A stretch of 64,000 bases of DNA from contig CADEDY010000002.1 of assembly GCA_902826215.1 (NCBI GenBank), positions 272,824-336,823 on the forward strand, in the 5' to 3' direction. The position numbers and the translations under genes are program-made. Positions within the stretch are counted from its first letter, which is position 1; every line of letters begins with the position of its first letter. The stretch is from an uncultured Bacteroidota bacterium. Its GTDB lineage: Bacteria > Bacteroidota > Bacteroidia > Flavobacteriales_F > PHOS-HE28. Positions 1-64,000 of this stretch are shown here, piece by piece. The notes under the pieces were generated by a model. The model was not told the origin of the DNA. It made no database searches and saw only the letters and a list, made by a program, of their open reading frames with translations.

Positions 1-293
1 TCGGGGCGCGGGCCTTGGTTGCCTTTCCAGGGTGTGGAGCCATCGTCGCGAACGGCCTTCGGTGGTCGCTTGCCCGCGCGTTTGCTCGCAGGGCGGCCGC
101 CTTGTCCGGCCCGGGTGCGGCCTTCGCTGTAGGGGCGTTCCTTGGGCCCATCGCGGCGCGGCCGCTCCTCGGCGCTTTCCTCTTTGCGACCGGCATCGCG
201 GGGGGTGGCCGGGCGCGATGCGGTGCGCTTGGGGCCGGTGGGACGGGAGGGACGGCCTCCAGCAGGGCGGCGGCCTTTAGAACGGTCGGTCAT
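1..293 (-). CDS. Basic N-terminal extension of a probable rRNA pseudouridine synthase (partial)
   Basis: This is the 5' part of a minus-strand gene that leaves the window at base 1; about 97 codons are visible. The reading starts MTDRSKGRRPAGGRPSRP and is almost entirely Arg, Lys, Gly, Pro, Ser and Ala, a disordered RNA-binding tail. Such tails commonly precede RsuA/RluB-type pseudouridine synthases, and sometimes RNA methyltransferases, in Bacteroidota. The catalytic domain is outside the window, so the product name is inference. The ATG overlaps the end of yraN by 17 bases, indicating co-transcription. Very high GC makes the opposite strand look open, but that reading has no protein-like features. 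Confidence 0.5.
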   Translation of the reverse strand, partial: MTDRSKGRRPAGGRPSRPTGPKRTASRPATPRDAGRKEESAEERPRRDGPKERPYSEGRTRAGQGGRPASKRAGKRPPKAVRDDGSTPWKGNQGPRP

Positions 294-657
294 GGAGCGT
301 GGGGTAGAAGGCGTCGGTGATGTGATGAATGTACGGCTTGCCCGAGGGGTGCAGGATCACACTGATGATGTCGAAGCGGAGGGGAAGCTGGCAATCGGTG
401 GCTAGTACGTAGGCGTTGGCACCCTTGATGATCTTGCCGCGCTTGCCCTTCTTCACGGCTTCTTCGGGTTGGCCGTGCTGGTCGGAGCTGCGGGTCTTCA
501 CCTCCACGATGACCAATTCGCGCGTTGTGCGTGCAATGATATCCAATTCGTGGCGGCCGTCGCGCCAATTCCGCTCCAACACCTCATATCCGTGCTCCTC
601 CAAGAAGCGGCACGCGACTTGCTCTCCCTGCTCGCCGGTCAGGTTATGTTGTGCCAT
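277..657 (-). CDS. yraN: YraN family (UPF0102) endonuclease-like protein
   Basis: A 126-residue protein of the family's usual length. It shows the UPF0102 pattern: an N-terminal GEQVACRFLEEHGYEVLERNWR segment split across residues 11-32, then ELDIIARTTRELVIVEVKTR. The Glu/Asp, Glu and Lys in ELDII and VEVKTR match the restriction-endonuclease-like (PD-D/ExK) nuclease fold. The cellular role of YraN is poorly defined; DNA repair or recombination has been suggested from the fold. It is transcribed divergently from the DUF4412 gene and overlaps the following RNA-modification gene. Confidence 0.9.
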   Translation of the reverse strand: MAQHNLTGEQGEQVACRFLEEHGYEVLERNWRDGRHELDIIARTTRELVIVEVKTRSSDQHGQPEEAVKKGKRGKIIKGANAYVLATDCQLPLRFDIISVILHPSGKPYIHHITDAFYPTLHDRPF

Positions 658-707
658 CCGTGGAAAACATCGGCGTAACCATGCATCGGTCCACCTCGTT
701 CAAGCCC

Positions 708-715
708 TAAAATTG
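708..715 (+). promoter_or_regulatory. Candidate -7 element for the DUF4412 gene
   Basis: TAAAATTG lies 75 bases before the ATG at 791 and matches the Bacteroidota -7 consensus TAnnTTTG at seven of eight positions. It is a weak call in the 133-base gap between the divergent yraN and DUF4412 genes. Confidence 0.35.
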
Positions 716-790
716 AGGAACATTCTCAAGACCTCTACAATGCCTCCGCAAAGCCTCCGGGCCGAGCGCGGCCGGAACAGCGACCCATCC

Positions 791-1435
791 ATGCGATCCA
801 TCCTTCGTCCATTCCGCCTTCTGGGACTTTCCCTGGGGCTGCTCGCCACCACCATGTACGCCCAGCCGTTCGAGGGCATCTTGGAATTCTCCAAGCATAC
901 GGGGCCGGTGCTCACCACCTACAAGTACTATGTGAAGGGCGACCGCGTGCGGATCGAGGAGATCAGCGCACGGGGCGACGTGCAGGGCATCATGCTCGTG
1001 GATACCCGGGACAAGACCGTAACGGCCATCAGCCCGGAGCGGAAGCTGTACATGGATGTGCCGAATATGCGCCTCCCCAAGGATGTGCAGACCACCGTGC
1101 AGAAGACGAGCGAAATGAAGGACATGGCCGGCTACAAGTGTGAGAAGTGGATCGTGAAGAGCCCTGTTGAGGACCGCATCCTCACCTATTGGGTGGCCGC
1201 CGATGAGTTCAACTTCTTCGTTCCCCTTTTGGAGACCTTGAACCGCAAGGACGAACAAGCTGTGTTCTTCTTGGAGATCAAGGACAACAAAGGCGTGTTC
1301 CCGATGCTCGGTATCGAACAGAAATTGGACGGCGCCGAGGTGAGCCGCCTGGAAGTGACCAAGGTGGTCAAGGGCGAGCAGAAGGGTTCGTTGTTCGAGA
1401 TCCCGGCAGGCTTCAACAAGTTCGAGCGCAACTAG
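791..1435 (+). CDS. Secreted DUF4412 domain protein
   Basis: A 214-residue protein starting at the ATG directly before a signal peptide (MRSILRPFRLLGLSLGLLAT, cleavage after TMYAQ). The reading frame stays open upstream to 416, but that part overlaps yraN and has no secretion signal. The mature part begins PFEGILEFSKHTGP and continues with YYVKGDRVRIEE and a MLVDTRDKTV stretch, the typical start of DUF4412 proteins, which are small periplasmic or surface beta-rich proteins of Bacteroidota. Function is unknown; the fold resembles outer-membrane lipoprotein-sorting (LolA-like) sheets, which is only inference. It is monocistronic. Confidence 0.75.
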   Translation: MRSILRPFRLLGLSLGLLATTMYAQPFEGILEFSKHTGPVLTTYKYYVKGDRVRIEEISARGDVQGIMLVDTRDKTVTAISPERKLYMDVPNMRLPKDVQTTVQKTSEMKDMAGYKCEKWIVKSPVEDRILTYWVAADEFNFFVPLLETLNRKDEQAVFFLEIKDNKGVFPMLGIEQKLDGAEVSRLEVTKVVKGEQKGSLFEIPAGFNKFERN

Positions 1436-1489
1436 TTTGCCGCAGAGGCGCTGAGGCGCAGCGAATTTTCGAGCGCAAATAGGAGATAG

Positions 1490-1510
1490 GGAACGCAGAT
1501 GACGCGGATC
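1490..1510. repeat. Dispersed intergenic repeat, copy 1
   Basis: GAACGCAGATGACGCGGATC occurs here in the short gap between the DUF4412 gene and the LD-carboxypeptidase gene, and with one base change at 53808-53828. It is followed by two further GCGGATC-like words and preceded by a GCAGAGGCGCTGAGGCGCAG stretch. The sequence has no coding role and looks like a decayed dispersed repeat. Confidence 0.5.
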
Positions 1511-1539
1511 CGTATGATCCTCGCGGATCTGGGATCTTC

Positions 1540-2463
1540 TTAGCCGGCAGTTCCACCGAAACTCAGCGTTGTGCCGTTCGCGGTGACGCTGAGTTCTGCT
1601 TTTTGGCCCAGAACCAGCGCGCGGTTGTCCGCGATGTGGCCTGCGGGAAAGCCGAAGCATACCGGATAGTTGACCGGCCCTAACGCATCGGCGATGATCT
1701 GTTCCCCGGTGCGGCCGAAGGGATCGCTTTCCAGCTTGTCGTGCAGGTCGCTGAGGCCGCCGATCACCAACCCGGCCAGCTGCTTGAACCAGCCCGCCAG
1801 TCGCATGTTCTGCACCATGCGATCCATGTGGTAGAGCAATTCGTCCAGGTCCTCCAGAAAGAGAATGGTGCCGGTAGGATCCAGATCCCAAGGGGTTCCG
1901 CGCAGCGAATAGAGCACCGAGATATTTCCACCTACGAGCGTGCCCGCGCAGGTGCCTTCCTTGGAACAGGTCGCTTCCGGGCTGTGGATCGAGTAGGCCG
2001 TGTCGAACAACGCTTGGCGCAGGCTTTCGCGACAGGCATCGGTCTTGCTGCCGATCATGAAGGGCATCTGCGCGTGGATGCTGGGCACGCCAACGGTACG
2101 CGCGGCATTGTGCAGGGCCGTGATGTCGCTGAAGCCGACGATCCATTTCGGATCCTTTCGTAAAGCCGAGAGGTCGAGATGATCCAGCAGGTGTACGGTG
2201 CCATAGCCGCCGCGCGCGCACCAGATGGCCCGCACCTCGGGGTCGTTCAAAGCAGCTTGCAGGTCGGCGGCGCGCTCCTGGCCCGAGCCCGCTTGTTGGA
2301 AGAGCTTCCGCCCGACTCCCGCACCCAGCCGTACCTGCAAGCCCCACGACTCTGCGAGGGCGATGCCGTCCTGAAGTTCGTTGGCGGTGATGGCCCGTGC
2401 CGTGGGTACGATGGCGATGGTATCACCGGTCTGGAGCGCTCGTGGTCGCATGGTCTGGGACAT
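1540..2463 (-). CDS. LD-carboxypeptidase, peptidase family S66
   Basis: A 307-residue protein, normal for S66 enzymes, which remove the terminal D-alanine from cytosolic murein tetrapeptides during cell-wall recycling. The catalytic triad is visible: Ser112 in VGFSDITAL, Glu204 in ILFLEDLDE and His276 in GFPAGH. The oxyanion-region motif ARGGYG is at 83-88. The start MSQTM is chosen because the family begins close to RPRALQTGDTIAIVPTA; the longer frame adds 14 unrelated residues. It is cytosolic with no signal peptide. It is divergent from metG, whose start is 63 bases away, so the two may share a control region. Confidence 0.88.
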   Translation of the reverse strand: MSQTMRPRALQTGDTIAIVPTARAITANELQDGIALAESWGLQVRLGAGVGRKLFQQAGSGQERAADLQAALNDPEVRAIWCARGGYGTVHLLDHLDLSALRKDPKWIVGFSDITALHNAARTVGVPSIHAQMPFMIGSKTDACRESLRQALFDTAYSIHSPEATCSKEGTCAGTLVGGNISVLYSLRGTPWDLDPTGTILFLEDLDELLYHMDRMVQNMRLAGWFKQLAGLVIGGLSDLHDKLESDPFGRTGEQIIADALGPVNYPVCFGFPAGHIADNRALVLGQKAELSVTANGTTLSFGGTAG

Positions 2464-2525
2464 GGGGCGAAGTTGCACAGCTATCTTGCGCCGCGAATGC
2501 GCCACCGGCGCGAGTTCTCGACACC

Positions 2526-4619
2526 GTGAAGGAGATCAAGCGTACCACCGTCACCGCCGCGTTGCCCTACGCGAACGGTCCATTGCACATCGGCCACATC
2601 GCCGGGGCCTACCAGCCTGCGGACATCTACGTGCGTTGCTTGCGCTTGCGTGGCAAGGAAGTCCTCTTTGTTTGTGGCAGCGATGAGCATGGCGCGGCCA
2701 TCACCATCCGCGCCCTGAAGGAGGGCATCACACCCAAGGCCATCGTGGACAAGTACCACGCGATGATGGGCAAGGCGTTCACGGACTTCGGGATCAACTT
2801 CGATATCTACCACCGCACCAGCTCCGAACTTCATCGCAAGACCAGCCAGGATTTCTTCTTGCAGCTGCACGCGAACGACGCATTCACGGAGCAAGAGGAG
2901 TTTCAGTACTACGACGAGGAGGCCAAGCAATTCCTCGCGGATCGCTACATCAAAGGCACCTGTCCGGTCTGTGGCAACACCGAAGCGTACGGCGATCAGT
3001 GCGAAAAGTGCGGCACCGCGCTGAGCCCGAAGGAGCTGAAGGATGTGCGCAGCACGTTGAGCGGAAGCGCCCCGGTACTGAAGCCGACCTCGCATTGGTA
3101 CCTGCCCATGGAGCGCTCTCAGCAATGGGTGGAGGAATGGATCAATACCGGCATGCTCGACGGCGAGCAGCAGCACCTGGCCAGCGAGTGGAAACCGCAG
3201 GTGCTCGGCCAGTGCAACAGCTGGCTGAAGGATGGCTTGCGGCCCCGGGCCATGACACGTGATCTGGATTGGGGCGTGCCTGTGCCACTGCCGGGTGCGG
3301 ACGGCAAGGTGCTCTATGTCTGGCTGGATGCGCCGATCGGCTACATCAGCGCCACCAAGCAATGGGCGACCGACAAAGGTGTTGAGTGGGAGAAGTGGTG
3401 GAAAAGCGACGAGACGCGCTTGCTGCATTTCATCGGCAAGGACAACATCGTTTTCCACTGCATCATCTTCCCGATCCTGCTCAAGATGCACGGCGGGTTC
3501 ATTCTCCCGCAGAATGTGCCGGCCAACGAGTTCCTCAATCTGGAAGGGGAGAAGCTGAGCACCAGCCGCAATTGGGCCGTGTGGCTCCACGAGTACATCG
3601 AACGTTGGCCCGACCGACAGGACGAACTGCGCTACACGCTCGCGAGCATCATGCCCGAGTTCAAGGACAGTGAGTTCACGTGGAAGGATTTCCAGGACAA
3701 GAACAACAACGAGCTCGTCAGCATCCTTGGCAACTTCGTGCAACGGGTCTTCGTGTTGTGCAACAAGTATTACGACGGCAAAGTGCCGGAGCCTGCACCT
3801 TCCAGTGTTGAAGCCGGTGAGCAGGACACGGTGTTGTGGGCCGAACTCCATCCACTTCCCGCGAAGGTGGCCGACGAAGTGGATCGTTTCCGCTTCCGCG
3901 AAGCCATGGCCTCCGCCATGAATGTGGCGCGCCTCGGCAATAAGTACCTGACCGATACCGAGCCGTGGAAATTGGAGAAGACCGATCCAGAGCGCGTTCG
4001 GACCGTGCTGTACAACAGCCTGCGCATCGTGGGTGCTTTGAGCGTGGTGCTCGATCCCTTCCTTCCCTTCACCGCCGCCAAATTGCGCACCATGTTGGGC
4101 ATCGGCATCCTGCCTTGGGACGATGCCTTCCGCAACGACCTGATCGTACCCGGCGCATCGCTCGGCAAGCCGGTGCATCTGTTCAAACCGATCGACGATG
4201 CTTCCATTGCCGCCGAGGTGGAACGGTTGCACGCCAATAAGCCGAAGGAGGTCGCACCGACCCAAGCAGTTGCTGCTAAGCCCGCCAAACCCATGATCAC
4301 CTTCGACGATTTCGCCAAGCTGGATCTGCGCATCGGTGTGATCCGTACGGCCGAGGCCGTGCCCAAGGCGGACAAGCTCTTGAAGCTCACCATCGACATC
4401 GGCGAAGAAGTGCCCCGCACGGTGGTCAGTGGTATTGCGCAGCATTTCGATCCAGCGGTTCTGCCAGGTACCGAGGTGCTTTTCTTGGCCAACTTGGAGC
4501 CTCGCAAGATGCGCGGGGTCGAGAGCCAAGGCATGGTGCTGATGGCCGAGGATGCAGAAGGCAAGCTCACCTTCGTGCGCCCTGCGGCGGCTGTGCCTGC
4601 GGGAAGCGAAGTGCGGTAG
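2526..4619 (+). CDS. metG: Methionine--tRNA ligase with C-terminal tRNA-binding domain
   Basis: Class I synthetase that charges tRNA-Met, 697 residues. A GTG start is chosen because the conserved protein begins VKEIKRTTVTAALPYANG; the in-frame upstream codons lie in the divergent promoter region. Visible motifs are HIGH at 21-24, a zinc knuckle C146-x2-C149 and C159-x2-C162, and the KMSKS equivalent KLSTS at 343-347. Residues from about 590 to the end (MITFDDFAKLDLRIGVI onward) form an EMAP/Arc1p-like tRNA-binding domain, the long MetG form usual in Bacteroidota. Monocistronic. Confidence 0.97.
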   Translation: MKEIKRTTVTAALPYANGPLHIGHIAGAYQPADIYVRCLRLRGKEVLFVCGSDEHGAAITIRALKEGITPKAIVDKYHAMMGKAFTDFGINFDIYHRTSSELHRKTSQDFFLQLHANDAFTEQEEFQYYDEEAKQFLADRYIKGTCPVCGNTEAYGDQCEKCGTALSPKELKDVRSTLSGSAPVLKPTSHWYLPMERSQQWVEEWINTGMLDGEQQHLASEWKPQVLGQCNSWLKDGLRPRAMTRDLDWGVPVPLPGADGKVLYVWLDAPIGYISATKQWATDKGVEWEKWWKSDETRLLHFIGKDNIVFHCIIFPILLKMHGGFILPQNVPANEFLNLEGEKLSTSRNWAVWLHEYIERWPDRQDELRYTLASIMPEFKDSEFTWKDFQDKNNNELVSILGNFVQRVFVLCNKYYDGKVPEPAPSSVEAGEQDTVLWAELHPLPAKVADEVDRFRFREAMASAMNVARLGNKYLTDTEPWKLEKTDPERVRTVLYNSLRIVGALSVVLDPFLPFTAAKLRTMLGIGILPWDDAFRNDLIVPGASLGKPVHLFKPIDDASIAAEVERLHANKPKEVAPTQAVAAKPAKPMITFDDFAKLDLRIGVIRTAEAVPKADKLLKLTIDIGEEVPRTVVSGIAQHFDPAVLPGTEVLFLANLEPRKMRGVESQGMVLMAEDAEGKLTFVRPAAAVPAGSEVR

Positions 4620-4641
4620 CTCGCGACACCTTGGCGTCACC

Positions 4642-4649
4642 TACTTTTG
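4642..4649 (+). promoter_or_regulatory. -7 promoter element of tRNA-Arg
   Basis: TACTTTTG matches TAnnTTTG exactly and ends 12 bases before the tRNA. The same octamer precedes tRNA-Gln at 44941, which supports its role. Confidence 0.7.
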
Positions 4650-4661
4650 CGGCCCCTATCC

Positions 4662-4736
4662 GGCCCCATAGTTCAATGGATAGAATAGGAGTTTCCTAAA
4701 CTCTAGATCCAGGTTCGACTCCTGGTGGGGTCACCA
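4662..4736 (+). tRNA. tRNA-Arg (anticodon CCT)
   Basis: The cloverleaf can be drawn by eye. The 7-bp acceptor pairs GGCCCCA with TGGGGTC (one G-U). The anticodon stem GGAGT/ACTCT encloses the loop TTCCTAA with CCT at 4695-4697. The T arm is CCAGG-TTCGACT-CCTGG and the discriminator is A. The 3' CCA is encoded. It reads AGG codons. Confidence 0.95.
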
Positions 4737-4743
4737 CGCCGAC

Positions 4744-4757
4744 CTGACGTTCGTCAG
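4744..4757. promoter_or_regulatory. TGAC-N4-GTCA palindrome upstream of ccoI
   Basis: CTGACGTTCGTCAG is a perfect 5-bp inverted repeat with a 4-base centre, centred 41 bases before the ccoI ATG. It matches the general Crp/Fnr/FixK operator layout (TGA-N6-TCA). Two more palindromes of this type occur at 7168 and 13986, in front of the other oxidase and regulator genes. Confidence 0.6.
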
Positions 4758-4791
4758 TCCAACGCTGTTCCCGTCACCTCAATTTCGCGGC

Positions 4792-7167
4792 ATGTCCGTC
4801 CGCGAATTGACCACCCTCACCTGCTACCATTGCGGGGATGCTTGTGCGGAGGATCATCGGGTACACGACGATAAGGATTTCTGCTGCCACGGTTGCGAAG
4901 TGGTGTACGACCTGCTGAACGAGAGCGGGCTGTGCGACTACTATGCGTTGGAGGCGAAGCCCGGCGTGAAGCAGCGCAGTTCGGTGGATGAGCAACGTAC
5001 CGAGCTGTTCGACCTCTTGGAGGTACGGGATCGGATCGTGGAGTTCAGCGAAGCGGGCATCACACGCGTCCGTTTCCATGTTCCACAGATGCACTGTAGT
5101 TCGTGCATCTGGCTGTTGGAGAACCTGCACCGCATCGAACCAGCGATCCTGCGTTCGCGCGTTTCATTCACGCAGAAAGAGGTGGCCATCACCTTTCGCG
5201 AAGAACGATTCCCCTTGGCGCAATTGGTGAAGTTGATGCGGCGCATCGGCTATGGACCACAGCTCACTGCGGCCAAGGAGCAAGTGCACAAAGGCGTGCC
5301 GCACATGGTGTACATCCGCCTGGGTGTCGCTGGGTTCATCTTCGGCAATACCATGATGTTCAGCTTCCCGGAATACCTGGGGTCGAACACCGAAGCTGGG
5401 CTGCGGACCGGCTTTCAATGGTTGACTGTTCTCTTTTCCTTGCCCGTGGTCTTCTTCCTGAGCACGGAATTCTTCCGCAGTGCATGGGCCGGGATCCGTT
5501 CGCGAACGGTGAACATCGATCAACCCATCGCGCTCGGCATCGTCGCTTTGTGGACGCGCAGTTTGTGGGAGGTGATCACCGGCATCGGCCCGGGCTATTT
5601 CGATTCACTGGCCGGGCTGCTGTTCTTCCTGCTGATCGGTCGATGGTACCAGGCCTACACCTACCGCGCCTTGCGGTTCGATCGGGCCTTGGAGGATTTC
5701 CTGCCGCTCGTGGTGATCCGCAGAACGGCGGAAGGCGAAGTGGCGGCAAAAGTCAGCGATCTGGTGCCCGGCGATCGGATCATCATTCGCGATCAAGAAC
5801 TGGTACCGGTGGATGCCGTGCTTCGCGATGGCGTAGGGCATATCGACAACAGTTTCATCACGGGCGAACCACTGACCACCCGCAAGGAAGTCGGTGGAAC
5901 GATCAAAGCGGGTGGGCGACAGCGCGGTGCGGTGATCGAGTTGGAGGTGCTTCGCTCCTTTGCGGATAGTCGGTTGAAGAAGCTCTGGGCGGAGCAAGCT
6001 TCCCTGCAGGACCGACCGACCATGCCACGATTGATCGATCAAGTGGCCCGGCGATTCACGATCGCTGTGCTGCTGATCGCCCTCGGGGCTGCACTCTATT
6101 GGTGGGGCAAGGATTCAGCACAGGTGTGGCCCGTGGTCACCGCGGTATTGATCGTAGCCTGTCCGTGTGCCTTGGCGTTGAGCATGCCCTTCGCGTACGG
6201 TCATACGATCCGGTTGATGGGCAAGAAGGGCTTGTTCCTGCGCGACGCCGAAGTGGTGGAGCGGATGGCCCATGTGGATACCGTGGTGTTCGACAAGACC
6301 GGCACGCTGACCGCTCGAGAGGCGCACGAGGTCGTTTGGATGGGCGCATCGCTCTCGACCGAGGAGAAGAGCATGGTGCGTTCCCTCGCACGCAACAGCA
6401 CGCACCCGTTGAGTGCTGTGCTCTACAGCGAATTGAAAGAGCCGCTCTTGTCCGTGCTCGATGTGGATGATCATGCTGGCGAAGGCGTGTTCGGTCTTGT
6501 GAATGGCGTTGCCGTACGACTTGGAGCAGCGTCTTTCAGCGGTGGCGTTGAGCAACCGCGTGCGAATGGCGCTGCGCATGTGCACCTCGCTATCGGTGGC
6601 GTTTGGCGCGGATATTTCATGGTCCGGAAACGGGCTCGAACGGGGATCGCACAAGCGGTGGCTCGTTTGCGCACACGGTTGCGCGTCGCCCTGCTCACGG
6701 GTGATGCCCAGGTGGATGCCGAGCTGACCGACGCTTTTCATGGCACGCAGGTGCGTACCGGATGCAGTCCACTGGACAAGACACAGGCGATCGTACAGGA
6801 GCAACAAGCCGGGCACCGCGTGCTGATGGTGGGAGATGGCCTCAATGATGCCGGTGCCTTGGCGCAAAGCGATGTGGGGATCACGGTAACGGAGACCACT
6901 GCTGCGCTGACACCCGCTAGTGATGCGATCCTGGATGCCCAAGCCGTTCTGCTGCTGCCCACCTTCCTGCTACAGGCTCGCCGTGCACGACGCATCGTAC
7001 TCGCGAGCTTGGCCATCTCGCTGTGCTACAATCTGGTGGGCGTATCCTTCGCGGTATCGGGCCACTTGACGCCCCTTTTCGCCGCCGTTCTGATGCCGCT
7101 GAGCTCCGTCTCCGTGGTGGCTTTCGTGACCGTCGCGGTCACCCTCGCCGCACGCTCCAAGCACTGA
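4792..7167 (+). CDS. ccoI: Copper-transporting P1B-type ATPase of the cbb3 oxidase cluster
   Basis: A 791-residue inner-membrane ATPase that moves copper for assembly of the CuB centre of cytochrome cbb3 oxidase. An N-terminal Cys-rich metal domain (CYHCGDAC, FCCHGCEVVY, residues about 11-40) is followed by an HMA-like domain with MHCSSC at 100-105. Membrane helices follow, then the actuator TGEP at 357-360, the ion-binding CPC at 457-459, the phosphorylation site DKTGT with Asp501, and the hinge GDGLND at 681-686. Context decides the name: it heads the cco cluster. A TGAC-N4-GTCA palindrome lies upstream, and a possible -7 element (TCAATTTC at 4779) is only five bases before the ATG, so the mRNA may be leaderless. 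Confidence 0.93.
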   Translation: MSVRELTTLTCYHCGDACAEDHRVHDDKDFCCHGCEVVYDLLNESGLCDYYALEAKPGVKQRSSVDEQRTELFDLLEVRDRIVEFSEAGITRVRFHVPQMHCSSCIWLLENLHRIEPAILRSRVSFTQKEVAITFREERFPLAQLVKLMRRIGYGPQLTAAKEQVHKGVPHMVYIRLGVAGFIFGNTMMFSFPEYLGSNTEAGLRTGFQWLTVLFSLPVVFFLSTEFFRSAWAGIRSRTVNIDQPIALGIVALWTRSLWEVITGIGPGYFDSLAGLLFFLLIGRWYQAYTYRALRFDRALEDFLPLVVIRRTAEGEVAAKVSDLVPGDRIIIRDQELVPVDAVLRDGVGHIDNSFITGEPLTTRKEVGGTIKAGGRQRGAVIELEVLRSFADSRLKKLWAEQASLQDRPTMPRLIDQVARRFTIAVLLIALGAALYWWGKDSAQVWPVVTAVLIVACPCALALSMPFAYGHTIRLMGKKGLFLRDAEVVERMAHVDTVVFDKTGTLTAREAHEVVWMGASLSTEEKSMVRSLARNSTHPLSAVLYSELKEPLLSVLDVDDHAGEGVFGLVNGVAVRLGAASFSGGVEQPRANGAAHVHLAIGGVWRGYFMVRKRARTGIAQAVARLRTRLRVALLTGDAQVDAELTDAFHGTQVRTGCSPLDKTQAIVQEQQAGHRVLMVGDGLNDAGALAQSDVGITVTETTAALTPASDAILDAQAVLLLPTFLLQARRARRIVLASLAISLCYNLVGVSFAVSGHLTPLFAAVLMPLSSVSVVAFVTVAVTLAARSKH

Positions 7168-7183
7168 ACTGACGGAAGTCAGT
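7168..7183. promoter_or_regulatory. TGAC-N4-GTCA palindrome upstream of ccoS-ccoNO
   Basis: ACTGACGGAAGTCAGT is a perfect inverted repeat with 6-bp arms starting directly after the ccoI stop codon, centred 80 bases before the ccoS ATG. It is the most symmetric of the three palindromes in the island and fits a Crp/Fnr-type operator for the structural oxidase genes. I see no good -7 element at the expected spacing; CGCTTTTC at about 7209 is the nearest. Confidence 0.62.
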
Positions 7184-7255
7184 TTCCCTCCTGACGGTCC
7201 TCATGTCACGCTTTTCGAACGGGCGGCACTTTCGCAGCGCAAAGCAACAGAACTG

Positions 7256-7426
7256 ATGTCCGTCATCTTCCTGCTCATCGCTGCAAGTACCGTGGTCGCT
7301 GGCGTTTTCCTGGCCGCGTTCATCCATGCGGTGCGCCATGGGCAGTATGACGATGACCGGTCACCGGCCGTGCGCATGTTGCATGATCCGGCTCCCCCCT
7401 CCAACGAAAACACAGTGGATCGATGA
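7256..7426 (+). CDS. ccoS: cbb3-type oxidase assembly protein CcoS
   Basis: A 56-residue protein: MSVIFLLIAASTVVAG, the rest of one membrane helix, then FIHAVRHGQYDDDRSPAVRM and a short polar tail. The N-terminal MSVIxLL, the single helix and the GQYDD(D) sequence after it are the CcoS signature. CcoS is required for cofactor maturation of the cbb3 oxidase and normally sits next to ccoI, as here. The ATG is fixed by this conserved start. The stop overlaps the ccoNO ATG (ATGA at 7423-7426), so the genes are translationally coupled. It is easily missed because it is so short. Confidence 0.92.
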   Translation: MSVIFLLIAASTVVAGVFLAAFIHAVRHGQYDDDRSPAVRMLHDPAPPSNENTVDR

Positions 7427-9561
7427 TCGAGCGTTTCCAGTACGATAACCGCATCGTCAAGAATTTCCTTTTCGTCACCATCCTTTGGGGCTTGGTCGGC
7501 ATGTTGGTGGGCCTCACCGCCGCCATTCAATTGATCGCGCCTTCGTGGAATTTCGCCGACTGGGGCAGCTTCGGTCGTCTACGTCCGTTGCACACGAACG
7601 CGGTGATCTTCGCCTTCGTGGGCAACGCCATTTTCGCGGGCGCTTACTACAGCCTGCAACGCTTGCTGAAGACCCGCATGTTCAGCGATGTGCTGAGCTC
7701 CATCCATTTCTGGGGCTGGCAGTTGATCATCGTTGCGGCAGCCATCACTCTACCGTTGGGGATGACCACCGGCAAGGAGTACGCGGAACTCGAGTGGCCC
7801 ATCGATATCGCCATCACCTTGATCTGGGTGGTCTTCGGCATCAACATGATGGGTACGATCATCAAGCGTCGTGAGCGGCACTTGTACGTCGCGATCTGGT
7901 TCTACATCGCCACCTGGGTCACCGTGGCCATGCTCCACATCGTCAACAGCATCGAACTACCGATCTCGCTCACCAAGAGCTACAGTTGGTATGCCGGTGT
8001 GCAGGATGCACTCGTGCAATGGTGGTATGGGCATAACGCGGTGGCCTTCTTCCTCACCACGCCTTTCCTAGGGTTGATGTACTACTTCCTGCCCAAGGCA
8101 GCGAACAGGCCTGTATACAGTTACAAGCTCTCGGTGATCCACTTCTGGTCCTTGATCTTCCTCTACATCTGGGCTGGCCCGCACCATCTCCTCTACAGCG
8201 CCCTGCCCGACTGGGCACAGTCGCTCGGCACGGTGTTCAGCATCATGCTCATCGCACCGAGCTGGGGTGGTATGCTGAACGGCCTGCTTACGCTCCGTGG
8301 GGCATGGGACCGTGTCCGCGAGGATCCTGTTCTGAAGTTCTTCGTGGTGGCTGTTACGTGTTATGGCATGGCCACCTTGGAAGGTCCTCTCCTCAGCCTG
8401 AAGTCGATCAATGCGATCGCGCACTTCACGGACTGGATCATCGCGCACGTCCACATCGGCGGCATCGGTTGGAACGGCTTCATGATCTTCGGAATGGTGT
8501 ACTGGTTGGTGCCCCGCATGTATGGCACCAAGCTGCACTCCGTGAAGCTCGCGAATGCGCACTTCTGGTTGGGCACGTTGGGTATCATCCTGTATGCGGT
8601 GCCCTTGTACTTCGCCGGCTTCTTCCAAAGCCTGATGTGGAAGCAGTTCACACCGGATGGTTTCTTGGTGTATCCGAACTTCCTGGATACGCTGTTGGAG
8701 ATCCGGACCGCGTACATCTTGCGGGTGATCGGCGGAAGCGTCTACATCACTGGTGTGCTGCTCATGATCTACAATGTGCGCAAGACCGTTTTAGCCGGAA
8801 AGCTGATCGCCAACGAGGACGCCGAAGCTCCCCCCTTGGAGAAGTTGGTGGTCGCAAAGGAGAGCGGTCACTGGCACCGTTGGATCGAGCGTCGTCCTAT
8901 TCAGATGCTCGTGGTCAGCTTGGTCGTGGTGGCGATCGGTGGGTTGCTCGAACTGGTTCCCACGTTCCTCGTGAAGAGCAACATTCCTACGATCAGCAGC
9001 GTGAAGCCCTACACACCGCTTGAACTGCAAGGAAGGGACATCTACGTTCGGGAAGGATGTTACACCTGCCACAGCCAGATGGTGCGCCCCTTCCGCAGTG
9101 AAACGGAACGCTACGGCGAGTATGCCAAGGCCGGCGAGTTCGTGTACGATCATCCGTTCCAATGGGGCAGCAAGCGCACGGGTCCGGATCTGTTACGTGT
9201 GGGTGGCAAGTATCCGCACAGCTGGCATTACTACCACATGTATGACCCCACGAGCATGAGCCCGGGTTCGTTGATGCCGGCTTATACCCACCTGTTCGAG
9301 GACGCACTGGATACCACGACGACGCGCAGCAAGATCGAGGCGATGCGCACCATGGGTGTGCCGTATGCCGAAGGATCTCCAGCGCTTGCGAACGCCGACC
9401 TACAAGCCCAAAGCGAAGGCATCGTCGCTGGGTTGAAGAAGGACGGGATCGATGCATCGGCCGATCTGGAGATCATCGCGCTCATCGCCTATCTCCAACG
9501 CGTGGGTACCGATATCAAAGCAAAGCCTGCACCGGTTGCCGTTGCCGACGCAGCCAAGTGA
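7423..9561 (+). CDS. ccoNO: Fused cbb3 cytochrome c oxidase subunits I and II (CcoN-CcoO)
   Basis: A 712-residue fusion. Residues 1 to about 470 are the 12-helix catalytic haem-copper subunit CcoN, with haem and CuB histidines in RPLHTN, GHNAVAF, GPHHLLY and HVHIG (His342, His344). After a linker and one helix near 490-510, residues 520-712 form the monohaem c subunit CcoO, with the haem motif CYTCH at 546-550 and the family sequence SQMVRPFRSETERYGEY. The enzyme reduces O2 to water at low oxygen and pumps protons. The fusion is common in Bacteroidota, while Proteobacteria have separate genes. It is the core of the operon from ccoS to the SafE-type gene. Confidence 0.96.
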   Translation: MIERFQYDNRIVKNFLFVTILWGLVGMLVGLTAAIQLIAPSWNFADWGSFGRLRPLHTNAVIFAFVGNAIFAGAYYSLQRLLKTRMFSDVLSSIHFWGWQLIIVAAAITLPLGMTTGKEYAELEWPIDIAITLIWVVFGINMMGTIIKRRERHLYVAIWFYIATWVTVAMLHIVNSIELPISLTKSYSWYAGVQDALVQWWYGHNAVAFFLTTPFLGLMYYFLPKAANRPVYSYKLSVIHFWSLIFLYIWAGPHHLLYSALPDWAQSLGTVFSIMLIAPSWGGMLNGLLTLRGAWDRVREDPVLKFFVVAVTCYGMATLEGPLLSLKSINAIAHFTDWIIAHVHIGGIGWNGFMIFGMVYWLVPRMYGTKLHSVKLANAHFWLGTLGIILYAVPLYFAGFFQSLMWKQFTPDGFLVYPNFLDTLLEIRTAYILRVIGGSVYITGVLLMIYNVRKTVLAGKLIANEDAEAPPLEKLVVAKESGHWHRWIERRPIQMLVVSLVVVAIGGLLELVPTFLVKSNIPTISSVKPYTPLELQGRDIYVREGCYTCHSQMVRPFRSETERYGEYAKAGEFVYDHPFQWGSKRTGPDLLRVGGKYPHSWHYYHMYDPTSMSPGSLMPAYTHLFEDALDTTTTRSKIEAMRTMGVPYAEGSPALANADLQAQSEGIVAGLKKDGIDASADLEIIALIAYLQRVGTDIKAKPAPVAVADAAK

Positions 9562-9573
9562 TCGACCGAAGCG

Positions 9574-9777
9574 ATGTTGAAGTTCATCAAACACCACATG
9601 GATACGATCTCCGGGATAGGTATCTACCCGGTGATCTCCTTCGTCCTGTTCTTCTCCTTCTTCCTTGGCATGTTGTGGTGGATCCGGTCGGTGAGCAAAG
9701 GACACATCGCTCACATGACGGCTTTGCCCCTCGTCGAGGATCTCAACACAAACGACAGCGTTCACCATGCGAACTGA
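9574..9777 (+). CDS. ccoQ: cbb3 oxidase small subunit CcoQ-like
   Basis: A 67-residue protein with an amphipathic start (MLKFIKHHMDTISGIGIYP), one hydrophobic segment (VISFVLFFSFFLGMLWWI, about residues 20-37) and a polar tail. Size, single helix and position between ccoO and ccoP identify it as the CcoQ/FixQ subunit, which stabilises the oxidase complex. Its sequence is weakly conserved, so context carries much of the call. Its last codons overlap the ccoP start by 11 bases. Confidence 0.82.
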   Translation: MLKFIKHHMDTISGIGIYPVISFVLFFSFFLGMLWWIRSVSKGHIAHMTALPLVEDLNTNDSVHHAN

Positions 9778-10942
9778 TCGGATCAACCTCTTCAAGCCAG
9801 TCAGGAATTTGCTGGCCCTATTGGCGCTCGCGCCACTGACCTTGCATGCGCAGACCACCGCTGCACCAGTGGAGCCACTCGTGCAAGTGGATACCAGCTT
9901 GATCTATGCGCTGATCGCATTGGCGGTCGTGCAAGTGATCTTCATCCTTGCCATGGCCGGGATCATGCGCACGATGGCTGGGCCAGGTGCATGGGCGAAG
10001 TGGTTGGCAGGAAAGGGAAAGGCAGCCGTGTTGGTGCCGGTCCTGTTCCTGGTTTCGCAACACGCCGATGCGCAAGCCTATGTTCCAGAGGATACGCCCA
10101 TCAACAACTATGCGATGTTCTGGTGGCTGGTCGGGATCAATGTCTTCCTCTTCATTTTCGTCCTGGCACAGATCAATGTGCTCCGGAGTCTGACGCGAGC
10201 GATCACCGGGGCAGATGCCAAGGAAGCCGAACAGGAACCGGCGAAAGGTCCGACCTGGGTCGATAAGGTCTTGATGCGGTTGACCCGTCAAGTGGCCGTG
10301 GAGAAGGAGCAGGACATCCTGATGCATCACGAGTACGATGGGATCCGGGAACTGGACAACGTGCTTCCGCCATGGTGGTTGTGGTTGTTCTACTTCACCA
10401 TCGCTTGGGGCGTGGTATACCTGATCAATGTCCATGTGATCAATGTGGTGCCAGATCAGAAGACCGAGTACGCGCAGGAGATGGAACAGGCCAGGGTCGA
10501 CGTGGCGGCATATATGGCGACGTTGAAGAATTCCGTCGATGAGAACAACGTGACCCGGACGGATGACCCTTCGGTGATCGCGAACGGGAAGGCCATTTTC
10601 ACGCAGTACTGCACGCCGTGCCATGGTCCCGATGCCGCAGGTTCCGAAACCTCTGTGGGCCCGAACCTCACGGATGCCTATTGGTTGCATGGTGGCGATG
10701 TGAAGGACATCTTCAAGACGGTGAAGTACGGCGTCCCAGAGAAGGGCATGATCAGCTGGAAGGCACAGATCAAGCCGGTGGAGATCGCCGCAGTGGTCAA
10801 CTACATACTCACGCTCAAAGGCACCGGTGGTCCCACGCAGAAAGCTCCGCAGGGTGACCTGTGGACGGGCGGTGGATCGGGGGAGGCACCAACGGATTCC
10901 GTCACTACCGCTATCGATACCACGCGCATGGCGGCCCGCTGA
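9767..10942 (+). CDS. ccoP: cbb3 oxidase subunit III (CcoP), one c-type haem
   Basis: A 391-residue membrane-anchored cytochrome c that passes electrons to the oxidase core. The N-terminus is signal-like (LLALLALAPLTLHAQ), followed by hydrophobic segments near 45-65, 85-100, 115-135 and 205-225. The motif DGIRELDNVLPPWWLWLFY is the CcoP N-terminal signature. Only one haem motif, CTPCH at 282-286, is present, with the usual Met-ligand region later (KGMISW). Proteobacterial CcoP has two haems, so this is the longer, monohaem Bacteroidota form. The stop overlaps the ccoG start (TGATG). Confidence 0.93.
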   Translation: MRTDRINLFKPVRNLLALLALAPLTLHAQTTAAPVEPLVQVDTSLIYALIALAVVQVIFILAMAGIMRTMAGPGAWAKWLAGKGKAAVLVPVLFLVSQHADAQAYVPEDTPINNYAMFWWLVGINVFLFIFVLAQINVLRSLTRAITGADAKEAEQEPAKGPTWVDKVLMRLTRQVAVEKEQDILMHHEYDGIRELDNVLPPWWLWLFYFTIAWGVVYLINVHVINVVPDQKTEYAQEMEQARVDVAAYMATLKNSVDENNVTRTDDPSVIANGKAIFTQYCTPCHGPDAAGSETSVGPNLTDAYWLHGGDVKDIFKTVKYGVPEKGMISWKAQIKPVEIAAVVNYILTLKGTGGPTQKAPQGDLWTGGGSGEAPTDSVTTAIDTTRMAAR

Positions 10943-12396
10943 TGGCGCCACAACCAGAGCATATCAAGCGGGATAGCGCGGCGAAAGGAGCCGTTCGTGA
11001 CGAGAGCTATCGCGATGCGATCAGCACGGTCGATAAGCAAGGGAAACGTGTTTGGGTGTATCCGAAGAAGCCCTCCGGCAAATTCACCCGGTGGCGCCAA
11101 TGGTTCGGCTATTCCTTGCTGACGCTGCTCTTCGTTGGTCCGTTCATCCGGATCAGCGGTGAGCCACTGTTGATGATCAACCTCGTGGAGCGGCGTTTCG
11201 TCTTCTTCGGTCAGGTGTTCTGGCCACAGGACTTCTTGATCTTCGTTCTGGGGATCCTCACCTTCATCATTTTCGTAGCGCTGTTCACCGTTGCATTCGG
11301 TCGGCTTTTCTGTGGTTGGGCCTGCCCACAAACGGTGTTCATGGAGATGGTCTTCCGCCGCATCGAGTATGCCATCGAAGGCGATTGGAAGCAGCAACAA
11401 GCGCTCAACAAGGGGCCGATGACCAATACGAAGATCGGGAAGAAGACCCTGAAGCATGCGATCTTCTTCACGATCAGCTTTCTGATCGGGAACTTGTTCC
11501 TCATGTACATCATCGGTAGCGATAGCGTGATCCGCATCGTGCGCGAACCGATGTCGCACCATTGGGGCGGCTTGCTCGCCATGGGTGTTTTCAGTGGCGT
11601 GTTCTATGGGAATTTCGCCTTCTTCCGCGAGCAGGCCTGCACCACGGTATGTCCATACGGGCGCTTGCAAGGGGTGCTCCTCGACCGCAAGAGCATCGTC
11701 ATCGCGTATGATCGTGTGCGTGGTGAAGTGCGTAGTTTATTCCGCAAGGGAGAGGATCGCGCAGCAGTGGACAAGGGTGATTGCATCGATTGCCACGCAT
11801 GCGTGCACGTATGTCCCACCGGGATCGATATCCGGAACGGTACCCAACTGGAGTGTGTGAACTGCACGGCCTGTATCGATGCCTGCGATCACATGATGAC
11901 GAGCGTTGGACTGCCGACGGGCTTGATCCGTTATGCCAGCGAAGAGGAGATCACGGACAAGAGGCCGTTCCGCTTCAATGCCCGAATGAAGGCGTACAGC
12001 GTTGTGCTCCTTGTCCTCGTTGGTGCACTGACCACCTTGATCCTGATGCGTACCGACACGGAGACCACCATCCTGCGCACACCGGGTATGCTCTACCAAA
12101 CGCGTGAGGACGGTCGGATCAGCAACTTGTACGCGATCAAGACCGTGAACAAAACACCGTACGACCTGCCCCTGCGGTTGGAGTTGATGAACGTAGAGGG
12201 CGAAGTGGAACTGATCGGCAGAACGCTCGACCTGAAGGGCGGTGAACTAGGGCGAGGTGAAGCCTTCATCATCCTGGACAAGGACCAGCTCAACGGCATG
12301 AAGACGAAGGTCGTCGTCGGCATCTACAGCGGCGATGAATTGTTGGAGGAAGTAAGCACCTCCTTCGTTGGACCCATCAATACCACGAAGAAATGA
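10942..12396 (+). CDS. ccoG: Cytochrome c oxidase accessory protein CcoG (FixG)
   Basis: A 484-residue polytopic membrane protein with ferredoxin-type iron-sulfur sites, which reduces copper for cbb3 assembly. The start is the ATG overlapping the ccoP stop; the longer frame adds 27 residues from the ccoP coding sequence. Visible motifs are FCGWACPQTVF and CTTVCPYGRLQG in the membrane part, then two 4Fe-4S motifs CIDCHACVHVCP and CVNCTACIDACD. The C-terminal Ig-like domain begins after the last helix, near residue 370. The next gene starts inside the stop codon (ATGA). Confidence 0.95.
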   Translation: MAPQPEHIKRDSAAKGAVRDESYRDAISTVDKQGKRVWVYPKKPSGKFTRWRQWFGYSLLTLLFVGPFIRISGEPLLMINLVERRFVFFGQVFWPQDFLIFVLGILTFIIFVALFTVAFGRLFCGWACPQTVFMEMVFRRIEYAIEGDWKQQQALNKGPMTNTKIGKKTLKHAIFFTISFLIGNLFLMYIIGSDSVIRIVREPMSHHWGGLLAMGVFSGVFYGNFAFFREQACTTVCPYGRLQGVLLDRKSIVIAYDRVRGEVRSLFRKGEDRAAVDKGDCIDCHACVHVCPTGIDIRNGTQLECVNCTACIDACDHMMTSVGLPTGLIRYASEEEITDKRPFRFNARMKAYSVVLLVLVGALTTLILMRTDTETTILRTPGMLYQTREDGRISNLYAIKTVNKTPYDLPLRLELMNVEGEVELIGRTLDLKGGELGRGEAFIILDKDQLNGMKTKVVVGIYSGDELLEEVSTSFVGPINTTKK

Positions 12397-12824
12397 ATTG
12401 GGGAAAAGGACTGGCTCTGGCGCTGATCGCCTTCGCAGGCATGATGGCTTGGTTCGTGGTGATGGCCTCGCGCAATCCATCACCGTTGGTCACGGAAGAG
12501 TACTATGAAAAGGAACTGGTTTTCCAAGAGCGCATCGATCACACGCAGCGTGCGAATGCACTTTCCAAGCCCGTTCAATTCGACGTCACTGCGGAGCACC
12601 TTCGCTTGCAGTTCCCCGAAGAGTTCCACGGGAAAGCCATCACCGGTGAGTTGACCCTTCTGCGACCCAACGACCCACGTGCCGATCAGGTGATCGCCGT
12701 GAACTCGAACGGTGTTTTCGAACGTAGCGCCATGGCTCTTTGGCCGGGACGATACAATGTGTCGTTGGAGTGGACCGTGGATGGTGCGCGCTACTTCACC
12801 GAAGAGAAGCTGGTGGTGCAATGA
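12393..12824 (+). CDS. ccoH: FixH/CcoH family assembly protein
   Basis: A 143-residue protein with one N-terminal membrane helix (LALALIAFAGMMAWFVVMA) followed by NPSPLVTEEYYEKELVFQERIDHTQRA split over residues 28-54, the FixH signature, and a small beta-rich periplasmic domain ending in WTVDGARYFTEEKLVVQ. FixH is needed for assembly or stability of cbb3 oxidase. It overlaps ccoG upstream and the next gene downstream by ATGA, so all three are translationally coupled. Confidence 0.88.
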   Translation: MNWGKGLALALIAFAGMMAWFVVMASRNPSPLVTEEYYEKELVFQERIDHTQRANALSKPVQFDVTAEHLRLQFPEEFHGKAITGELTLLRPNDPRADQVIAVNSNGVFERSAMALWPGRYNVSLEWTVDGARYFTEEKLVVQ

Positions 12825-13525
12825 ACCCGATGCTCGCGGCGGCTTTCGTGCTCGGCGTTGCGGGTAGCGCCCATTGCATCGGGATGTGCGGCCCCATCGC
12901 CTTGGCGGTGCCGTCCCCTTCGCCACGATGGAGTGCGCGTCTTTGGTCCACGTTGATCCTGAACAGCGGCAGGCTTTTCACTTATGCCATGCTCGGTGTT
13001 GCTTTCGGCGCATTCGGTGCCGGATTGCGCTTGGCCGGACTCCAACAAGGGGTTTCCATCGTTGCGGGTGTGGTGCTTCTGCTATCCGTTGCATTGCCGG
13101 GCATGCTTGAACGGTGGCTTCCCCAAGGCCGACTATCGGTGTTCATCGGTCGTTTGCGCAGCATCCTCGGCAGGAACCTGCGTCGAACGGCGCCCGAAGC
13201 CTTGTTCTTTTCTGGAGCACTCAACGGCTTGTTGCCCTGTGGTCTGGTGTATGCTGCCGCCATCGGTTCAACGGCAACGGGTACCCTCAGCGCTGGTGTC
13301 GCTTTCATGGTCGCATTCGGCCTCGGTACATGGCCAGCGTTGATCGCTTTGCGCATGGGCGGATCACTACTGGCAACTGATGTTCGACAGCTTCTTCGCA
13401 AAGCATCACCGTACCTTGTGAGTGCCGTGGCGTTGCTGATGATCCTCCGTGGTCTCGAACTTGGAATTCCCTTCGTGAGCCCCGGAGCGATCACGCAGCC
13501 TCTGCAAGCAACGGCCTGTCATTGA
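12821..13525 (+). CDS. SafE/TauE-type membrane protein of the cbb3 cluster
   Basis: A 234-residue inner-membrane protein starting at the ATG that overlaps the ccoH stop. It shows the duplicated signature of the sulfite-exporter TauE/SafE (UreH-like) family: GVAGSAHCIGMCGPIALAV near the N-terminus and LNGLLPCGLVYAAAIGS in the second half, each with a Cys in the membrane. Proteins of this type close cbb3 operons in many Bacteroidota and are thought to help copper delivery; the Cys/Met-containing motifs agree with metal handling, but transport of copper is inference. Confidence 0.87.
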   Translation: MNPMLAAAFVLGVAGSAHCIGMCGPIALAVPSPSPRWSARLWSTLILNSGRLFTYAMLGVAFGAFGAGLRLAGLQQGVSIVAGVVLLLSVALPGMLERWLPQGRLSVFIGRLRSILGRNLRRTAPEALFFSGALNGLLPCGLVYAAAIGSTATGTLSAGVAFMVAFGLGTWPALIALRMGGSLLATDVRQLLRKASPYLVSAVALLMILRGLELGIPFVSPGAITQPLQATACH

Positions 13526-13549
13526 ACCCAACTCAACATTCCGAAGAAC

Positions 13550-13945
13550 ATGACCACCTCAACCGTCAAACGGGTCCACATTGGCGACCTCCACAACGAC
13601 CACAAGCTCTGGCTCAACACCCTCGATTTCTGCAAGCAGGAGATCGATATCCTGGAGCACCGCATGGAAGAGATCGCGAAGCGCAACACGCACACGGATG
13701 TGATGGCCGAGCTGGAGCACTTCCAGAACCAATACATCCGCCAGCGCGAAGTGATCGACGAATTGCGTCACGAGCTCAAGCTGCACGAGAACGGCTTGGT
13801 CAAGGAGGCGTTGGATAACCCGGTCGCGATCGATCACCGTCTTTTCGGGGATCACACCGCGCACCGCGACGCCATGCATACGTTCGAAAAGCTGTACAGC
13901 GAGCTCAAGGCCGAGTTCATGCGCTGGCTTGCCAAACGCATGTGA
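13550..13945 (+). CDS. Conserved helical protein next to the cbb3 cluster, function unknown
   Basis: I do not recognise the family. The 131 residues are charged, without signal peptide or membrane helix. There are two long helical heptad-like stretches: WLNTLDFCKQEIDILEHRM continuing to about residue 50, and a second between residues 60 and 85. The C-terminal part contains HRLFGDHTAHRDAMHTFEKL. There are eleven histidines, several spaced as in helical metal sites, so a four-helix bundle binding metal is possible but unproven. It follows the SafE-type gene by 24 bases and precedes the regulator operon, so a link to the oxidase or its control is likely. Confidence 0.75.
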   Translation: MTTSTVKRVHIGDLHNDHKLWLNTLDFCKQEIDILEHRMEEIAKRNTHTDVMAELEHFQNQYIRQREVIDELRHELKLHENGLVKEALDNPVAIDHRLFGDHTAHRDAMHTFEKLYSELKAEFMRWLAKRM

Positions 13946-13985
13946 TCCTTGTCGCTTGCGATCGAGCGTATTTCTTGCGGTTCAC

Positions 13986-13997
13986 TGACGAAAGTCA
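13986..13997. promoter_or_regulatory. TGAC-N4-GTCA palindrome upstream of the cupin-kinase-regulator operon
   Basis: TGACGAAAGTCA has a 4-base centre like the palindromes at 4744 and 7168. Its centre (13991.5) lies 30 bases before a perfect -7 element at 14021, which puts it at about -41 from the expected transcription start. That is the classical class II activator position for Crp/Fnr proteins. Confidence 0.65.
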
Positions 13998-14020
13998 CCC
14001 GGCAGGCTTGGTTGCTCCGC

Positions 14021-14028
14021 TAGGTTTG
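14021..14028 (+). promoter_or_regulatory. -7 promoter element of the cupin-kinase-regulator operon
   Basis: TAGGTTTG matches the Bacteroidota consensus TAnnTTTG exactly, 22 bases before the ATG at 14051. No TTG word is evident at the usual -33 spacing, which fits an activator-dependent promoter using the palindrome at 13986. Confidence 0.7.
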
Positions 14029-14050
14029 CCGAAGCCATTGCGCTTCGCGA

Positions 14051-14569
14051 ATGACAATTGCGGAACCCATTCATACCATCGGAGAACTTCTACGGGAGTT
14101 GCTGCGTCAGCGTGATGTGAACGTCTATCCAAGACTATTGGAACGGTATGCTGTTCCCGGCCACGATCTGGAAGTCTACTTCCGTTGGAATACCCGGCAT
14201 TACACGCGCACCTGTATCCATCGCAACGAGGATCTGGAGCTGCTCGTGATCTGCTATGAACCCGGCCAGAGTACGAGCATACACGACTTCAATAGCCAGT
14301 CCGCGTGGGTGTATCCATTAGTGGGCGAAGTGGTCGAAGAACGATTCGAACTGAGGCCGGACGGTAACCTGCAGCGCACGAACGAGGTCCAACTGAGTGC
14401 GGGCGATAGTGGGTGCTTCACGAGCAACAAGGGGATCCATCGTTTCAGTAACCGGGGTACCGAGCGCGCCGTAACGCTGAACCTTTACGCCAAGCCAATG
14501 AGCCAGTGGCGGGTATATGATGAACGAACCGGTAATGCCACGCTTTCACCTGCGGGACCTCCGCGATGA
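14051..14569 (+). CDS. Cysteine-dioxygenase-like cupin protein
   Basis: A 172-residue cytosolic cupin. Residues 60-155 align with cysteine dioxygenase (CDO): ELLVICYEPGQSTSIHDF, WVYPLVGEVVEERFEL, then GIHRFSN and AVTLNLYAKPM. CDO oxidises cysteine to cysteine sulfinate with O2. CDO iron is held by three histidines, two of them in an HDH motif. Here that motif reads H78-D79-F80, so one ligand is Phe, while the later one (His130) is kept. Either activity differs or the iron site is altered. The gene is first in an operon with the kinase (ATGA overlap) and lies behind the palindrome at 13986, suggesting a redox or thiol role in the signalling unit rather than catabolism. Confidence 0.72.
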   Translation: MTIAEPIHTIGELLRELLRQRDVNVYPRLLERYAVPGHDLEVYFRWNTRHYTRTCIHRNEDLELLVICYEPGQSTSIHDFNSQSAWVYPLVGEVVEERFELRPDGNLQRTNEVQLSAGDSGCFTSNKGIHRFSNRGTERAVTLNLYAKPMSQWRVYDERTGNATLSPAGPPR

Positions 14570-15813
14570 ACAAGGTCGATAACTTGGCGCCCATGGAAGT
14601 GGAAGGTCGCCCGGAGCAGGTCTTGGATATCGCTCGCGTTTGCGAACTCCTTTTCACAACTGCTGCTGAAGGACTTGTCGTGGTGGATGTGCAGGGTCGC
14701 ATTCTCATGCACAACCCCCGGCTCAGTGCGTTGTTCGGATACGGCGAGGGTGAACTCAATGGCCGATCCGTGGATGAGCTCTTGCCGAATGCCTTACGCG
14801 ACCGACATACCGTGCACCGTGCCGCGTATAACAAGCAACCCGTGCAACGTAGCATGGGCATCAACATGGGGTTGCTCGGCCAGCGGAAGAACGGGGATGT
14901 GTTCGCAGTGGAGGTGAGCCTCAATCATTTCAGCGTGGATGGAACCCTCTATGTGATGGGACTGGTTTCCGATATCACCTTGCGCAAGCAAGCAGAAGAT
15001 GCCTTGCTTCGAACGAACTTGGAGCTGGAAGAACGTGTGGAGCAGCGAACGGCCGAGTTGAAGGCCGCCGAGCGAAGTGTGCGTGAAGCCTTGGAAAAGG
15101 AACGGGAGCTGCATCAATTGAAGAGCCGCTTCGTGGCGATGGCGAGCCATGAGTTCCGCACCCCGCTGAGCACCATCATGAGCAGTGTGGATCTCATCGG
15201 GCGCTATACCGATGGACAAGAGAAAGTGGATAAGCATGTAGCGCGCATCCGCAACAAAGTGCGCGAGCTCACCTCGATGCTGAACGAGTTCCTCTCCTTG
15301 GAGCGGATCGAGCAGGGTCAGGTCAGGGTGGCTCCAGTGGAAGTGGATATCGTGGATCGGTGCATCGAACTCATCGAAGAACTTCGTGGATTGGCGAAAC
15401 CCGGTCAGTCCATCGACTATGATCATGGTGGCGACGAACGCACTGTGACAATGGATAGCCAGATGATCGGTCAGGTCATCACCAATCTGGTCTCCAATGC
15501 GGTGAAGTATTCGCCTGAGGATGCTTCCATTTCCCTACGCACCAACATTCAGAACGGGGTTCTGGACATCGTTGTTCGTGATCAAGGCATGGGCATTTCG
15601 AAGGAGGATCAACAACACCTTTTCGAACGCTTCTTCCGCGGTAGCAATGTCATGACCATCCAAGGTACCGGGCTCGGATTGAACATCGTGAAGCGCTACC
15701 TCGAACTGATGCAAGGGACGATCGAATTCACCAGTGAACCCGGGAACACCGTTTTCAGCGTCACCCTGCCGCAGCACGTGCCTGCTTCACCCAACGAACC
15801 GATGAACGGATGA
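14566..15813 (+). CDS. PAS-domain sensor histidine kinase, FixL-like
   Basis: A 415-residue soluble kinase with no membrane helix. Order: PAS domain about residues 25-140, coiled-coil linker 140-185, HisKA domain with SHEFRTP and phospho-acceptor His195, then HATPase_c with QVITNLVSNAVKYS, DQGMGI and GTGLGLNIV. The PAS F-helix reads RDRHTVHRAAY with His81 in the register of the haem ligand of rhizobial FixL, followed by GQRKNGDVFAVEVSL. Haem binding is possible but not established, since many PAS domains share this wording. It overlaps the cupin gene upstream (ATGA) and the response regulator downstream (15810-15813), so the kinase-regulator pairing is firm. Confidence 0.9.
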   Translation: MNKVDNLAPMEVEGRPEQVLDIARVCELLFTTAAEGLVVVDVQGRILMHNPRLSALFGYGEGELNGRSVDELLPNALRDRHTVHRAAYNKQPVQRSMGINMGLLGQRKNGDVFAVEVSLNHFSVDGTLYVMGLVSDITLRKQAEDALLRTNLELEERVEQRTAELKAAERSVREALEKERELHQLKSRFVAMASHEFRTPLSTIMSSVDLIGRYTDGQEKVDKHVARIRNKVRELTSMLNEFLSLERIEQGQVRVAPVEVDIVDRCIELIEELRGLAKPGQSIDYDHGGDERTVTMDSQMIGQVITNLVSNAVKYSPEDASISLRTNIQNGVLDIVVRDQGMGISKEDQQHLFERFFRGSNVMTIQGTGLGLNIVKRYLELMQGTIEFTSEPGNTVFSVTLPQHVPASPNEPMNG

Positions 15814-16871
15814 GAACGATACTGCTGATCGAGGATGATGCGGATATGCGTGATAACACGGCCGAGATCTTGGAGCTGGCCAATTATCGCGTGTTGAAAG
15901 CGGAACAAGGGCGTCGAGGTGTGGATATCGCTCGAAAGGAGAAGCCGGATCTTGTCATCTGCGATATCATGATGCCCGAACTCGATGGGTATGGCGTGCT
16001 GCATATGCTCGGCCGAGATCCTGCTACGGCCGAGATCCCTTTCATCTTCTTAAGTGCGAAAGCTGAGCGTGGAGATGTCCGTAAAGGCATGGAACTCGGC
16101 GCGGATGACTACCTCACCAAGCCCTTCGAGGAAAGCGAACTACTTAATGCCATCGAGGGACGATTGCGGCGCAGCGAATTGTTCCAGAAAGGGTTCGGGT
16201 CCGGTTTCGAAGGCCTGAACAAGTTCATGGACCAAGCTCGTGGCGTCGATGCGCTCAAGGGGTTGAGCATGGATCGTAAGACGCGCAAAGTGGCTTTGAA
16301 AGAAGTACTCTTCCACGAAGGTGACGAGCTGCGCGGTCTGCCCTACTTGGTGAAAGGCAAGGTGCGTACCTTCAAGATCAATACCGATGGCAAGGAGCTT
16401 GTGACCGGTCTGCACGATGCTGGGGACCTGATCGGATACATGGGCCTGCTGGAGAACGGCCACGCCATGGAAACCGCTGAAGCACTGGAGGACTGCGAGG
16501 TGGCCACCATTCCACGTGAGGATCTGCTGGCCTTGCTCTACAGCGATCGGGATGTGAGCATCCGGTTCATCAAGATGTTGGCCCAGGACGTCAAGGAGAA
16601 GGAACAGCACCTGTTGCAGTTGGCATACGCCAGTGTTCGGCAACGGGTGGCCCAGGCCATTCTTCGTGTGCACGACCGCTACGCCGATCCGTCGAATGCC
16701 GGCTTGGGCGTGAAGATCAGCCGCGAGGATCTCGCAACGATCGTAGGCACGGCCACCGAATCCCTGATCCGGTGCCTCACCGACCTCAAGCAGGAAGGTT
16801 TGATCGTCAGCGAAGGACGGGACATCCATATTCTGGACAAGAAGCGGCTTGAGCGTTTGGCGGCCCGCTGA
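15810..16871 (+). CDS. Response regulator fused to a Crp/Fnr-family transcription factor
   Basis: A 353-residue protein joining three parts: a receiver domain (1-120; acidic pocket Asp9/Asp10, phosphorylation site Asp52 in ICDIMMP, Lys104), a cyclic-nucleotide-binding-like beta-barrel (about 150-260) and a Crp-type winged helix (about 275-345). The recognition helix TATESLIRCLTDLK keeps Glu317 and Arg321, which in FNR and CRP contact the TGA half-site, agreeing with the TGAC-N4-GTCA palindromes nearby. There is no N-terminal Cys cluster as in FNR, so signal input is probably phosphorylation by the adjacent kinase. The ATG overlaps the kinase stop. It probably controls the cbb3 genes and its own operon. 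Confidence 0.92.
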   Translation: MRTILLIEDDADMRDNTAEILELANYRVLKAEQGRRGVDIARKEKPDLVICDIMMPELDGYGVLHMLGRDPATAEIPFIFLSAKAERGDVRKGMELGADDYLTKPFEESELLNAIEGRLRRSELFQKGFGSGFEGLNKFMDQARGVDALKGLSMDRKTRKVALKEVLFHEGDELRGLPYLVKGKVRTFKINTDGKELVTGLHDAGDLIGYMGLLENGHAMETAEALEDCEVATIPREDLLALLYSDRDVSIRFIKMLAQDVKEKEQHLLQLAYASVRQRVAQAILRVHDRYADPSNAGLGVKISREDLATIVGTATESLIRCLTDLKQEGLIVSEGRDIHILDKKRLERLAAR

Positions 16872-17009
16872 CCTTGGAAGGCTGCGTGATCCAGCGCGAC
16901 CTGCTCAGGACTTGTTCGAACGGATCACGAGGGCGGGAACCGCAGCCCTCAACAGTATATTGTGCGAAAGTGCGCACACCGTGGCCCATATCGCTGCAAT
17001 GCGTCCGTC

Positions 17010-17017
17010 TACCTTCG
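17010..17017 (+). promoter_or_regulatory. Candidate -7 element for the first adhesin module
   Basis: TACCTTCG lies 45 bases before the ATG at 17063 in a 191-base gap. The same octamer precedes cysS at 57104. The rest of the gap shows nothing else I can support. Confidence 0.45.
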
Positions 17018-17062
17018 GCGGGGCCGTGCGTGTATTCGTTCGCGGTCCAGTTGGTAGCGACC

Positions 17063-18055
17063 ATGCGCAACGTATTCACCTTGGCCCTTATCGCATTGGC
17101 CTCGTTCAACCTATACGCCCAGCCTCCCAACAGCACGTGTGCTACGGCGGCGTTGTTGTGCGCCGAGCTGCCGCAGGCCGGTACCAATAATGGCGCTGGT
17201 GGCATACCCGGTTTCTGTCCAGCAACCGATGCCATGGTCTGGTACACTTTCACCACCAATTCGCTCGGTGGGCCGGTCACCGTGGCGGTGGATGGGATCA
17301 ATTGCCTCCTTGCTCCTGGAACGGACGATGAATTGAGCGCCGTGGTGCTGTCCGGCGATGGCTCCTGTACCCTCCCGTCGTTCAGTGCGGTATCTTCTTG
17401 TGCTCTGGGGACCGCTACCATCGAGCTCACTTCGCAATCGTTGCAGCCCTTTACGCGGTATTGGATCCTGATCGCCGGCGCGGTGAACAACGGCGCACTG
17501 AGCCCCGCACAATGCGATTTCTCGGTGATGGTCTCCGGCGAAGGTGCTGCTATCCTTGGGGTGGATGTCACAGCCGGGCCGGATGTGGAGATAGGCGAAG
17601 GGGAGAGCACGCAACTCCAGGGTCTTGGTGGGCCTATTCTGGATTGGTCGCCGACCGCAGGGCTCAGTGGCAATGGCATCCCGGATCCGATAGCTGCTCC
17701 AGCAAGTACGACCTTATATACGTTGACCACGGAGGTTGCAGGTTGCACGTATACCGACAACGTGATCGTGCAGGTCATCCGCTTGGTGAATCCACCGAAC
17801 ACCTTCACCCCGAACGGGGACGGATACAACGACGCCTGGACGATCCCGGAGATCGCCGACTATCCCGGTGCAGAGATCATCATCCACGATCGCTGGGGGC
17901 AGGTGGTTCTACGCACGACCGGTTATCGCGAAGCGTGGGATGGTACCAACAACGGGAAGCCACTGCCGGTGGGCACTTACTACTACCACATTCAGCTGAA
18001 CCAGCTCGAGGGGCGCTCGCCGCCGTACACGGGCTTTGTCACCATTGTACGATGA
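17063..18055 (+). CDS. Secreted T9SS type B (gliding C-terminal domain) protein, 330 residues
   Basis: The start is the ATG before a clear signal peptide (MRNVFTLALIALASFNLYAQ); the 63 in-frame codons upstream lack any signal. The mature region (NSTCATAALLCAELPQAGTN, then two beta-sandwich-like segments) carries paired cysteines. The last 85 residues are the CHU_C/gliding-motility-associated sorting domain: NTFTPNGDGYNDAWTIPEI, HDRWGQVVLR and GTYYYHIQL. The protein should be exported by the type IX secretion system and left on the surface or released. Its stop codon overlaps the start of the PorP/SprF gene that follows, which is the usual partner arrangement. Confidence 0.88.
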   Translation: MRNVFTLALIALASFNLYAQPPNSTCATAALLCAELPQAGTNNGAGGIPGFCPATDAMVWYTFTTNSLGGPVTVAVDGINCLLAPGTDDELSAVVLSGDGSCTLPSFSAVSSCALGTATIELTSQSLQPFTRYWILIAGAVNNGALSPAQCDFSVMVSGEGAAILGVDVTAGPDVEIGEGESTQLQGLGGPILDWSPTAGLSGNGIPDPIAAPASTTLYTLTTEVAGCTYTDNVIVQVIRLVNPPNTFTPNGDGYNDAWTIPEIADYPGAEIIIHDRWGQVVLRTTGYREAWDGTNNGKPLPVGTYYYHIQLNQLEGRSPPYTGFVTIVR

Positions 18056-18993
18056 ATCTGCGCTGGGCCCTTCTCTTCCTGTTGGTGAGTGCCGGTTCGG
18101 TGCGTGCCCAACAGATCGCGCAGTATTCACAGTATGTCTTCAACCAGTTCAGCATCAACCCAGCGGTAGCGGGCAGCAAGGATTGTTTGGACATGCGATT
18201 GGGCTATCGCCAGCAGTGGGTCGGTTACCCCGGTGCGCCCACGACCGGTTGGATGAGCATCCACGGTGCCCTGCGACCCAAAGGCAAACCCTTCCAAGCG
18301 AACAAGCATGGCATCGGTGCCTTCATCGAGGCGGACGACGCTGGCAATTTCGGCTACACCAGCTTCTTGCTGGCCTATGCTTACCATGTGCAGATGTCCC
18401 GTAATTTCTACGTCTCCATGGGGATGTTCGCCGGTGCTCGGCAAGTGAAGTTGGCCGTTGGGGACATCACCCTTTCCGATTACAACGATCCGGTGGTGAA
18501 CAGCAAGTCGTCCGTGCTGGTGTATCCCGAAGTGACCCCGGGGATCTGGATGTATGGTAAGAGCGGTTGGGCAGGGTTGTCCATTCAGCAGATCCTTGGC
18601 AACAAGATCAAGGACATGGGCGTGGATTCGCGCATGGCCCGGCACATCATGCTCAGTGGTGGATACAAATACCGGATCGGGCGCAAGACCGCCTTCATTC
18701 CAAGTGGTCTTTTGAAGTTCGCCGGGGGTGCCCCGCTTGCCTTCGATATCAACGCCATGGTGGAATGGGACCGCACGTATGCGCTGGGCGTTGGTTACCG
18801 CAACGGCGATGCCGTTGTGGCCATGTTGAAGATCGGCTTCCTCAAGTACTTCCAACTCGGATACAGCTACGACATCACCACATCGCGCCTGCGAGTGGCC
18901 AGCTCCAACACGCACGAGGTCATCTTGGCCGTAACCCCGTGCAGAAAGGCTGAATCCGGCAAGCGTATGATCAGTTGTCCAGCATTCGACTAG
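18052..18993 (+). CDS. PorP/SprF family outer-membrane protein (module 1)
   Basis: A 313-residue beta-barrel protein with signal peptide (cleaved after SVRAQ). It shows the family opening QIAQYSQYVFNQFSINPAVAG, the early RQQWVGYPGAP motif and a C-terminal SYDITTSRLRVASSNTHEV stretch. PorP/SprF proteins hold or help secrete a specific partner carrying a type B sorting domain. The start overlaps the stop of the 330-residue secreted protein (ATGA). The tail (CRKAESGKRMISCPAFD) is longer and more polar than in the other two copies in this locus. Confidence 0.93.
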   Translation: MNLRWALLFLLVSAGSVRAQQIAQYSQYVFNQFSINPAVAGSKDCLDMRLGYRQQWVGYPGAPTTGWMSIHGALRPKGKPFQANKHGIGAFIEADDAGNFGYTSFLLAYAYHVQMSRNFYVSMGMFAGARQVKLAVGDITLSDYNDPVVNSKSSVLVYPEVTPGIWMYGKSGWAGLSIQQILGNKIKDMGVDSRMARHIMLSGGYKYRIGRKTAFIPSGLLKFAGGAPLAFDINAMVEWDRTYALGVGYRNGDAVVAMLKIGFLKYFQLGYSYDITTSRLRVASSNTHEVILAVTPCRKAESGKRMISCPAFD

Positions 18994-21900
18994 ATGCCCG
19001 TGAAAAGAACCCTTACCCTGCTCAAGTGCTTCTTGGTCCTTCTGGGATCGGTCACGTTCGCTGCGGTGCACGCGCAGTCCAAGTACTGGGTGGGTGGCTC
19101 CGGCGATTGGAGCGATGCCGTACACTGGAGCAGCACACAGAACGGCCTAGGTGGCGCTGGCGTGCCTCGCGTGAACGAGGATGTATGGATCACATCCAAC
19201 ACAGCAACATCGATCACCCTGCGGAATACGGCGTGGTGCAAGTCCCTTTCCATGGATGGAAGTGCGGCGCCCATTCACATCGTCGGTAGCGCTGCTACGG
19301 ATGTGAACATCAGTGGTGGTTGGTCGATGCAAGGTGATGTGTCCTGGAATGCGACCGGACCGATCAACCTGGTCGTCCGGCGTGAAGGCGTGGAACTTGA
19401 TCTACGTGGAAGGCCGATCGCAGCGGACATCGTCTTCAGTGGCAATGGGTCATGGTCGCTGATCAGTGACCTGAAGACCACGGGCGACCTGCGGTTGCAA
19501 CAAGGAACGTTGATCGGCAATCAAGCGCGGATCGATGCGCGAGCACTGCGGGTCGAAGGACGTGGACAGAAGGAATTCCTAGCAGGCGGGGCAACGGTGT
19601 TCTTGATGGACGCCCCGAATACCGCTGCGCTTCAAGGCATCGTTCGACCATCAAGCTCAACGCTCGTAGTGCAGGGTGTTACCCGATCTTGGGGTGTTGA
19701 TGATCCGGCGGCTGTCGATGTGGATCGGGATATCAATGTCTGCGGCACGGGACCGGGCCAAACACCGTTCACGGTGAACGCCCAGTTGGTATCGAACTTC
19801 AATGGATTCGGCGTGCGTTGTCGGGGCAATTGCAACGCAACGGTCACAGTAACACCTACTGGAGGAGTTGGGCCGTTCACGTTCCAATGGCTCAACGGAG
19901 GACCACCGACCGCAACATGGACCTCGGCATGCGGCGGGCCGCAGCTGGTGATCGTCACCGATGTGGGTCAAGGGATCTCTTGTCCAGCTCAGGTGAATGT
20001 GACAGAACCGGCTCCGGTTGGCGTGATCTTCTTCGGACAGGGAACGGCCCCGAGTTGTGCCGGCGTTTGTGACGGCACACGGACGGCGTTGGCCATCGGC
20101 GGTGTATCGCCGCATACCTACAGTTGGAACAACGGAGCGGGCACCAATTCTTCCTTCAACGCCTTGTGCGCAGGGTCCAATACGTTGCGCATCACGGATT
20201 TCAACGGCTGCATCTTCGACACCACCTTCATTTTCAACTTGGCGCCAATTGCACCGAACTTGACCTTCACCGATGCAGGCTGCTTTGGTGAATGCAATGG
20301 AACGGCGTCCGTGGCACCGGCTGGTGGAACAGGCACGCTGACCGCCACGTGGGGGCCGGGGACCATTGTAGGTCAAGGCACCTTCTCGGTAAGTCAGCTT
20401 TGCGCGGGGAACTATACCGTTACACTTGGTGATGCGAATGGGTGTGACACCACGGTGAACTTCACCATCGCACAGCCGCCTCCCATTTTGGTGAATGTGA
20501 CCACGACCCCGGCAAGTTGTTCGGGAACCTGCGACGGTACAGCCATTGTCGTTCCGAGTGGTGCAGTCGGACCGTACACCTTCCTCTGGTCGCCAGCGCC
20601 CGGTGGAGGGCAGAACACCGCCAACGCCACCGACTTGTGTGCAGGAGTGTACACCGTTCGTGTAACGGATCAACCCTCAGGCTGCGATACGTTGATCTCC
20701 ATCACCATTGATGCACCACCCGCGCTAGATGTGCAAGGTGCGGTGACGGATGCGACGTGTTCGAACACCTGTGACGGTACGATCACACTCACCGTGTTGG
20801 GCGGATCACCCGGCTACTCCTACTTGTGGGCACCGGCTCCACCAAGCGGACAAGGCACACCAACGGTTTCAGGGCTTTGTCCTGGTCCATGGAGGGTCAC
20901 CGTCACGGACATCGCGGGGTGCGATACCACGGTCATTTTCGTCGTGAATGCACCACCACCGATCGACGTTGCACTCACGACCACCGATGTGACCTGCGCA
21001 GGCGCGTGCGATGGAGCGGCCAGTGCTGTGGTCTCTGGAGGTGTGCCGAACTTCACGTACCTGTGGACGCCTACACCCGATGCTGGTCAAGGCACACCGA
21101 ATGCCACCGGGCTTTGCGCTGGGCCGCACACGTTGCTCGTTACGGACAACAACGGTTGTGATACCACTCTCTCGTTCACGATCCTGGAGCCACCACCGCT
21201 GGCAGCCACGCAATCGCATACGGATGTTACCTGCGGAAGCCTTTGCGATGGAACCGCGACGATGGTCGTCTCCGGCGGTACACCGAACTACACCTACTTG
21301 TGGACACCAGCACCGCCGACCGGACAAGGAACGGCTTCTGCCAGCGGCCTTTGCGCAGGCAACTATTCGGTGCTCGTCACGGACGCTCGGGGATGCACGC
21401 TCACACAGCAATTCACCATTCTTGCCGCTGTACCCATCACCATCTCGTTGCAGTTGACCCCCGCTACATGCAGCAATGTGTGCGATGGAACAGCGGGTGT
21501 GATCGTGGGTGGCGGCGTTCCGAACTACACCTACCTCTGGGCACCGGCTCCAGGTGGCGGCCAAGGGACCGCATTGGCCACGGGACTGTGTCCTCAGGCC
21601 TATTCGCTCACCATCATCGATGCTGTGGGTTGCGATTCCACGATCTCATTCACGATCACTGCGCCTCTTCCTATCGTTCCCAATGAGACGGTGAATGATG
21701 CCGCGTGTGCTGGCGATTGCAACGGAAGTATTCAACTGGCTCCAACAGGCGGCTCAGGCGCATACACGTACAATTGGGTTCCTGCACCACCTGTGGGACA
21801 AGGCACAGCAAGTGCCAATGGGTTGTGCGCTGGCGACTGGACGGTCACCATCGCTTCGGGCGGTTGCGATACCACCATCACGTTGACGGTGAACGAACCA

Positions 21901-24900
21901 CCGCCCATCGTTGCCTCGATCGGGAGCACGGATGCGAGTTGCGCTGGGGTGTGTGATGGAACGGCCACGGCGACCGTAAGTGGTGGAGTGCCGAACTACA
22001 ATTTCGTATGGACACCTGCTCCGGGAAGTGGGCAGGGAACGACCGATGTGACCGGGTTGTGCGCGGGTCCGTACACCTTGCTCATCACGGATGCGAATGG
22101 CTGTGACACCACGTTGAACTTCACGATCCTGGAGCCGCCACCGTTGGTGGTGGTGGCATCGCAGACCGACCTTACTTGCGGCGGCACGTGCGATGGAACT
22201 GCGACAGTGCAGGTTTCTGGAGGGTCACCGGGGTACACGTACTTGTGGTCCCCAGGTGCGCCCACGGGTCAGGGGACGCCGACCATTACCGACCTATGCA
22301 TCGGCGACTACGAAGTGCTGATCACGGACCTGAGCGGTTGCACGTTCACGCAACAGTTCACCATTGTCGACGGAACGCCGATCACGCTTTCTCTACAACT
22401 CACACCCGCGTCGTGTAGCAATGTCTGCGACGGTGCGGCCGGTGTGATCGCCGGTGGTGGGCTGCCGAACTACACCTACTTCTGGGATCCGACCCCGGGT
22501 GCTGGTCAAGGAACGTCTTCTGCTTCTGGAATGTGTCCGCAAGCCTATTCGCTTACCGTTACCGATGCTGCCGGTTGTGATACCACGGTGTCCTTCACCA
22601 TCACGTCACCCTCACCGATCGTTCCGAATGCCGTACAGACCGACGTTTCCTGCGCAGGCGATTGCAATGGGACCATTCTATCAGCAGCGACCGGTGGAAA
22701 CGGAACCTATACCTACAACTGGGTCCCACAGCCTCCGTTCGGCCAAGGCACCCCCAATGCTGGTGGGCTTTGTGCCGGCGATTGGTCGGTGACGATCGCT
22801 TCCGGTGGTTGCGATACGACGATCACCATCACGATACTTGAACCTTCGCCGTTCGACATCACCCTCACCACGACTGATGAAACGTGTGCGAATTCGTGCG
22901 ATGGAGCTTGTGGGCTGTCCGTTTCAGGTGGTACGCCGACGTATACCTACCTCTGGACCCCAGCTCCAGCTGCTGGCCAAGGCACCCCGAACGTTTCCGG
23001 CCTTTGCGCAGGGAATTACACAGTAACAGTAGGAGATGCAGCGGGTTGCGATACCACGTTGACCTTCGAGATCCTCGCTCCACCGCCGATCCTTCCGGGC
23101 TTGGTGACCACACCAGAAACATGCGCCGGACCGTGCACAGGAACAGCGACCCTAGCGCCGATCGGTGGCACGGGGACCATAACGGCGAACTGGCAGCCAG
23201 CTCCAGGTGGCGGTCAAGGAACATTGCAAGCCACGGGTCTTTGTGCAGGCATCAATTATCAGGTCACGCTGACCGATGGCAATGGCTGTGATACGACGCT
23301 GGCCTTCACCATTCTCCCGAGCGCGTTGATCACACCGAACAGCAGCAGTACACCGGCATCGTGCAACGGCGTTTGCGATGCAACTGCGACCGTCGGGCCA
23401 ACAGGTGGAGCCGAGCCCTATACCTATTTGTGGTCGCCACCGCCAGCGACAGGGCAGGGCACTCCTGCGGCCACGGGTTTCTGTGCGGGAACGGTGAACG
23501 TGACGATCACCGATAACGCGGGCTGTTCCATTGTTGCACCGATCCTGATCACCGAACCGACACCGATCCTGAGCAACGCCACGGTGACGAACCCGCCTTG
23601 TGCAGGAGTATGCGATGGTTCGATCGTACTGAACACTTCCGGCGGTCAAGGACCCTATACCTACAGCTGGTCTCCGGCGCCGCCCAATGGTCAAGGGACG
23701 AATACCATTACGGGTCTTTGCACCGGAACGTGGAATGTGACCATCACCGACTTCAATGGTTGCACAGCATCTTCATCACACAACATCGTTGAACCAGCGC
23801 CGATCACCCTGTCTGTTTCGTCGAGTCCGAGCCAATGTCAGGTCTGCATCGGAACGGCCACAGCGGTCGTTGGTGGCGGCACCGGACTCTTGAGCATCGT
23901 GTGGACGAACGCATTGGGCGTCCAGGTCGGTAACACACCGGATCTGACGGGGCTCTGCGCGGGGATCTATACCGCTACGGTCACCGACTCGAACGGCTGC
24001 ACCTTGGCACGCACGGTTGTGATCACGGATTCGGACGGGGAGGAGCTTACAGTAATGGACGGAACAACGAGCTGCCCTAATACATGCGACGGTTCGGTTG
24101 GTGTCTCCTTTACGTGCGGTGATGAACCCTGCACGATCGCTTGGTTCGATGCATTCGGCACCGATCTGGGGAACTCCACCAATACAGTAATTGGGTTGTG
24201 TCCGGGTGATTACTACGTCTCGGTCACGAATGCGTCCGGCTGTGTTTCCATTGATACGGCCACGGTGGTCGCCCCCGTGGTATTGACCACGAACTTGAGT
24301 TCCACGCCGGTTTCTTGCACAGGGTTGTGCGACGGTACCGCTACGATCGGGATCGTTGGAGGAACTGCGCCGTTCACGTTCACGTGGACCCCTGCTCCGC
24401 CTACTGGGCAAGGTACGCCGAGCGTTTTCGGGTTGTGCGCTGGAGTGTACGAAGTGGCCATCACCGATGGCTCGGGCTGTATCACAACTGTTGAGGTGCT
24501 CATCACTGAACCTCCCCCTCTGGCACTCTTCAATTCCATTGTCATTGGCGCATCGTGCAACGGAGTCTGCGATGGCAACATCACCTTGCTCTTGGCAGGT
24601 GGAACGGAACCCTACAGCTACGTTTGGTCACCAGCGCCGGCTGCCGGTCAAGGATCATCGGCTGCATTTGGTTTCTGTGCGGGAAATGTGACCGTGGATA
24701 TCACGGATGACAATGGCTGTTCCTTGACACGCTCGTTCGTGATCAACGAACCGCAACCGTTGCAGGTTTCTGCGACCAGCACGCCGAGCAGCTGCCCGGT
24801 CTGCGATGGCACCGGTTCGCTCACCGTTACCGGAGGTACCGCGCCGTATACGTTCAGTTGGCTTCTGGGCGGCGTGGAAGTGAGCACGGATCAATCGCCG

Positions 24901-27900
24901 GTCGGACTTTGCGGCGGTGTATACTCCGTGACCGTGCGTGACGATTTCGGATGCTTCGTCCAGACCGTGGTCACCATTTCTGATGGTAGTGCCGAGGTGC
25001 TCGAAATGGTGGATGGCATGAAGCTCTGTTCCTCGGATTGCAATGCCGTCGTGTCCGTGAACTTCACCTGCAGCGCGACACCATGTACCATTCAATGGAC
25101 CGATGTGGACGGCAATGTGTTGGCCGATGACGTCAATACGCTGACGGATCTTTGCGAAGGGATCTACACTGTTCAGGTAACGAACGGCAACGGTTGTGTG
25201 GCGATAGGCACCGCTTCCGTGATGCCGTCGCTCACCATCATTCCGAACTTGAGCAGTACCCCGGTATCGTGTGCCGGAGCATGTGATGGAACAGCGACCG
25301 TGGGACCTTTCGGAGGGATCGGACCATACACGTTCGTTTGGAGCCCCGAGCCCGGCGGCGGTCAAGGATCTCCTCAGGCCACTGGCCTATGCGCAGGAGT
25401 CTATGAAGTGACGATCAGCGATGCCACGGTGTGCGATACCACCGTCTCCGTACTGATCCTCGAACCAGCACCTCTGGTTCAGGATGCCGTGGTTGTCGAT
25501 GCATCCTGCAACGGGTCGTGCAATGGCAGCATCGTCGTTTCACCATCCGGTGGAACAGGTGGGTACACCTACTTCTGGTCGCCTGTCCCACCCAACGGAC
25601 AGGGCAGCAACGGGGCCTTCGGTCTATGTGCCGGCGACTACGAATTGGTGGTGACCGATGGCAATGGCTGCACGATGACACGTACATGGACGGTCGCGGA
25701 ACCGCTGCCTTTGACTTTGGTCAGTGGTTCGGTTCCGAGTGAGTGCGGTGAGTGCAATGGCCAAAGTTCAATCGCGGTATCGGGTGGCACCCAGCCATAC
25801 ACCTACCTATGGACGAACAGTGGCGGCATCTTCGGAACGCAGGACACCTTGAACGCGATCTGTGCGGGTCTATACAGCGTGCTCATCACTGACGCGTTGG
25901 GTTGCACGGCTTCCCTGTTGGTGCCCGTTCAGGATCTCAATGGAGAAGTGCTCACCTCGCTCGGCGACACCACCAGTTGTCCGGGGATCTGTGATGGAAC
26001 CGCACAGGTCTTCTTCAGCTGTGGAACACCGAATTGCACGGTGGCCTGGTACGACATCGGAGGCACTGATCTGAACAATACGGCCGATGTCCTTACCGAC
26101 CTATGTGCAGGTAGCTACCTGGTGCTGGTCACGAACGGGCTCGGCTGCGTCAGCATCGATACCGTCGTCATCGAAAGTCCGGATCCGGTGATACCGAACC
26201 TGAGCACAACGCCCGTATCCTGTTTCGGTGTGTGCGACGGAACAGCAACGGTCGGACCTACGGGTGGCGTTGGACCGTACACCTTCTTCTGGGATCCCGA
26301 GCCCGCGTTGGGTCAGGGAACCCCTCAAGCGGAAGGCTTGTGTGCAGGCCCCGCGACCGTGCGGATCACGGACGATGCCGGTTGCGTGCTTGATGTTGCC
26401 GTGTTGATCCTTGGTCCGGACCTGCTCACGGCCGATGTCGCCACTGTTCCGATCACGTGCAACGGCGCTTGCGATGGCAGCATCGTGGTCACCCCTCAAG
26501 GTGGTACGGGCACCTATACGTTCACATGGTCGCCTGAACCACCCAACGGCCAAGGCAACAATGCTGCACTTCAACTATGCGCAGGTGATTGGACCGTGCT
26601 GATCGTGGATGACAATGGTTGCGACACGACCATAACGATCACCCTTGTCGATCCGCCCTTGCTCGAAGCTCAGCTCACAACGACCGATAACGCCTGTTTC
26701 GGAACGTGCATCGGCTCGGCCACGGCAGCGATCACTGGAGGTGTACAGCCTTACATGATCGTTTGGGCGGATGCCAATGGAAATACGATCGCGCAGGATA
26801 CGACCCTGATCGATGGCCTCTGTGCAGGTGACTATTCCTTGACCGTTACGGATGCGAGCGGGTGCACCACCTCGTTGCCCTTCTCGATCACAGAAGGCAC
26901 TGCCATCGATGCAGCACTCGTGTTCCTTGGTGAAACCTGCAATGGACCTTGTGATGGTACCGCAGGTGTCACGCCTACGGGTGGGGTTGGGCCGTACACG
27001 ATCGTTTGGGGTCCAGAGCCTATTGTTGATCAAGGCAATGAGCAGATCGCTGGACTGTGCGCGGGCAACTATACGGTCACCATCACCGATCAACTGGGCT
27101 GCGACACCACCTCTTCGTTCACGTTGTTGCCTTACACACCGATCCTCGATGACGCGACGCTGACCGATGTGCAGTGCAATGCAGCCTGCGATGGTTCGGT
27201 GATAACGAATGCCTCTGGCGGTATCGGCGGGCTTGTTTACAGCTGGTCGCCAGAGCCACCGAACGGACAAGGCACCACTTCAGCCACAACGCTTTGCCCC
27301 GATACCTATTTGCTTACGATCACCGACGGCGTAGGCTGCGACAGTACATTCAGTTACATGGTCACCGAGCCCATGCCTCTTTCGCTTTCCGTTGACCTGA
27401 ACACGCCAGCGAGCTGTGCCGATGCGTTGGATGGCGCGCTAGGTACAACCATGTTCGGTGGTGTGCCGGCCTATGTCTTCAGCTGGAATGGGCCGATCGG
27501 ATTCACCGCTAATACCGAGGACCTCACGGATCTTGTACCAGGGGTCTATGACTTGCTGGTGACGGATTCTAACGGTTGCACGCTTGATACGGTGATCACC
27601 GTCGATGCGCTGTCGACCGTAGTGGCCGACGCGGGTGCGGATCAGAATGCTTGCATAGGTACCTCCGCGACGCTCGACGGGTCGAACAGCATCGGTGCCG
27701 CAACGTATTCATGGACAGATGACCAAGGCTCAGAGATCGGGACCACCCCGACCGTGACCATTCCTATCGGAGCAGCAGGTGTTCAGGTCTTCACCTTGAC
27801 GGTGACCGATGGGCCTTGCACCTCCGCGGATCAGGTCACGATCACCACATTGGCTTTGCCGATCGCCGATGCTGGCCCCGACCATACGATCTTCCTCTCG

Positions 27901-28365
27901 GAGATCGTAACGCTGGGTGGCACTCCGGCCGGTCCGATCGGCTCCACGTTCACGTGGCAACCGGATACGCTGGTCAGTGATGCAGCAAGCCCCAACCCGA
28001 CCACCTCGCCAACGGTGACCACGTGGTATACGCTAACCGTGGTGGGTCCCAATGGCTGCGTTGATGTGGATAGCGCGCTCGTGACCGTGGTGCCAACGGT
28101 GGTGATCCCGACGGGCTTCACACCCAACGGAGATGGGCACAACGATACATGGGTGATCGACTTCATCGATCTCTTCCCCGATTGTGAAGTGGAGGTGTAC
28201 AACCGTTGGGGTGAGCAGCTCTTCCGAAGCGTGGGCTACAAACAACCCTGGGACGGCAAGTATCGGGATGGCTTTGTCCCTGTGGGCACCTACTACTATG
28301 TGATCGAGCTCAACGACGAGCGCTTCCCCGAACCGTACACCGGCCCGCTTACCGTGATCCGTTGA
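18994..28365 (+). CDS. Giant SprB-like gliding adhesin, 3123 residues
   Basis: A surface protein with signal peptide (MPVKRTLTLLKCFLVLLGSV, cleaved after VHAQ). Residues 28-265 are a beta-rich head starting KYWVGGSGDWSDAVHWS. From about 270 to 2850 come about 33 SprB repeats of about 79 residues: CxGxCDG, a GG-PYTYxW core, a PAPxxGQGT loop, GLCAGxY and TDxxGCDTT. Four cysteines per unit suggest two disulfides, more than in typical SprB. After one PKD-like segment near 2870-3030 comes the type B sorting domain: GFTPNGDGHNDTWVI, YNRWGEQLFRS, GTYYYVIEL. SprB adhesins move along the cell in gliding motility. It starts directly after the previous stop and is followed by its own SprF-like gene. Confidence 0.93.
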   Translation: MPVKRTLTLLKCFLVLLGSVTFAAVHAQSKYWVGGSGDWSDAVHWSSTQNGLGGAGVPRVNEDVWITSNTATSITLRNTAWCKSLSMDGSAAPIHIVGSAATDVNISGGWSMQGDVSWNATGPINLVVRREGVELDLRGRPIAADIVFSGNGSWSLISDLKTTGDLRLQQGTLIGNQARIDARALRVEGRGQKEFLAGGATVFLMDAPNTAALQGIVRPSSSTLVVQGVTRSWGVDDPAAVDVDRDINVCGTGPGQTPFTVNAQLVSNFNGFGVRCRGNCNATVTVTPTGGVGPFTFQWLNGGPPTATWTSACGGPQLVIVTDVGQGISCPAQVNVTEPAPVGVIFFGQGTAPSCAGVCDGTRTALAIGGVSPHTYSWNNGAGTNSSFNALCAGSNTLRITDFNGCIFDTTFIFNLAPIAPNLTFTDAGCFGECNGTASVAPAGGTGTLTATWGPGTIVGQGTFSVSQLCAGNYTVTLGDANGCDTTVNFTIAQPPPILVNVTTTPASCSGTCDGTAIVVPSGAVGPYTFLWSPAPGGGQNTANATDLCAGVYTVRVTDQPSGCDTLISITIDAPPALDVQGAVTDATCSNTCDGTITLTVLGGSPGYSYLWAPAPPSGQGTPTVSGLCPGPWRVTVTDIAGCDTTVIFVVNAPPPIDVALTTTDVTCAGACDGAASAVVSGGVPNFTYLWTPTPDAGQGTPNATGLCAGPHTLLVTDNNGCDTTLSFTILEPPPLAATQSHTDVTCGSLCDGTATMVVSGGTPNYTYLWTPAPPTGQGTASASGLCAGNYSVLVTDARGCTLTQQFTILAAVPITISLQLTPATCSNVCDGTAGVIVGGGVPNYTYLWAPAPGGGQGTALATGLCPQAYSLTIIDAVGCDSTISFTITAPLPIVPNETVNDAACAGDCNGSIQLAPTGGSGAYTYNWVPAPPVGQGTASANGLCAGDWTVTIASGGCDTTITLTVNEPPPIVASIGSTDASCAGVCDGTATATVSGGVPNYNFVWTPAPGSGQGTTDVTGLCAGPYTLLITDANGCDTTLNFTILEPPPLVVVASQTDLTCGGTCDGTATVQVSGGSPGYTYLWSPGAPTGQGTPTITDLCIGDYEVLITDLSGCTFTQQFTIVDGTPITLSLQLTPASCSNVCDGAAGVIAGGGLPNYTYFWDPTPGAGQGTSSASGMCPQAYSLTVTDAAGCDTTVSFTITSPSPIVPNAVQTDVSCAGDCNGTILSAATGGNGTYTYNWVPQPPFGQGTPNAGGLCAGDWSVTIASGGCDTTITITILEPSPFDITLTTTDETCANSCDGACGLSVSGGTPTYTYLWTPAPAAGQGTPNVSGLCAGNYTVTVGDAAGCDTTLTFEILAPPPILPGLVTTPETCAGPCTGTATLAPIGGTGTITANWQPAPGGGQGTLQATGLCAGINYQVTLTDGNGCDTTLAFTILPSALITPNSSSTPASCNGVCDATATVGPTGGAEPYTYLWSPPPATGQGTPAATGFCAGTVNVTITDNAGCSIVAPILITEPTPILSNATVTNPPCAGVCDGSIVLNTSGGQGPYTYSWSPAPPNGQGTNTITGLCTGTWNVTITDFNGCTASSSHNIVEPAPITLSVSSSPSQCQVCIGTATAVVGGGTGLLSIVWTNALGVQVGNTPDLTGLCAGIYTATVTDSNGCTLARTVVITDSDGEELTVMDGTTSCPNTCDGSVGVSFTCGDEPCTIAWFDAFGTDLGNSTNTVIGLCPGDYYVSVTNASGCVSIDTATVVAPVVLTTNLSSTPVSCTGLCDGTATIGIVGGTAPFTFTWTPAPPTGQGTPSVFGLCAGVYEVAITDGSGCITTVEVLITEPPPLALFNSIVIGASCNGVCDGNITLLLAGGTEPYSYVWSPAPAAGQGSSAAFGFCAGNVTVDITDDNGCSLTRSFVINEPQPLQVSATSTPSSCPVCDGTGSLTVTGGTAPYTFSWLLGGVEVSTDQSPVGLCGGVYSVTVRDDFGCFVQTVVTISDGSAEVLEMVDGMKLCSSDCNAVVSVNFTCSATPCTIQWTDVDGNVLADDVNTLTDLCEGIYTVQVTNGNGCVAIGTASVMPSLTIIPNLSSTPVSCAGACDGTATVGPFGGIGPYTFVWSPEPGGGQGSPQATGLCAGVYEVTISDATVCDTTVSVLILEPAPLVQDAVVVDASCNGSCNGSIVVSPSGGTGGYTYFWSPVPPNGQGSNGAFGLCAGDYELVVTDGNGCTMTRTWTVAEPLPLTLVSGSVPSECGECNGQSSIAVSGGTQPYTYLWTNSGGIFGTQDTLNAICAGLYSVLITDALGCTASLLVPVQDLNGEVLTSLGDTTSCPGICDGTAQVFFSCGTPNCTVAWYDIGGTDLNNTADVLTDLCAGSYLVLVTNGLGCVSIDTVVIESPDPVIPNLSTTPVSCFGVCDGTATVGPTGGVGPYTFFWDPEPALGQGTPQAEGLCAGPATVRITDDAGCVLDVAVLILGPDLLTADVATVPITCNGACDGSIVVTPQGGTGTYTFTWSPEPPNGQGNNAALQLCAGDWTVLIVDDNGCDTTITITLVDPPLLEAQLTTTDNACFGTCIGSATAAITGGVQPYMIVWADANGNTIAQDTTLIDGLCAGDYSLTVTDASGCTTSLPFSITEGTAIDAALVFLGETCNGPCDGTAGVTPTGGVGPYTIVWGPEPIVDQGNEQIAGLCAGNYTVTITDQLGCDTTSSFTLLPYTPILDDATLTDVQCNAACDGSVITNASGGIGGLVYSWSPEPPNGQGTTSATTLCPDTYLLTITDGVGCDSTFSYMVTEPMPLSLSVDLNTPASCADALDGALGTTMFGGVPAYVFSWNGPIGFTANTEDLTDLVPGVYDLLVTDSNGCTLDTVITVDALSTVVADAGADQNACIGTSATLDGSNSIGAATYSWTDDQGSEIGTTPTVTIPIGAAGVQVFTLTVTDGPCTSADQVTITTLALPIADAGPDHTIFLSEIVTLGGTPAGPIGSTFTWQPDTLVSDAASPNPTTSPTVTTWYTLTVVGPNGCVDVDSALVTVVPTVVIPTGFTPNGDGHNDTWVIDFIDLFPDCEVEVYNRWGEQLFRSVGYKQPWDGKYRDGFVPVGTYYYVIELNDERFPEPYTGPLTVIR
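20995..22884 (+). repeat. Two tandem 945-bp super-repeats (four SprB units each)
   Basis: Units 6-9 and 10-13 of the array correspond one to one. Markers such as FTILEPPPL, QQFTI, SLQLTPA(T/S)CSNVCDG, CPQAYSLT and SGGCDTTIT recur at the same offsets. The first Cys codons of units 6, 10 and 14 are at 20995, 21940 and 22885, exactly 945 bases apart, which indicates duplication of a four-unit block without later length change. Confidence 0.8.
23836..26694 (+). repeat. Three tandem super-repeats of 951-957 bp (four SprB units each)
   Basis: Each block begins with a shortened unit whose first motif is C-x2-C (CQVC, CPVC, CGEC), followed by a unit with CTIAW, CTIQW or CTVAW, then a TPVSC unit, then an (A/T)SCNG or ITCNG unit. 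First Cys codons are at 23836, 24793, 25744 and 26695. Confidence 0.78.
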
Positions 28366-28368
28366 ACC

Positions 28369-29289
28369 ATGCTCGCCATTCACCGCACCCTTCTTCTGCT
28401 GTCGATCCTCCTGGTCGCACAGGTCGATGCACAGCAGCTGCCTCAACTGACCCAGTACCAGTTCAACGACTATGTCGTGAACCCCGCCGTCGCTGGTAGT
28501 CGCCCGTTCTTCGAGATCCGAAGTGCGCATCGCTATCAATGGGTCGGGATCCAAGATGCCCCGCGCACCTTCACCTTCAGCGGATCAACTCCGGTGGGTG
28601 AGAAGATGGGTGTCGGCGGGTACATCTTCACCGATATCGTCGGACCGACACGCCGCACGGGATTCCAGTTCTCCTATGCTTACCACCTCAAGCTCACGCA
28701 GGATATCAAGCTTTCCTTGGCTGTCTCCGCAGGGATGCTGCAATTCCTCATCGACGGCTCGAAGATCCAGTTCCATGACCCCGGCGATCCCGTAATGGAT
28801 AACCAACTGCGCGGTGACCTGCTGCCCGACGCCAAGTTCGGCTTCTACCTCTATGGCCCACGTTTCTGGTTCGGAGCCACCGCACCCCAGTTGTTGCAGA
28901 ACAAGGTCTATTTCCTGGATCAGGCATCCACACTGAGCCGCATGGAGGACCACTATTACGTGATGGGTGGATATCGCTTGCCCATCGGTGAGGATTGGCG
29001 CGTGGAGCCTTCGTTCCTGCTGAAGTACACGACCCCGGTTCCGTTAAAGATCGACGTGACCGCTACGGTGCGTTACAAGGACACCTTCTGGATCGGAGCC
29101 GGCTATCGCACCAACGATGCCTATTGTGCCATGGTGGGCTATTGGTTGAAGAAGACCTTCCAATTCGGGTATTCGTACGACATCATCAGTTCGAACCTGC
29201 GCAACTACAGCACCGGCACCCACGAGGTGATGCTGGCGATCACCTTGGGGAAGACTCCGGCTCCATCGACCGTATCCGCAACGCCCTAA
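28369..29289 (+). CDS. PorP/SprF family outer-membrane protein (module 2)
   Basis: A 306-residue barrel protein with signal peptide (cleaved near VDAQQ). Family markers are LPQLTQYQFNDYVVNPAVAG, HRYQWVGIQDAPRT and the C-terminal YSYDIISSNLRNYSTGTHEV. It lies three bases behind the giant SprB-like gene and should be its dedicated SprF: in Flavobacterium johnsoniae, SprF is needed for SprB to reach the surface. A small hairpin, CCAACC-TGGAT-GGTTGG at 29297-29313, follows the stop and may end transcription, although no T-tract follows it. Confidence 0.94.
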   Translation: MLAIHRTLLLLSILLVAQVDAQQLPQLTQYQFNDYVVNPAVAGSRPFFEIRSAHRYQWVGIQDAPRTFTFSGSTPVGEKMGVGGYIFTDIVGPTRRTGFQFSYAYHLKLTQDIKLSLAVSAGMLQFLIDGSKIQFHDPGDPVMDNQLRGDLLPDAKFGFYLYGPRFWFGATAPQLLQNKVYFLDQASTLSRMEDHYYVMGGYRLPIGEDWRVEPSFLLKYTTPVPLKIDVTATVRYKDTFWIGAGYRTNDAYCAMVGYWLKKTFQFGYSYDIISSNLRNYSTGTHEVMLAITLGKTPAPSTVSATP

Positions 29290-29471
29290 GCAGCGTCCAA
29301 CCTGGATGGTTGGTCTTGGAGTGTGACCTACTATTCAACCATCGTCAAATTGGTCGACGGATCAGGTAGGACCGTCGATCATTCAAGCTCAACATGTTGA
29401 TTTCAGTGGCATTCGGTGCGCGATCAACCGTAAATTGCGCGTCCATCTTACCAGGGTGCTGTTGAACGAGC
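29290..29471. other. Gap between adhesin modules 2 and 3
   Basis: This 182-base gap contains the hairpin at 29297-29313 and AT-richer sequence near 29380-29440, where TAAATTGC at about 29431 weakly resembles a -7 element. I see no gene. It is the only long break in the adhesin locus, so module 3 probably has its own promoter here. Confidence 0.4.
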
Positions 29472-32400
29472 GTGGTGTTACACCTATTCCCCACTTCCTT
29501 GAATACTCACTATCGCCAAGTATTGATCCTTTGCTGCGCTCTGTTCGCTCTTGCTGCGTTCGGTGCGACGGAGGTCCGGCCCTCAGCGGATCGTGTACCA
29601 GGCAGCGAGTGGATGGAAGTGGCCGCTGCTGATGCGGGCACCAACGGAACTGCGGTTTTCTGCTCCAACGGGGCAAGCGAACAGTTGATCGATTTCTTGG
29701 GAGGTTCGCCTGATCCGGGCGGAACTTGGGTAGGACCCAACGGCGCTCACTCAGGTGTGTTCGTACCGGGAAGCGATCCTGCCGGTGTTTATACGTACAC
29801 GGTTGTTGAACTTCCCGATCCACCGGTATCGGCAACGGTTACTGTAACCGTTCACGCGCCGCCGAGCGCAGGGGGGAATGGAACGCACACGGTCTGTGTG
29901 AATGGAGCACCTTTCCAGTTGGTCGATCACCTTGTCGGGGCCGTGACACCGGGTGGTTCATGGACCGGCCCGAGCGCAACACCTGTCTCCGACACTTTCA
30001 CCCCCGGAACTTCAGCTCCCGGAGTCTATACGTACACTGTTGCAGGCACTCCACCTTGTGCATCCGCTTCCGCAACGGTAACGGTTACTGTGAATAGCCT
30101 TCCGAACGCGGGCTCCAACGGTACGCACACGGTATGTAGCAACGGCGCACTGTTCGACCTGTTCGATCACCTGACGGGCTCGCCGCAGAACACAGGCGCT
30201 TGGACCGGACCCGCTTCGACACCGGTGGTCAGTACCTATACCCCTGGTACTTCGACCCCAGGAGTATACACGTACACGGTTCCGGGAAGCGCCCCTTGCG
30301 CATCTGCCTCTGCCACCGTCACAGTGACCCAAGTAACTGCCCCTAATGCTGGAGTAAGCCGCAGCATTTCAGTGTGCAGCGATGAAGCATCTTTCGACAT
30401 GCGCTCGCGATTGAACGGGACGCCGGATGCGGGAGGTACTTGGACCGGCCCCGGAGGAGCGCACGGACCCATGTTCAACCCCGCGGTGGATGTCGGAGGT
30501 CCCTATGTGTACACGGTTCCAGGAACTTCCCCGTGTGCAAATGCAACCGCGACCTTGACGATAACCGTGCGGCAGGCGCCGCGTGCAGGTACTAGTGCTT
30601 CAGTCACCTTGTGCAGCACGGATGGAGTATTCACCCTGTTCAACGCGCTTACAGGTAGCCCTGATTTAGGCGGTACGTGGACCGACCCTGGTGGACAAGC
30701 GCACTCGGGTAGTTTCGCACCGGGCTCGAGTACCGTTGGTATATACACCTACACGGTAACTGGCCAAGCCCCCTGCACTTCTTCGACGGCGACCGTTACC
30801 GTCGCTGTGAATCAAGCCCCGAATGCCGGTGTCGGCGCTACGGTGACGCGGTGTTCGAATGCAGCTGCGTTCAGCTTGTTCGCGCAATTGACAGGCTCGC
30901 CTGCTGCTGGGGGGGCTTGGACCGGTCCGAGCGGGTCACACGGTGTGACCTTCACTCCAGGAACGGATGAGCCCGGTGCATATACCTATACCGTAACAGG
31001 CTTATCACCCTGCGCCAACGCCACTGCTGTTGTGAACGTTGCGATCATTCGAGCACCTGTTGCTGGAACCAATGCGACCACTACCGTCTGCGGTAACGAT
31101 CCTGCATTCAACCTCTTCGCGCTTTTGGGGGGTACGCCCGATGCGACCGGGTCTTGGACCGCTCCCGGTGGAGGGGCTGCCACGGCGACCTTCACCCCAG
31201 GCACAAGTCCTGCAGGTGTATACACGTATGTTGTACCTGGAACAGCGCCCTGCGCCAGCGCACAGGCCACGGTAACGGTGAATGTGATCGCACCTCCGAA
31301 CCCCGGAACGAATGGCTCGGTGACGATTTGTAGCAGTGATGGGTCAGTGAATTTGTTCAGTCATCTGGGTGGCACGCCTGCTTCCGGTGGAACGTGGACC
31401 AGACCGGATGGTACTGCGCATAGTGGCACCTACTTACCGGGCTCCCAGCCGGGAGGGAACTACACCTATACTGTTCAAGGAACGGCCCCCTGCGCCAACA
31501 GATCGGCCGTGGTCCAAGTGGTGCGCGTCATCGCCCCGAATGCAGGGACGAATGGTACCATCACCGTGTGCAGCACCAATGGCCCTTTCCCTTTGATCTC
31601 CGTATTGGGAGGATCACCGAACGGAACAGGAACATGGTTGGGGCCGACCAACACACCCGTCATTGGCACGTTCGATCCGTCGACAAGTGCTCAAGGTCAA
31701 TACAAGTACGTGGTACCGGGAACCGCGCCTTGTGTGAACGATACCGGCTTCGTGACCGTCACTGTGCGCCAAGCGCCGAATGCAGGAACGAACGGAACCG
31801 CTTTGGTCTGCAGCAGTGCTGCCCAATTCAACTTGATCGGTTCGTTAGGTGGAACCCCGAATGCTGGGGGTACGTGGGTGGGACCTGACGGTCCGAACAA
31901 CGGTACGTTCGTTCCAGGCACATCCACACCGGGCGGCTATACGTATACGGTTCCGGGTCAAACCCCTTGTATTGCCACTAGTGCTGTTGTTGTTGTGAAC
32001 GTGAACCGACAGCCGGTTGCTGGTACGAGCGCGACCGTTACGCGCTGCTCCACTGATGGCCCTGTGGATCTGTTCACCCAACTCGGTGGCACACCGGATG
32101 CAGGCGGTTCGTGGAACGGACCAGCCGGTGTAAGTTCTGGGATCTTCATTCCAGGAACCAGCCAAGCTGGGGCGTATGTGTACACGGTGAGCGGTACGGC
32201 GCCATGCACCAACGCAACGGCAACCATCACCATGGTGGTGAATCAAGCACCCGATGCCGGGGTGGGTGGGACGCTTACGGTGTGCCAAGGAACAGCCTCC
32301 GTTGATCTCTTCGCGGGCCTTACCGGTACGCCGGATCAGACCGGAACATGGACCGAATTGACCTCTACCGGTAGTTTGAGCGGCAACTTCTTCAATTCAG

Positions 32401-35400
32401 GTGCACTTCCGCCGGGTAACTATGATTTCCTGTACACGGTAGCCGGTATCGGCCAGTGCGGGAACGCAACAGCCATGGTACGAGTAACGATCGTGCCTAT
32501 CCTCGAAGCAGGTAGCAATGGCACCTTGGCCGCTTGTCGCACCAACACGCAGGTCGATCTCTTCACCGGACTGGGCGGCGGACCGCAACCCGGGGGACAG
32601 TGGATCGATCTCAGTGGAGTTGGCCTGGCGTTGAATGGACAGTACCTGAACGCCTCAATGGTCACTGCGGGCACGTATCAGTTCCGCTATCGGCTTTCCG
32701 GTATTGCTGGTTGCGATTCGGATTCTTCGATGGTGACCTTGACCGTGGTCGCTGCGCCGAATGCGGGTACCAACGGAAGCACGATCGCATGTAGCAATGG
32801 AGGGACCTTCGGGCTGTTCCAATTCCTCGGTAATAACCCCGCCTCTGGCGGAACTTGGCATGTTGGAACGGTGAACGGACCTCCTTTCTCGGGAACCTAC
32901 AATCCTCCGGCGAACAACCCGAATACCTATTTCTACGTTGTGAATGGCCTTCCCCCGTGCGCTGCCACGAGTGCATCCGTTGTGGTCCAGGAAGTGCCCG
33001 AAGCCAATGCCGGGCAAGATGCCCCTCGGGTCGTGTGTTCGAACAGTGCACCTTTCAACATGACACAGGCCTTGGGCGGAACACCGGACCCGAACGGTAC
33101 TTGGTTCTTCAATGACCAGAACCACGGTGTGCTTTTCGTACCAGGTCTGGACGTGCAGGGGGTCTATGAATACCGCGTTCCAGGCTCCTTCCCGTGTACG
33201 CAGAAGATCGCCTTCCTCAATGTTTCCGTGATCTCGGAAGCATTCGCTGGCCTCAACAGCTCAACTACCGTTTGCTCCGAGGATGGCCCGTTCATCTTGT
33301 TCGATGCCCTAGGTGGTTCCCCGAACAATGGCGGATCATGGTTGAACGGAAACCTGAATTCGACGTCCGGGACCTTTACTCCTGGTACCACTGCCCCCGG
33401 TAATTTCTACTATGTCATCAACGGAACAGCGCCGTGCATCAACGACACCGCGCTTGTTTCTGTCTTCGTCGACCCCTCGCCCAATGCTGGTACACCGGGT
33501 GCGGCATCCTTGTGTGCAAATGGTCCGATCGTGGATCTGTTCTCCTACCTAGGCGGAAGCCCGGATCCTTTCGGTACATGGACCGGTCCTGCCCCTGGCG
33601 ATCCACCGTTCTCCGGTCAGTTCAACCCTGCCTCTTCAGCACCGGGCCTGTACACCTATACGGTCTCGAATTCCTGTGGCTCCGATGTTTCCACGGTCAG
33701 CGTGCAGGTGAGCCAACCGGCCAACGCAGGCTGTCCCGCTTCTATTACGGTATGTAGCTCAGACCAAGCTTTCGCTATGATCGAGCGGTTGGGGTGCTCC
33801 CCCTCAGCCCTGGGTTCTTGGGTAGGCCCATTGCCCAGCACGGCTGCGGTGAACGGGGTGTTCACGCCAGGAGGATCGAGTCCTTCCGCGCCGGGTACCT
33901 ATCGGTATACGGTTCCTGGAACCGGTGCTTGTCCTAGTGCATCCGCGACCCTCACCATTGTGTTGAATCCATTGCGCAATGCCGGTAACGATGCCTCTGT
34001 TTCATTGTGCCGGTCCGATGGTGTTTTCCAACTATTCCCACTTCTTGGACCTGCTGCTCAAACGGGTGGCTCTTGGTTCTACGACCTGTTGCCGCATACA
34101 CCGACCATTCAACCATCTGTTGATGTCACGGGGACATATACCTATGTGGTGTACGGCTTGGCGCCTTGCCAGAACGATACGGCGAGGGTGTTCGTGCAGA
34201 TCTCCCAGCCATCGAATGCCGGCACCGATGGACTGGTCCAGGTCTGCAGCAACGCACCTCCTTTCCAATTGATCAACCACTTGACCGGCGGTCCTGCCTT
34301 GAACGGCAATTGGTTCGGTCCTTCGGGCGCAGCATCCACAGGGATCTTCACGCCAGGCGCGGATCAAGGTGGCGTGTACAAGTACCGCGTTCCGGGCAAT
34401 GGCGGCTGCCCAGCGGATTCATCCTTCGTGACCGTGATCCAAAGCGATGCGGTGGATGCTGGTGACCCGGGTGGTCAGGTAGTGGTGTGCAGCAATGCGC
34501 CTGAATTCGACCTGTTCGAACATTTGAACGGTACGCCACAACCGGGTGGAGATTGGTACGACCCGAATGGTGTGGCCTTCACGGGGACGTATTTCCCAGG
34601 CCTCTCCGTGCCCGGTGTCTACAAGTACAAGCGGGTCGGAACGGCACCCTGCGCAAGCGATTCGGCCACGGTGACCGTATTCCAAAGCACCGCCTCCAAT
34701 GCGGGCATCAACACCTTGGCCGAGATCTGTTCATCGCAAAGCCCAGTGCCGCTGATCGGTCTGCTTGGTGGCTCTCCCGACAACAATGGAACGTGGACCT
34801 TCGACGGGGACGAGCATGGCCCGTTCTTCGACCCTGTTACGGATCCAGCAGGAGCGTATGTCTACACGGTATTGGGTCAAACTCCTTGTCCAACAGCTGT
34901 AGCGCAGGTGAACATCACCGTTGTGCAAGCGCCGCGTTCCGGGACCAATGGCTCCATTCCTGTGTGCGCAGGCTCAACTGCGGTGGATCTGTTCCCAGCA
35001 TTGAACGGAAACCCGACGACCGGTGGAACTTGGAGTACGTCCTGCAGCCAAGGGACCTTGACCAACGGTGTCTTCAATGCTGCGGGCATGTTGGCCGGGG
35101 CGAGTTGTACGTTCACCTATACACATGCAGCGACGGGTGCTTGTCCATCAGTTTCGGCACAGGTCACAGTTACGATCGTGGATGCGTTGGACGCTGGGGA
35201 GGATACAACCCTGCAGGCGTGTTCCGGTCAGTTGGTCGACCTCTTTGCAGAACTCGGTGGTACTCCGCAGACGGGCGGCAGCTGGATCAACGTTGATGGC
35301 GCTCCTGGTCTGATCGGTGGGGTGTTCAATACAGGCACCGTGACATCCGGTACCACGTGGCGTTTCGATTACACCCTTGTCGGTTCTGGTGAATGTGAAC

Positions 35401-37703
35401 CCGATACCGCCAGAGTGACCGTTGAAGTGCTGGATGGTCCTTATGCAGGCTGCGATGGCAGTGCATCGATCTGCTCGAACTTCCCACCGGTGAATTTGGG
35501 AAGTAGCTTGGGTTGTGGACCGGACGGTGGAGGTTTCTGGCTAGACCCCGACCACCAGGCACACGGCGGCACCTTCGTTCCAGCAACAGACCAGGTCGGT
35601 ATTTATCGTTATGTGGTGGAAGGCTTCGGCGCATGCCCTTCGGATACAGCGAACGTTACGGTAACCCTGACAACCGCACCGAACGCTGGGGCCGATGCGA
35701 ATCTCTCGATATGCTCCACCGATGCCTCGGTGGACATGTTCACGCTGCTGGGGGCCAATGCTCAGCCCGGTGGTACGTGGGTGTATGTGACGGGTGGCAA
35801 CGTTTCGCACAGCAACATGTACAATCCCGCGATCGATAACCCGGGGGTCTATCGCTATCGCCTTGCGGGTCAGTTCCCTTGTTCTCAGGACGATGCGTTC
35901 GTTACGGTTTCCGAACCACAGGCTCCCAATGCCGGTTGTGATGCATCAGTCACCTTCTGCAGCAGCCAAACGCCGCAATTGATGCGCAGTTTCTTGGGCT
36001 GTTCGCCTGCTACCAATGGAACGTGGACCTTCGTTACCGGTGGCGATGTGCCGCACGGCGATCAATTCGACCCAGCGAGCGATGAACCCGGCGTATACCG
36101 GTACACGATCGTAGGCCAATCGCCTTGTGCTTCCGCTAGCGCTGAACTCACTATTGGTCTTGTACCGGCCGGGAATCCTGGGCAAAGCACGTCCGTGCAG
36201 GCTTGCTCCTCACAGACCGAAGTGAACCTGTTCGTGCAATTGGGCGTGGAGGCCCAGACCGGTGGATTCTGGACCGACATCAACATTTCCCAAGCTTTGG
36301 AGGACAGCTTATTCGATCCTTCAGAAGCCGGCAATGGCGTTTGGAATTTCAGGTACACCATTCCTGCGTCCTTGCCTTGTCCGTTGGTCTTCGCCACGGT
36401 CACCGTGAATGTCGGTTCCGGATCGAGTGCTGGGGGGGATAGCACGTTGACCATCTGCGGTGCTGAAGTGAACTATCCGCTCATTGATGCTTTGACCGGT
36501 GATCCGGATCTCGGCGGAACGTGGACGGACGTGGCCGGTTCCGGTGCGTTGTTGCCGAACGGAATTCTGGATGCAAGTCTGTTGCCGGTGGGCGGACAGA
36601 GTGCGTTCGTGTACACGGTCGAGGATGCTGGATGCGGCAACGTGCAGGCTACCGTCCTCATCACCACCACGGAGTATCCTGACCCGGGCGTCGGTTCGCC
36701 CTTGGTGCTTTGCGCTTCGGATGACCCGATCGTCCTCTTCGATCAACTGACCGGAACTCCGCAGACCGGGGGTACATGGACCGGTCCACAGGGCGGTGCA
36801 AGCAACGGTACGTTCAACCCGACGGCTAACTCTCCTGGACCTTATCGATACACCGTTACCGGAAACGCGGCTTGTGCGGATTCCGCAGCTGTGATCCAGA
36901 TCACGGTGAACCAACCACCGGAAGCGGGCGGGAATGGTCAGATCGTCCTCTGTGATACGCTCACCGCATTCCCACTGATCACCGGACTGCAGGGCTCACC
37001 GGATGCAGGCGGCTCATGGACCGACCTGACCGGGTCAGGAGCCATGACAAGTGGAACATTGAACACCACGCTGCTGACACCCGATGAGTACGAGTTCCGT
37101 TACCTCGTGGAAGCCGCCGGTTGTGCAGATGATGCAGCGATCCTGAAGATCGATGTGGTGGGCAGCCCTGAAGTAGTGAACCTCCAGACCACTTGTAACG
37201 AACAGGATCGTACGTACGTGGTCACCTTCACGATCGAACAAGGTGATCAGAATTCATATGAGGTCGTTGGAGCCCAAGGGACGATATCGACCGGTGCACC
37301 ATTCGTTTTCACGAGCGACCCGATCGTGATCAGTCAGCCGTTCTTCGCTACGTTGTTCGATGGCTATGCATGCAGCCAAGTGCTGGTTGAGGCATCAAGT
37401 CCATGCGAATTCAATGATGATGTGTTCGTACCGGAGTCGTTCTCCCCGAACGGCGATGGGATCAATGAGACCTTCAAGATCCCCGGGATCGAAGGCTATC
37501 CGAACAACTCCATCATCATCTTCAACCGATGGGGTTCAGAGATGTTCAAGGGATCCTCCTACGACAATCAGAATGTGGTCTGGGACGGTTCATCACCGGA
37601 TGCACTGCTGCCGGGTAGTGCTCCAACGGGAACCTATTTCTATGTGTTGGAACTCGGTAACGGCACAGAAGCGATCACTGGTTTCATTCAGCTTGTGCGA
37701 TGA
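29472..37703 (+). CDS. Giant T9SS type B surface protein with about 31 two-Cys repeats, 2743 residues
   Basis: The start is uncertain: GTG at 29472 (or 29475) is the first usable codon before the hydrophobic signal segment (VLILCCALFALAAFGA, residues 17-32). No ATG is available; TTG codons nearer the signal are alternatives. The body is about 31 tandem units of roughly 80-90 residues: (P/N)AGTNG-x3-VCS, LF-x2-LGG-(T/S)P, GGTW-x-GP, F-x-PGT-x3-GVYTYTV, G-x2-PC, then AxVTVxV. Each unit keeps two cysteines. I cannot name this repeat; an Ig-like or PKD-like beta-sandwich is likely. The C-terminus is the gliding-type sorting domain: ESFSPNGDGINETFKI, FNRWGSEMFKG, GTYFYVLEL. The stop overlaps the next SprF-like gene. 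Confidence 0.85.
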   Translation: MVLHLFPTSLNTHYRQVLILCCALFALAAFGATEVRPSADRVPGSEWMEVAAADAGTNGTAVFCSNGASEQLIDFLGGSPDPGGTWVGPNGAHSGVFVPGSDPAGVYTYTVVELPDPPVSATVTVTVHAPPSAGGNGTHTVCVNGAPFQLVDHLVGAVTPGGSWTGPSATPVSDTFTPGTSAPGVYTYTVAGTPPCASASATVTVTVNSLPNAGSNGTHTVCSNGALFDLFDHLTGSPQNTGAWTGPASTPVVSTYTPGTSTPGVYTYTVPGSAPCASASATVTVTQVTAPNAGVSRSISVCSDEASFDMRSRLNGTPDAGGTWTGPGGAHGPMFNPAVDVGGPYVYTVPGTSPCANATATLTITVRQAPRAGTSASVTLCSTDGVFTLFNALTGSPDLGGTWTDPGGQAHSGSFAPGSSTVGIYTYTVTGQAPCTSSTATVTVAVNQAPNAGVGATVTRCSNAAAFSLFAQLTGSPAAGGAWTGPSGSHGVTFTPGTDEPGAYTYTVTGLSPCANATAVVNVAIIRAPVAGTNATTTVCGNDPAFNLFALLGGTPDATGSWTAPGGGAATATFTPGTSPAGVYTYVVPGTAPCASAQATVTVNVIAPPNPGTNGSVTICSSDGSVNLFSHLGGTPASGGTWTRPDGTAHSGTYLPGSQPGGNYTYTVQGTAPCANRSAVVQVVRVIAPNAGTNGTITVCSTNGPFPLISVLGGSPNGTGTWLGPTNTPVIGTFDPSTSAQGQYKYVVPGTAPCVNDTGFVTVTVRQAPNAGTNGTALVCSSAAQFNLIGSLGGTPNAGGTWVGPDGPNNGTFVPGTSTPGGYTYTVPGQTPCIATSAVVVVNVNRQPVAGTSATVTRCSTDGPVDLFTQLGGTPDAGGSWNGPAGVSSGIFIPGTSQAGAYVYTVSGTAPCTNATATITMVVNQAPDAGVGGTLTVCQGTASVDLFAGLTGTPDQTGTWTELTSTGSLSGNFFNSGALPPGNYDFLYTVAGIGQCGNATAMVRVTIVPILEAGSNGTLAACRTNTQVDLFTGLGGGPQPGGQWIDLSGVGLALNGQYLNASMVTAGTYQFRYRLSGIAGCDSDSSMVTLTVVAAPNAGTNGSTIACSNGGTFGLFQFLGNNPASGGTWHVGTVNGPPFSGTYNPPANNPNTYFYVVNGLPPCAATSASVVVQEVPEANAGQDAPRVVCSNSAPFNMTQALGGTPDPNGTWFFNDQNHGVLFVPGLDVQGVYEYRVPGSFPCTQKIAFLNVSVISEAFAGLNSSTTVCSEDGPFILFDALGGSPNNGGSWLNGNLNSTSGTFTPGTTAPGNFYYVINGTAPCINDTALVSVFVDPSPNAGTPGAASLCANGPIVDLFSYLGGSPDPFGTWTGPAPGDPPFSGQFNPASSAPGLYTYTVSNSCGSDVSTVSVQVSQPANAGCPASITVCSSDQAFAMIERLGCSPSALGSWVGPLPSTAAVNGVFTPGGSSPSAPGTYRYTVPGTGACPSASATLTIVLNPLRNAGNDASVSLCRSDGVFQLFPLLGPAAQTGGSWFYDLLPHTPTIQPSVDVTGTYTYVVYGLAPCQNDTARVFVQISQPSNAGTDGLVQVCSNAPPFQLINHLTGGPALNGNWFGPSGAASTGIFTPGADQGGVYKYRVPGNGGCPADSSFVTVIQSDAVDAGDPGGQVVVCSNAPEFDLFEHLNGTPQPGGDWYDPNGVAFTGTYFPGLSVPGVYKYKRVGTAPCASDSATVTVFQSTASNAGINTLAEICSSQSPVPLIGLLGGSPDNNGTWTFDGDEHGPFFDPVTDPAGAYVYTVLGQTPCPTAVAQVNITVVQAPRSGTNGSIPVCAGSTAVDLFPALNGNPTTGGTWSTSCSQGTLTNGVFNAAGMLAGASCTFTYTHAATGACPSVSAQVTVTIVDALDAGEDTTLQACSGQLVDLFAELGGTPQTGGSWINVDGAPGLIGGVFNTGTVTSGTTWRFDYTLVGSGECEPDTARVTVEVLDGPYAGCDGSASICSNFPPVNLGSSLGCGPDGGGFWLDPDHQAHGGTFVPATDQVGIYRYVVEGFGACPSDTANVTVTLTTAPNAGADANLSICSTDASVDMFTLLGANAQPGGTWVYVTGGNVSHSNMYNPAIDNPGVYRYRLAGQFPCSQDDAFVTVSEPQAPNAGCDASVTFCSSQTPQLMRSFLGCSPATNGTWTFVTGGDVPHGDQFDPASDEPGVYRYTIVGQSPCASASAELTIGLVPAGNPGQSTSVQACSSQTEVNLFVQLGVEAQTGGFWTDINISQALEDSLFDPSEAGNGVWNFRYTIPASLPCPLVFATVTVNVGSGSSAGGDSTLTICGAEVNYPLIDALTGDPDLGGTWTDVAGSGALLPNGILDASLLPVGGQSAFVYTVEDAGCGNVQATVLITTTEYPDPGVGSPLVLCASDDPIVLFDQLTGTPQTGGTWTGPQGGASNGTFNPTANSPGPYRYTVTGNAACADSAAVIQITVNQPPEAGGNGQIVLCDTLTAFPLITGLQGSPDAGGSWTDLTGSGAMTSGTLNTTLLTPDEYEFRYLVEAAGCADDAAILKIDVVGSPEVVNLQTTCNEQDRTYVVTFTIEQGDQNSYEVVGAQGTISTGAPFVFTSDPIVISQPFFATLFDGYACSQVLVEASSPCEFNDDVFVPESFSPNGDGINETFKIPGIEGYPNNSIIIFNRWGSEMFKGSSYDNQNVVWDGSSPDALLPGSAPTGTYFYVLELGNGTEAITGFIQLVR
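29625..37150 (+). repeat. Array of about 31 AGTNG-VCS repeat units
   Basis: In-frame units of roughly 240-260 bp inside the 2743-residue protein. The unit pattern AG-x-NG-x3-VCS ... GG-x-W ... F-x-PG ... GVY-x-Y-x-V ... PC differs from the SprB unit of the neighbouring gene. DNA identity is moderate throughout. Confidence 0.85.
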
Positions 37704-38629
37704 TGGGACTGCGCTTCATACGACCTCTGTTCTTCGTTCTGATCTACCTCGGCATGAACTCGGCACGAGCTCAACAGGATCCGCTGTACAGTCAGTACAT
37801 GTTCAACACACTGGCCTTCAATCCAGCTTATGCGGGAAGTGCTGATGTGTTCACGGTCATGGCCTTGTCGCGCCACCAGTGGGTAGGCTTCGAAGGTGCT
37901 CCGGCTACCCAAACGGTTCTTGCACACTCACCGCTGAAGGCGGAGAATCTGGCACTCGGCTTCTCCGCGATCAACGATAAGATCGGTCCATCGCACCAGA
38001 CTTCCGCCTACGGAGATTTCGCCTATCGGGTGCGAACAGGGACGGATACACGGCTTTCGTTCGGTCTGAAGGGCGGTGTCAATATCTACCAAGCGGACCT
38101 CGCGTCACTCACTTCCGTCGAGGTCGATCCTGCCAAGGTGAATGTCTCTTCCCAGCTCTTGCCCAATTTCGGGTTCGGCCTGTATTGGCATAGCCCCCGC
38201 TACTACCTCGGCGCCTCGGCCCCGAAACTGCTTGAGAACAAATTGGACGCGGTGAACGGCACCGTGGTCACCACGACCTCGGAAGCCAGGCACTATTTCT
38301 TGATCGGTGGCTACGTGTTCGATCTTTCGCGTGATATCAAGTTCAAGCCATCCTTCATGTTCCGTGCTGTGGAAGGCGCACCGTTCTCCTTGGATGTGAA
38401 TGCGAACTTCCTGTTGCGCGAGCGCATCTGGTTCGGGGCGATGTACCGACTAGGCAATGCCTTTGGGGCCATGGGTCAATACCAGGTGAATGATCAGTTC
38501 CGCATCGGTTATGCCTTCGACCTCACGACCACACGCATCGGGGCGTACAACGCAGGCACGCACGAGATCATGTTGAGCTACGACTTCCGCTTCGTGAAGG
38601 GAAGGACCATTTCACCCCGTTATTTCTAG
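37700..38629 (+). CDS. PorP/SprF family outer-membrane protein (module 3)
   Basis: A 309-residue barrel protein with signal peptide ending SARAQ. It opens with the family motif QQDPLYSQYMFNTLAFNPAYAG, followed by SRHQWVGFEGAPATQT, and ends with DLTTTRIGAYNAGTHEIM, matching the other two copies in the same order of motifs. The ATG overlaps the stop of the 2743-residue protein, so it is the presumed partner of that protein. Four bases separate it from the PorE-like gene downstream. Confidence 0.95.
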   Translation: MMGLRFIRPLFFVLIYLGMNSARAQQDPLYSQYMFNTLAFNPAYAGSADVFTVMALSRHQWVGFEGAPATQTVLAHSPLKAENLALGFSAINDKIGPSHQTSAYGDFAYRVRTGTDTRLSFGLKGGVNIYQADLASLTSVEVDPAKVNVSSQLLPNFGFGLYWHSPRYYLGASAPKLLENKLDAVNGTVVTTTSEARHYFLIGGYVFDLSRDIKFKPSFMFRAVEGAPFSLDVNANFLLRERIWFGAMYRLGNAFGAMGQYQVNDQFRIGYAFDLTTTRIGAYNAGTHEIMLSYDFRFVKGRTISPRYF

Positions 38630-38633
38630 TCGG

Positions 38634-40832
38634 ATGCGGGTTCTCTTATTCCTCCTCACGATCTTCTTTGCATCGCTTGCTTTCACCAGCAAGGCGCAAG
38701 GGAATGCCGATGCTTACATCAACGAAGGTGATCGCTATTACCAGCAGATGGCATACTCCCGTGCGGTCGAGGCATACACCGTCGCTACCGAACTGGGTGC
38801 GGTGAACGAACATGTGACGAAGCGCCTTGCCGAAAGCCAAATGAAACTGGGGAACAGCGAGCAGGCCGAGCGCTGGTATGCCATGGTGGTGAAGTTCCTG
38901 AACCGGGAACCGATCGACCTGTACAACTATGCCGAAGCCCTCAAAGGCAACGGTAAGTATGCCGAGGCCGAGGATTGGATGGATCGCTACCTCGTCATCA
39001 CCGATGCGCCCGTAAAGCGAAGCAACATCAGTGGCTTTGCCCGCAAATTCAGCGCGGATCCGGATCGATTCAGCATCCACCCGGTAAGTGTGAATACCCC
39101 GTACTCGGATTTTGGGGCCACTTGGCTGGGCTCGGATCGTGTGGTATTCTCTTCATCACGGAATGCGAAGGTGGGGATCGAGCGCCGAGCAGCTTGGAAC
39201 GATCAACCGTTCTTGGACATGTATGTTGCCGCCGTCGGCCCGGGTGGTGATCTCGCCAACTTGCGATTGATGGAAGGTGCTGTGAATTCGAAATTCCACG
39301 AAGGACCCGCAACGGCCAGCGCCAATGGTGACGTGATCTGGTTCACGCGCAACGGTTACTTCAATGGTCGCTCACAGCGCAGTTCCAACGGAATTTCCCG
39401 ATTGGCGATCTACAAAGCCTACAGCAAGGGCGATGGTTGGGGGAATGTGGAGCAATTCCTGTACAACAACAGCGAGATCTCCGTTGGGCATCCGGCCTTG
39501 TCGCCGGATGGAAAGCGCTTGTTCTTCGTAAGTGATATGCCGGGAGGATATGGAGGGACCGACATCTACGTCTGCCACGATCAAGGCGGGCAGTGGGGCG
39601 AACCGGAGAACCTGGGCTCTCAGATCAACACGGCACAGAACGAGTCCTTTCCGTTCATCGGGGCGGATGGCACTTTGTACTTCTCGAGCACCGGACATCC
39701 AGGCCTTGGTGGCATGGACATCTTTGCGGCGAAGTACTTCGGGCTCGATGAATTCGCTGCCCCGATCAATGTTGGAACCCCGGTGAACGGAACGAAGGAT
39801 GACTTCGCCTTCATCATCGACGCAGCGGGCAAGCGCGGATACTTCTCCAGCAATCGGCCAGGCGGACAAGGGGATGATGACATATATGCCTTCGAAATGC
39901 TGGCGCCTTTGACACAACGTTTCCTGGTCACGGGTATTGTCATCGATGACGAGAATGCTTCGCCGATGGCCGATCTGGAAGTGAAGCTCTTGGACCAGGA
40001 TGGCGCTCTGATCGCCACGATGAATACGGACAATAGAGGGGAGTTCTCCTTCCCGGTGGACAAGAACAAGGAGTACTTGCTCCGCGCCGAAACGAAGGGC
40101 CGGTACCCGGGTGAACAGCACTTGAGCACGGATCAGATCGAAGAGCAGCAGATCATCACGCGCGATATCCATCTCGTGCCGAGTGCGGGCATCTGGCTGC
40201 GCGGTACGGCGCGTTACAAGGATCGCAGTGGTTTCCTTTCGGGCCTTACGATAACCGTGGTGAATACGAGCAGCTTCTTCTCCGAGACCTTCACAACTGG
40301 AGAGAGTGGGGATTTCAGCCTCCGGCTGCAGAGCAACGAAGAGTTCGAGGTGTTGTTGGAGAAGCCGGGTTTCTACAGCATGAGCTTCTCGGTATCGACG
40401 ATCGGTATGAAGGAGGGGCTGATCCTCCTGAACGAGGTACGTGATCTCGATTTCGAGCCGATCGCATTGGGCACTCCGGTCGCATTCCGATTCGTGCGTT
40501 GGGCCAAGGACGATGTGAAATTGGATCCCGTGGCGCGCACCGAGCTGGATGCTTTCGCAGAAAGGTTGAACGTGAATCCAGGAGTGAATGTGGAGATCGG
40601 TGTGCACAGTGATGCGCGTGATGGAGCCGATGCCAGCAAACTGGATCAGCGCCGGGCAGATGCCATCGCCGATTACTTGGTCAAACGGGGAATCAAGTGG
40701 GATCGCATCATCGCCAAGGGCTATGGTACTTCAAAACTGAAGAACCATTGTGCACCCGGTGTGGTCTGCTCCGAAGCTGAACACGCACAGAACCGACGCG
40801 TGGAATACACGGTAACGGAAGTTGCTCCATAA
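38634..40832 (+). CDS. PorE-like T9SS/peptidoglycan-associated protein (TPR, beta-propeller, CRD, OmpA)
   Basis: A 732-residue envelope protein. Signal peptide (MRVLLFLLTIFFASLAFTSKAQ), TPR helices about 25-130 (YINEGDRYYQQMAYSRAVEAY), a WD40/PD40-like propeller about 150-430 with repeated LSPDGKRLFFVSD and YFSSNRPGG motifs, a carboxypeptidase-regulatory-like domain about 440-590, and a C-terminal OmpA domain about 600-730 (DQRRADAIADYLVKRGI, RIIAKGYG). This order is that of PorE, a T9SS component that links the outer-membrane machine to peptidoglycan. Position directly after three PorP/SprF modules supports a role in anchoring or exporting these adhesins. It could also be a paralogue not essential to the core T9SS. 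Confidence 0.85.
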   Translation: MRVLLFLLTIFFASLAFTSKAQGNADAYINEGDRYYQQMAYSRAVEAYTVATELGAVNEHVTKRLAESQMKLGNSEQAERWYAMVVKFLNREPIDLYNYAEALKGNGKYAEAEDWMDRYLVITDAPVKRSNISGFARKFSADPDRFSIHPVSVNTPYSDFGATWLGSDRVVFSSSRNAKVGIERRAAWNDQPFLDMYVAAVGPGGDLANLRLMEGAVNSKFHEGPATASANGDVIWFTRNGYFNGRSQRSSNGISRLAIYKAYSKGDGWGNVEQFLYNNSEISVGHPALSPDGKRLFFVSDMPGGYGGTDIYVCHDQGGQWGEPENLGSQINTAQNESFPFIGADGTLYFSSTGHPGLGGMDIFAAKYFGLDEFAAPINVGTPVNGTKDDFAFIIDAAGKRGYFSSNRPGGQGDDDIYAFEMLAPLTQRFLVTGIVIDDENASPMADLEVKLLDQDGALIATMNTDNRGEFSFPVDKNKEYLLRAETKGRYPGEQHLSTDQIEEQQIITRDIHLVPSAGIWLRGTARYKDRSGFLSGLTITVVNTSSFFSETFTTGESGDFSLRLQSNEEFEVLLEKPGFYSMSFSVSTIGMKEGLILLNEVRDLDFEPIALGTPVAFRFVRWAKDDVKLDPVARTELDAFAERLNVNPGVNVEIGVHSDARDGADASKLDQRRADAIADYLVKRGIKWDRIIAKGYGTSKLKNHCAPGVVCSEAEHAQNRRVEYTVTEVAP

Positions 40833-40839
40833 GGGCCTT

Positions 40840-41457
40840 CTACAGCGCCCTGAAGCGATACCCCTCTCCTTTGAAGTATTCCAAGGTTCGCGGTAGCGCA
40901 TATCGCAATCGTTCTTCCGCCTTCAAACTGTCGTGGAAAACAATGATGGAACCTGGCTTGGCTGCAAGGAGCACGCGTTCAAGACATTTCGGGCCATCTA
41001 TCCGGGTGTCGAAATCGCCACTGAGCACATCCCACATCACCAATTTGAAACGTTTGCGCAGAGCCAAATACTGTGTCAACGTGATGCTCCCGTATGGCGG
41101 TCGGAAGTAGGTGCCACCGGTTCTTGCCTGCGAACGCAGCACGTTTCGCAGGTAGCTCCGCGTAGAGGTGACGCCGCCGCGCGGATGATCCCAAGTATGA
41201 TCCCCGACGGTATGACCTTCCGCTCTGATCCGCGCCATGATCTCCGGCTCCGCTTCTGCATTGCGCCCGATGCAGAAGAAGGTCGCCTTGGCGTCAAAGA
41301 CCTTCAAGGTGTCCAACACCCACGGGGTGAGCTCCGCTATAGGCCCGTCGTCGAAGGTCAAGAACAGGTCTTTCCCTTCACGTGCTTTGTGCCAAAGGAA
41401 CCCCGTGAGCAATCCGCTCACCAAGCGCGGGATACGCGTGGGGTACATGAGGCTCAA
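40840..41457 (-). CDS. Polysaccharide deacetylase (NodB homology domain)
   Basis: A 205-residue enzyme of carbohydrate esterase family 4 that removes N-acetyl groups from a polysaccharide, probably peptidoglycan or an exopolysaccharide. Motifs: TFDDGP at 34-39 (Asp36 base, Asp37 metal ligand), HTWDH with metal ligands His87 and His91, RPPYG, and FHDS near the C-terminus. The N-terminal 20 residues are weakly hydrophobic and could hold it at the membrane. It lies two bases behind the DUF2723 gene, so they form an operon. Its stop faces the PorE-like gene seven bases away. Confidence 0.9.
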   Translation of the reverse strand: MSLMYPTRIPRLVSGLLTGFLWHKAREGKDLFLTFDDGPIAELTPWVLDTLKVFDAKATFFCIGRNAEAEPEIMARIRAEGHTVGDHTWDHPRGGVTSTRSYLRNVLRSQARTGGTYFRPPYGSITLTQYLALRKRFKLVMWDVLSGDFDTRIDGPKCLERVLLAAKPGSIIVFHDSLKAEERLRYALPRTLEYFKGEGYRFRAL

Positions 41458-41459
41458 TG

Positions 41460-44400
41460 TCAGAAGCGCATGCGCGATGAACTCTTCCTGCCAGCGGACT
41501 GCAGCTCCATCAACTTTCCTTGGTATTGCTCTTCAATGGCGTCGAAACGTTCCTGCATCGGTGCGCCGAAGGCCGTGTCCGCACGCGAGGTGGAACTGGC
41601 CAAGCGACCCATTACAGCATGGGTGATGGCCATGTCATCCTGAATGCGGCTCGCGAATTCCGGCTCCAAACTGAGGTAGAACTCGAGGTTCTCTTCCATG
41701 ATGGTGAAGAGCCTTTCGGACAATTCGTTCCCTTTGTCCTTATCGCCGATCGCGTAGTACGCTTCCACTGTTGGGAGGAGGATGCGATCGAACGGCACAT
41801 TGCGTTCCGGCATCTTGGCAAGCGAGAGGTCGAGGATGGTCCGGGCGTCGTCATCCCGTCCCTCTTCGATCAAGGCTTCGGCCAAACTGCTCAATTGCAA
41901 GCGCAGGTTGGTGGTCATGCGGAGGATGTTCTCATCCAAGTAGATGTCGCCCTCCGTTTCCATGTTGCCCCAACGGAATTTCTCCGTCACGTTCTGGAAC
42001 ATGATGTCCGTTGCGACGCGTCCTTGCAGATTCGGATTCCTGTTGGGCGAGAACGCCGGTACCACGCGGTAGGTAAGTCCCTCCAGCTGGAAGTAGTCCT
42101 GGAGATCGATGTAGCTGTCGGGACCGGTGGTCACCGCGAAGTAGATCGGGCGCTGCCAGTTGTTGGTGGCCAGAAGGTCCAGCACCATCAAGTGGTTCTT
42201 CATCAGCACTTGGCGCTTGATCTGCCACTCCACACGCGGCACCCACCCGCTATCGCCAACGGCCAAGGTTCCTGAGCCGAAGACCGTTACGCTATCCGCT
42301 GCAATGCTGAATTGGTCGGTCGGGAAGTAGGAGTCCTTCACGCCGCGTTGGAAGAGCACTTGACGATTGCGGTCATTGGAAACGAAAGCCATCATTTCCT
42401 TCAGGTCCTTGTAACCGGTTCCCTGTGGGATCAACGCCACCACGTCGCGCGTGCCTTGACGGTACTTCTCCGGTGCCATGGAGAACGGTACGGGAGCACT
42501 CTCGTAGGCCTTACGTCGCATTTGATCGATGTACCAGTCGGTGTTCAGCAAGCTCAGGTTCACCACGCGAACGTCCGTACGGATGCCTTCCACTTCTTGC
42601 GCATACCAAAGGGGGAAGGTGTCGTTGTCGCCATTCGTGAAGAGGATCGCATTGGGCGCACAGCTCTCCAGGTAGTCCCCAGCAAGATCGCGAGCTGGTG
42701 TGCGGGTGCTCCGATCGTGATCATCCCAGCCTTCGGCCACCATAACAGCGGGAATGGCTAGGCCGAGCACAGTTGCCAAGGTTCCATTGAGTACATCGTT
42801 CTTCACCACTTTGCCGAGCAAAAAGAACAGGCCGAGCGCTCCGCCGCCGAGCAGACCCATGTATAGGATGGAATAGGAGATGGCATGGCCGCCGCCCCAC
42901 TCGACCACGTACTTCAGGACACCCAGCCCAAGCGCAGCGCCTACGACCATGCCCAGTTCCTTCTGGCTCAGGTTCTTCGCAGCATCGTATAAAGCGAACA
43001 CGCCAAGGCCGATCCAGATCGCGAAGGCATAGAACGAACCCACATAGGCGTAATCACGTTCCCGAGGCTGGTAGGGCGTCTGGTTCAGGTAGATCACAAT
43101 GGCCACCCCGGTGAAGAAGAACAATAGCATCACCACTGTCCAATCCTTCGAATGGCGGAGCAGCTGATACACCAGACCGATCACACCGAGCAGCATGGGT
43201 AACAGATAGAGTTTGTTGAACCCCTTGTTCAACGTCATGCTACTGGGCAGGTGTTCCTGGTTCCCCAAGCGCTCCGCATCGATCGCATTCAGGCCCGTGA
43301 GCCAGTTGCCATCCAGAATGGTTCCATGCCCTTGGATGTCATTCTGCCTACCGGCGAAGTTCCACATGAAGTAACGCCAGTACATCCAGTCCATCTGATA
43401 GCTGAAGAAGTACGTGATGTTCTCTACGAAGGTGGGCTTGTAGATGATGGTGGGCTTCCCTTCACGATCCAAGGTGCGCACAGGGCGGCCTTTGAAATCA
43501 CTCCACTCCTTGTAGGCTCCTATGTGGCTCTTCTGCGAACTGTACATTCGAGGAAAGACCATGGTGAACTCCGGCTCGTACACCGGTTCACTTCCTTTTC
43601 GTGCGTCGGTGATCACGTAAGCATGGTCGATGGTGTGGCCGGGGTTCTCGTCCACGAAATGCTGGGCACTCCAACGGTCATACACGTTCTGTACCACCCG
43701 GTCGCCTTTTTTGATCTGGTAGGTCGCGGTGTACACCGGATTACCGTCCTCGCGTTCGCTGGAATAGGGTGAGTCCCAGAACTGGCCCATCAAAAGCGGA
43801 CGATCGCCATACTGCTCCCTGTTCAAATAGCTCAACAGGTTGAAGACATTCTCCGGGTTGTTCTCGTCGATCGGTGGATTGGCCGTGCTGCGGATCACGA
43901 TCATGGCATAGGTACTGTAGCCCACAAGGATCACGCTTACGCCGAGGATCACGGTGTTCCATAGCACCTTTCCGTTGCGCTGGGTCCACATCAGGCCCCA
44001 GACCACAAGACCGATCAGCACCAGCGTGTAGAACAGATTACCGGAATTGAACGGCATCCCGATATCGTTCACGAAGACCAGTTCGAAGGCCCCCGCCATT
44101 TTCACCAGTCCAGGAATGATGATGGCCTGAATGGTGCCAAGGATCAACGCGGAAACCACGAAGGTCATGATCACCCCTTTCAAGGAGGGCTCGTAGCGCT
44201 TGAAATAATACACGAAGGCAATGGCCGGGATACACAACAAATTGAGCAAGTGGACCCCGATGCTGAGACCCATGAGGTAGGCGATGAGAATGAGCCAACG
44301 TGTGCTGTGCGGTTGCTCGGCCTCGCTTTCCCATTTGAGGATCGCCCAGAACACGATCGCGGTGAAGAAGCTGGAGAGCGCGTACACTTCACCTTCCACG

Positions 44401-44816
44401 GCGCTGAACCAGAAGCTGTCGCTCCACGTGTAGGCCAAAGCACCGACCACACCACTGCCCAGAACGGCGATGATGCTTCCGGTGGTGAGAGCGGTACCAT
44501 CGCGTGTGGCCAGTTTGTGCGCCATGTGCGTGATGCTCCAGAAGAGGAAGAGTATGGTGAAGGCGCTGGCCAAGGCGCTGAGCACGTTCACTGCAACGGG
44601 CACATTCTCCGGGCTCACGAATGCGCTGGCGACCCGGGCCAGGATCATGAACAGCGGAGCTCCGGGCGGGTGACCCACCTCCAATTTGTAGGCTGTAGCA
44701 ATGAATTCGCCGCAATCCCAGAAGCTACTCGTGGGTTCGATGGTAGCGATATAGGTCCAGGCAGCGACAAGGAACACCAGCCAACCGGTGATGATGTTCA
44801 GCTTCTTGTAGTCCAT
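41460..44816 (-). CDS. DUF2723 large membrane protein, glycosyltransferase-like
   Basis: A 1118-residue polytopic membrane protein. The start [20 protein letters not shown] is preferred over an ATG 11 codons upstream because DUF2723 proteins begin this way. The family signature is [21 protein letters not shown] continuing to PPGAPLF. About a dozen membrane helices fill residues 10-710, followed by a soluble C-terminal part ([41 protein letters not shown]). DUF2723 belongs to the GT-C glycosyltransferase group, related to TMEM260 O-mannosyltransferase, and is widespread in Bacteroidota, where it may glycosylate surface proteins or lipids. Its role here is inference. It heads an operon with the deacetylase. 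Confidence 0.9.
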   Translation of the reverse strand: [1118 protein letters not shown]

Positions 44817-44878
44817 GCGGGGATCGGGTCGGTGGGGTAAGGGCCGCAATTTCAGCCGAAAGACGGCGCGGTCGGTGG

Positions 44879-44886
44879 CGAAAATA
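44879..44886 (-). promoter_or_regulatory. Candidate -7 element of the DUF2723-deacetylase operon
   Basis: On the minus strand this reads TATTTTCG (TAnnTTCG), 62 bases before the ATG at 44816. An identical octamer with the same flanking GG precedes aspS at 48319, supporting a promoter role. Confidence 0.5.
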
Positions 44887-44940
44887 CCGAAACTCCCGGC
44901 CCCTTCGCGACGGATGTTTGGGTAGCACCTGCCGATCGTT

Positions 44941-44948
44941 TACTTTTG
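44941..44948 (+). promoter_or_regulatory. -7 promoter element of tRNA-Gln
   Basis: TACTTTTG, identical to the element in front of tRNA-Arg at 4642, ends 29 bases before the tRNA. Confidence 0.68.
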
Positions 44949-44977
44949 CCGCGCTTTAGTGCCAGCTGAAGCGGTAC

Positions 44978-45050
44978 TGACCGATGGTGTAACTGGCAAC
45001 ACGTCTGATTTTGGTTCAGAAGAGTCCAGGTTCGAGCCCTGGTCGGTCAA
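44978..45050 (+). tRNA. tRNA-Gln (anticodon TTG)
   Basis: Acceptor TGACCGA pairs with TCGGTCA. The anticodon stem TCTGA/TCAGA encloses the loop TTTTGGT with TTG at 45011-45013. The T arm is CCAGG-TTCGAGC-CCTGG and the discriminator is A. The next bases are CGG, so the CCA end is not encoded, unlike tRNA-Arg in this window. Confidence 0.94.
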
Positions 45051-45057
45051 CGGAACG

Positions 45058-45081
45058 AAACCCCGCCCTACGGCGGGGTTT
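45058..45081 (+). terminator. Rho-independent terminator after tRNA-Gln
   Basis: Perfect 10-bp stem AAACCCCGCC/GGCGGGGTTT around the loop CTAC, followed by TCTCGTTCTT. It begins eight bases behind the tRNA. Confidence 0.88.
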
Positions 45082-45278
45082 CTCGTTCTTCACACCAACG
45101 GCATCATGGGTCGGATCGGCCAGGATTTGTGTGTCGGGCGTCCACGGAAGCTTCGGTCCTTCCTATTCATGCGGGCGGGATCCAGCGGGGATCGATTTCT
45201 TCACTTCTAACAGGGATCGACATTTCTTGGGAATGGACCAATTCGAGGCTATCCGCGAATTCTGGGCCCCTGTGTGGA
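45082..45278. other. Non-coding stretch between the terminator and mtfA
   Basis: About 200 bases without a convincing gene on either strand. Short words such as GGGATCGA recur twice (near 45189 and 45214), but I can support no feature. It lies downstream of the convergent mtfA gene. Confidence 0.4.
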
Positions 45279-46034
45279 TCAGCTGATCGCCGGATCCTGC
45301 TTCAAAAGCCCGCTCAAGGTTGCATAATGCTCCGGAAGCGCTTGCTTGAATTCGTTCGGTTGCTCGAAGAAATATTCCACGGCCACCGCGAAGAATTCCG
45401 CTTGGTTGGTTCCGGCGTAGTCGCGGAAGAAACTCCGTTCATGTGCTTTGATCCGCTTGACCTCCGTCTGAGCAAGCTCGAACCAATCACTGAGCAGCGC
45501 CTTATCCAGAAAATTCTGCTCGCCGTTCGGTATCGCATTTTCGAACCACAGGGCATGCGCCATCTCGTGAAGACCCACGTTGTGTGCGTCCCGGCTATGT
45601 GCATAGCCATGCAGGAAATCGTCCCAGGAGATCATGATCATGCCAACTTGCGGGCGCACTTCACCTTGGTGAAAGCGACCGTCCTTGCGTGATCGATAAG
45701 TGTCCGGAAAGACGACGATGCGATCGAAGTGTTTCAGCTCCACCTCTGGAAACCCACGCAGGAGTTGCGCCGCACACGCACCGATCATCACCTTCATGGC
45801 CGGGTGGATTTTGATCTCCGCACCGACCCAGGTCTTGTCGTGTATGAATAGCGAGACCGTTCTTTCGAAGGCTTGCTTGTGCTCAACAGAAAGGCCTTGG
45901 TAGCTGATCGCATACTTGGTGAGCAGGCTGCGCTCTTGTGCGCTCAACGCTGGAGCTTTTCGCAGGTAGCCTGAACTACGAGCCAGCGCTGTAATGCTGA
46001 GGCCCACCAATAGAAAGAATAAGAGCAGCCCCAA
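45279..46034 (-). CDS. MtfA-like zinc peptidase (family M90)
   Basis: A 251-residue protein with an N-terminal membrane or signal segment (LLLFFLLVGLSITALA) followed by the MtfA domain. The zinc-binding motif is HEMAH at 156-160, with a family-typical Glu further on in GTNQAEFFAVAVEYFF. E. coli MtfA binds the Mlc repressor and cleaves peptides. In Bacteroidota the partner is unknown, and the membrane segment here suggests a different target. It is last in the aspS-guaD-mtfA operon, nine bases behind guaD. Confidence 0.87.
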   Translation of the reverse strand: MGLLLFFLLVGLSITALARSSGYLRKAPALSAQERSLLTKYAISYQGLSVEHKQAFERTVSLFIHDKTWVGAEIKIHPAMKVMIGACAAQLLRGFPEVELKHFDRIVVFPDTYRSRKDGRFHQGEVRPQVGMIMISWDDFLHGYAHSRDAHNVGLHEMAHALWFENAIPNGEQNFLDKALLSDWFELAQTEVKRIKAHERSFFRDYAGTNQAEFFAVAVEYFFEQPNEFKQALPEHYATLSGLLKQDPAIS

Positions 46035-46043
46035 AGCAGAGGG

Positions 46044-46510
46044 TCAGTAACGGACCTTGTCCTCTTTCGCCTTCCAAGCGTCGAACACTTCCTGTGCTTC
46101 CTCTCGCAACAGGTGTTCTGTGGGGATGCGACGCTCGGTGTAGGGCAGCGGCAGCTCGTCGTAGATCAATTGGTCATCGAACCCTGCGTCGGCGGCATCC
46201 TCGCGGGTACAAGCGAACACGATGCGGTCCGGGCGTGCCCAATAGATGGCACCCAAGCACATGGGGCAGGGCTCGCAGCTCGTATACAGCACGCAGCCAT
46301 TCAGTTGGAAATCACCCAGTGCGGTGCAGGCCTCACGAATGGCGACCACCTCCGCGTGTGCCGTGGGGTCATTCGTGCTCGTAACACGGTTGTTCCCACG
46401 CCCCACGATCCTCCCGTCCTTCACGATCACACACCCGAAAGGCCCTCCATCGCCCCGTTCCATGCCGGCCTTGGCGGTCGCGATCGCTTCGCGCAGGTAG
46501 TCCAGGTCGT

Positions 46511-46514
<4 letters not shown>
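46044..46514 (-). CDS. guaD: Guanine deaminase-type nucleoside deaminase
   Basis: A 156-residue cytidine-deaminase-fold enzyme that converts guanine to xanthine. Zinc site: His53 with catalytic Glu55 in HAE, and Cys83/Cys86 in CEPCPMC. The segment [21 protein letters not shown], split at residues 100-120, resembles bacterial GuaD more than TadA, whose C-terminus differs. The length fits GuaD. The ATG overlaps the aspS stop by four bases, so it is translationally coupled to aspS. Confidence 0.88.
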
Positions 46515-48268
<1,754 letters not shown>

Positions 48269-48318
48269 CGGGATCGGTCGAGCGCTTCCGCTGCGGATCG
48301 CAGCAGGAATACGGTGCG

Positions 48319-48326
48319 CGAAAATA
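48319..48326 (-). promoter_or_regulatory. Candidate -7 element of the aspS operon
   Basis: On the minus strand TATTTTCG lies 50 bases before the aspS ATG, identical to the element at 44879. Confidence 0.5.
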
Positions 48327-48351
48327 CCGGAACCGCTGATACCCGGCGGCC

Positions 48352-48762
48352 TTACTCCACCGTAAACGTCAGTGACCGCTTGATGACGTCACCATCGTTC
48401 TCTTGCACCCAGAAGGTCCATTTCTCCGTTCCGGCCTGAGCTCGGGTAACGATGGTCTTGTCGAATTCGAAGGTCTCTGTGCCCATGGGGAGGCTGTCGG
48501 CTACCACCGCATCGTCGTTGTCATAGGTCGCCAGGACCTTGAATGTCCGAAGTTGGTCATCGCCTTTTTGGATCACCACCCCGACCCGAAGTGTATCGGA
48601 CGGTGGCACCGTATCGCTCAGGTAGGTATAGCCCTCGGAGGTCAAGAACTCGATGGTCGGGTTCACTTGGGGCTTCGCGTTATCCTGGACGCAACTCGAC
48701 TGAACACTGAGGAGGACAACATAGGAAAGCCCAATGACAAAGGAGCGTGCGAATGCCTTCAT
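48352..48762 (-). CDS. Small lipoprotein, function unknown
   Basis: A 136-residue protein with an N-terminal signal ([20 protein letters not shown]) followed by QSSC, a likely though non-canonical lipoprotein cysteine at residue 23. The rest is a single beta-rich domain ([57 protein letters not shown]), resembling small Ig-like DUF domains of Bacteroidota; I do not recognise the family. The frame is open for 47 more codons upstream, but the signal peptide and a perfect -7 element directly in front of this ATG favour the shorter form. Confidence 0.7.
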
Positions 48763-48768
48763 GTTCAC

Positions 48769-48776
48769 CAAAGGTA
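48769..48776 (-). promoter_or_regulatory. -7 element directly in front of the small lipoprotein gene
   Basis: On the minus strand TACCTTTG matches TAnnTTTG exactly and ends six bases before the ATG at 48762, so the transcript would have almost no 5' leader. Confidence 0.55.
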
Positions 48777-48908
48777 GCCATCTTACGAACGAATGATCGA
48801 ATTCGACCACGTCTCCGTTGAGCCATTCTCGATGGGGACTGAACTTTGCACCACAGGTTAGGCAGCGATAACCTTTGGTATTCGCATCTTGGTGGAAAGA
48901 CACTCATC

Positions 48909-49658
48909 ATGCGAGCAGTACTACTTGGGTCCTTTCTCGTTTCATCCTTCATTTCCTTCGCATGTTCCTGCTTCGGCCCGTCGACATTCTGCACAACGTT
49001 GGATCCACCGTACCCAGAGCCGGAATGGTGGGTCCCTGAAGCCGTGGTGATGGCGGTGGTCGTTGGTCAAGAAGCGTACGGTGTGGATGTCCGTATCGTC
49101 AGATCCTTTTCCGGGGCACTGCAGAACGACGAGGTCATCCGTGTTTGGGGGGACTGCGGAGCGCTGTGTCGACGCTATGTCAGCGGCAGCGCGATCGGTG
49201 ACACTGTCCTATGGGCCCTTCAACCCACGGACTATTCCGGGAACGTGATCTGCGGAACGCAGTTGGAAGGAGATGGCGACTATCAGCTTTCGGTATGCGG
49301 TGTATATGCGCTGGCCTATGCCAATGGCCTGGTGAGCGGCCCGCTGACCACCGAGACGACCGAGGTTATGGACCTTGAGGATTTCGCAGCGCTGGTGATC
49401 GGCTGCCTTGCAACCGGACTGGAGGACTTGTCAGGCCGGGATGAATTGAAGGTCTCACAGGGGCCTGATTGCACCACGCTTTCACTTGCGACTTCGTCAA
49501 ATGTGAACCTGTCCATCGTCGATGCCGCTGGCAGGGTTTGCGTTTCCCGGTCCTGGAATGGTGCGCCTTATCGGATGGATCAGCTACCCATGGGCATGTA
49601 CAGCGTGGCGGTGCTCACCAAGCAGGATCGGTTCGTGCGGAAAGTACAGGTGCAGTAG
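48909..49658 (+). CDS. Secreted protein with T9SS type A sorting domain
   Basis: A 249-residue protein; the start is the ATG before the signal peptide MRAVLLGSFLVSSFISFAC. The mature region begins CSCFGPSTFC and contains spaced cysteines plus VVMAVVVGQEAYGVDVRIV and GDTVLWALQP, loosely resembling netrin/TIMP-like (NTR) modules; that is a tentative reading. The last 70 residues (LSIVDAAGRVCVSRSWNGAP, LPMGMYSVAVLTKQDRFVRK) are a type A sorting domain, so it should be exported by T9SS. It is divergent from the small lipoprotein gene. Confidence 0.78.
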   Translation: MRAVLLGSFLVSSFISFACSCFGPSTFCTTLDPPYPEPEWWVPEAVVMAVVVGQEAYGVDVRIVRSFSGALQNDEVIRVWGDCGALCRRYVSGSAIGDTVLWALQPTDYSGNVICGTQLEGDGDYQLSVCGVYALAYANGLVSGPLTTETTEVMDLEDFAALVIGCLATGLEDLSGRDELKVSQGPDCTTLSLATSSNVNLSIVDAAGRVCVSRSWNGAPYRMDQLPMGMYSVAVLTKQDRFVRKVQVQ

Positions 49659-49689
49659 ACGCTTGGTTGGTGTCGAAGGACCGGGCCGA

Positions 49690-49697
49690 TAGCTTTG
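49690..49697 (+). promoter_or_regulatory. -7 element directly in front of the 49705 gene
   Basis: TAGCTTTG, an exact TAnnTTTG match, ends seven bases before the ATG, predicting a leaderless or nearly leaderless mRNA. Confidence 0.6.
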
Positions 49698-49704
49698 ATC
49701 CACC

Positions 49705-50163
49705 ATGACCGATCTGTTGAAGAAACTCAACTACAGGGATCACGATCCTGTGGTGGTGTTGAACGCACCACCTGAATTCGCGCCAATTATTGAAGCGCTG
49801 GAGACCACCGCAACAGTTCACCGTACAGTTGGTAGAACGAAGTCATTTGCTTTTGCGATCGCCTTCGCAACGCAACAACGCGAAGTGGATGCTGCCATCA
49901 AAGCACTAGCGCCGAAACTGGATGGCGACGCCGTGCTCTGGATCGCCTATCCGAAAGGCACTTCCAAGCGATACACGTGCGACTTCAAACGTGATACCGG
50001 CTGGACAGCCGTTGGCGATGCCGGATTCGAACCCGTTCGACAAGTGGCCATTGATGAAGACTGGACCGTACTCCGATTCCGGAAAGTGGCCTTCATCAAG
50101 AAGATGACGCGCAGCTTCGCGGTGACGAAGGAAGGAAAGGCGAAAGTCGAGAGTAGGAAGTAG
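49705..50163 (+). CDS. Conserved hypothetical cytosolic protein
   Basis: A 152-residue soluble protein without signal or membrane segment. It begins MTDLLKKLNYRDHDPVVVLN and contains APPEFAPIIEAL, a FAFAIAFATQ strand, LWIAYPKGTSKRYTCDF and RDTGWTAVGDAGFEPVRQVA, giving an alternating alpha/beta pattern. Related small proteins occur in Bacteroidota and Actinobacteria as uncharacterised DUFs; I cannot assign a function. It has its own promoter and ends 36 bases from the convergent hppD gene. Confidence 0.7.
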   Translation: MTDLLKKLNYRDHDPVVVLNAPPEFAPIIEALETTATVHRTVGRTKSFAFAIAFATQQREVDAAIKALAPKLDGDAVLWIAYPKGTSKRYTCDFKRDTGWTAVGDAGFEPVRQVAIDEDWTVLRFRKVAFIKKMTRSFAVTKEGKAKVESRK

Positions 50164-50198
50164 TCCCTGATACCGCAGCTACTGAAGCCGGTCCTCGC

Positions 50199-51344
50199 TC
50201 ACAACGTCCCTCTATTCTCCTGCTCCCGCTCGATCGCCTCGAACAGCGCCTTGAAGTTGCCCTTGCCGAAGCTCTTGGCGCCCTTTCGCTGGATGATCTC
50301 GAAGAACATCGTGGGGCGGTCCAGCACCGGCTTGGTGAAGAGCTGCAACAGGTAGCCCTCATCGTCGCGGTCCACCAGCACACCGTGCTGCTTCAGCACC
50401 GCCAGGTCCTCGTCGATCTCGCCCACGCGGTCCATCACCGTGTCGTAGTAGCTGGGCGGCACGTAGAGGAACTCCACGCCCCGGTCCTTCAGCGCGCCCA
50501 CCGTTTCGATGATGTTGTTGGTGGCCACCGCGATGTGCTGCACACCGGCGCCGTTGTAGAAATCGATGTACTCCTCGATCTGGCTCTTCTTCTTGCCCTC
50601 GGCCGGCTCGTTGATCGGGAACTTGATGCGGCCGTTGCCGTTGCTCATCACCTTGCTCATCAGCGCGGTGTACTCGGTGCTGATGTCCTTGTCGTCGAAG
50701 CTCACCAGCTGCGCGAAGCCCATCACGCGGGCATAGAAATCCACCCAGGTGTTCATCTCGCCCCAGCCCACGTTGCCCACCATGTGGTCGATGAACTTCA
50801 GGCCGGTGGGCGGCGGGTTGTAGTGGCTTTTCCACGCCTTGTAGCCGGGCAGGAAAGGGCCTTTGTACTCGTTGCGCTCCACGAAGATGTGCACCGTCTC
50901 GCCGTAGGTGTGGATGCCACTTTTCACCACGTAGCCGTGCTCATCTTCCTCCTTGATCGGCTCCATGAAGCTCTTGGCGCCGCGCTTGGTCGTCTCCTCC
51001 CAGGCCTTGCGTGCATCGGGCACCCACAGGGCGATCACCTTCACGCCATCACCGTGCTTGCGGATGTGCTCGTTGATCGGGCTGTCCGGCGTCATCGGCG
51101 TGGTCAGCACCAGGCGGATCTTGTCCTGCTGTAGCACGTAGCTGGTGCGGTCCTTCATGCCCGTCTCCAGGCCGGCGTAGGCCACGCTCTGGAAGCCCCA
51201 TGCGCTCTTGTAGTAGTGGGCGCTCTGCTTGGCGTTGCCCACGTACAGTTCCACGTAGTCCGTGCCCAGCAGGGGCAGGAAGTCCTGTGCATCGGCCATG
51301 ATCTTCTCCAGGCCGTAGTCGACGTCTTTCAATCCGGTTGCCAT
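50199..51344 (-). CDS. hppD: 4-hydroxyphenylpyruvate dioxygenase
   Basis: A 381-residue Fe(II) enzyme that converts 4-hydroxyphenylpyruvate to homogentisate in tyrosine catabolism. The start MATGLKDVDYGLEKI is chosen because the longer frame adds 27 residues with no family resemblance and overlaps the promoter. Two vicinal-oxygen-chelate halves are seen; iron ligands are the His residues in FIDHMVGNVG and VQHIAVATNN and the Glu in MFFEIIQRKG. The substrate-binding C-terminal helix (GKGNFKALFEAIEREQ) is intact. It belongs with hmgA, from which it is now separated by an inserted DUF4238 cassette. It keeps a candidate promoter between itself and the cassette. Confidence 0.96.
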   Translation of the reverse strand: MATGLKDVDYGLEKIMADAQDFLPLLGTDYVELYVGNAKQSAHYYKSAWGFQSVAYAGLETGMKDRTSYVLQQDKIRLVLTTPMTPDSPINEHIRKHGDGVKVIALWVPDARKAWEETTKRGAKSFMEPIKEEDEHGYVVKSGIHTYGETVHIFVERNEYKGPFLPGYKAWKSHYNPPPTGLKFIDHMVGNVGWGEMNTWVDFYARVMGFAQLVSFDDKDISTEYTALMSKVMSNGNGRIKFPINEPAEGKKKSQIEEYIDFYNGAGVQHIAVATNNIIETVGALKDRGVEFLYVPPSYYDTVMDRVGEIDEDLAVLKQHGVLVDRDDEGYLLQLFTKPVLDRPTMFFEIIQRKGAKSFGKGNFKALFEAIEREQENRGTL

Positions 51345-51382
51345 GGTAGTAGGAGGTTGGTTCCTCGCGCTGTTCAGTGCCT

Positions 51383-51390
51383 CAAAGTTC
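51383..51390 (-). promoter_or_regulatory. Candidate -7 element of hppD
   Basis: On the minus strand GAACTTTG matches the AnnTTTG part of the consensus, 38 bases before the hppD ATG. It lies outside the inserted cassette (which ends at 51422), so hppD expression need not depend on read-through from hmgA. Confidence 0.4.
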
Positions 51391-51421
51391 GGACATTTTG
51401 CGGGGCTGTGGATGATGGAGG

Positions 51422-51524
51422 TCATTGGGGCGTGTCCCTCGCAAATGCCTCGGGTCGGGCTTTCCCCTTCAAGTCCTCGGCTGGATTACCAGCCTCCGGG
51501 CTTTCCGGTACAATCCCTCACGCG
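51422..51524 (+). repeat. Left inverted repeat of the DUF4238 cassette
   Basis: Blocks shared with the complement of the right end, in order: TCATTGGGGCGTG, CAAATGC, GCTTTCC, CTTCAAGTCCTCG, GGGCTTTCCG, CAATC, CTCACGCG. The GGGCTTTCC block occurs twice (51457 and 51498). A perfect 6-bp hairpin GGCTGG-ATTA-CCAGCC lies between the two copies at 51479-51494. Confidence 0.85.
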
Positions 51525-51568
51525 TCCTCGCAAGGGCTAACTTGTTCCTCAGTATTGCAGCGAGTCAA

Positions 51569-52453
51569 ATGAGAAGGGGCAGTCGCAAAAGAGAATTTCG
51601 ATCAGATGACGGATCGAAGAGGCACCACTATATCCCGGAGCACTTTGTCAAGGGATTTGCGGATTCCGATCGAAAGGTGTGGATGTATGACAAGCAGGCG
51701 AAGCGTTTCTTAGGAAAGAAGGCTCCGAAGCAAGTCTTCTTCATCAATGATGATAACACGGCGTTCATTCGAGGACAGCGTAACACAGTAGCGGAACAGT
51801 CATTTGTACGGATTGATCACGTTCAAGCAGAGCGGGTGAAGGAGTTTCTCGCATGCCCGAACACTGATGACGGCATATCGGACGCACTTCATGCTCGCAT
51901 GTCCGAGCACATGCTGATGCAGTACTTCAGAGTGCCAAGGAACCGGGCGAAGTACGATTTGTTGTTCGACAACATGAAGAACTGGTCCGGCATGCTCGAT
52001 GGGGTAGAGTTCGATCCGAAACGGTTCGGCGCTACACATACGTTGAGGCAGCTTTCTAAAGCATACTTGCCGAAGGAACTCTTCTCAGCACTTCTTTCGC
52101 GCGTTGATGGCCAATGGATTGGAAAGACTTACGACAAGTGCAACCCAGAGATTTTGGTGCTCACAGACAATCCTGTCGTCTACTTAAAGCAGCCCGTGAA
52201 CCTGATGGATCTCCTAGGGTCCTGTATGCTGGCAATGTCAAGCGGGCGACTCTATGTTCGGGACTTTCAAAAGGATGATGATAGTCCGTTGATAACCATG
52301 ATCCAGTACAACGTCATGGCTATCCAGCAAGCGGATCGGATTGTATGTGCTTCGAGCAAAGAATCTCTTGTGAAGGCGGTTGATGCTTGGGAAGCTGCGA
52401 TACAGGTCCACGATGAAATGCTTGCGGCTCGAATCACAATGGGGGCCGAATAG
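51569..52453 (+). CDS. DUF4238 domain protein (cassette cargo)
   Basis: A 294-residue soluble protein. The start at 51569 gives MRRGSRKREFRSDDGSKRHH; the frame is open upstream, but that would run through the inverted repeat. KRHHYIPEHFVKGFAD at residues 17-32 is the DUF4238 opening (an H-x-(I/V)P-x2-(F/Y)-x3-F pattern), followed by VWMYDKQAKRF, NTVAEQSFVRIDHV and LTDNPVVYL further on. DUF4238 proteins are uncharacterised, scattered among bacteria and often near mobile or defence genes; a nuclease-like or defence role is speculation. Its codon use is more AT-rich than its neighbours, and it lies inside long inverted repeats. Confidence 0.82.
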   Translation: MRRGSRKREFRSDDGSKRHHYIPEHFVKGFADSDRKVWMYDKQAKRFLGKKAPKQVFFINDDNTAFIRGQRNTVAEQSFVRIDHVQAERVKEFLACPNTDDGISDALHARMSEHMLMQYFRVPRNRAKYDLLFDNMKNWSGMLDGVEFDPKRFGATHTLRQLSKAYLPKELFSALLSRVDGQWIGKTYDKCNPEILVLTDNPVVYLKQPVNLMDLLGSCMLAMSSGRLYVRDFQKDDDSPLITMIQYNVMAIQQADRIVCASSKESLVKAVDAWEAAIQVHDEMLAARITMGAE

Positions 52454-52529
52454 CCCAGATGTACAACCATCCTGCGGTTGGCCCGTCAAGCACGGAAGGA
52501 TTTCTTAGTGAGGAGGTTGAGGGGTGCTT

Positions 52530-52631
52530 CGCGTGAGCGATTGCAGCGGAAAGCCCACAGCGAGGAACGAGCGAGGACTTGAAGCGGAAAGCGCGACGGT
52601 GCCGCATTTGGGCACCGGCACGCCCCAATGA
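52530..52631 (-). repeat. Right inverted repeat of the DUF4238 cassette
   Basis: Reverse-complement counterpart of 51422-51524, with the same conserved blocks in the same order. It contains a perfect 7-bp hairpin, CGGTGCC-GCATTTG-GGCACCG at 52597-52617, whose loop is the conserved CAAATGC block on the other strand. The left end keeps the loop but not the stem. Confidence 0.85.
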
Positions 52632-52638
52632 GCCACCA

Positions 52639-53796
52639 TTACTCCACCCAACTCTTCCAGTACTTCCCGTCATCGATCTTCAGGCACTCCTCGGTGACCA
52701 TCAGGGGCTTGAAGGTGTCCACCATCACGGCCAGCTCGTCGGTCACCTTCTTGCCGATGCTGCGCTCCATGGCGCCAGGGTGCGGGCCGTGCGGGATGCC
52801 GGCGGGGTGCAAACTGATGTGGCCCGGGCCGATGTCGTTGCGGCTCATGAAGTCGCCGTCCACGTAGTAGAGCACCTCATCGCTGTCGATGTTGCTGTGA
52901 TTGTAAGGCGCGGGGATGGCCTGCGGGTGGTAGTCGTAGAGGCGCGGGCAGAAGCTGCACACCACGAAGGCATCGGTCTCGAAGGTCTGGTGTACGGGCG
53001 GCGGCTGGTGCACGCGGCCGGTGATGGGCTCGAAGTCGTGGATGCTGAAAGCGTACGGGTAGTTGTAGCCGTCCCAGCCCACCACATCGAAGGGGTGGCT
53101 GGCGTACACCAGCTCGTGCAGCATGTTCTGCTTCTTCACCTTGATCACGAAGCTGCCCAGCTCGTCGTGCGTTTCCAGCTTCTTGGGGCGACGGATGTCG
53201 CGCTCGCAGAACGGCGAATGCTCCAGCAGCTGGCCGAAGTAATTGCGGTAGCGCTTCGGCGTGTACATGGGGCGGTGGCTCTCCACGATGAACAGGCGGT
53301 TGTCCGCGTCCTTGAACTCCATGGTGTAGATCATCCCGCGGGGGATCATCAGGTAGTCGCCGTACTTGAAGTCGATGTTGCCCAGGAAGGTGCGCAGGGT
53401 GCCGCTGCCCTTGTGGATGAAGACCATCTCATCGCAGTCGGCGTTCTTGTAGAAGTAGTCCACGCTCTTCGCTTGCGGCGCGGCGAGCACGATGGCGCAG
53501 TCGCTGTTCACCAGCATGGTCTTGCGCGCGGCCAGGTGGTCCTTCTCGGGCTTGGTCTTGAAGCCGTGCAGGCGCAACGAGCGCATGTTCTTCTCGATCG
53601 CGATCTTGGGGCTCACGTCCTTCGGCTTCCGCAACTCCTTCACCATCGTGGGACGGTGGGTGTGGTAGCTGAGGGTGCTCATGCCATCGAAGCCGATGGT
53701 GCCGAAGAGCTGCTCGTAGAAGAAGCGGTCCTTGCCGTTCTTGAAGACGGTGTGCCGCTTGTGGGGGATCTTGCCGAGGGTGTGATAGATGGGCAT
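52639..53796 (-). CDS. hmgA: Homogentisate 1,2-dioxygenase
   Basis: A 385-residue Fe(II) cupin enzyme that opens the homogentisate ring to maleylacetoacetate, the step after HppD. Recognisable segments are MPIYHTLGKIPHKRHTVF, RNYFGQLLEHSPFCERDIRR, HPFDVVGWDGYNYPYAFSI and SLHPAGIPHGPHPGAME; the last holds iron-binding histidines. The length matches the shorter bacterial form. It is transcribed toward hppD. The cassette begins seven bases after its stop codon, so a former hmgA-hppD unit is likely interrupted. Confidence 0.95.
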   Translation of the reverse strand: MPIYHTLGKIPHKRHTVFKNGKDRFFYEQLFGTIGFDGMSTLSYHTHRPTMVKELRKPKDVSPKIAIEKNMRSLRLHGFKTKPEKDHLAARKTMLVNSDCAIVLAAPQAKSVDYFYKNADCDEMVFIHKGSGTLRTFLGNIDFKYGDYLMIPRGMIYTMEFKDADNRLFIVESHRPMYTPKRYRNYFGQLLEHSPFCERDIRRPKKLETHDELGSFVIKVKKQNMLHELVYASHPFDVVGWDGYNYPYAFSIHDFEPITGRVHQPPPVHQTFETDAFVVCSFCPRLYDYHPQAIPAPYNHSNIDSDEVLYYVDGDFMSRNDIGPGHISLHPAGIPHGPHPGAMERSIGKKVTDELAVMVDTFKPLMVTEECLKIDDGKYWKSWVE

Positions 53797-53807
53797 GGGC
53801 GAAGATT

Positions 53808-53828
53808 GGAACGCAAATGACGCGGATC
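53808..53828. repeat. Dispersed intergenic repeat, copy 2
   Basis: GAACGCAAATGACGCGGATC, 20 of 21 bases identical to 1490-1510, in the gap between hmgA and trhO. It is followed, as in copy 1, by degenerate GCGCAGAT-like words. Confidence 0.5.
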
Positions 53829-53887
53829 TTGCTGATGTGCGCAGATAGCTCCTTGTCCGCTGTGTCGTTCGGGTTGTTGGCGTAAGA

Positions 53888-55066
53888 CTATCCGTTCAGG
53901 ACTGGGTGCGGATTGATGGATGTCAGTTCCGGATGCAACGTGCCGTTCAGCGCGAGTAATTCTTCTTCTTCGCGGATACGTTTCCGCAGACCCTCAGGAT
54001 CGTTGATGGCCTTGGTCTTCGTGCTGCGGGTGCTGCGTCCTTTGCGCCAAGCGCGCTGGGATTCGATCGGCAGTTGGTGGATCTCGCGGCAGCTCGGTGA
54101 GCAGCAATCGGCGTATTTCTCAGCGCAAGCCTCACACTGCACGAGCAGCACGTTACAACTGGCCTCGTGGCAGTTGCCGATGCGGTCGCTCGTGGTGCCG
54201 CATTGCATGCACGTGCTCACCACATCGTCGGTGATGCGCTCGGCCAGGCGCTCATCGAACACGAAGTTCTGCCCGAGGTACTTGCTCTTCAGGCCGTCGG
54301 CCTTCAGTTGGCGTGCATAGTCGATGATGCCGCCGTGCAGTTGCGCGACGTTCGTGAAGCCTTCGTGTTTCAGATAAGCACTGGCTTTTTCGCAGCGGAT
54401 GCCTCCGGTGCAATAGAGCAGGATCTCGGGGGCGCTGGTAGGTCGAACCAATGGGTCGACGCTACGGGCGCCCTGATCAAGCGTCGGCGCATTCTGCTGG
54501 CGCAGCATTTCAACCACCTCGTCGATCGCGCCGCGGAAATTGTCGGCCTTGGGCAGGTACGCGCCTTCGAAATGCCCGATCAGGCATTCGTAGTTGTTGC
54601 GCATGTCGATCACCACCGCCCCTTCCTCCATCTTCCGGTTGAAGGTCTTCGCGTCGAGGTGTGCGCCCACGTTGGTCACGTCGAAAGCGTCGTCAGCCAA
54701 TCCGTCGGCCACGATCCTCTTCTTCACCTTGAGGATGAGCTTGAGGAAGCTCTTACCATCGTCTTCCACGGCGATCTTCCAAGGCACTGCCTGGAAGGCT
54801 TCGCGGCATTCGAGGTTGGCTCGGAATGCGTCGAGGTTCGCTGTAGGCAAGCTCACTTGCGCGTTGATGCCTTCTTGGGAGAGGTAAATGCGGCCCAGCA
54901 CGCCCAATGCCTCCCATTCCTGGTATAGGGTGTGCCGGAGCGCTTCCACATCGGCCAGCCGCACGTAGCGATAGAACGAGAGAGTGGTACGCGTAAGGCC
55001 CTCCTTTTCCAACCGCTGCCGGAGCAGGTCGGGATGAAGCAGGTTGCGCAGGTGGTGGGTGTCCAT
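53888..55066 (-). CDS. trhO: tRNA uridine(34) hydroxylase TrhO (rhodanese domain)
   Basis: A 392-residue protein of the YceA/TrhO family, which hydroxylates U34 of certain tRNAs using O2. The N-terminal acylphosphatase-like domain (FYRYVRLADVEALRHTLYQE, GRIYLSQEGINAQVS) is followed by a rhodanese domain with VIDMRNNYECLIGHFEGA and the active loop YCTGGIRCEKAS, catalytic Cys219. The C-terminal Cys-rich tail (CMQCGTTSDRIGNCHEASC, CCSPSCREIHQL) probably binds metal. A -7-like TAAATTCG at 55072-55079 on the minus strand ends five bases before the ATG, so this mRNA may be leaderless. Divergent from threonine dehydrogenase. Confidence 0.93.
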   Translation of the reverse strand: MDTHHLRNLLHPDLLRQRLEKEGLTRTTLSFYRYVRLADVEALRHTLYQEWEALGVLGRIYLSQEGINAQVSLPTANLDAFRANLECREAFQAVPWKIAVEDDGKSFLKLILKVKKRIVADGLADDAFDVTNVGAHLDAKTFNRKMEEGAVVIDMRNNYECLIGHFEGAYLPKADNFRGAIDEVVEMLRQQNAPTLDQGARSVDPLVRPTSAPEILLYCTGGIRCEKASAYLKHEGFTNVAQLHGGIIDYARQLKADGLKSKYLGQNFVFDERLAERITDDVVSTCMQCGTTSDRIGNCHEASCNVLLVQCEACAEKYADCCSPSCREIHQLPIESQRAWRKGRSTRSTKTKAINDPEGLRKRIREEEELLALNGTLHPELTSINPHPVLNG

Positions 55067-55109
55067 CGGTGCGAATTTACGGACGAGGCGGTGGTGAAGG
55101 GTGCCGGGA

Positions 55110-55117
55110 ATAGCTTT
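55110..55117 (+). promoter_or_regulatory. -7 element of the threonine dehydrogenase gene
   Basis: TAGCTTTG, an exact TAnnTTTG match, 28 bases before the ATG at 55146. Confidence 0.6.
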
Positions 55118-55145
55118 GCCGCCCTACTGCACCTTTATCCCTCCC

Positions 55146-56096
55146 ATGTCCCAGACCAAGCGCATCCTCGTCATCGGCTCCAGTGGCCAGATCGGTACCG
55201 AACTCGTGGAAGGCCTCCGCGCCCGTTTCGGCAACGAGAACGTGGTGGCTTCGGACATCAAGGAGCCCCAAGTGAAACAGGAGGGACCCTTCGCCATGGT
55301 GGATGCCATGGACCGCCGGGGTATCGAGCGCATTGTCGAGAAGTACGAGATCAATGAAGTGTATTTGTTGGCCGCACTGCTCAGCGCAACTGCGGAGAAG
55401 GACCCCGCCTTCGCCTGGAAGCTGAACATGGAAAGCCTCTTCATCGTGTTGGAGCTTGCCCGTGAAGGAAAACTGAAGAAGGTCTACTGGCCCAGCAGTA
55501 TAGCGGTCTTCGGCCCTACCACGCCCAAAGACAACACCCCGCAGCACACCATCGCCGAACCGAGCACCGTGTATGGCATCAGCAAGCAGGCCGGCGAGCA
55601 ATGGTGCGCGTATTACTGCAAGCGATATGGGGTGGATGTGCGTAGCATCCGCTACCCAGGTCTGATCGGTTGGAAGAGCGCTCCAGGTGGTGGTACCACG
55701 GATTATGCGGTGCACATCTTCCACGAGGCGATCAAGAACGGCAGTTATACCAGCTTCCTCGATCGCGGCACCACGTTGCCCATGATGTACATGCCTGATG
55801 CCATCCGGGCGACGATCGATCTGATGGAAGCGCCGGCCGACCAAGTGAAGGAGCGCACGAGCTACAACCTCGCCGGTTTCAGTTTCGCGCCGGAGCAGAT
55901 CGCGGCTGAGGTGAAACGGCACGTCCCTGCTTTCACCATGAACTATGCGCCGGATTCGCGCCAAGCCATCGCCAACAGTTGGCCACGGAGCATCGACGAT
56001 TCCGCCGCACGTGCGGATTGGGGCTGGAAGCCGAAGTACGACCTGAAGGCGATGGTGGATGAGATGATGGTGAACCTGAAACAGGTGTTGAAGTAG
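55146..56096 (+). CDS. L-threonine 3-dehydrogenase, epimerase-type (SDR superfamily)
   Basis: A 316-residue NAD-dependent enzyme that oxidises threonine to 2-amino-3-oxobutyrate. The start MSQTKRILVIGSSGQIGTEL gives the nucleotide-binding GxxGxxG at residues 11-17; the longer frame adds 15 residues from the promoter region. The active site has Ser117/Ser118 in WPSSIAVFGP and Tyr143-x3-Lys147 in STVYGISK. RSIRYPGLIGWKSAPGGGTT, split at 175-195, is typical of the UDP-epimerase-like threonine dehydrogenase of Bacteroidota and trypanosomes, distinct from the zinc-dependent Tdh of E. coli. Confidence 0.93.
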   Translation: MSQTKRILVIGSSGQIGTELVEGLRARFGNENVVASDIKEPQVKQEGPFAMVDAMDRRGIERIVEKYEINEVYLLAALLSATAEKDPAFAWKLNMESLFIVLELAREGKLKKVYWPSSIAVFGPTTPKDNTPQHTIAEPSTVYGISKQAGEQWCAYYCKRYGVDVRSIRYPGLIGWKSAPGGGTTDYAVHIFHEAIKNGSYTSFLDRGTTLPMMYMPDAIRATIDLMEAPADQVKERTSYNLAGFSFAPEQIAAEVKRHVPAFTMNYAPDSRQAIANSWPRSIDDSAARADWGWKPKYDLKAMVDEMMVNLKQVLK

Positions 56097-56166
56097 AGCC
56101 TTCGACAGCGCATGAAACCATTCTGTCCTTCTGCACGTATCCCGTGCGACTTCAACCGTTCGTAAC

Positions 56167-57069
56167 ATGCTCCCGTTCCGTCACTCCGTGCTCTTCACCA
56201 GTGGACTTTGCTTATTGCTCTCGATGCAGGCCTCCTTCGCCCAAGGCGGAACTGCCGTGCAGGACACCTTGAACCGTGTGGACGAGATGGGCCGCAAGCA
56301 AGGCTATTGGAAGGTGACCGCGCCAGTGGCCGAGAAGCCGGGGTATGAGAACGGTGAATTGATCGAAGAAGGACGCTACACCAACAGCAAGCGCATCGGT
56401 GTGTGGCGCCGTTACTGGCCCAACGGCAGTGTGATGAGCGAGATCACCTACCAAATGGGGCGCCCACGCGGCGAGTACAAGACCTTCTATCCCAACGGAA
56501 AGGTGGAGGAATCCGGCAGCTGGGACCTCGATCGCAATACGGGCAAGTTCCAACGCTGGCACCCCAACGGACAGCTGGCGCAGGATTTCGTGTTCAATGC
56601 GAACGGTGTGCGCGATGGCGAACAGAAGTATTACCACGAGAACGGCAAGCTTGCTGTACAAGTGGAGGTCAATGAAGGACGCGAGGATGGTGCCTTGAAG
56701 CGCTACACGCCTGATGGTCAATTGCAGCAAGTGGCCGAATTCAACAACGGCGTGATCGATGCCTCGAACAGCAAGTACATCAAAGCCGTGCCGAAGGCCG
56801 AAGAAGTGAAGGTGGAAGCCCAGGCGGCAGCGGCACCAGTCGTTACGAAGGAGGAGACCACCAACGCCATCACCTTCCGCGAGAACGGGTACAACACGCT
56901 CTATGACCGCCAACTGCGCATCTCGCAACAAGGCGATTTCAAGGGTGGTCGCCTATGGAACGGCAAGCGATACCACTACGACAAGGACGGTATCCTCCAT
57001 CGGATCCAGATCTTCAAAGGTGGTCGCTACCTCGGTGATGCTGTGATCACGGATGAGGATCTGCAATAG
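56167..57069 (+). CDS. Secreted MORN-like repeat (YwqK-type) protein
   Basis: A 300-residue protein with signal peptide (LFTSGLCLLLSMQASFAQ). Residues 65-200 hold about six MORN-variant repeats: GVWRRYWPNGSVMSEITYQ, GEYKTFYPNGKVEESGSW, GKFQRWHPNGQLAQDF, GEQKYYHENGKLAVQ, GALKRYTPDGQLQQ. A final similar unit is near the C-terminus (GKRYHYDKDGILHRIQIF). Annotation pipelines often call these YwqK family antitoxins, but no toxin is adjacent and the signal peptide argues for an envelope protein. Function is unknown. Confidence 0.85.
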   Translation: MLPFRHSVLFTSGLCLLLSMQASFAQGGTAVQDTLNRVDEMGRKQGYWKVTAPVAEKPGYENGELIEEGRYTNSKRIGVWRRYWPNGSVMSEITYQMGRPRGEYKTFYPNGKVEESGSWDLDRNTGKFQRWHPNGQLAQDFVFNANGVRDGEQKYYHENGKLAVQVEVNEGREDGALKRYTPDGQLQQVAEFNNGVIDASNSKYIKAVPKAEEVKVEAQAAAAPVVTKEETTNAITFRENGYNTLYDRQLRISQQGDFKGGRLWNGKRYHYDKDGILHRIQIFKGGRYLGDAVITDEDLQ

Positions 57070-57103
57070 GAGGGCCTTCACATTGCGGTAGCACGGTGCC
57101 CTG

Positions 57104-57111
57104 TACCTTCG
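57104..57111 (+). promoter_or_regulatory. Candidate -7 element of cysS
   Basis: TACCTTCG (TAnnTTCG) ends 18 bases before the cysS ATG; the same octamer occurs at 17010. Confidence 0.5.
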
Positions 57112-57129
57112 CGGGCGTTCAGTACCGCC

Positions 57130-58611
57130 ATGTCCGACTTGCTCAAAGGCCCTTTTCACCTCACCAACACCCTAACCCGGAAGAAGGAGGAGTTCGTTCC
57201 TCTTCGTCCGCCACACGTGGGATTGTATGTGTGCGGTCCTACCGTTTACAGCGATGTGCACCTAGGCAATGTGCGTAGCTTCCTCACGTTCGATGTGCTC
57301 TATCGCTGGCTCACGCATTTGGGCTATAAGGTGCGCTACGTGCGGAACATCACCGATGTGGGCCACTTGGTGGGCGATGTGGATGAGGGCGAGGACAAGA
57401 TCGCGAAGCGCGCCCGCCTGGAGCAGTTGGAGCCGATGGAGATCGTACAGAAGTACACCAACGGCTTCCATGATGTGATGCGCTTGTTCAACATCCTGCC
57501 GCCGAGCATTGAACCTACCGCCACAGGCCATTTGATCGAGCAGATCGGGATGGTGGAGCGGATCGTGGAAAGCGGTTACGGTTACGAGGCGAACGGCAGT
57601 GTGTATTTCGATGTGCCGAAGTTCGCCGAGAAGCATGCCTACGGCGAGCTCAGCGGTCGGAGGATCGATGAGCTGATGTCCAATACCCGCGACACGGAGG
57701 GCCAGGACGAGAAGCGCAGTCCGCTGGATTTCGCGATCTGGAAGAAGGCCGAACCGCAGCATCTAATGAAGTGGCCCAGCCCATGGGGTGAAGGGTTCCC
57801 GGGCTGGCACTTGGAGTGCAGCGCCATGAGCACCAAGTACCTCGGGCTCACCTTCGATATCCATGGTGGTGGTATGGACCTGAAGTTCCCGCATCACGAA
57901 TGCGAGATCGCCCAGAGCGTGGCAGCCGATGGAGTGGCACCGGTGCGCTACTGGATGCACGGCAACATGCTCACTGTGAACGGCCGGAAGATGGCCAAGA
58001 GCGAAGGCAACGGCTTCACGCCGGAAGAACTGCTCACCGGAAACCACAAGTTATTGGAGCAAGGCTACAGTGCCATGACGGTTCGGTTCTTCATGCTCCA
58101 ATGCCATTACGCAAGCACACTCGACTTCAGCAATGCAGCGATGCAAGCGGCAGAGAAAGGCTTGGAACGGTTGATGGCCGCCGTGGTGACGCTACACAAG
58201 TTGAAGCCGGGCGCGACGGATGGCGCTGACGTTGAAGCACTTACAGGGCGTTGCTATGCGGCCATGAACGACGACCTGAACACACCTGTGATGATCGCGG
58301 AACTGTTCGAAGGCGTGCGCATCATCAATTCGGTGCACGACGGAAAACTCGAATTGACCGCCGCTGGTATCGACTCGTTGAAAGGACTGTATCAGAGCAT
58401 GGTCTTCGAAGTACTCGGGCTGAAGGAAGAATCTTCAAGTGCTTCTGATGATGGTGCCATGGACGGCCTTGTTCAGGAGTTCATCCGCATGCGGGCCGAA
58501 GCCAAAGCGCGCAAGGACTTTGGATCCAGTGATGCCATTCGGGATAGACTTCTGGCCTTGGGCATTGTGTTGAAGGATACCAAAGAAGGGACTACATGGG
58601 AGCGGGCGTGA
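57130..58611 (+). CDS. cysS: Cysteine--tRNA ligase
   Basis: A 493-residue class I synthetase that charges tRNA-Cys. Zinc ligand Cys35 lies in [14 protein letters not shown], which also carries the HIGH equivalent HLGN at 44-47. Later zinc ligands are in [10 protein letters not shown] and [11 protein letters not shown]. The KMSKS equivalent KMAKS starts at Lys287, and the DALR-type anticodon-recognition helices fill the C-terminal 120 residues. The stop overlaps the start of the next gene by one base, so the two are co-transcribed. Confidence 0.97.
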
Positions 58612-59648
58612 TGACTTCAAGAGCAGTGGGCATCAGGCCTTGGCAGGTGCCGATCCGTTGTGCCATTCTGTTCGCGCTTCTCGGTGCTATGCTTGAGGGA
58701 TGCACACCCGAGACTCCTGATCAGGACGTGCCGGTGGTGAAGGTCGAGGAGCCCGCTCTGCCAGCCACGCCGCTTTTCGAACCGGATAGCGCCTTTGCGT
58801 TCGTTGCGAAGCAGGTCGGTTTCGGTCCACGCGTACCAGGGACCAAGGCGCACCAAAGCTGCGGGAATTGGATGGTAGCCCGGTTGGATGCAGCAGGTGC
58901 GAACGTTGTGGAGCAGACCGGTACCGTAATGGCTTTCAGTGGTGAGCGATTGCCGTTGCGCAACATCATCGGGAGTTTCCATCCAGAGCGGAAGGAGCGT
59001 ATCCTGCTCTTCGCACATTGGGACACACGCCCGTTCGCCGACAAGGATGATGAGCGAACCAATCAACCGATCGATGGAGCGAATGATGGCGGTAGCGGAG
59101 TGGGTATCCTTATGGAGATCGCGCGTCACTTGTCGCAAAAAGAACACGGGCCGGGAGTTGATATCCTCTTCACCGACGTGGAGGATCACGGTCAACCCAC
59201 AGGAGCGATGGGCATGGACGAGAACAGCATCGACACGTGGTGCCTCGGTTCTCAGTATTGGGTGAAGAACACACATGTGCCGAACTACACCGCGCGGTTC
59301 GGGATCCTCTTGGACATGGCGGGAGCTCGGGATGCCCGATTCTATCAAGAGGCGTTGAGCATGCAGTATGCCCCGGCCATCGTACGCAAAGTGTGGAAGA
59401 CCGCGGCGTCGCTGGGTTATGGTGATCGGTTCGTGCAGGAAACGAAATACTTCGTTGGCATCGATGATCACATTCCGGTGAACAAGTCGCTGCGCATTCC
59501 GAGCATCGACATCATTGAGTACGATCCAGCCACGCAGGCGTTCGGCCCATACTGGCATACGCACGACGACAACATGGACGTGATCGACCCAGCTACCCTG
59601 AAGGCGGTCGGGCAGACCGTTCTTGAAGTGGTCTGGAAGGAACGCTGA
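58611..59648 (+). CDS. M28-family lipoprotein, glutaminyl-peptide cyclotransferase-like
   Basis: A 345-residue lipoprotein: signal segment followed by LLGAMLEGC with lipid-attachment Cys31. The catalytic domain shows metal sites of family M28: FAHWDTRPFADKD, PIDGANDGGSGVGILMEIA, LFTDVEDHG and the late His in YWHTHDDNMDVI. This set, with GANDGGSGVG and a single-zinc arrangement, resembles bacterial glutaminyl cyclases, which form N-terminal pyroglutamate on exported proteins; T9SS cargo often starts with Gln, which would be a fitting substrate (inference). An aminopeptidase activity is the alternative. The start at 58611 overlaps the cysS stop. Confidence 0.85.
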   Translation: MTSRAVGIRPWQVPIRCAILFALLGAMLEGCTPETPDQDVPVVKVEEPALPATPLFEPDSAFAFVAKQVGFGPRVPGTKAHQSCGNWMVARLDAAGANVVEQTGTVMAFSGERLPLRNIIGSFHPERKERILLFAHWDTRPFADKDDERTNQPIDGANDGGSGVGILMEIARHLSQKEHGPGVDILFTDVEDHGQPTGAMGMDENSIDTWCLGSQYWVKNTHVPNYTARFGILLDMAGARDARFYQEALSMQYAPAIVRKVWKTAASLGYGDRFVQETKYFVGIDDHIPVNKSLRIPSIDIIEYDPATQAFGPYWHTHDDNMDVIDPATLKAVGQTVLEVVWKER

Positions 59649-59650
59649 TC

Positions 59651-61384
59651 CTATTGGTCCGATCGGGCTGCAACCATATCACCGGCCTGCGGAAATGCAG
59701 GTAGACGGATCGTGTGGTGTGCATCTTGATGCCAGACCGTGAGGAGAAGGGTCTCCGATGATCGTCCGCCGAGATACAATCGGTAACCTCCATCGGTAGG
59801 TTCGAAGGCGGCGGCTTCCACCTTGCGCCCAAAGCCATCGGTAAGTAGCCAAGTGGGTTGCACCAAAGCTCCGCGTATCTCCCAGCTTTCCACGCCGTCG
59901 AACAACGCATACAGCGGTAGGTCGGCTCCGATCTCAACGGAGATCACCGAGCTGAATGTGGTCGTACCATCAGTGTCCGTTTGACGCAGACGGTAGTAGT
60001 TGATGCCTCGACCTGGAGCCATGTCCTTGAAGCTGTAGTGCTGAAGGGTGTTCGATTGGCCAATGGCAGCCACTCGACCGATCCCATCGAACAAGACGGC
60101 ATCGCTGCTGCGTTCGACCGTGAAGTGATCATTGTCGATTTCCGAAGCAGTGGACCATTTCAGCAGCACACCGGCTCCTTCCACGCTGGTCTCGAAACCC
60201 ACCAGTTCAATGGGTAGCAGTAGGCAGCTTCCGATGAAGAGTGAGCGCGAAGCAGTGTTCTCTATAGGACAGGCACCATCGCTGATGTCGATGAAGATGT
60301 TCGCTGGGAGCATGGCAAGGTTCGCCGTCCAGCAGATCCTGGCCGTTGCGGGATTGGTGCCTAGGACCTGGAAGGTGGCGCCCGGAAGCAAAGCGGTTAC
60401 ATTGGAGGTCATGGTGATGACGGATACTGCATTGGCATCCGTAACGACCATATCGGCGCAGAAGGATTGCCCGTTGCAAACGGCTACGCTGCTCGTGCCA
60501 GAAGCAGCCACGCCTGTGACATTGGTGATGGGGGAGGGGATGGGTGGTGAGCCATCACAAGGTCGGACCACGAACATGAGATCGCGCATCACGTGGCCGA
60601 TCTCTTGGTTACTGCTGTTGTAGGTCGTGACCTGTATCACGACGACGTAGTTCCCGCTTACGGTTGGAACGAAGTTCAATTGACCTGTCGTGGAGTTGAA
60701 GATCAAGCCCGGGATCGGGACCGTTCCAGAGAATCCCGCGCGGTATACCACCGAATTCACGGAGTCGAATTGGGCGCTGATCAAGGAGAACAACATCGTA
60801 TTCCCGTTGGGATCGGATACCCCAGGGTTGTATGAGACCGGAGCGTTCACACACAGGAATGGAACACCATTGTCCGCGAATCGCGGTGAGTTATCGCACA
60901 CTCCACCGGAATTGTTCAAGGTCGCTGCGGCATAGGTGCCCGGGGTGTTCAGTAGATTCTCGGTGGTGTTCCTGCAGCAGATGTTCCAACGCATCGTCCA
61001 GAAATTGCATGGTGAGAGATAGACCGTTGTGGAGAAGCGGTATCGTTTGAAACCCGGGAGGGTGCCGCCTGGTTGGCACGTGGTATTCGCCAGCTGGGAG
61101 GCACAGGTAGGAGAAACCTCTTCACTGAACAACAGGGGAAGGTTGGCCTGTTGGAAGAAGACGCCACATTCGTTCTGGAACCTGATCTTCTGTGCCGTGA
61201 TCGGAACACCCGAGCAGTTCAGGTAGAGGTCCAGATAGACCGTGTAGAAATTGCTGCCCAAACAGGTGTACGTGATCGTAGCACCAGCGTAATGATCAGC
61301 ACGCACTGCTCCGCTCGACGAAGAAAGCCAAACGAGCAGCACGAATGTCCAGCGGAACAGTGTACTGGGTCTTCTCGAATGCAT
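59651..61384 (-). CDS. Large secreted surface protein with degenerate T9SS-type C-terminus
   Basis: A 577-residue protein with signal peptide (FRWTFVLLVWLSSSSGAVRA); the start at MHSRRP is preferred over two nearby upstream ATGs. The mature N-terminus DHYAGATITYTCLGSNFYTV is typical of a group of Flavobacteriales surface proteins. The middle contains Cys-rich beta-sandwich segments and a cadherin-like stretch (SYNPGVSDPNGNTMLFSLIS). The segment LPIELVGFETSVEGAGVLLK, with WSTASEIDNDHFTVERSSD after it, normally precedes type A sorting domains, but the final 70 residues lack the usual PNP and KxxK pattern, so the export signal is degenerate or different. It is convergent with the cyclase gene, two bases away. 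Confidence 0.78.
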   Translation of the reverse strand: MHSRRPSTLFRWTFVLLVWLSSSSGAVRADHYAGATITYTCLGSNFYTVYLDLYLNCSGVPITAQKIRFQNECGVFFQQANLPLLFSEEVSPTCASQLANTTCQPGGTLPGFKRYRFSTTVYLSPCNFWTMRWNICCRNTTENLLNTPGTYAAATLNNSGGVCDNSPRFADNGVPFLCVNAPVSYNPGVSDPNGNTMLFSLISAQFDSVNSVVYRAGFSGTVPIPGLIFNSTTGQLNFVPTVSGNYVVVIQVTTYNSSNQEIGHVMRDLMFVVRPCDGSPPIPSPITNVTGVAASGTSSVAVCNGQSFCADMVVTDANAVSVITMTSNVTALLPGATFQVLGTNPATARICWTANLAMLPANIFIDISDGACPIENTASRSLFIGSCLLLPIELVGFETSVEGAGVLLKWSTASEIDNDHFTVERSSDAVLFDGIGRVAAIGQSNTLQHYSFKDMAPGRGINYYRLRQTDTDGTTTFSSVISVEIGADLPLYALFDGVESWEIRGALVQPTWLLTDGFGRKVEAAAFEPTDGGYRLYLGGRSSETLLLTVWHQDAHHTIRLPAFPQAGDMVAARSDQ

Positions 61385-61455
61385 GGCCATACACATTGTG
61401 GGCTTCGCCAACCGTCCATCGAAGATAGACTGTCGCGATGCGCTTGTCCATTAGC

Positions 61456-61491
61456 GAGAAAGCCGGACCGACCAAGGCTGGTCGATCCGGC
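61456..61491 (-). terminator. Probable terminator of the FG-GAP gene (minus strand)
   Basis: GCCGGA and TCCGGC at the outer ends and GACCA/TGGTC inside form an interrupted stem (61462-61491). On the minus strand it is followed by TTTCTCG. It lies just behind the stop at 61512. Confidence 0.6.
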
Positions 61492-61511
61492 GTTCCCGTT
61501 CTGACGTCGAG

Positions 61512-63476
61512 TTATTCCTTGGTAAATGCCGACTGGAAGGTGCTTCCGTCCTGCGTCACCTTCAGGATGTATATGCCATTCGTCAAGCTCGATACATCGA
61601 TCTGGTTGTCGAAGAGGACATCCACGATGACCTGCTTGCCGGTGATGTCATAGACCGCAGCAAATCGCTTACCGCTTGTAGCTGGCAGTTCCACACGCAA
61701 CCGATCAGCAACCGGGTTCGGGTAGACGCGCATGCCAGCGCCGTTGGCGGGTTGGCTGATGCCGGTGCTCAATCCTTCCACTACTTCGAAGGTGCCGTTC
61801 ACTGGAACGTCGGTGTACACATCCACCAGGCCCGAGGGCCAACGGATCTCCACTTCGTTCACAACGGTGTTCTGGCCGAGACCGAAATAGGTATTCAAGC
61901 TGCTCATGGTGCTGAAGGCGTCACCGGCTTTCACGTCGCGGATCTGACTTCCCAGTGCACTGGTGATGCGAACGCGAGCCCCGATACCATCCTTGTTGGA
62001 TACCACGCCTTTGGTCACCATTTTCAACCAGTTGTTGTCGTTGCCGTTGTTGATGGAGGCACCGCCCCAGTTCACGATATCGAGGAAGCCATCGTCATTG
62101 AGATCACCGACCGCATTGGTACTCGGCGCCGTGTTGTCGGGGGAGAACGTCATGTTGCCGTTGCCGTACATCAACGCGCCTCCTCCGATCACGTCCAAGT
62201 ATCCGTCGTTGTTGAAGTCATGGGTGGCCCATTCGATGGACTGACCCGAGAAGTTGTCGAAGCCGGATCCGGCGGTGACGTTCGTGAAGGTGCCGTCGCC
62301 GTTGTTCTGCATCAACTTGTGGTAGTTGCTCGAACTCGAGCCGATCAGGATGTCCATATCCCCATCGTTGTCGAAATCACCCCATGCGCTCGACCAGGAT
62401 TGGTGATTGTCAGCAAGGCCCAAGGAGGGCGCCATGTTCGTGAAGGTGCCATCACCATTGTTGCGCATCAAAAGGTCCGTTGGGTCGCAACCGCACTTCG
62501 CTACGAAGCAATCAACGTCACCGTCGTTGTCGTAGTCGGTCCAGATCGATCCGTAGTTTCCGCAAGTCTCGCCAACACCACCTTGTGTGAAGGTGAGGTT
62601 GCCACTGCCGTCGTTGATGAAGCGCACATTCGCGTCCACATCATGACACGAGAAGGCATCCAGATTGCCATCCGCATTCAGGTCCACCATGTTGGTGCGC
62701 TGACAGAAAATGTACTGTGCGAAAGAGACCTCGGTGAATGCCGTTCCCGTCGCATTGGCCATCATGAAGGTGGCGCCTTGTCCTCCACCGTACATCAGAT
62801 CGGTGAATCCATTGCCGTCGATGTCGCCGGCTACTATGCTCCAGCTCGGGGAGTTATCGGCTTGCGAGGTCGGAATGTTCACCGAAATGAATCCGCCGCC
62901 GGCTTGCTGGTATTGCACATTGATGTTCGTGGCGGAAGCACGCACCACATCATCCAGGTCATCACCGTTCATGTCCACCACACAATCGCCACCCGAAAGT
63001 CCGGGAATGGCAGTAGTGGACCAGGTCACGATGCCTTCCGCAGGCACAATGGGCGCCACTTCTGTCAGGCTGAAGCTGAAGCCAGCACTGGACCAACGGT
63101 TGTCGAAGGCGAAGCGATAGGTCACACCACCGAGCACGTTGAATGCCGCAGAAGAGGTGAGCCATGTTCCGCTGTCGTCATCGCCGGCCACGCACACCAA
63201 CGAGCCACAAGATCCCGTGAACACATGGAAGCGGGTGTCTCCGCTTCCGGGCAGATCCGTTGTGAGCACTACCGCGGTGTCCAACAAAGGCGTGTAACTG
63301 TACCATTCCGCAGCTGTTGCGATCCCTGTGTTTATGCACAAGGGCGACGGTGCTTCAGGGCCATCAACGCCGTTGACGACATAAGTGCCAGGGGTGATCG
63401 GCAAGGATGTGGAACAGCTGTTCTGCCCGTAGGCGAACGGTGCCGTCAAGATCAACGCGAGTCCGAGAGTTCTCAT
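61512..63476 (-). CDS. Secreted FG-GAP/VCBS and ASPIC-UnbV protein with T9SS type A domain
   Basis: A 654-residue extracellular protein. Signal peptide (MRTLGLALILTAPFAYG); an N-terminal beta-sandwich with paired cysteines about 20-140; seven FG-GAP-like repeats about 150-450 with calcium-loop sequences such as DMNGDDLDD, DIDGNGFTD, DYDNDGDVD and DFDNDGDMD; an ASPIC/UnbV domain about 480-570 (GIGARVRITSALGSQIRDV, YFGLGQNTVVNEVEIRWPSG); and a type A sorting domain (VYPNPVADRLRVELPAT, LTNGIYILKVTQDG). Such propeller proteins bind carbohydrate or protein ligands; no catalytic site is seen. The next gene on the same strand is a paralogue. Confidence 0.9.
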   Translation of the reverse strand: MRTLGLALILTAPFAYGQNSCSTSLPITPGTYVVNGVDGPEAPSPLCINTGIATAAEWYSYTPLLDTAVVLTTDLPGSGDTRFHVFTGSCGSLVCVAGDDDSGTWLTSSAAFNVLGGVTYRFAFDNRWSSAGFSFSLTEVAPIVPAEGIVTWSTTAIPGLSGGDCVVDMNGDDLDDVVRASATNINVQYQQAGGGFISVNIPTSQADNSPSWSIVAGDIDGNGFTDLMYGGGQGATFMMANATGTAFTEVSFAQYIFCQRTNMVDLNADGNLDAFSCHDVDANVRFINDGSGNLTFTQGGVGETCGNYGSIWTDYDNDGDVDCFVAKCGCDPTDLLMRNNGDGTFTNMAPSLGLADNHQSWSSAWGDFDNDGDMDILIGSSSSNYHKLMQNNGDGTFTNVTAGSGFDNFSGQSIEWATHDFNNDGYLDVIGGGALMYGNGNMTFSPDNTAPSTNAVGDLNDDGFLDIVNWGGASINNGNDNNWLKMVTKGVVSNKDGIGARVRITSALGSQIRDVKAGDAFSTMSSLNTYFGLGQNTVVNEVEIRWPSGLVDVYTDVPVNGTFEVVEGLSTGISQPANGAGMRVYPNPVADRLRVELPATSGKRFAAVYDITGKQVIVDVLFDNQIDVSSLTNGIYILKVTQDGSTFQSAFTKE

Positions 63477-63557
63477 TTGCAGGGTTTCAATGGTGAGCTA
63501 TTCGAGGTGACGCTCCGAGGTTACTATACGTTGCTTGGCCTAGGGGCTGATGGATAT

Positions 63558-64000
63558 TTACTCTTTCGAGAAGGACGCCTGGAACGAACGACCATCACGC
63601 GATGCTTGGAGCACATACACTCCAGCAGGAAGGGATGAAACGTCCACGTTGTTCGTGACCATGGTGGAAGCCAGCACACGCTGCCCCATCGCGTTCAGGA
63701 CCACCAAGTTGATCGGTCCAGTTCCCGTGATGTCGAAGTACAACCGATCCGTTGTCGGGTTCGGGTACAGTTTCAACACGTTCTGCTCCTTGTTGGTGCT
63801 CACCGACGTGTTCACCTCTTCTACCACGTCCAATGTGGTGTTGATCTCCACATCGTTGAGCACGCTGATCAAACCAGAAGGCCACAACACACGAACCTCC
63901 TCTATCACATCGTCCGTGCCTAGGCCGAAGTGCGCCATCAAGCTGCTCATGTAACGGAAGCCATCGCCGCTGCGGATCTCGCGGATCTGCGTGCCAAGGG
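63558..64000 (-). CDS. Paralogous ASPIC-UnbV/T9SS type A protein (partial, N-terminus outside window)
   Basis: Only the last 147 codons are inside the window, and the frame is open to base 64000. The visible part reads LGTQIREIRSGDGFRYMSS, AHFGLGTDDVIEEVRVLWPS, then the sorting domain LYPNPTTDRLYFDITGTG and LPAGVYVLQASRDGRSFQAS. It matches the C-terminal third of the 61512-63476 protein motif by motif, so the two arose by duplication. The 81-base gap between them holds no other gene. The missing part probably contains FG-GAP repeats. Confidence 0.88.
   Translation of the reverse strand, partial: LGTQIREIRSGDGFRYMSSLMAHFGLGTDDVIEEVRVLWPSGLISVLNDVEINTTLDVVEEVNTSVSTNKEQNVLKLYPNPTTDRLYFDITGTGPINLVVLNAMGQRVLASTMVTNNVDVSSLPAGVYVLQASRDGRSFQASFSKE

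Follow-up and report, generated by a model that had tools for sequence, protein, structure and literature searches.

Extended copies of the Flavo-1 motif mark the borders of foreign, often anti-phage genes at a few fixed chromosomal sites in a genus of Bacteroidota

Foreign genes, often with anti-phage functions, are exchanged between species at a few fixed chromosomal spots in the genus of the bacterium studied here, and their borders are marked by a dispersed, oriented element that belongs to Flavo-1, a so far unexplained 'RNA motif'. Flavo-1 was described as a candidate structured RNA of Bacteroidetes and was scored as not cis-regulatory (Weinberg et al., 2010; PMC2864571). In the transcriptome of Flavobacterium psychrophilum its hits are sense or antisense to transcribed regions, with many located outside them (PMC9723704), and no role is given in the open-access literature that was found. 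The association supplies a testable candidate role for a structured motif that has been without a function in Rfam since 2010, and the sequence model offers a way to locate variable sites with such borders, and the cargo in them, throughout Bacteroidota. We consider the chances to be about even that the elements serve as recombination borders of gene cassettes which an enzyme encoded elsewhere moves in trans.

The stretch of DNA analyzed (64 000 nucleotides, the window) contains one such unit, in which a single gene is enclosed by inverted repeats that are two copies of one 102-bp element (Table 1). An earlier note on this DNA described arms that align over their whole length and have perfect 13-bp ends. 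The inverted repeats and the 13-bp ends were recovered, the latter being followed by complementary blocks of 89% (27 nt) and 92% (26 nt) identity; however, the outermost TCATTG is not a shared consensus, as it is absent from the other copies, which have TTT there. The conserved start of the element is GGGCGTG, at 51428 and 52625 in the window copies. In other copies conservation runs a few bases further inward (CACGCG followed by RAATGCG), which the left end in the window lacks. With the left arm as a genome-wide query the right arm was matched at E = 1.8e-11, so that the pairing of the arms is not due to chance, and more than ten further places were matched.

Table 1. Positions of the bordered unit and its neighbours in the window
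Feature	Position	Strand	Remarks
hppD, host gene	50202..51347	-	5' end toward left element; conserved neighbour in relatives
Left border element, outer to inner	51422..51524	+	Core 51428-51524, GGGCGTG...CACGCG; covariance model R1, 98.4 bits
Perfect 13-bp outer end TCATTGGGGCGTG	51422..51434	+	Mate 52619-52631
Outer stem P1 of left element	5' arm GCGTG 51430..51434, 3' arm CACGC 51519-51523	+	Covariation
Cargo gene, DUF4238 protein, 294 aa	51569..52453	+	PF14022, E 9.9e-14; segment GC 0.50
Right border element, inverted copy	52530..52631	-	Core 52530-52625; covariance model R1, 102.4 bits
hmgA, host gene	52639..53796	-	3' end 8 bp from right element

The GC content of the cargo is low compared with the value of ~0.60 in the outer flanks of paired copies throughout the genus, and no transposase is present within the unit, both as the earlier note had stated. 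The unit does separate hmgA and hppD, as also claimed there, because these genes are only 26-29 nt apart in four relatives. The DUF4238 protein had no match in PADLOC, and its predicted structure (pLDDT 45) was too poor for use. Homologues of this protein elsewhere occur without elements, so the cargo can occur alone, and a specific link between DUF4238 itself and the elements was rejected on the same grounds.

The two window copies are members of a family of elements of ~80-130 nt with at least 23 copies in the source genome. A profile search of the regions around the left-arm matches yielded ~20 copies, 11 of which were used to build the covariance model R1. This model found 26 copies in the source genome at E values of up to 0.001, or 23 under stricter filters, the E values being approximate according to the tool itself; a mechanical procedure was used to call open reading frames. 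Copies were present in 22 of the 23 genomes of the genus and in seven of 16 genera of other families. The GGGCTTTCC-CAATC words that the earlier note mentioned for other Bacteroidota are real, and searches with the repeats gave many copies in this genome, in the genus and in other families.

From the outer to the inner side, the element consists of TTT-GGGCGTG, a side hairpin (loop CAAATGC), the box TC-SSG-C-TT-TCCGCTNC, a stem AAGTCC...GGGCTT closed by an apical hairpin of variable length, the second box TCCGCTNC-AA-T-CSS and CACGCG-RAATGCG. A single strand of it forms a long, imperfect hairpin that carries one side hairpin. In the alignment, as read by eye, the SSG before the first box mirrors the CSS after the second (GGG/CCC, GCG/CGC, CGG/CCG and AGG/CCT), the next two positions pair as well (TT/AA, TA/TA, TC/GA, TG/CA and CA/TG), and so do the outer bases (GCGTG/CACGC, GCGTT/AACGC and GCGCG/CGCGC). 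Across 16 pairs in an alignment of 96 copies, standard pairs fill 96.2% of the cells compared with 34-52% in six slid versions, and 140 cells are changed on both sides compared with 7-20. At one pair of P1, GC is replaced by UA in 14 of the 96 copies. The model used for this alignment contained P1 and two pairs of P3, so the support for P1 leans on the model; P2 and the remainder of P3 were left out and therefore constitute independent evidence. The folding energies of single copies as DNA are mostly no more stable than those of shuffled sequence, and the case for the structure rests on covariation.

Both window elements match Flavo-1 (RF01705), the left one on the opposite strand at 51449-51542 (34.5 bits, E 3.4e-5) and the right one at 52526-52602 on the forward strand (33.0 bits, E 9e-5). 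Other copies, from other families and from one other genome of the genus, match at 33.7-35.6 bits. These matches were obtained at permissive thresholds, and neither the window copies nor the other tested copies reach the Rfam gathering score of 42 bits. The consensus secondary structure and the conserved boxes of Flavo-1 were nevertheless found in full-length model alignments, together with independent covariation. The core fold, the conserved boxes (GNAGCGGA twice) and the Bacteroidetes host are common to both, whereas an outer stem (GCGTG/CACGC) and a side hairpin are present only in the window-type element, which is found on both strands, bordering gene cassettes. Judged by these alignments, the window repeats are copies of an extended Flavo-1 element, a membership in a known structured family that the earlier note overlooked.

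Further copies were seen in other settings. A BLAST search against a phage collection gave no match; one copy lies on a viral contig, 8 nt past a terminase-like gene (L243, 3725-3812). A metagenome-assembled genome (MAG) of termite-gut Spirochaetales (JAISAF01; L247-L320) has at least 65 copies, which are spread over 33 contigs among housekeeping genes and whose inner spacers are packed with perfect AT/GC palindromes; here one P1 pair occurs as C-G, A-T, G-C and T-A. A 78-nt copy begins at the stop codon of a gene for a small serine recombinase (L062, 5396-6066), and the same match region (query 29-102) is found in ~70 conjugative plasmids of the Bacteroides group from several Bacteroidales genera. 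In addition, the loop of the side hairpin can contain a common Bacteroidetes repeat of the CCCTTCGACTCCGCTCAGGG type (L118, 5282-5405; L099, 8604-8724; L059, 2604-2730), which also touches the outer edge of about ten copies.

Within the genus, the elements are strictly oriented toward the foreign DNA. The GC content of the 450 bp on the inner side of paired copies (n = 56) is 0.522 compared with 0.602 on the outer side (p 1e-9). About half of the analyzed genus copies are solo, with cargo at one side only, and these (n = 50) show the same contrast (0.537 and 0.597; 41 of 50, p 6e-7). Neighbouring pairs within 6 kb are convergent in 13 of 22 cases, divergent in five and direct in four (p = 7e-4 against one quarter). 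The convergent units span 0.5-5.3 kb and hold XamI and other restriction-modification genes, SLFN_AlbA_2 proteins, AbiV, putAbiC, Fic, a ThsB-like TIR protein, a HerA-like ATPase and unknown genes; the cargo as a whole is rich in restriction-modification, Schlafen/AlbA_2, Abi, TIR, Fic, Hachiman and GmrSD genes. When one protein per side was chosen mechanically as the longest frame, 75 inner-side proteins matched 354 PADLOC families and 44 outer-side proteins matched 23, numbers that give a direction and not a rate because the families overlap. No transposase was found among 40 cargo proteins scanned with Pfam. Later cargo scans gave one IS110 gene and one DDE_Tnp_1 gene, which are read as nested IS insertions and apart from which no recombinase was found inside the units; the IS110-like gene is split in two frames and lies inside a unit at the hppD site (L115, 967-1988). 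Outside the genus the setting differs: in several other families of Bacteroidota most copies lie between housekeeping genes, and the GC contrast is nil in one genome (G185) and small in five others (0.363 compared with 0.334).

The sites themselves are few and their contents change. Between hmgA and hppD, four relatives are empty and several others carry a unit with different cargo, as a comparison of relatives proposed in the earlier note brought out; the left junction, GGTCATTG followed directly by GGGCGTG, is common to the window and two other genomes (G008 and G054). The repeats are not unique to this locus, and no relative has the DUF4238 gene here with unrelated flanks. At fadB-fadA convergent units occur in ~14 genomes, three of which have one XamI gene in common and two another gene, the rest being different. 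Two of these units (L058 and L094) have ends that are 99% and 96% identical around different cargo, the change taking place at the inner edges. At the 3' end of an aldehyde dehydrogenase gene the element lies within ~100 nt of the stop codon in 20 of the 23 loci with enough sequence to be counted, with an identical orientation in every case, and by their inner sides the 23 loci form 20 cargo groups. This site has no partner element within 16 kb, and the loci become homologous again at the next conserved gene, 2.4-5.9 kb further along. More generally, elements often start 0-100 nt from a host stop codon. A cargo-proximal stretch is common to two different sites (L122 and L193, 76% over 192 nt).

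Two further features were observed. In other genomes the hotspots at hmgA-hppD (L137, L140, L141, L145, L147 and L154) and fadB-fadA (L189, L191, L199, L200 and L204) contain a gene of ~400 bp, which by its look codes for a four-helix (23S-IVP-like) protein and is flanked by the short repeats GATCAGA or GTCCTATGTCCGATG; it perhaps represents another type of small cassette. Duplicates of the carB and fadB 3' ends were seen beside inserted genes, adjoining an element (L052, 10806-11099; L094, 4362-4600).

Several candidates for the mover were examined. No target duplication longer than 3 bp was found in 29 convergent units, and a transposon with terminal inverted repeats or a MITE was rejected on this basis and on the lack of a transposase belonging to the unit. 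A Y1/RAYT transposase was likewise rejected: an element was near only one of 30 loci with a Y1 gene (PF01797), a further match at such a locus (E 0.99) having been discounted. Tyrosine recombinases, including an integron-like XerA/IntI relative that occurs in the genus, are located away from the elements and were rejected as movers. Integrase-like genes had no element within 1.5 kb, no match to the integron integrase TIGR02249 exceeded the cut-off, no attI-like core was found near 126 copies and none of these copies had both RYYYAAC and GTTRRRY cores; with attC cores absent and no integrase adjacent, integron cassettes were rejected.

Three known systems resemble the one described here. Integron cassettes and their attC sites also combine foldable single-strand hairpins by orphan cargo with high turnover and defence genes, but the elements lack the attC cores, their pairs are convergent and there is no integrase beside the arrays. 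The pdif modules of Acinetobacter (XerC/XerD) similarly consist of one or a few genes flanked by recombination sites in inverse orientation, and the enzyme is encoded elsewhere. The pdif sites are ~28 bp in length with two 11-bp arms, whereas the elements here are ~100 nt with covarying stems. REP/REPIN sequences with RAYT are dispersed hairpin repeats in inverted pairs without a transposase of their own, but the present elements are three to five times longer, have gene-sized spacers and lack Y1 linkage.

If the elements are recombination borders, the cargo, often an anti-phage gene, would lie inward of a single element or be enclosed by a convergent pair, and a cassette without a recombinase would be inserted or exchanged at a few intergenic sites by an enzyme acting in trans. 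This enzyme would recognize the element, probably in its folded state, and would cut and join the element itself; a single-stranded or extruded form of the DNA would be the favoured substrate because of the fold. The observations behind this reading are the element family, its covarying fold, its orientation toward foreign DNA and the way in which cargo varies at fixed sites, and under it an undiscovered enzyme would move anti-phage genes between species. The earlier note had suggested a family of non-autonomous gene cassettes moved by an enzyme encoded elsewhere. Its first part holds insofar as copies flank different, foreign and defence-rich cargo in the source genome and its relatives with no mobilizing enzyme inside, but about half of the copies analyzed in the genus are one-ended and in several other families copies lie between housekeeping genes; for its second part no enzyme was linked to the elements, and use of the repeats by one is what the arrangement would imply. 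In a few ends (for example L112, 8597-8694) the arms differ in type; recombination within the element may have left such footprints, although the cases are too few for proof. A broader proposal is made only tentatively: Flavo-1, rather than being an RNA, might be the site of recombination in a novel gene-capture system of Bacteroidota, in which non-autonomous defence cassettes with folded single-strand DNA ends enter fixed chromosomal sites through an unknown recombinase in trans, a functional counterpart of the integron without an adjacent integrase.

The main rival, which is rather unlikely in our view, is that resident repeats mark permissive intergenic space and do not move, foreign genes arriving by other routes (homologous recombination via conserved neighbours or other recombinases) and gathering beside them. 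It owes its standing to the elements among housekeeping genes elsewhere, the DUF4238 homologues without elements and the lack of a linked recombinase. Cargo-free elements in other families and in the spirochaete MAG, one-ended sites and near-identical ends with different cargo at one site fit it well, and the duplicated carB and fadB 3' ends would be footprints of homologous or illegitimate exchange. However, mere landing pads would not account for the strict orientation to cargo, which extends to solo copies, or for the excess of convergent pairs, and the closest match of an end often lies at another site, same-site best matches numbering 22 of 75 under the site labels used. An RNA function is improbable: as a regulatory RNA that is transcribed, or as a terminator or insulator, the element would sit at the margins of foreign genes and separate them from host operons, and the inverted arrangement would shield both sides. 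The listing of Flavo-1 as an sRNA in Rfam, the proximity to host stop codons and the strong secondary structure agree with this, but the transcriptome work (PMC9723704) shows neither a consistent strand nor consistent transcription, enclosed copies occur in both orientations relative to genes, the U run of intrinsic terminators is absent, and the structure together with cargo turnover is left unaccounted for.

The remaining explanations involve familiar mobile elements. That a REP-like element is moved in trans by a RAYT/Y1 (HUH) transposase, the convergent pair being a giant REPIN-like structure, is very unlikely; the hairpin repeat in inverted pairs is suggestive, as is one genome (G035) whose only copy lies ~160 bp from a Y1 gene, but the other 29 Y1 loci are without an element and the copy-rich genomes G030 and G036 have no Y1 gene. 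Ordinary inverted repeats of a composite element or insertion sequence, or chance, can scarcely be credited despite the inverted repeats around one gene, given the lack of a transposase and of target duplications in 29 units, the covarying fold and the variable cargo; the misfit with a standard insertion sequence had been pointed out correctly in the earlier note.

A separate arrangement was noticed in most of the genus genomes searched. A tyrosine recombinase of 390-450 aa (XerA/IntI-like, with an N-terminal DUF5710-like domain) lies directly before a single foreign gene, which is low in GC and varies from species to species (L500, 2180-3535 and following; L493, L496, L499, L501 and L502). 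In L500 and L502 an attC-like inverted repeat ending in GTTRRRY follows the foreign gene, and the whole resembles a chromosomal integron that has one cassette and an unusual integrase.
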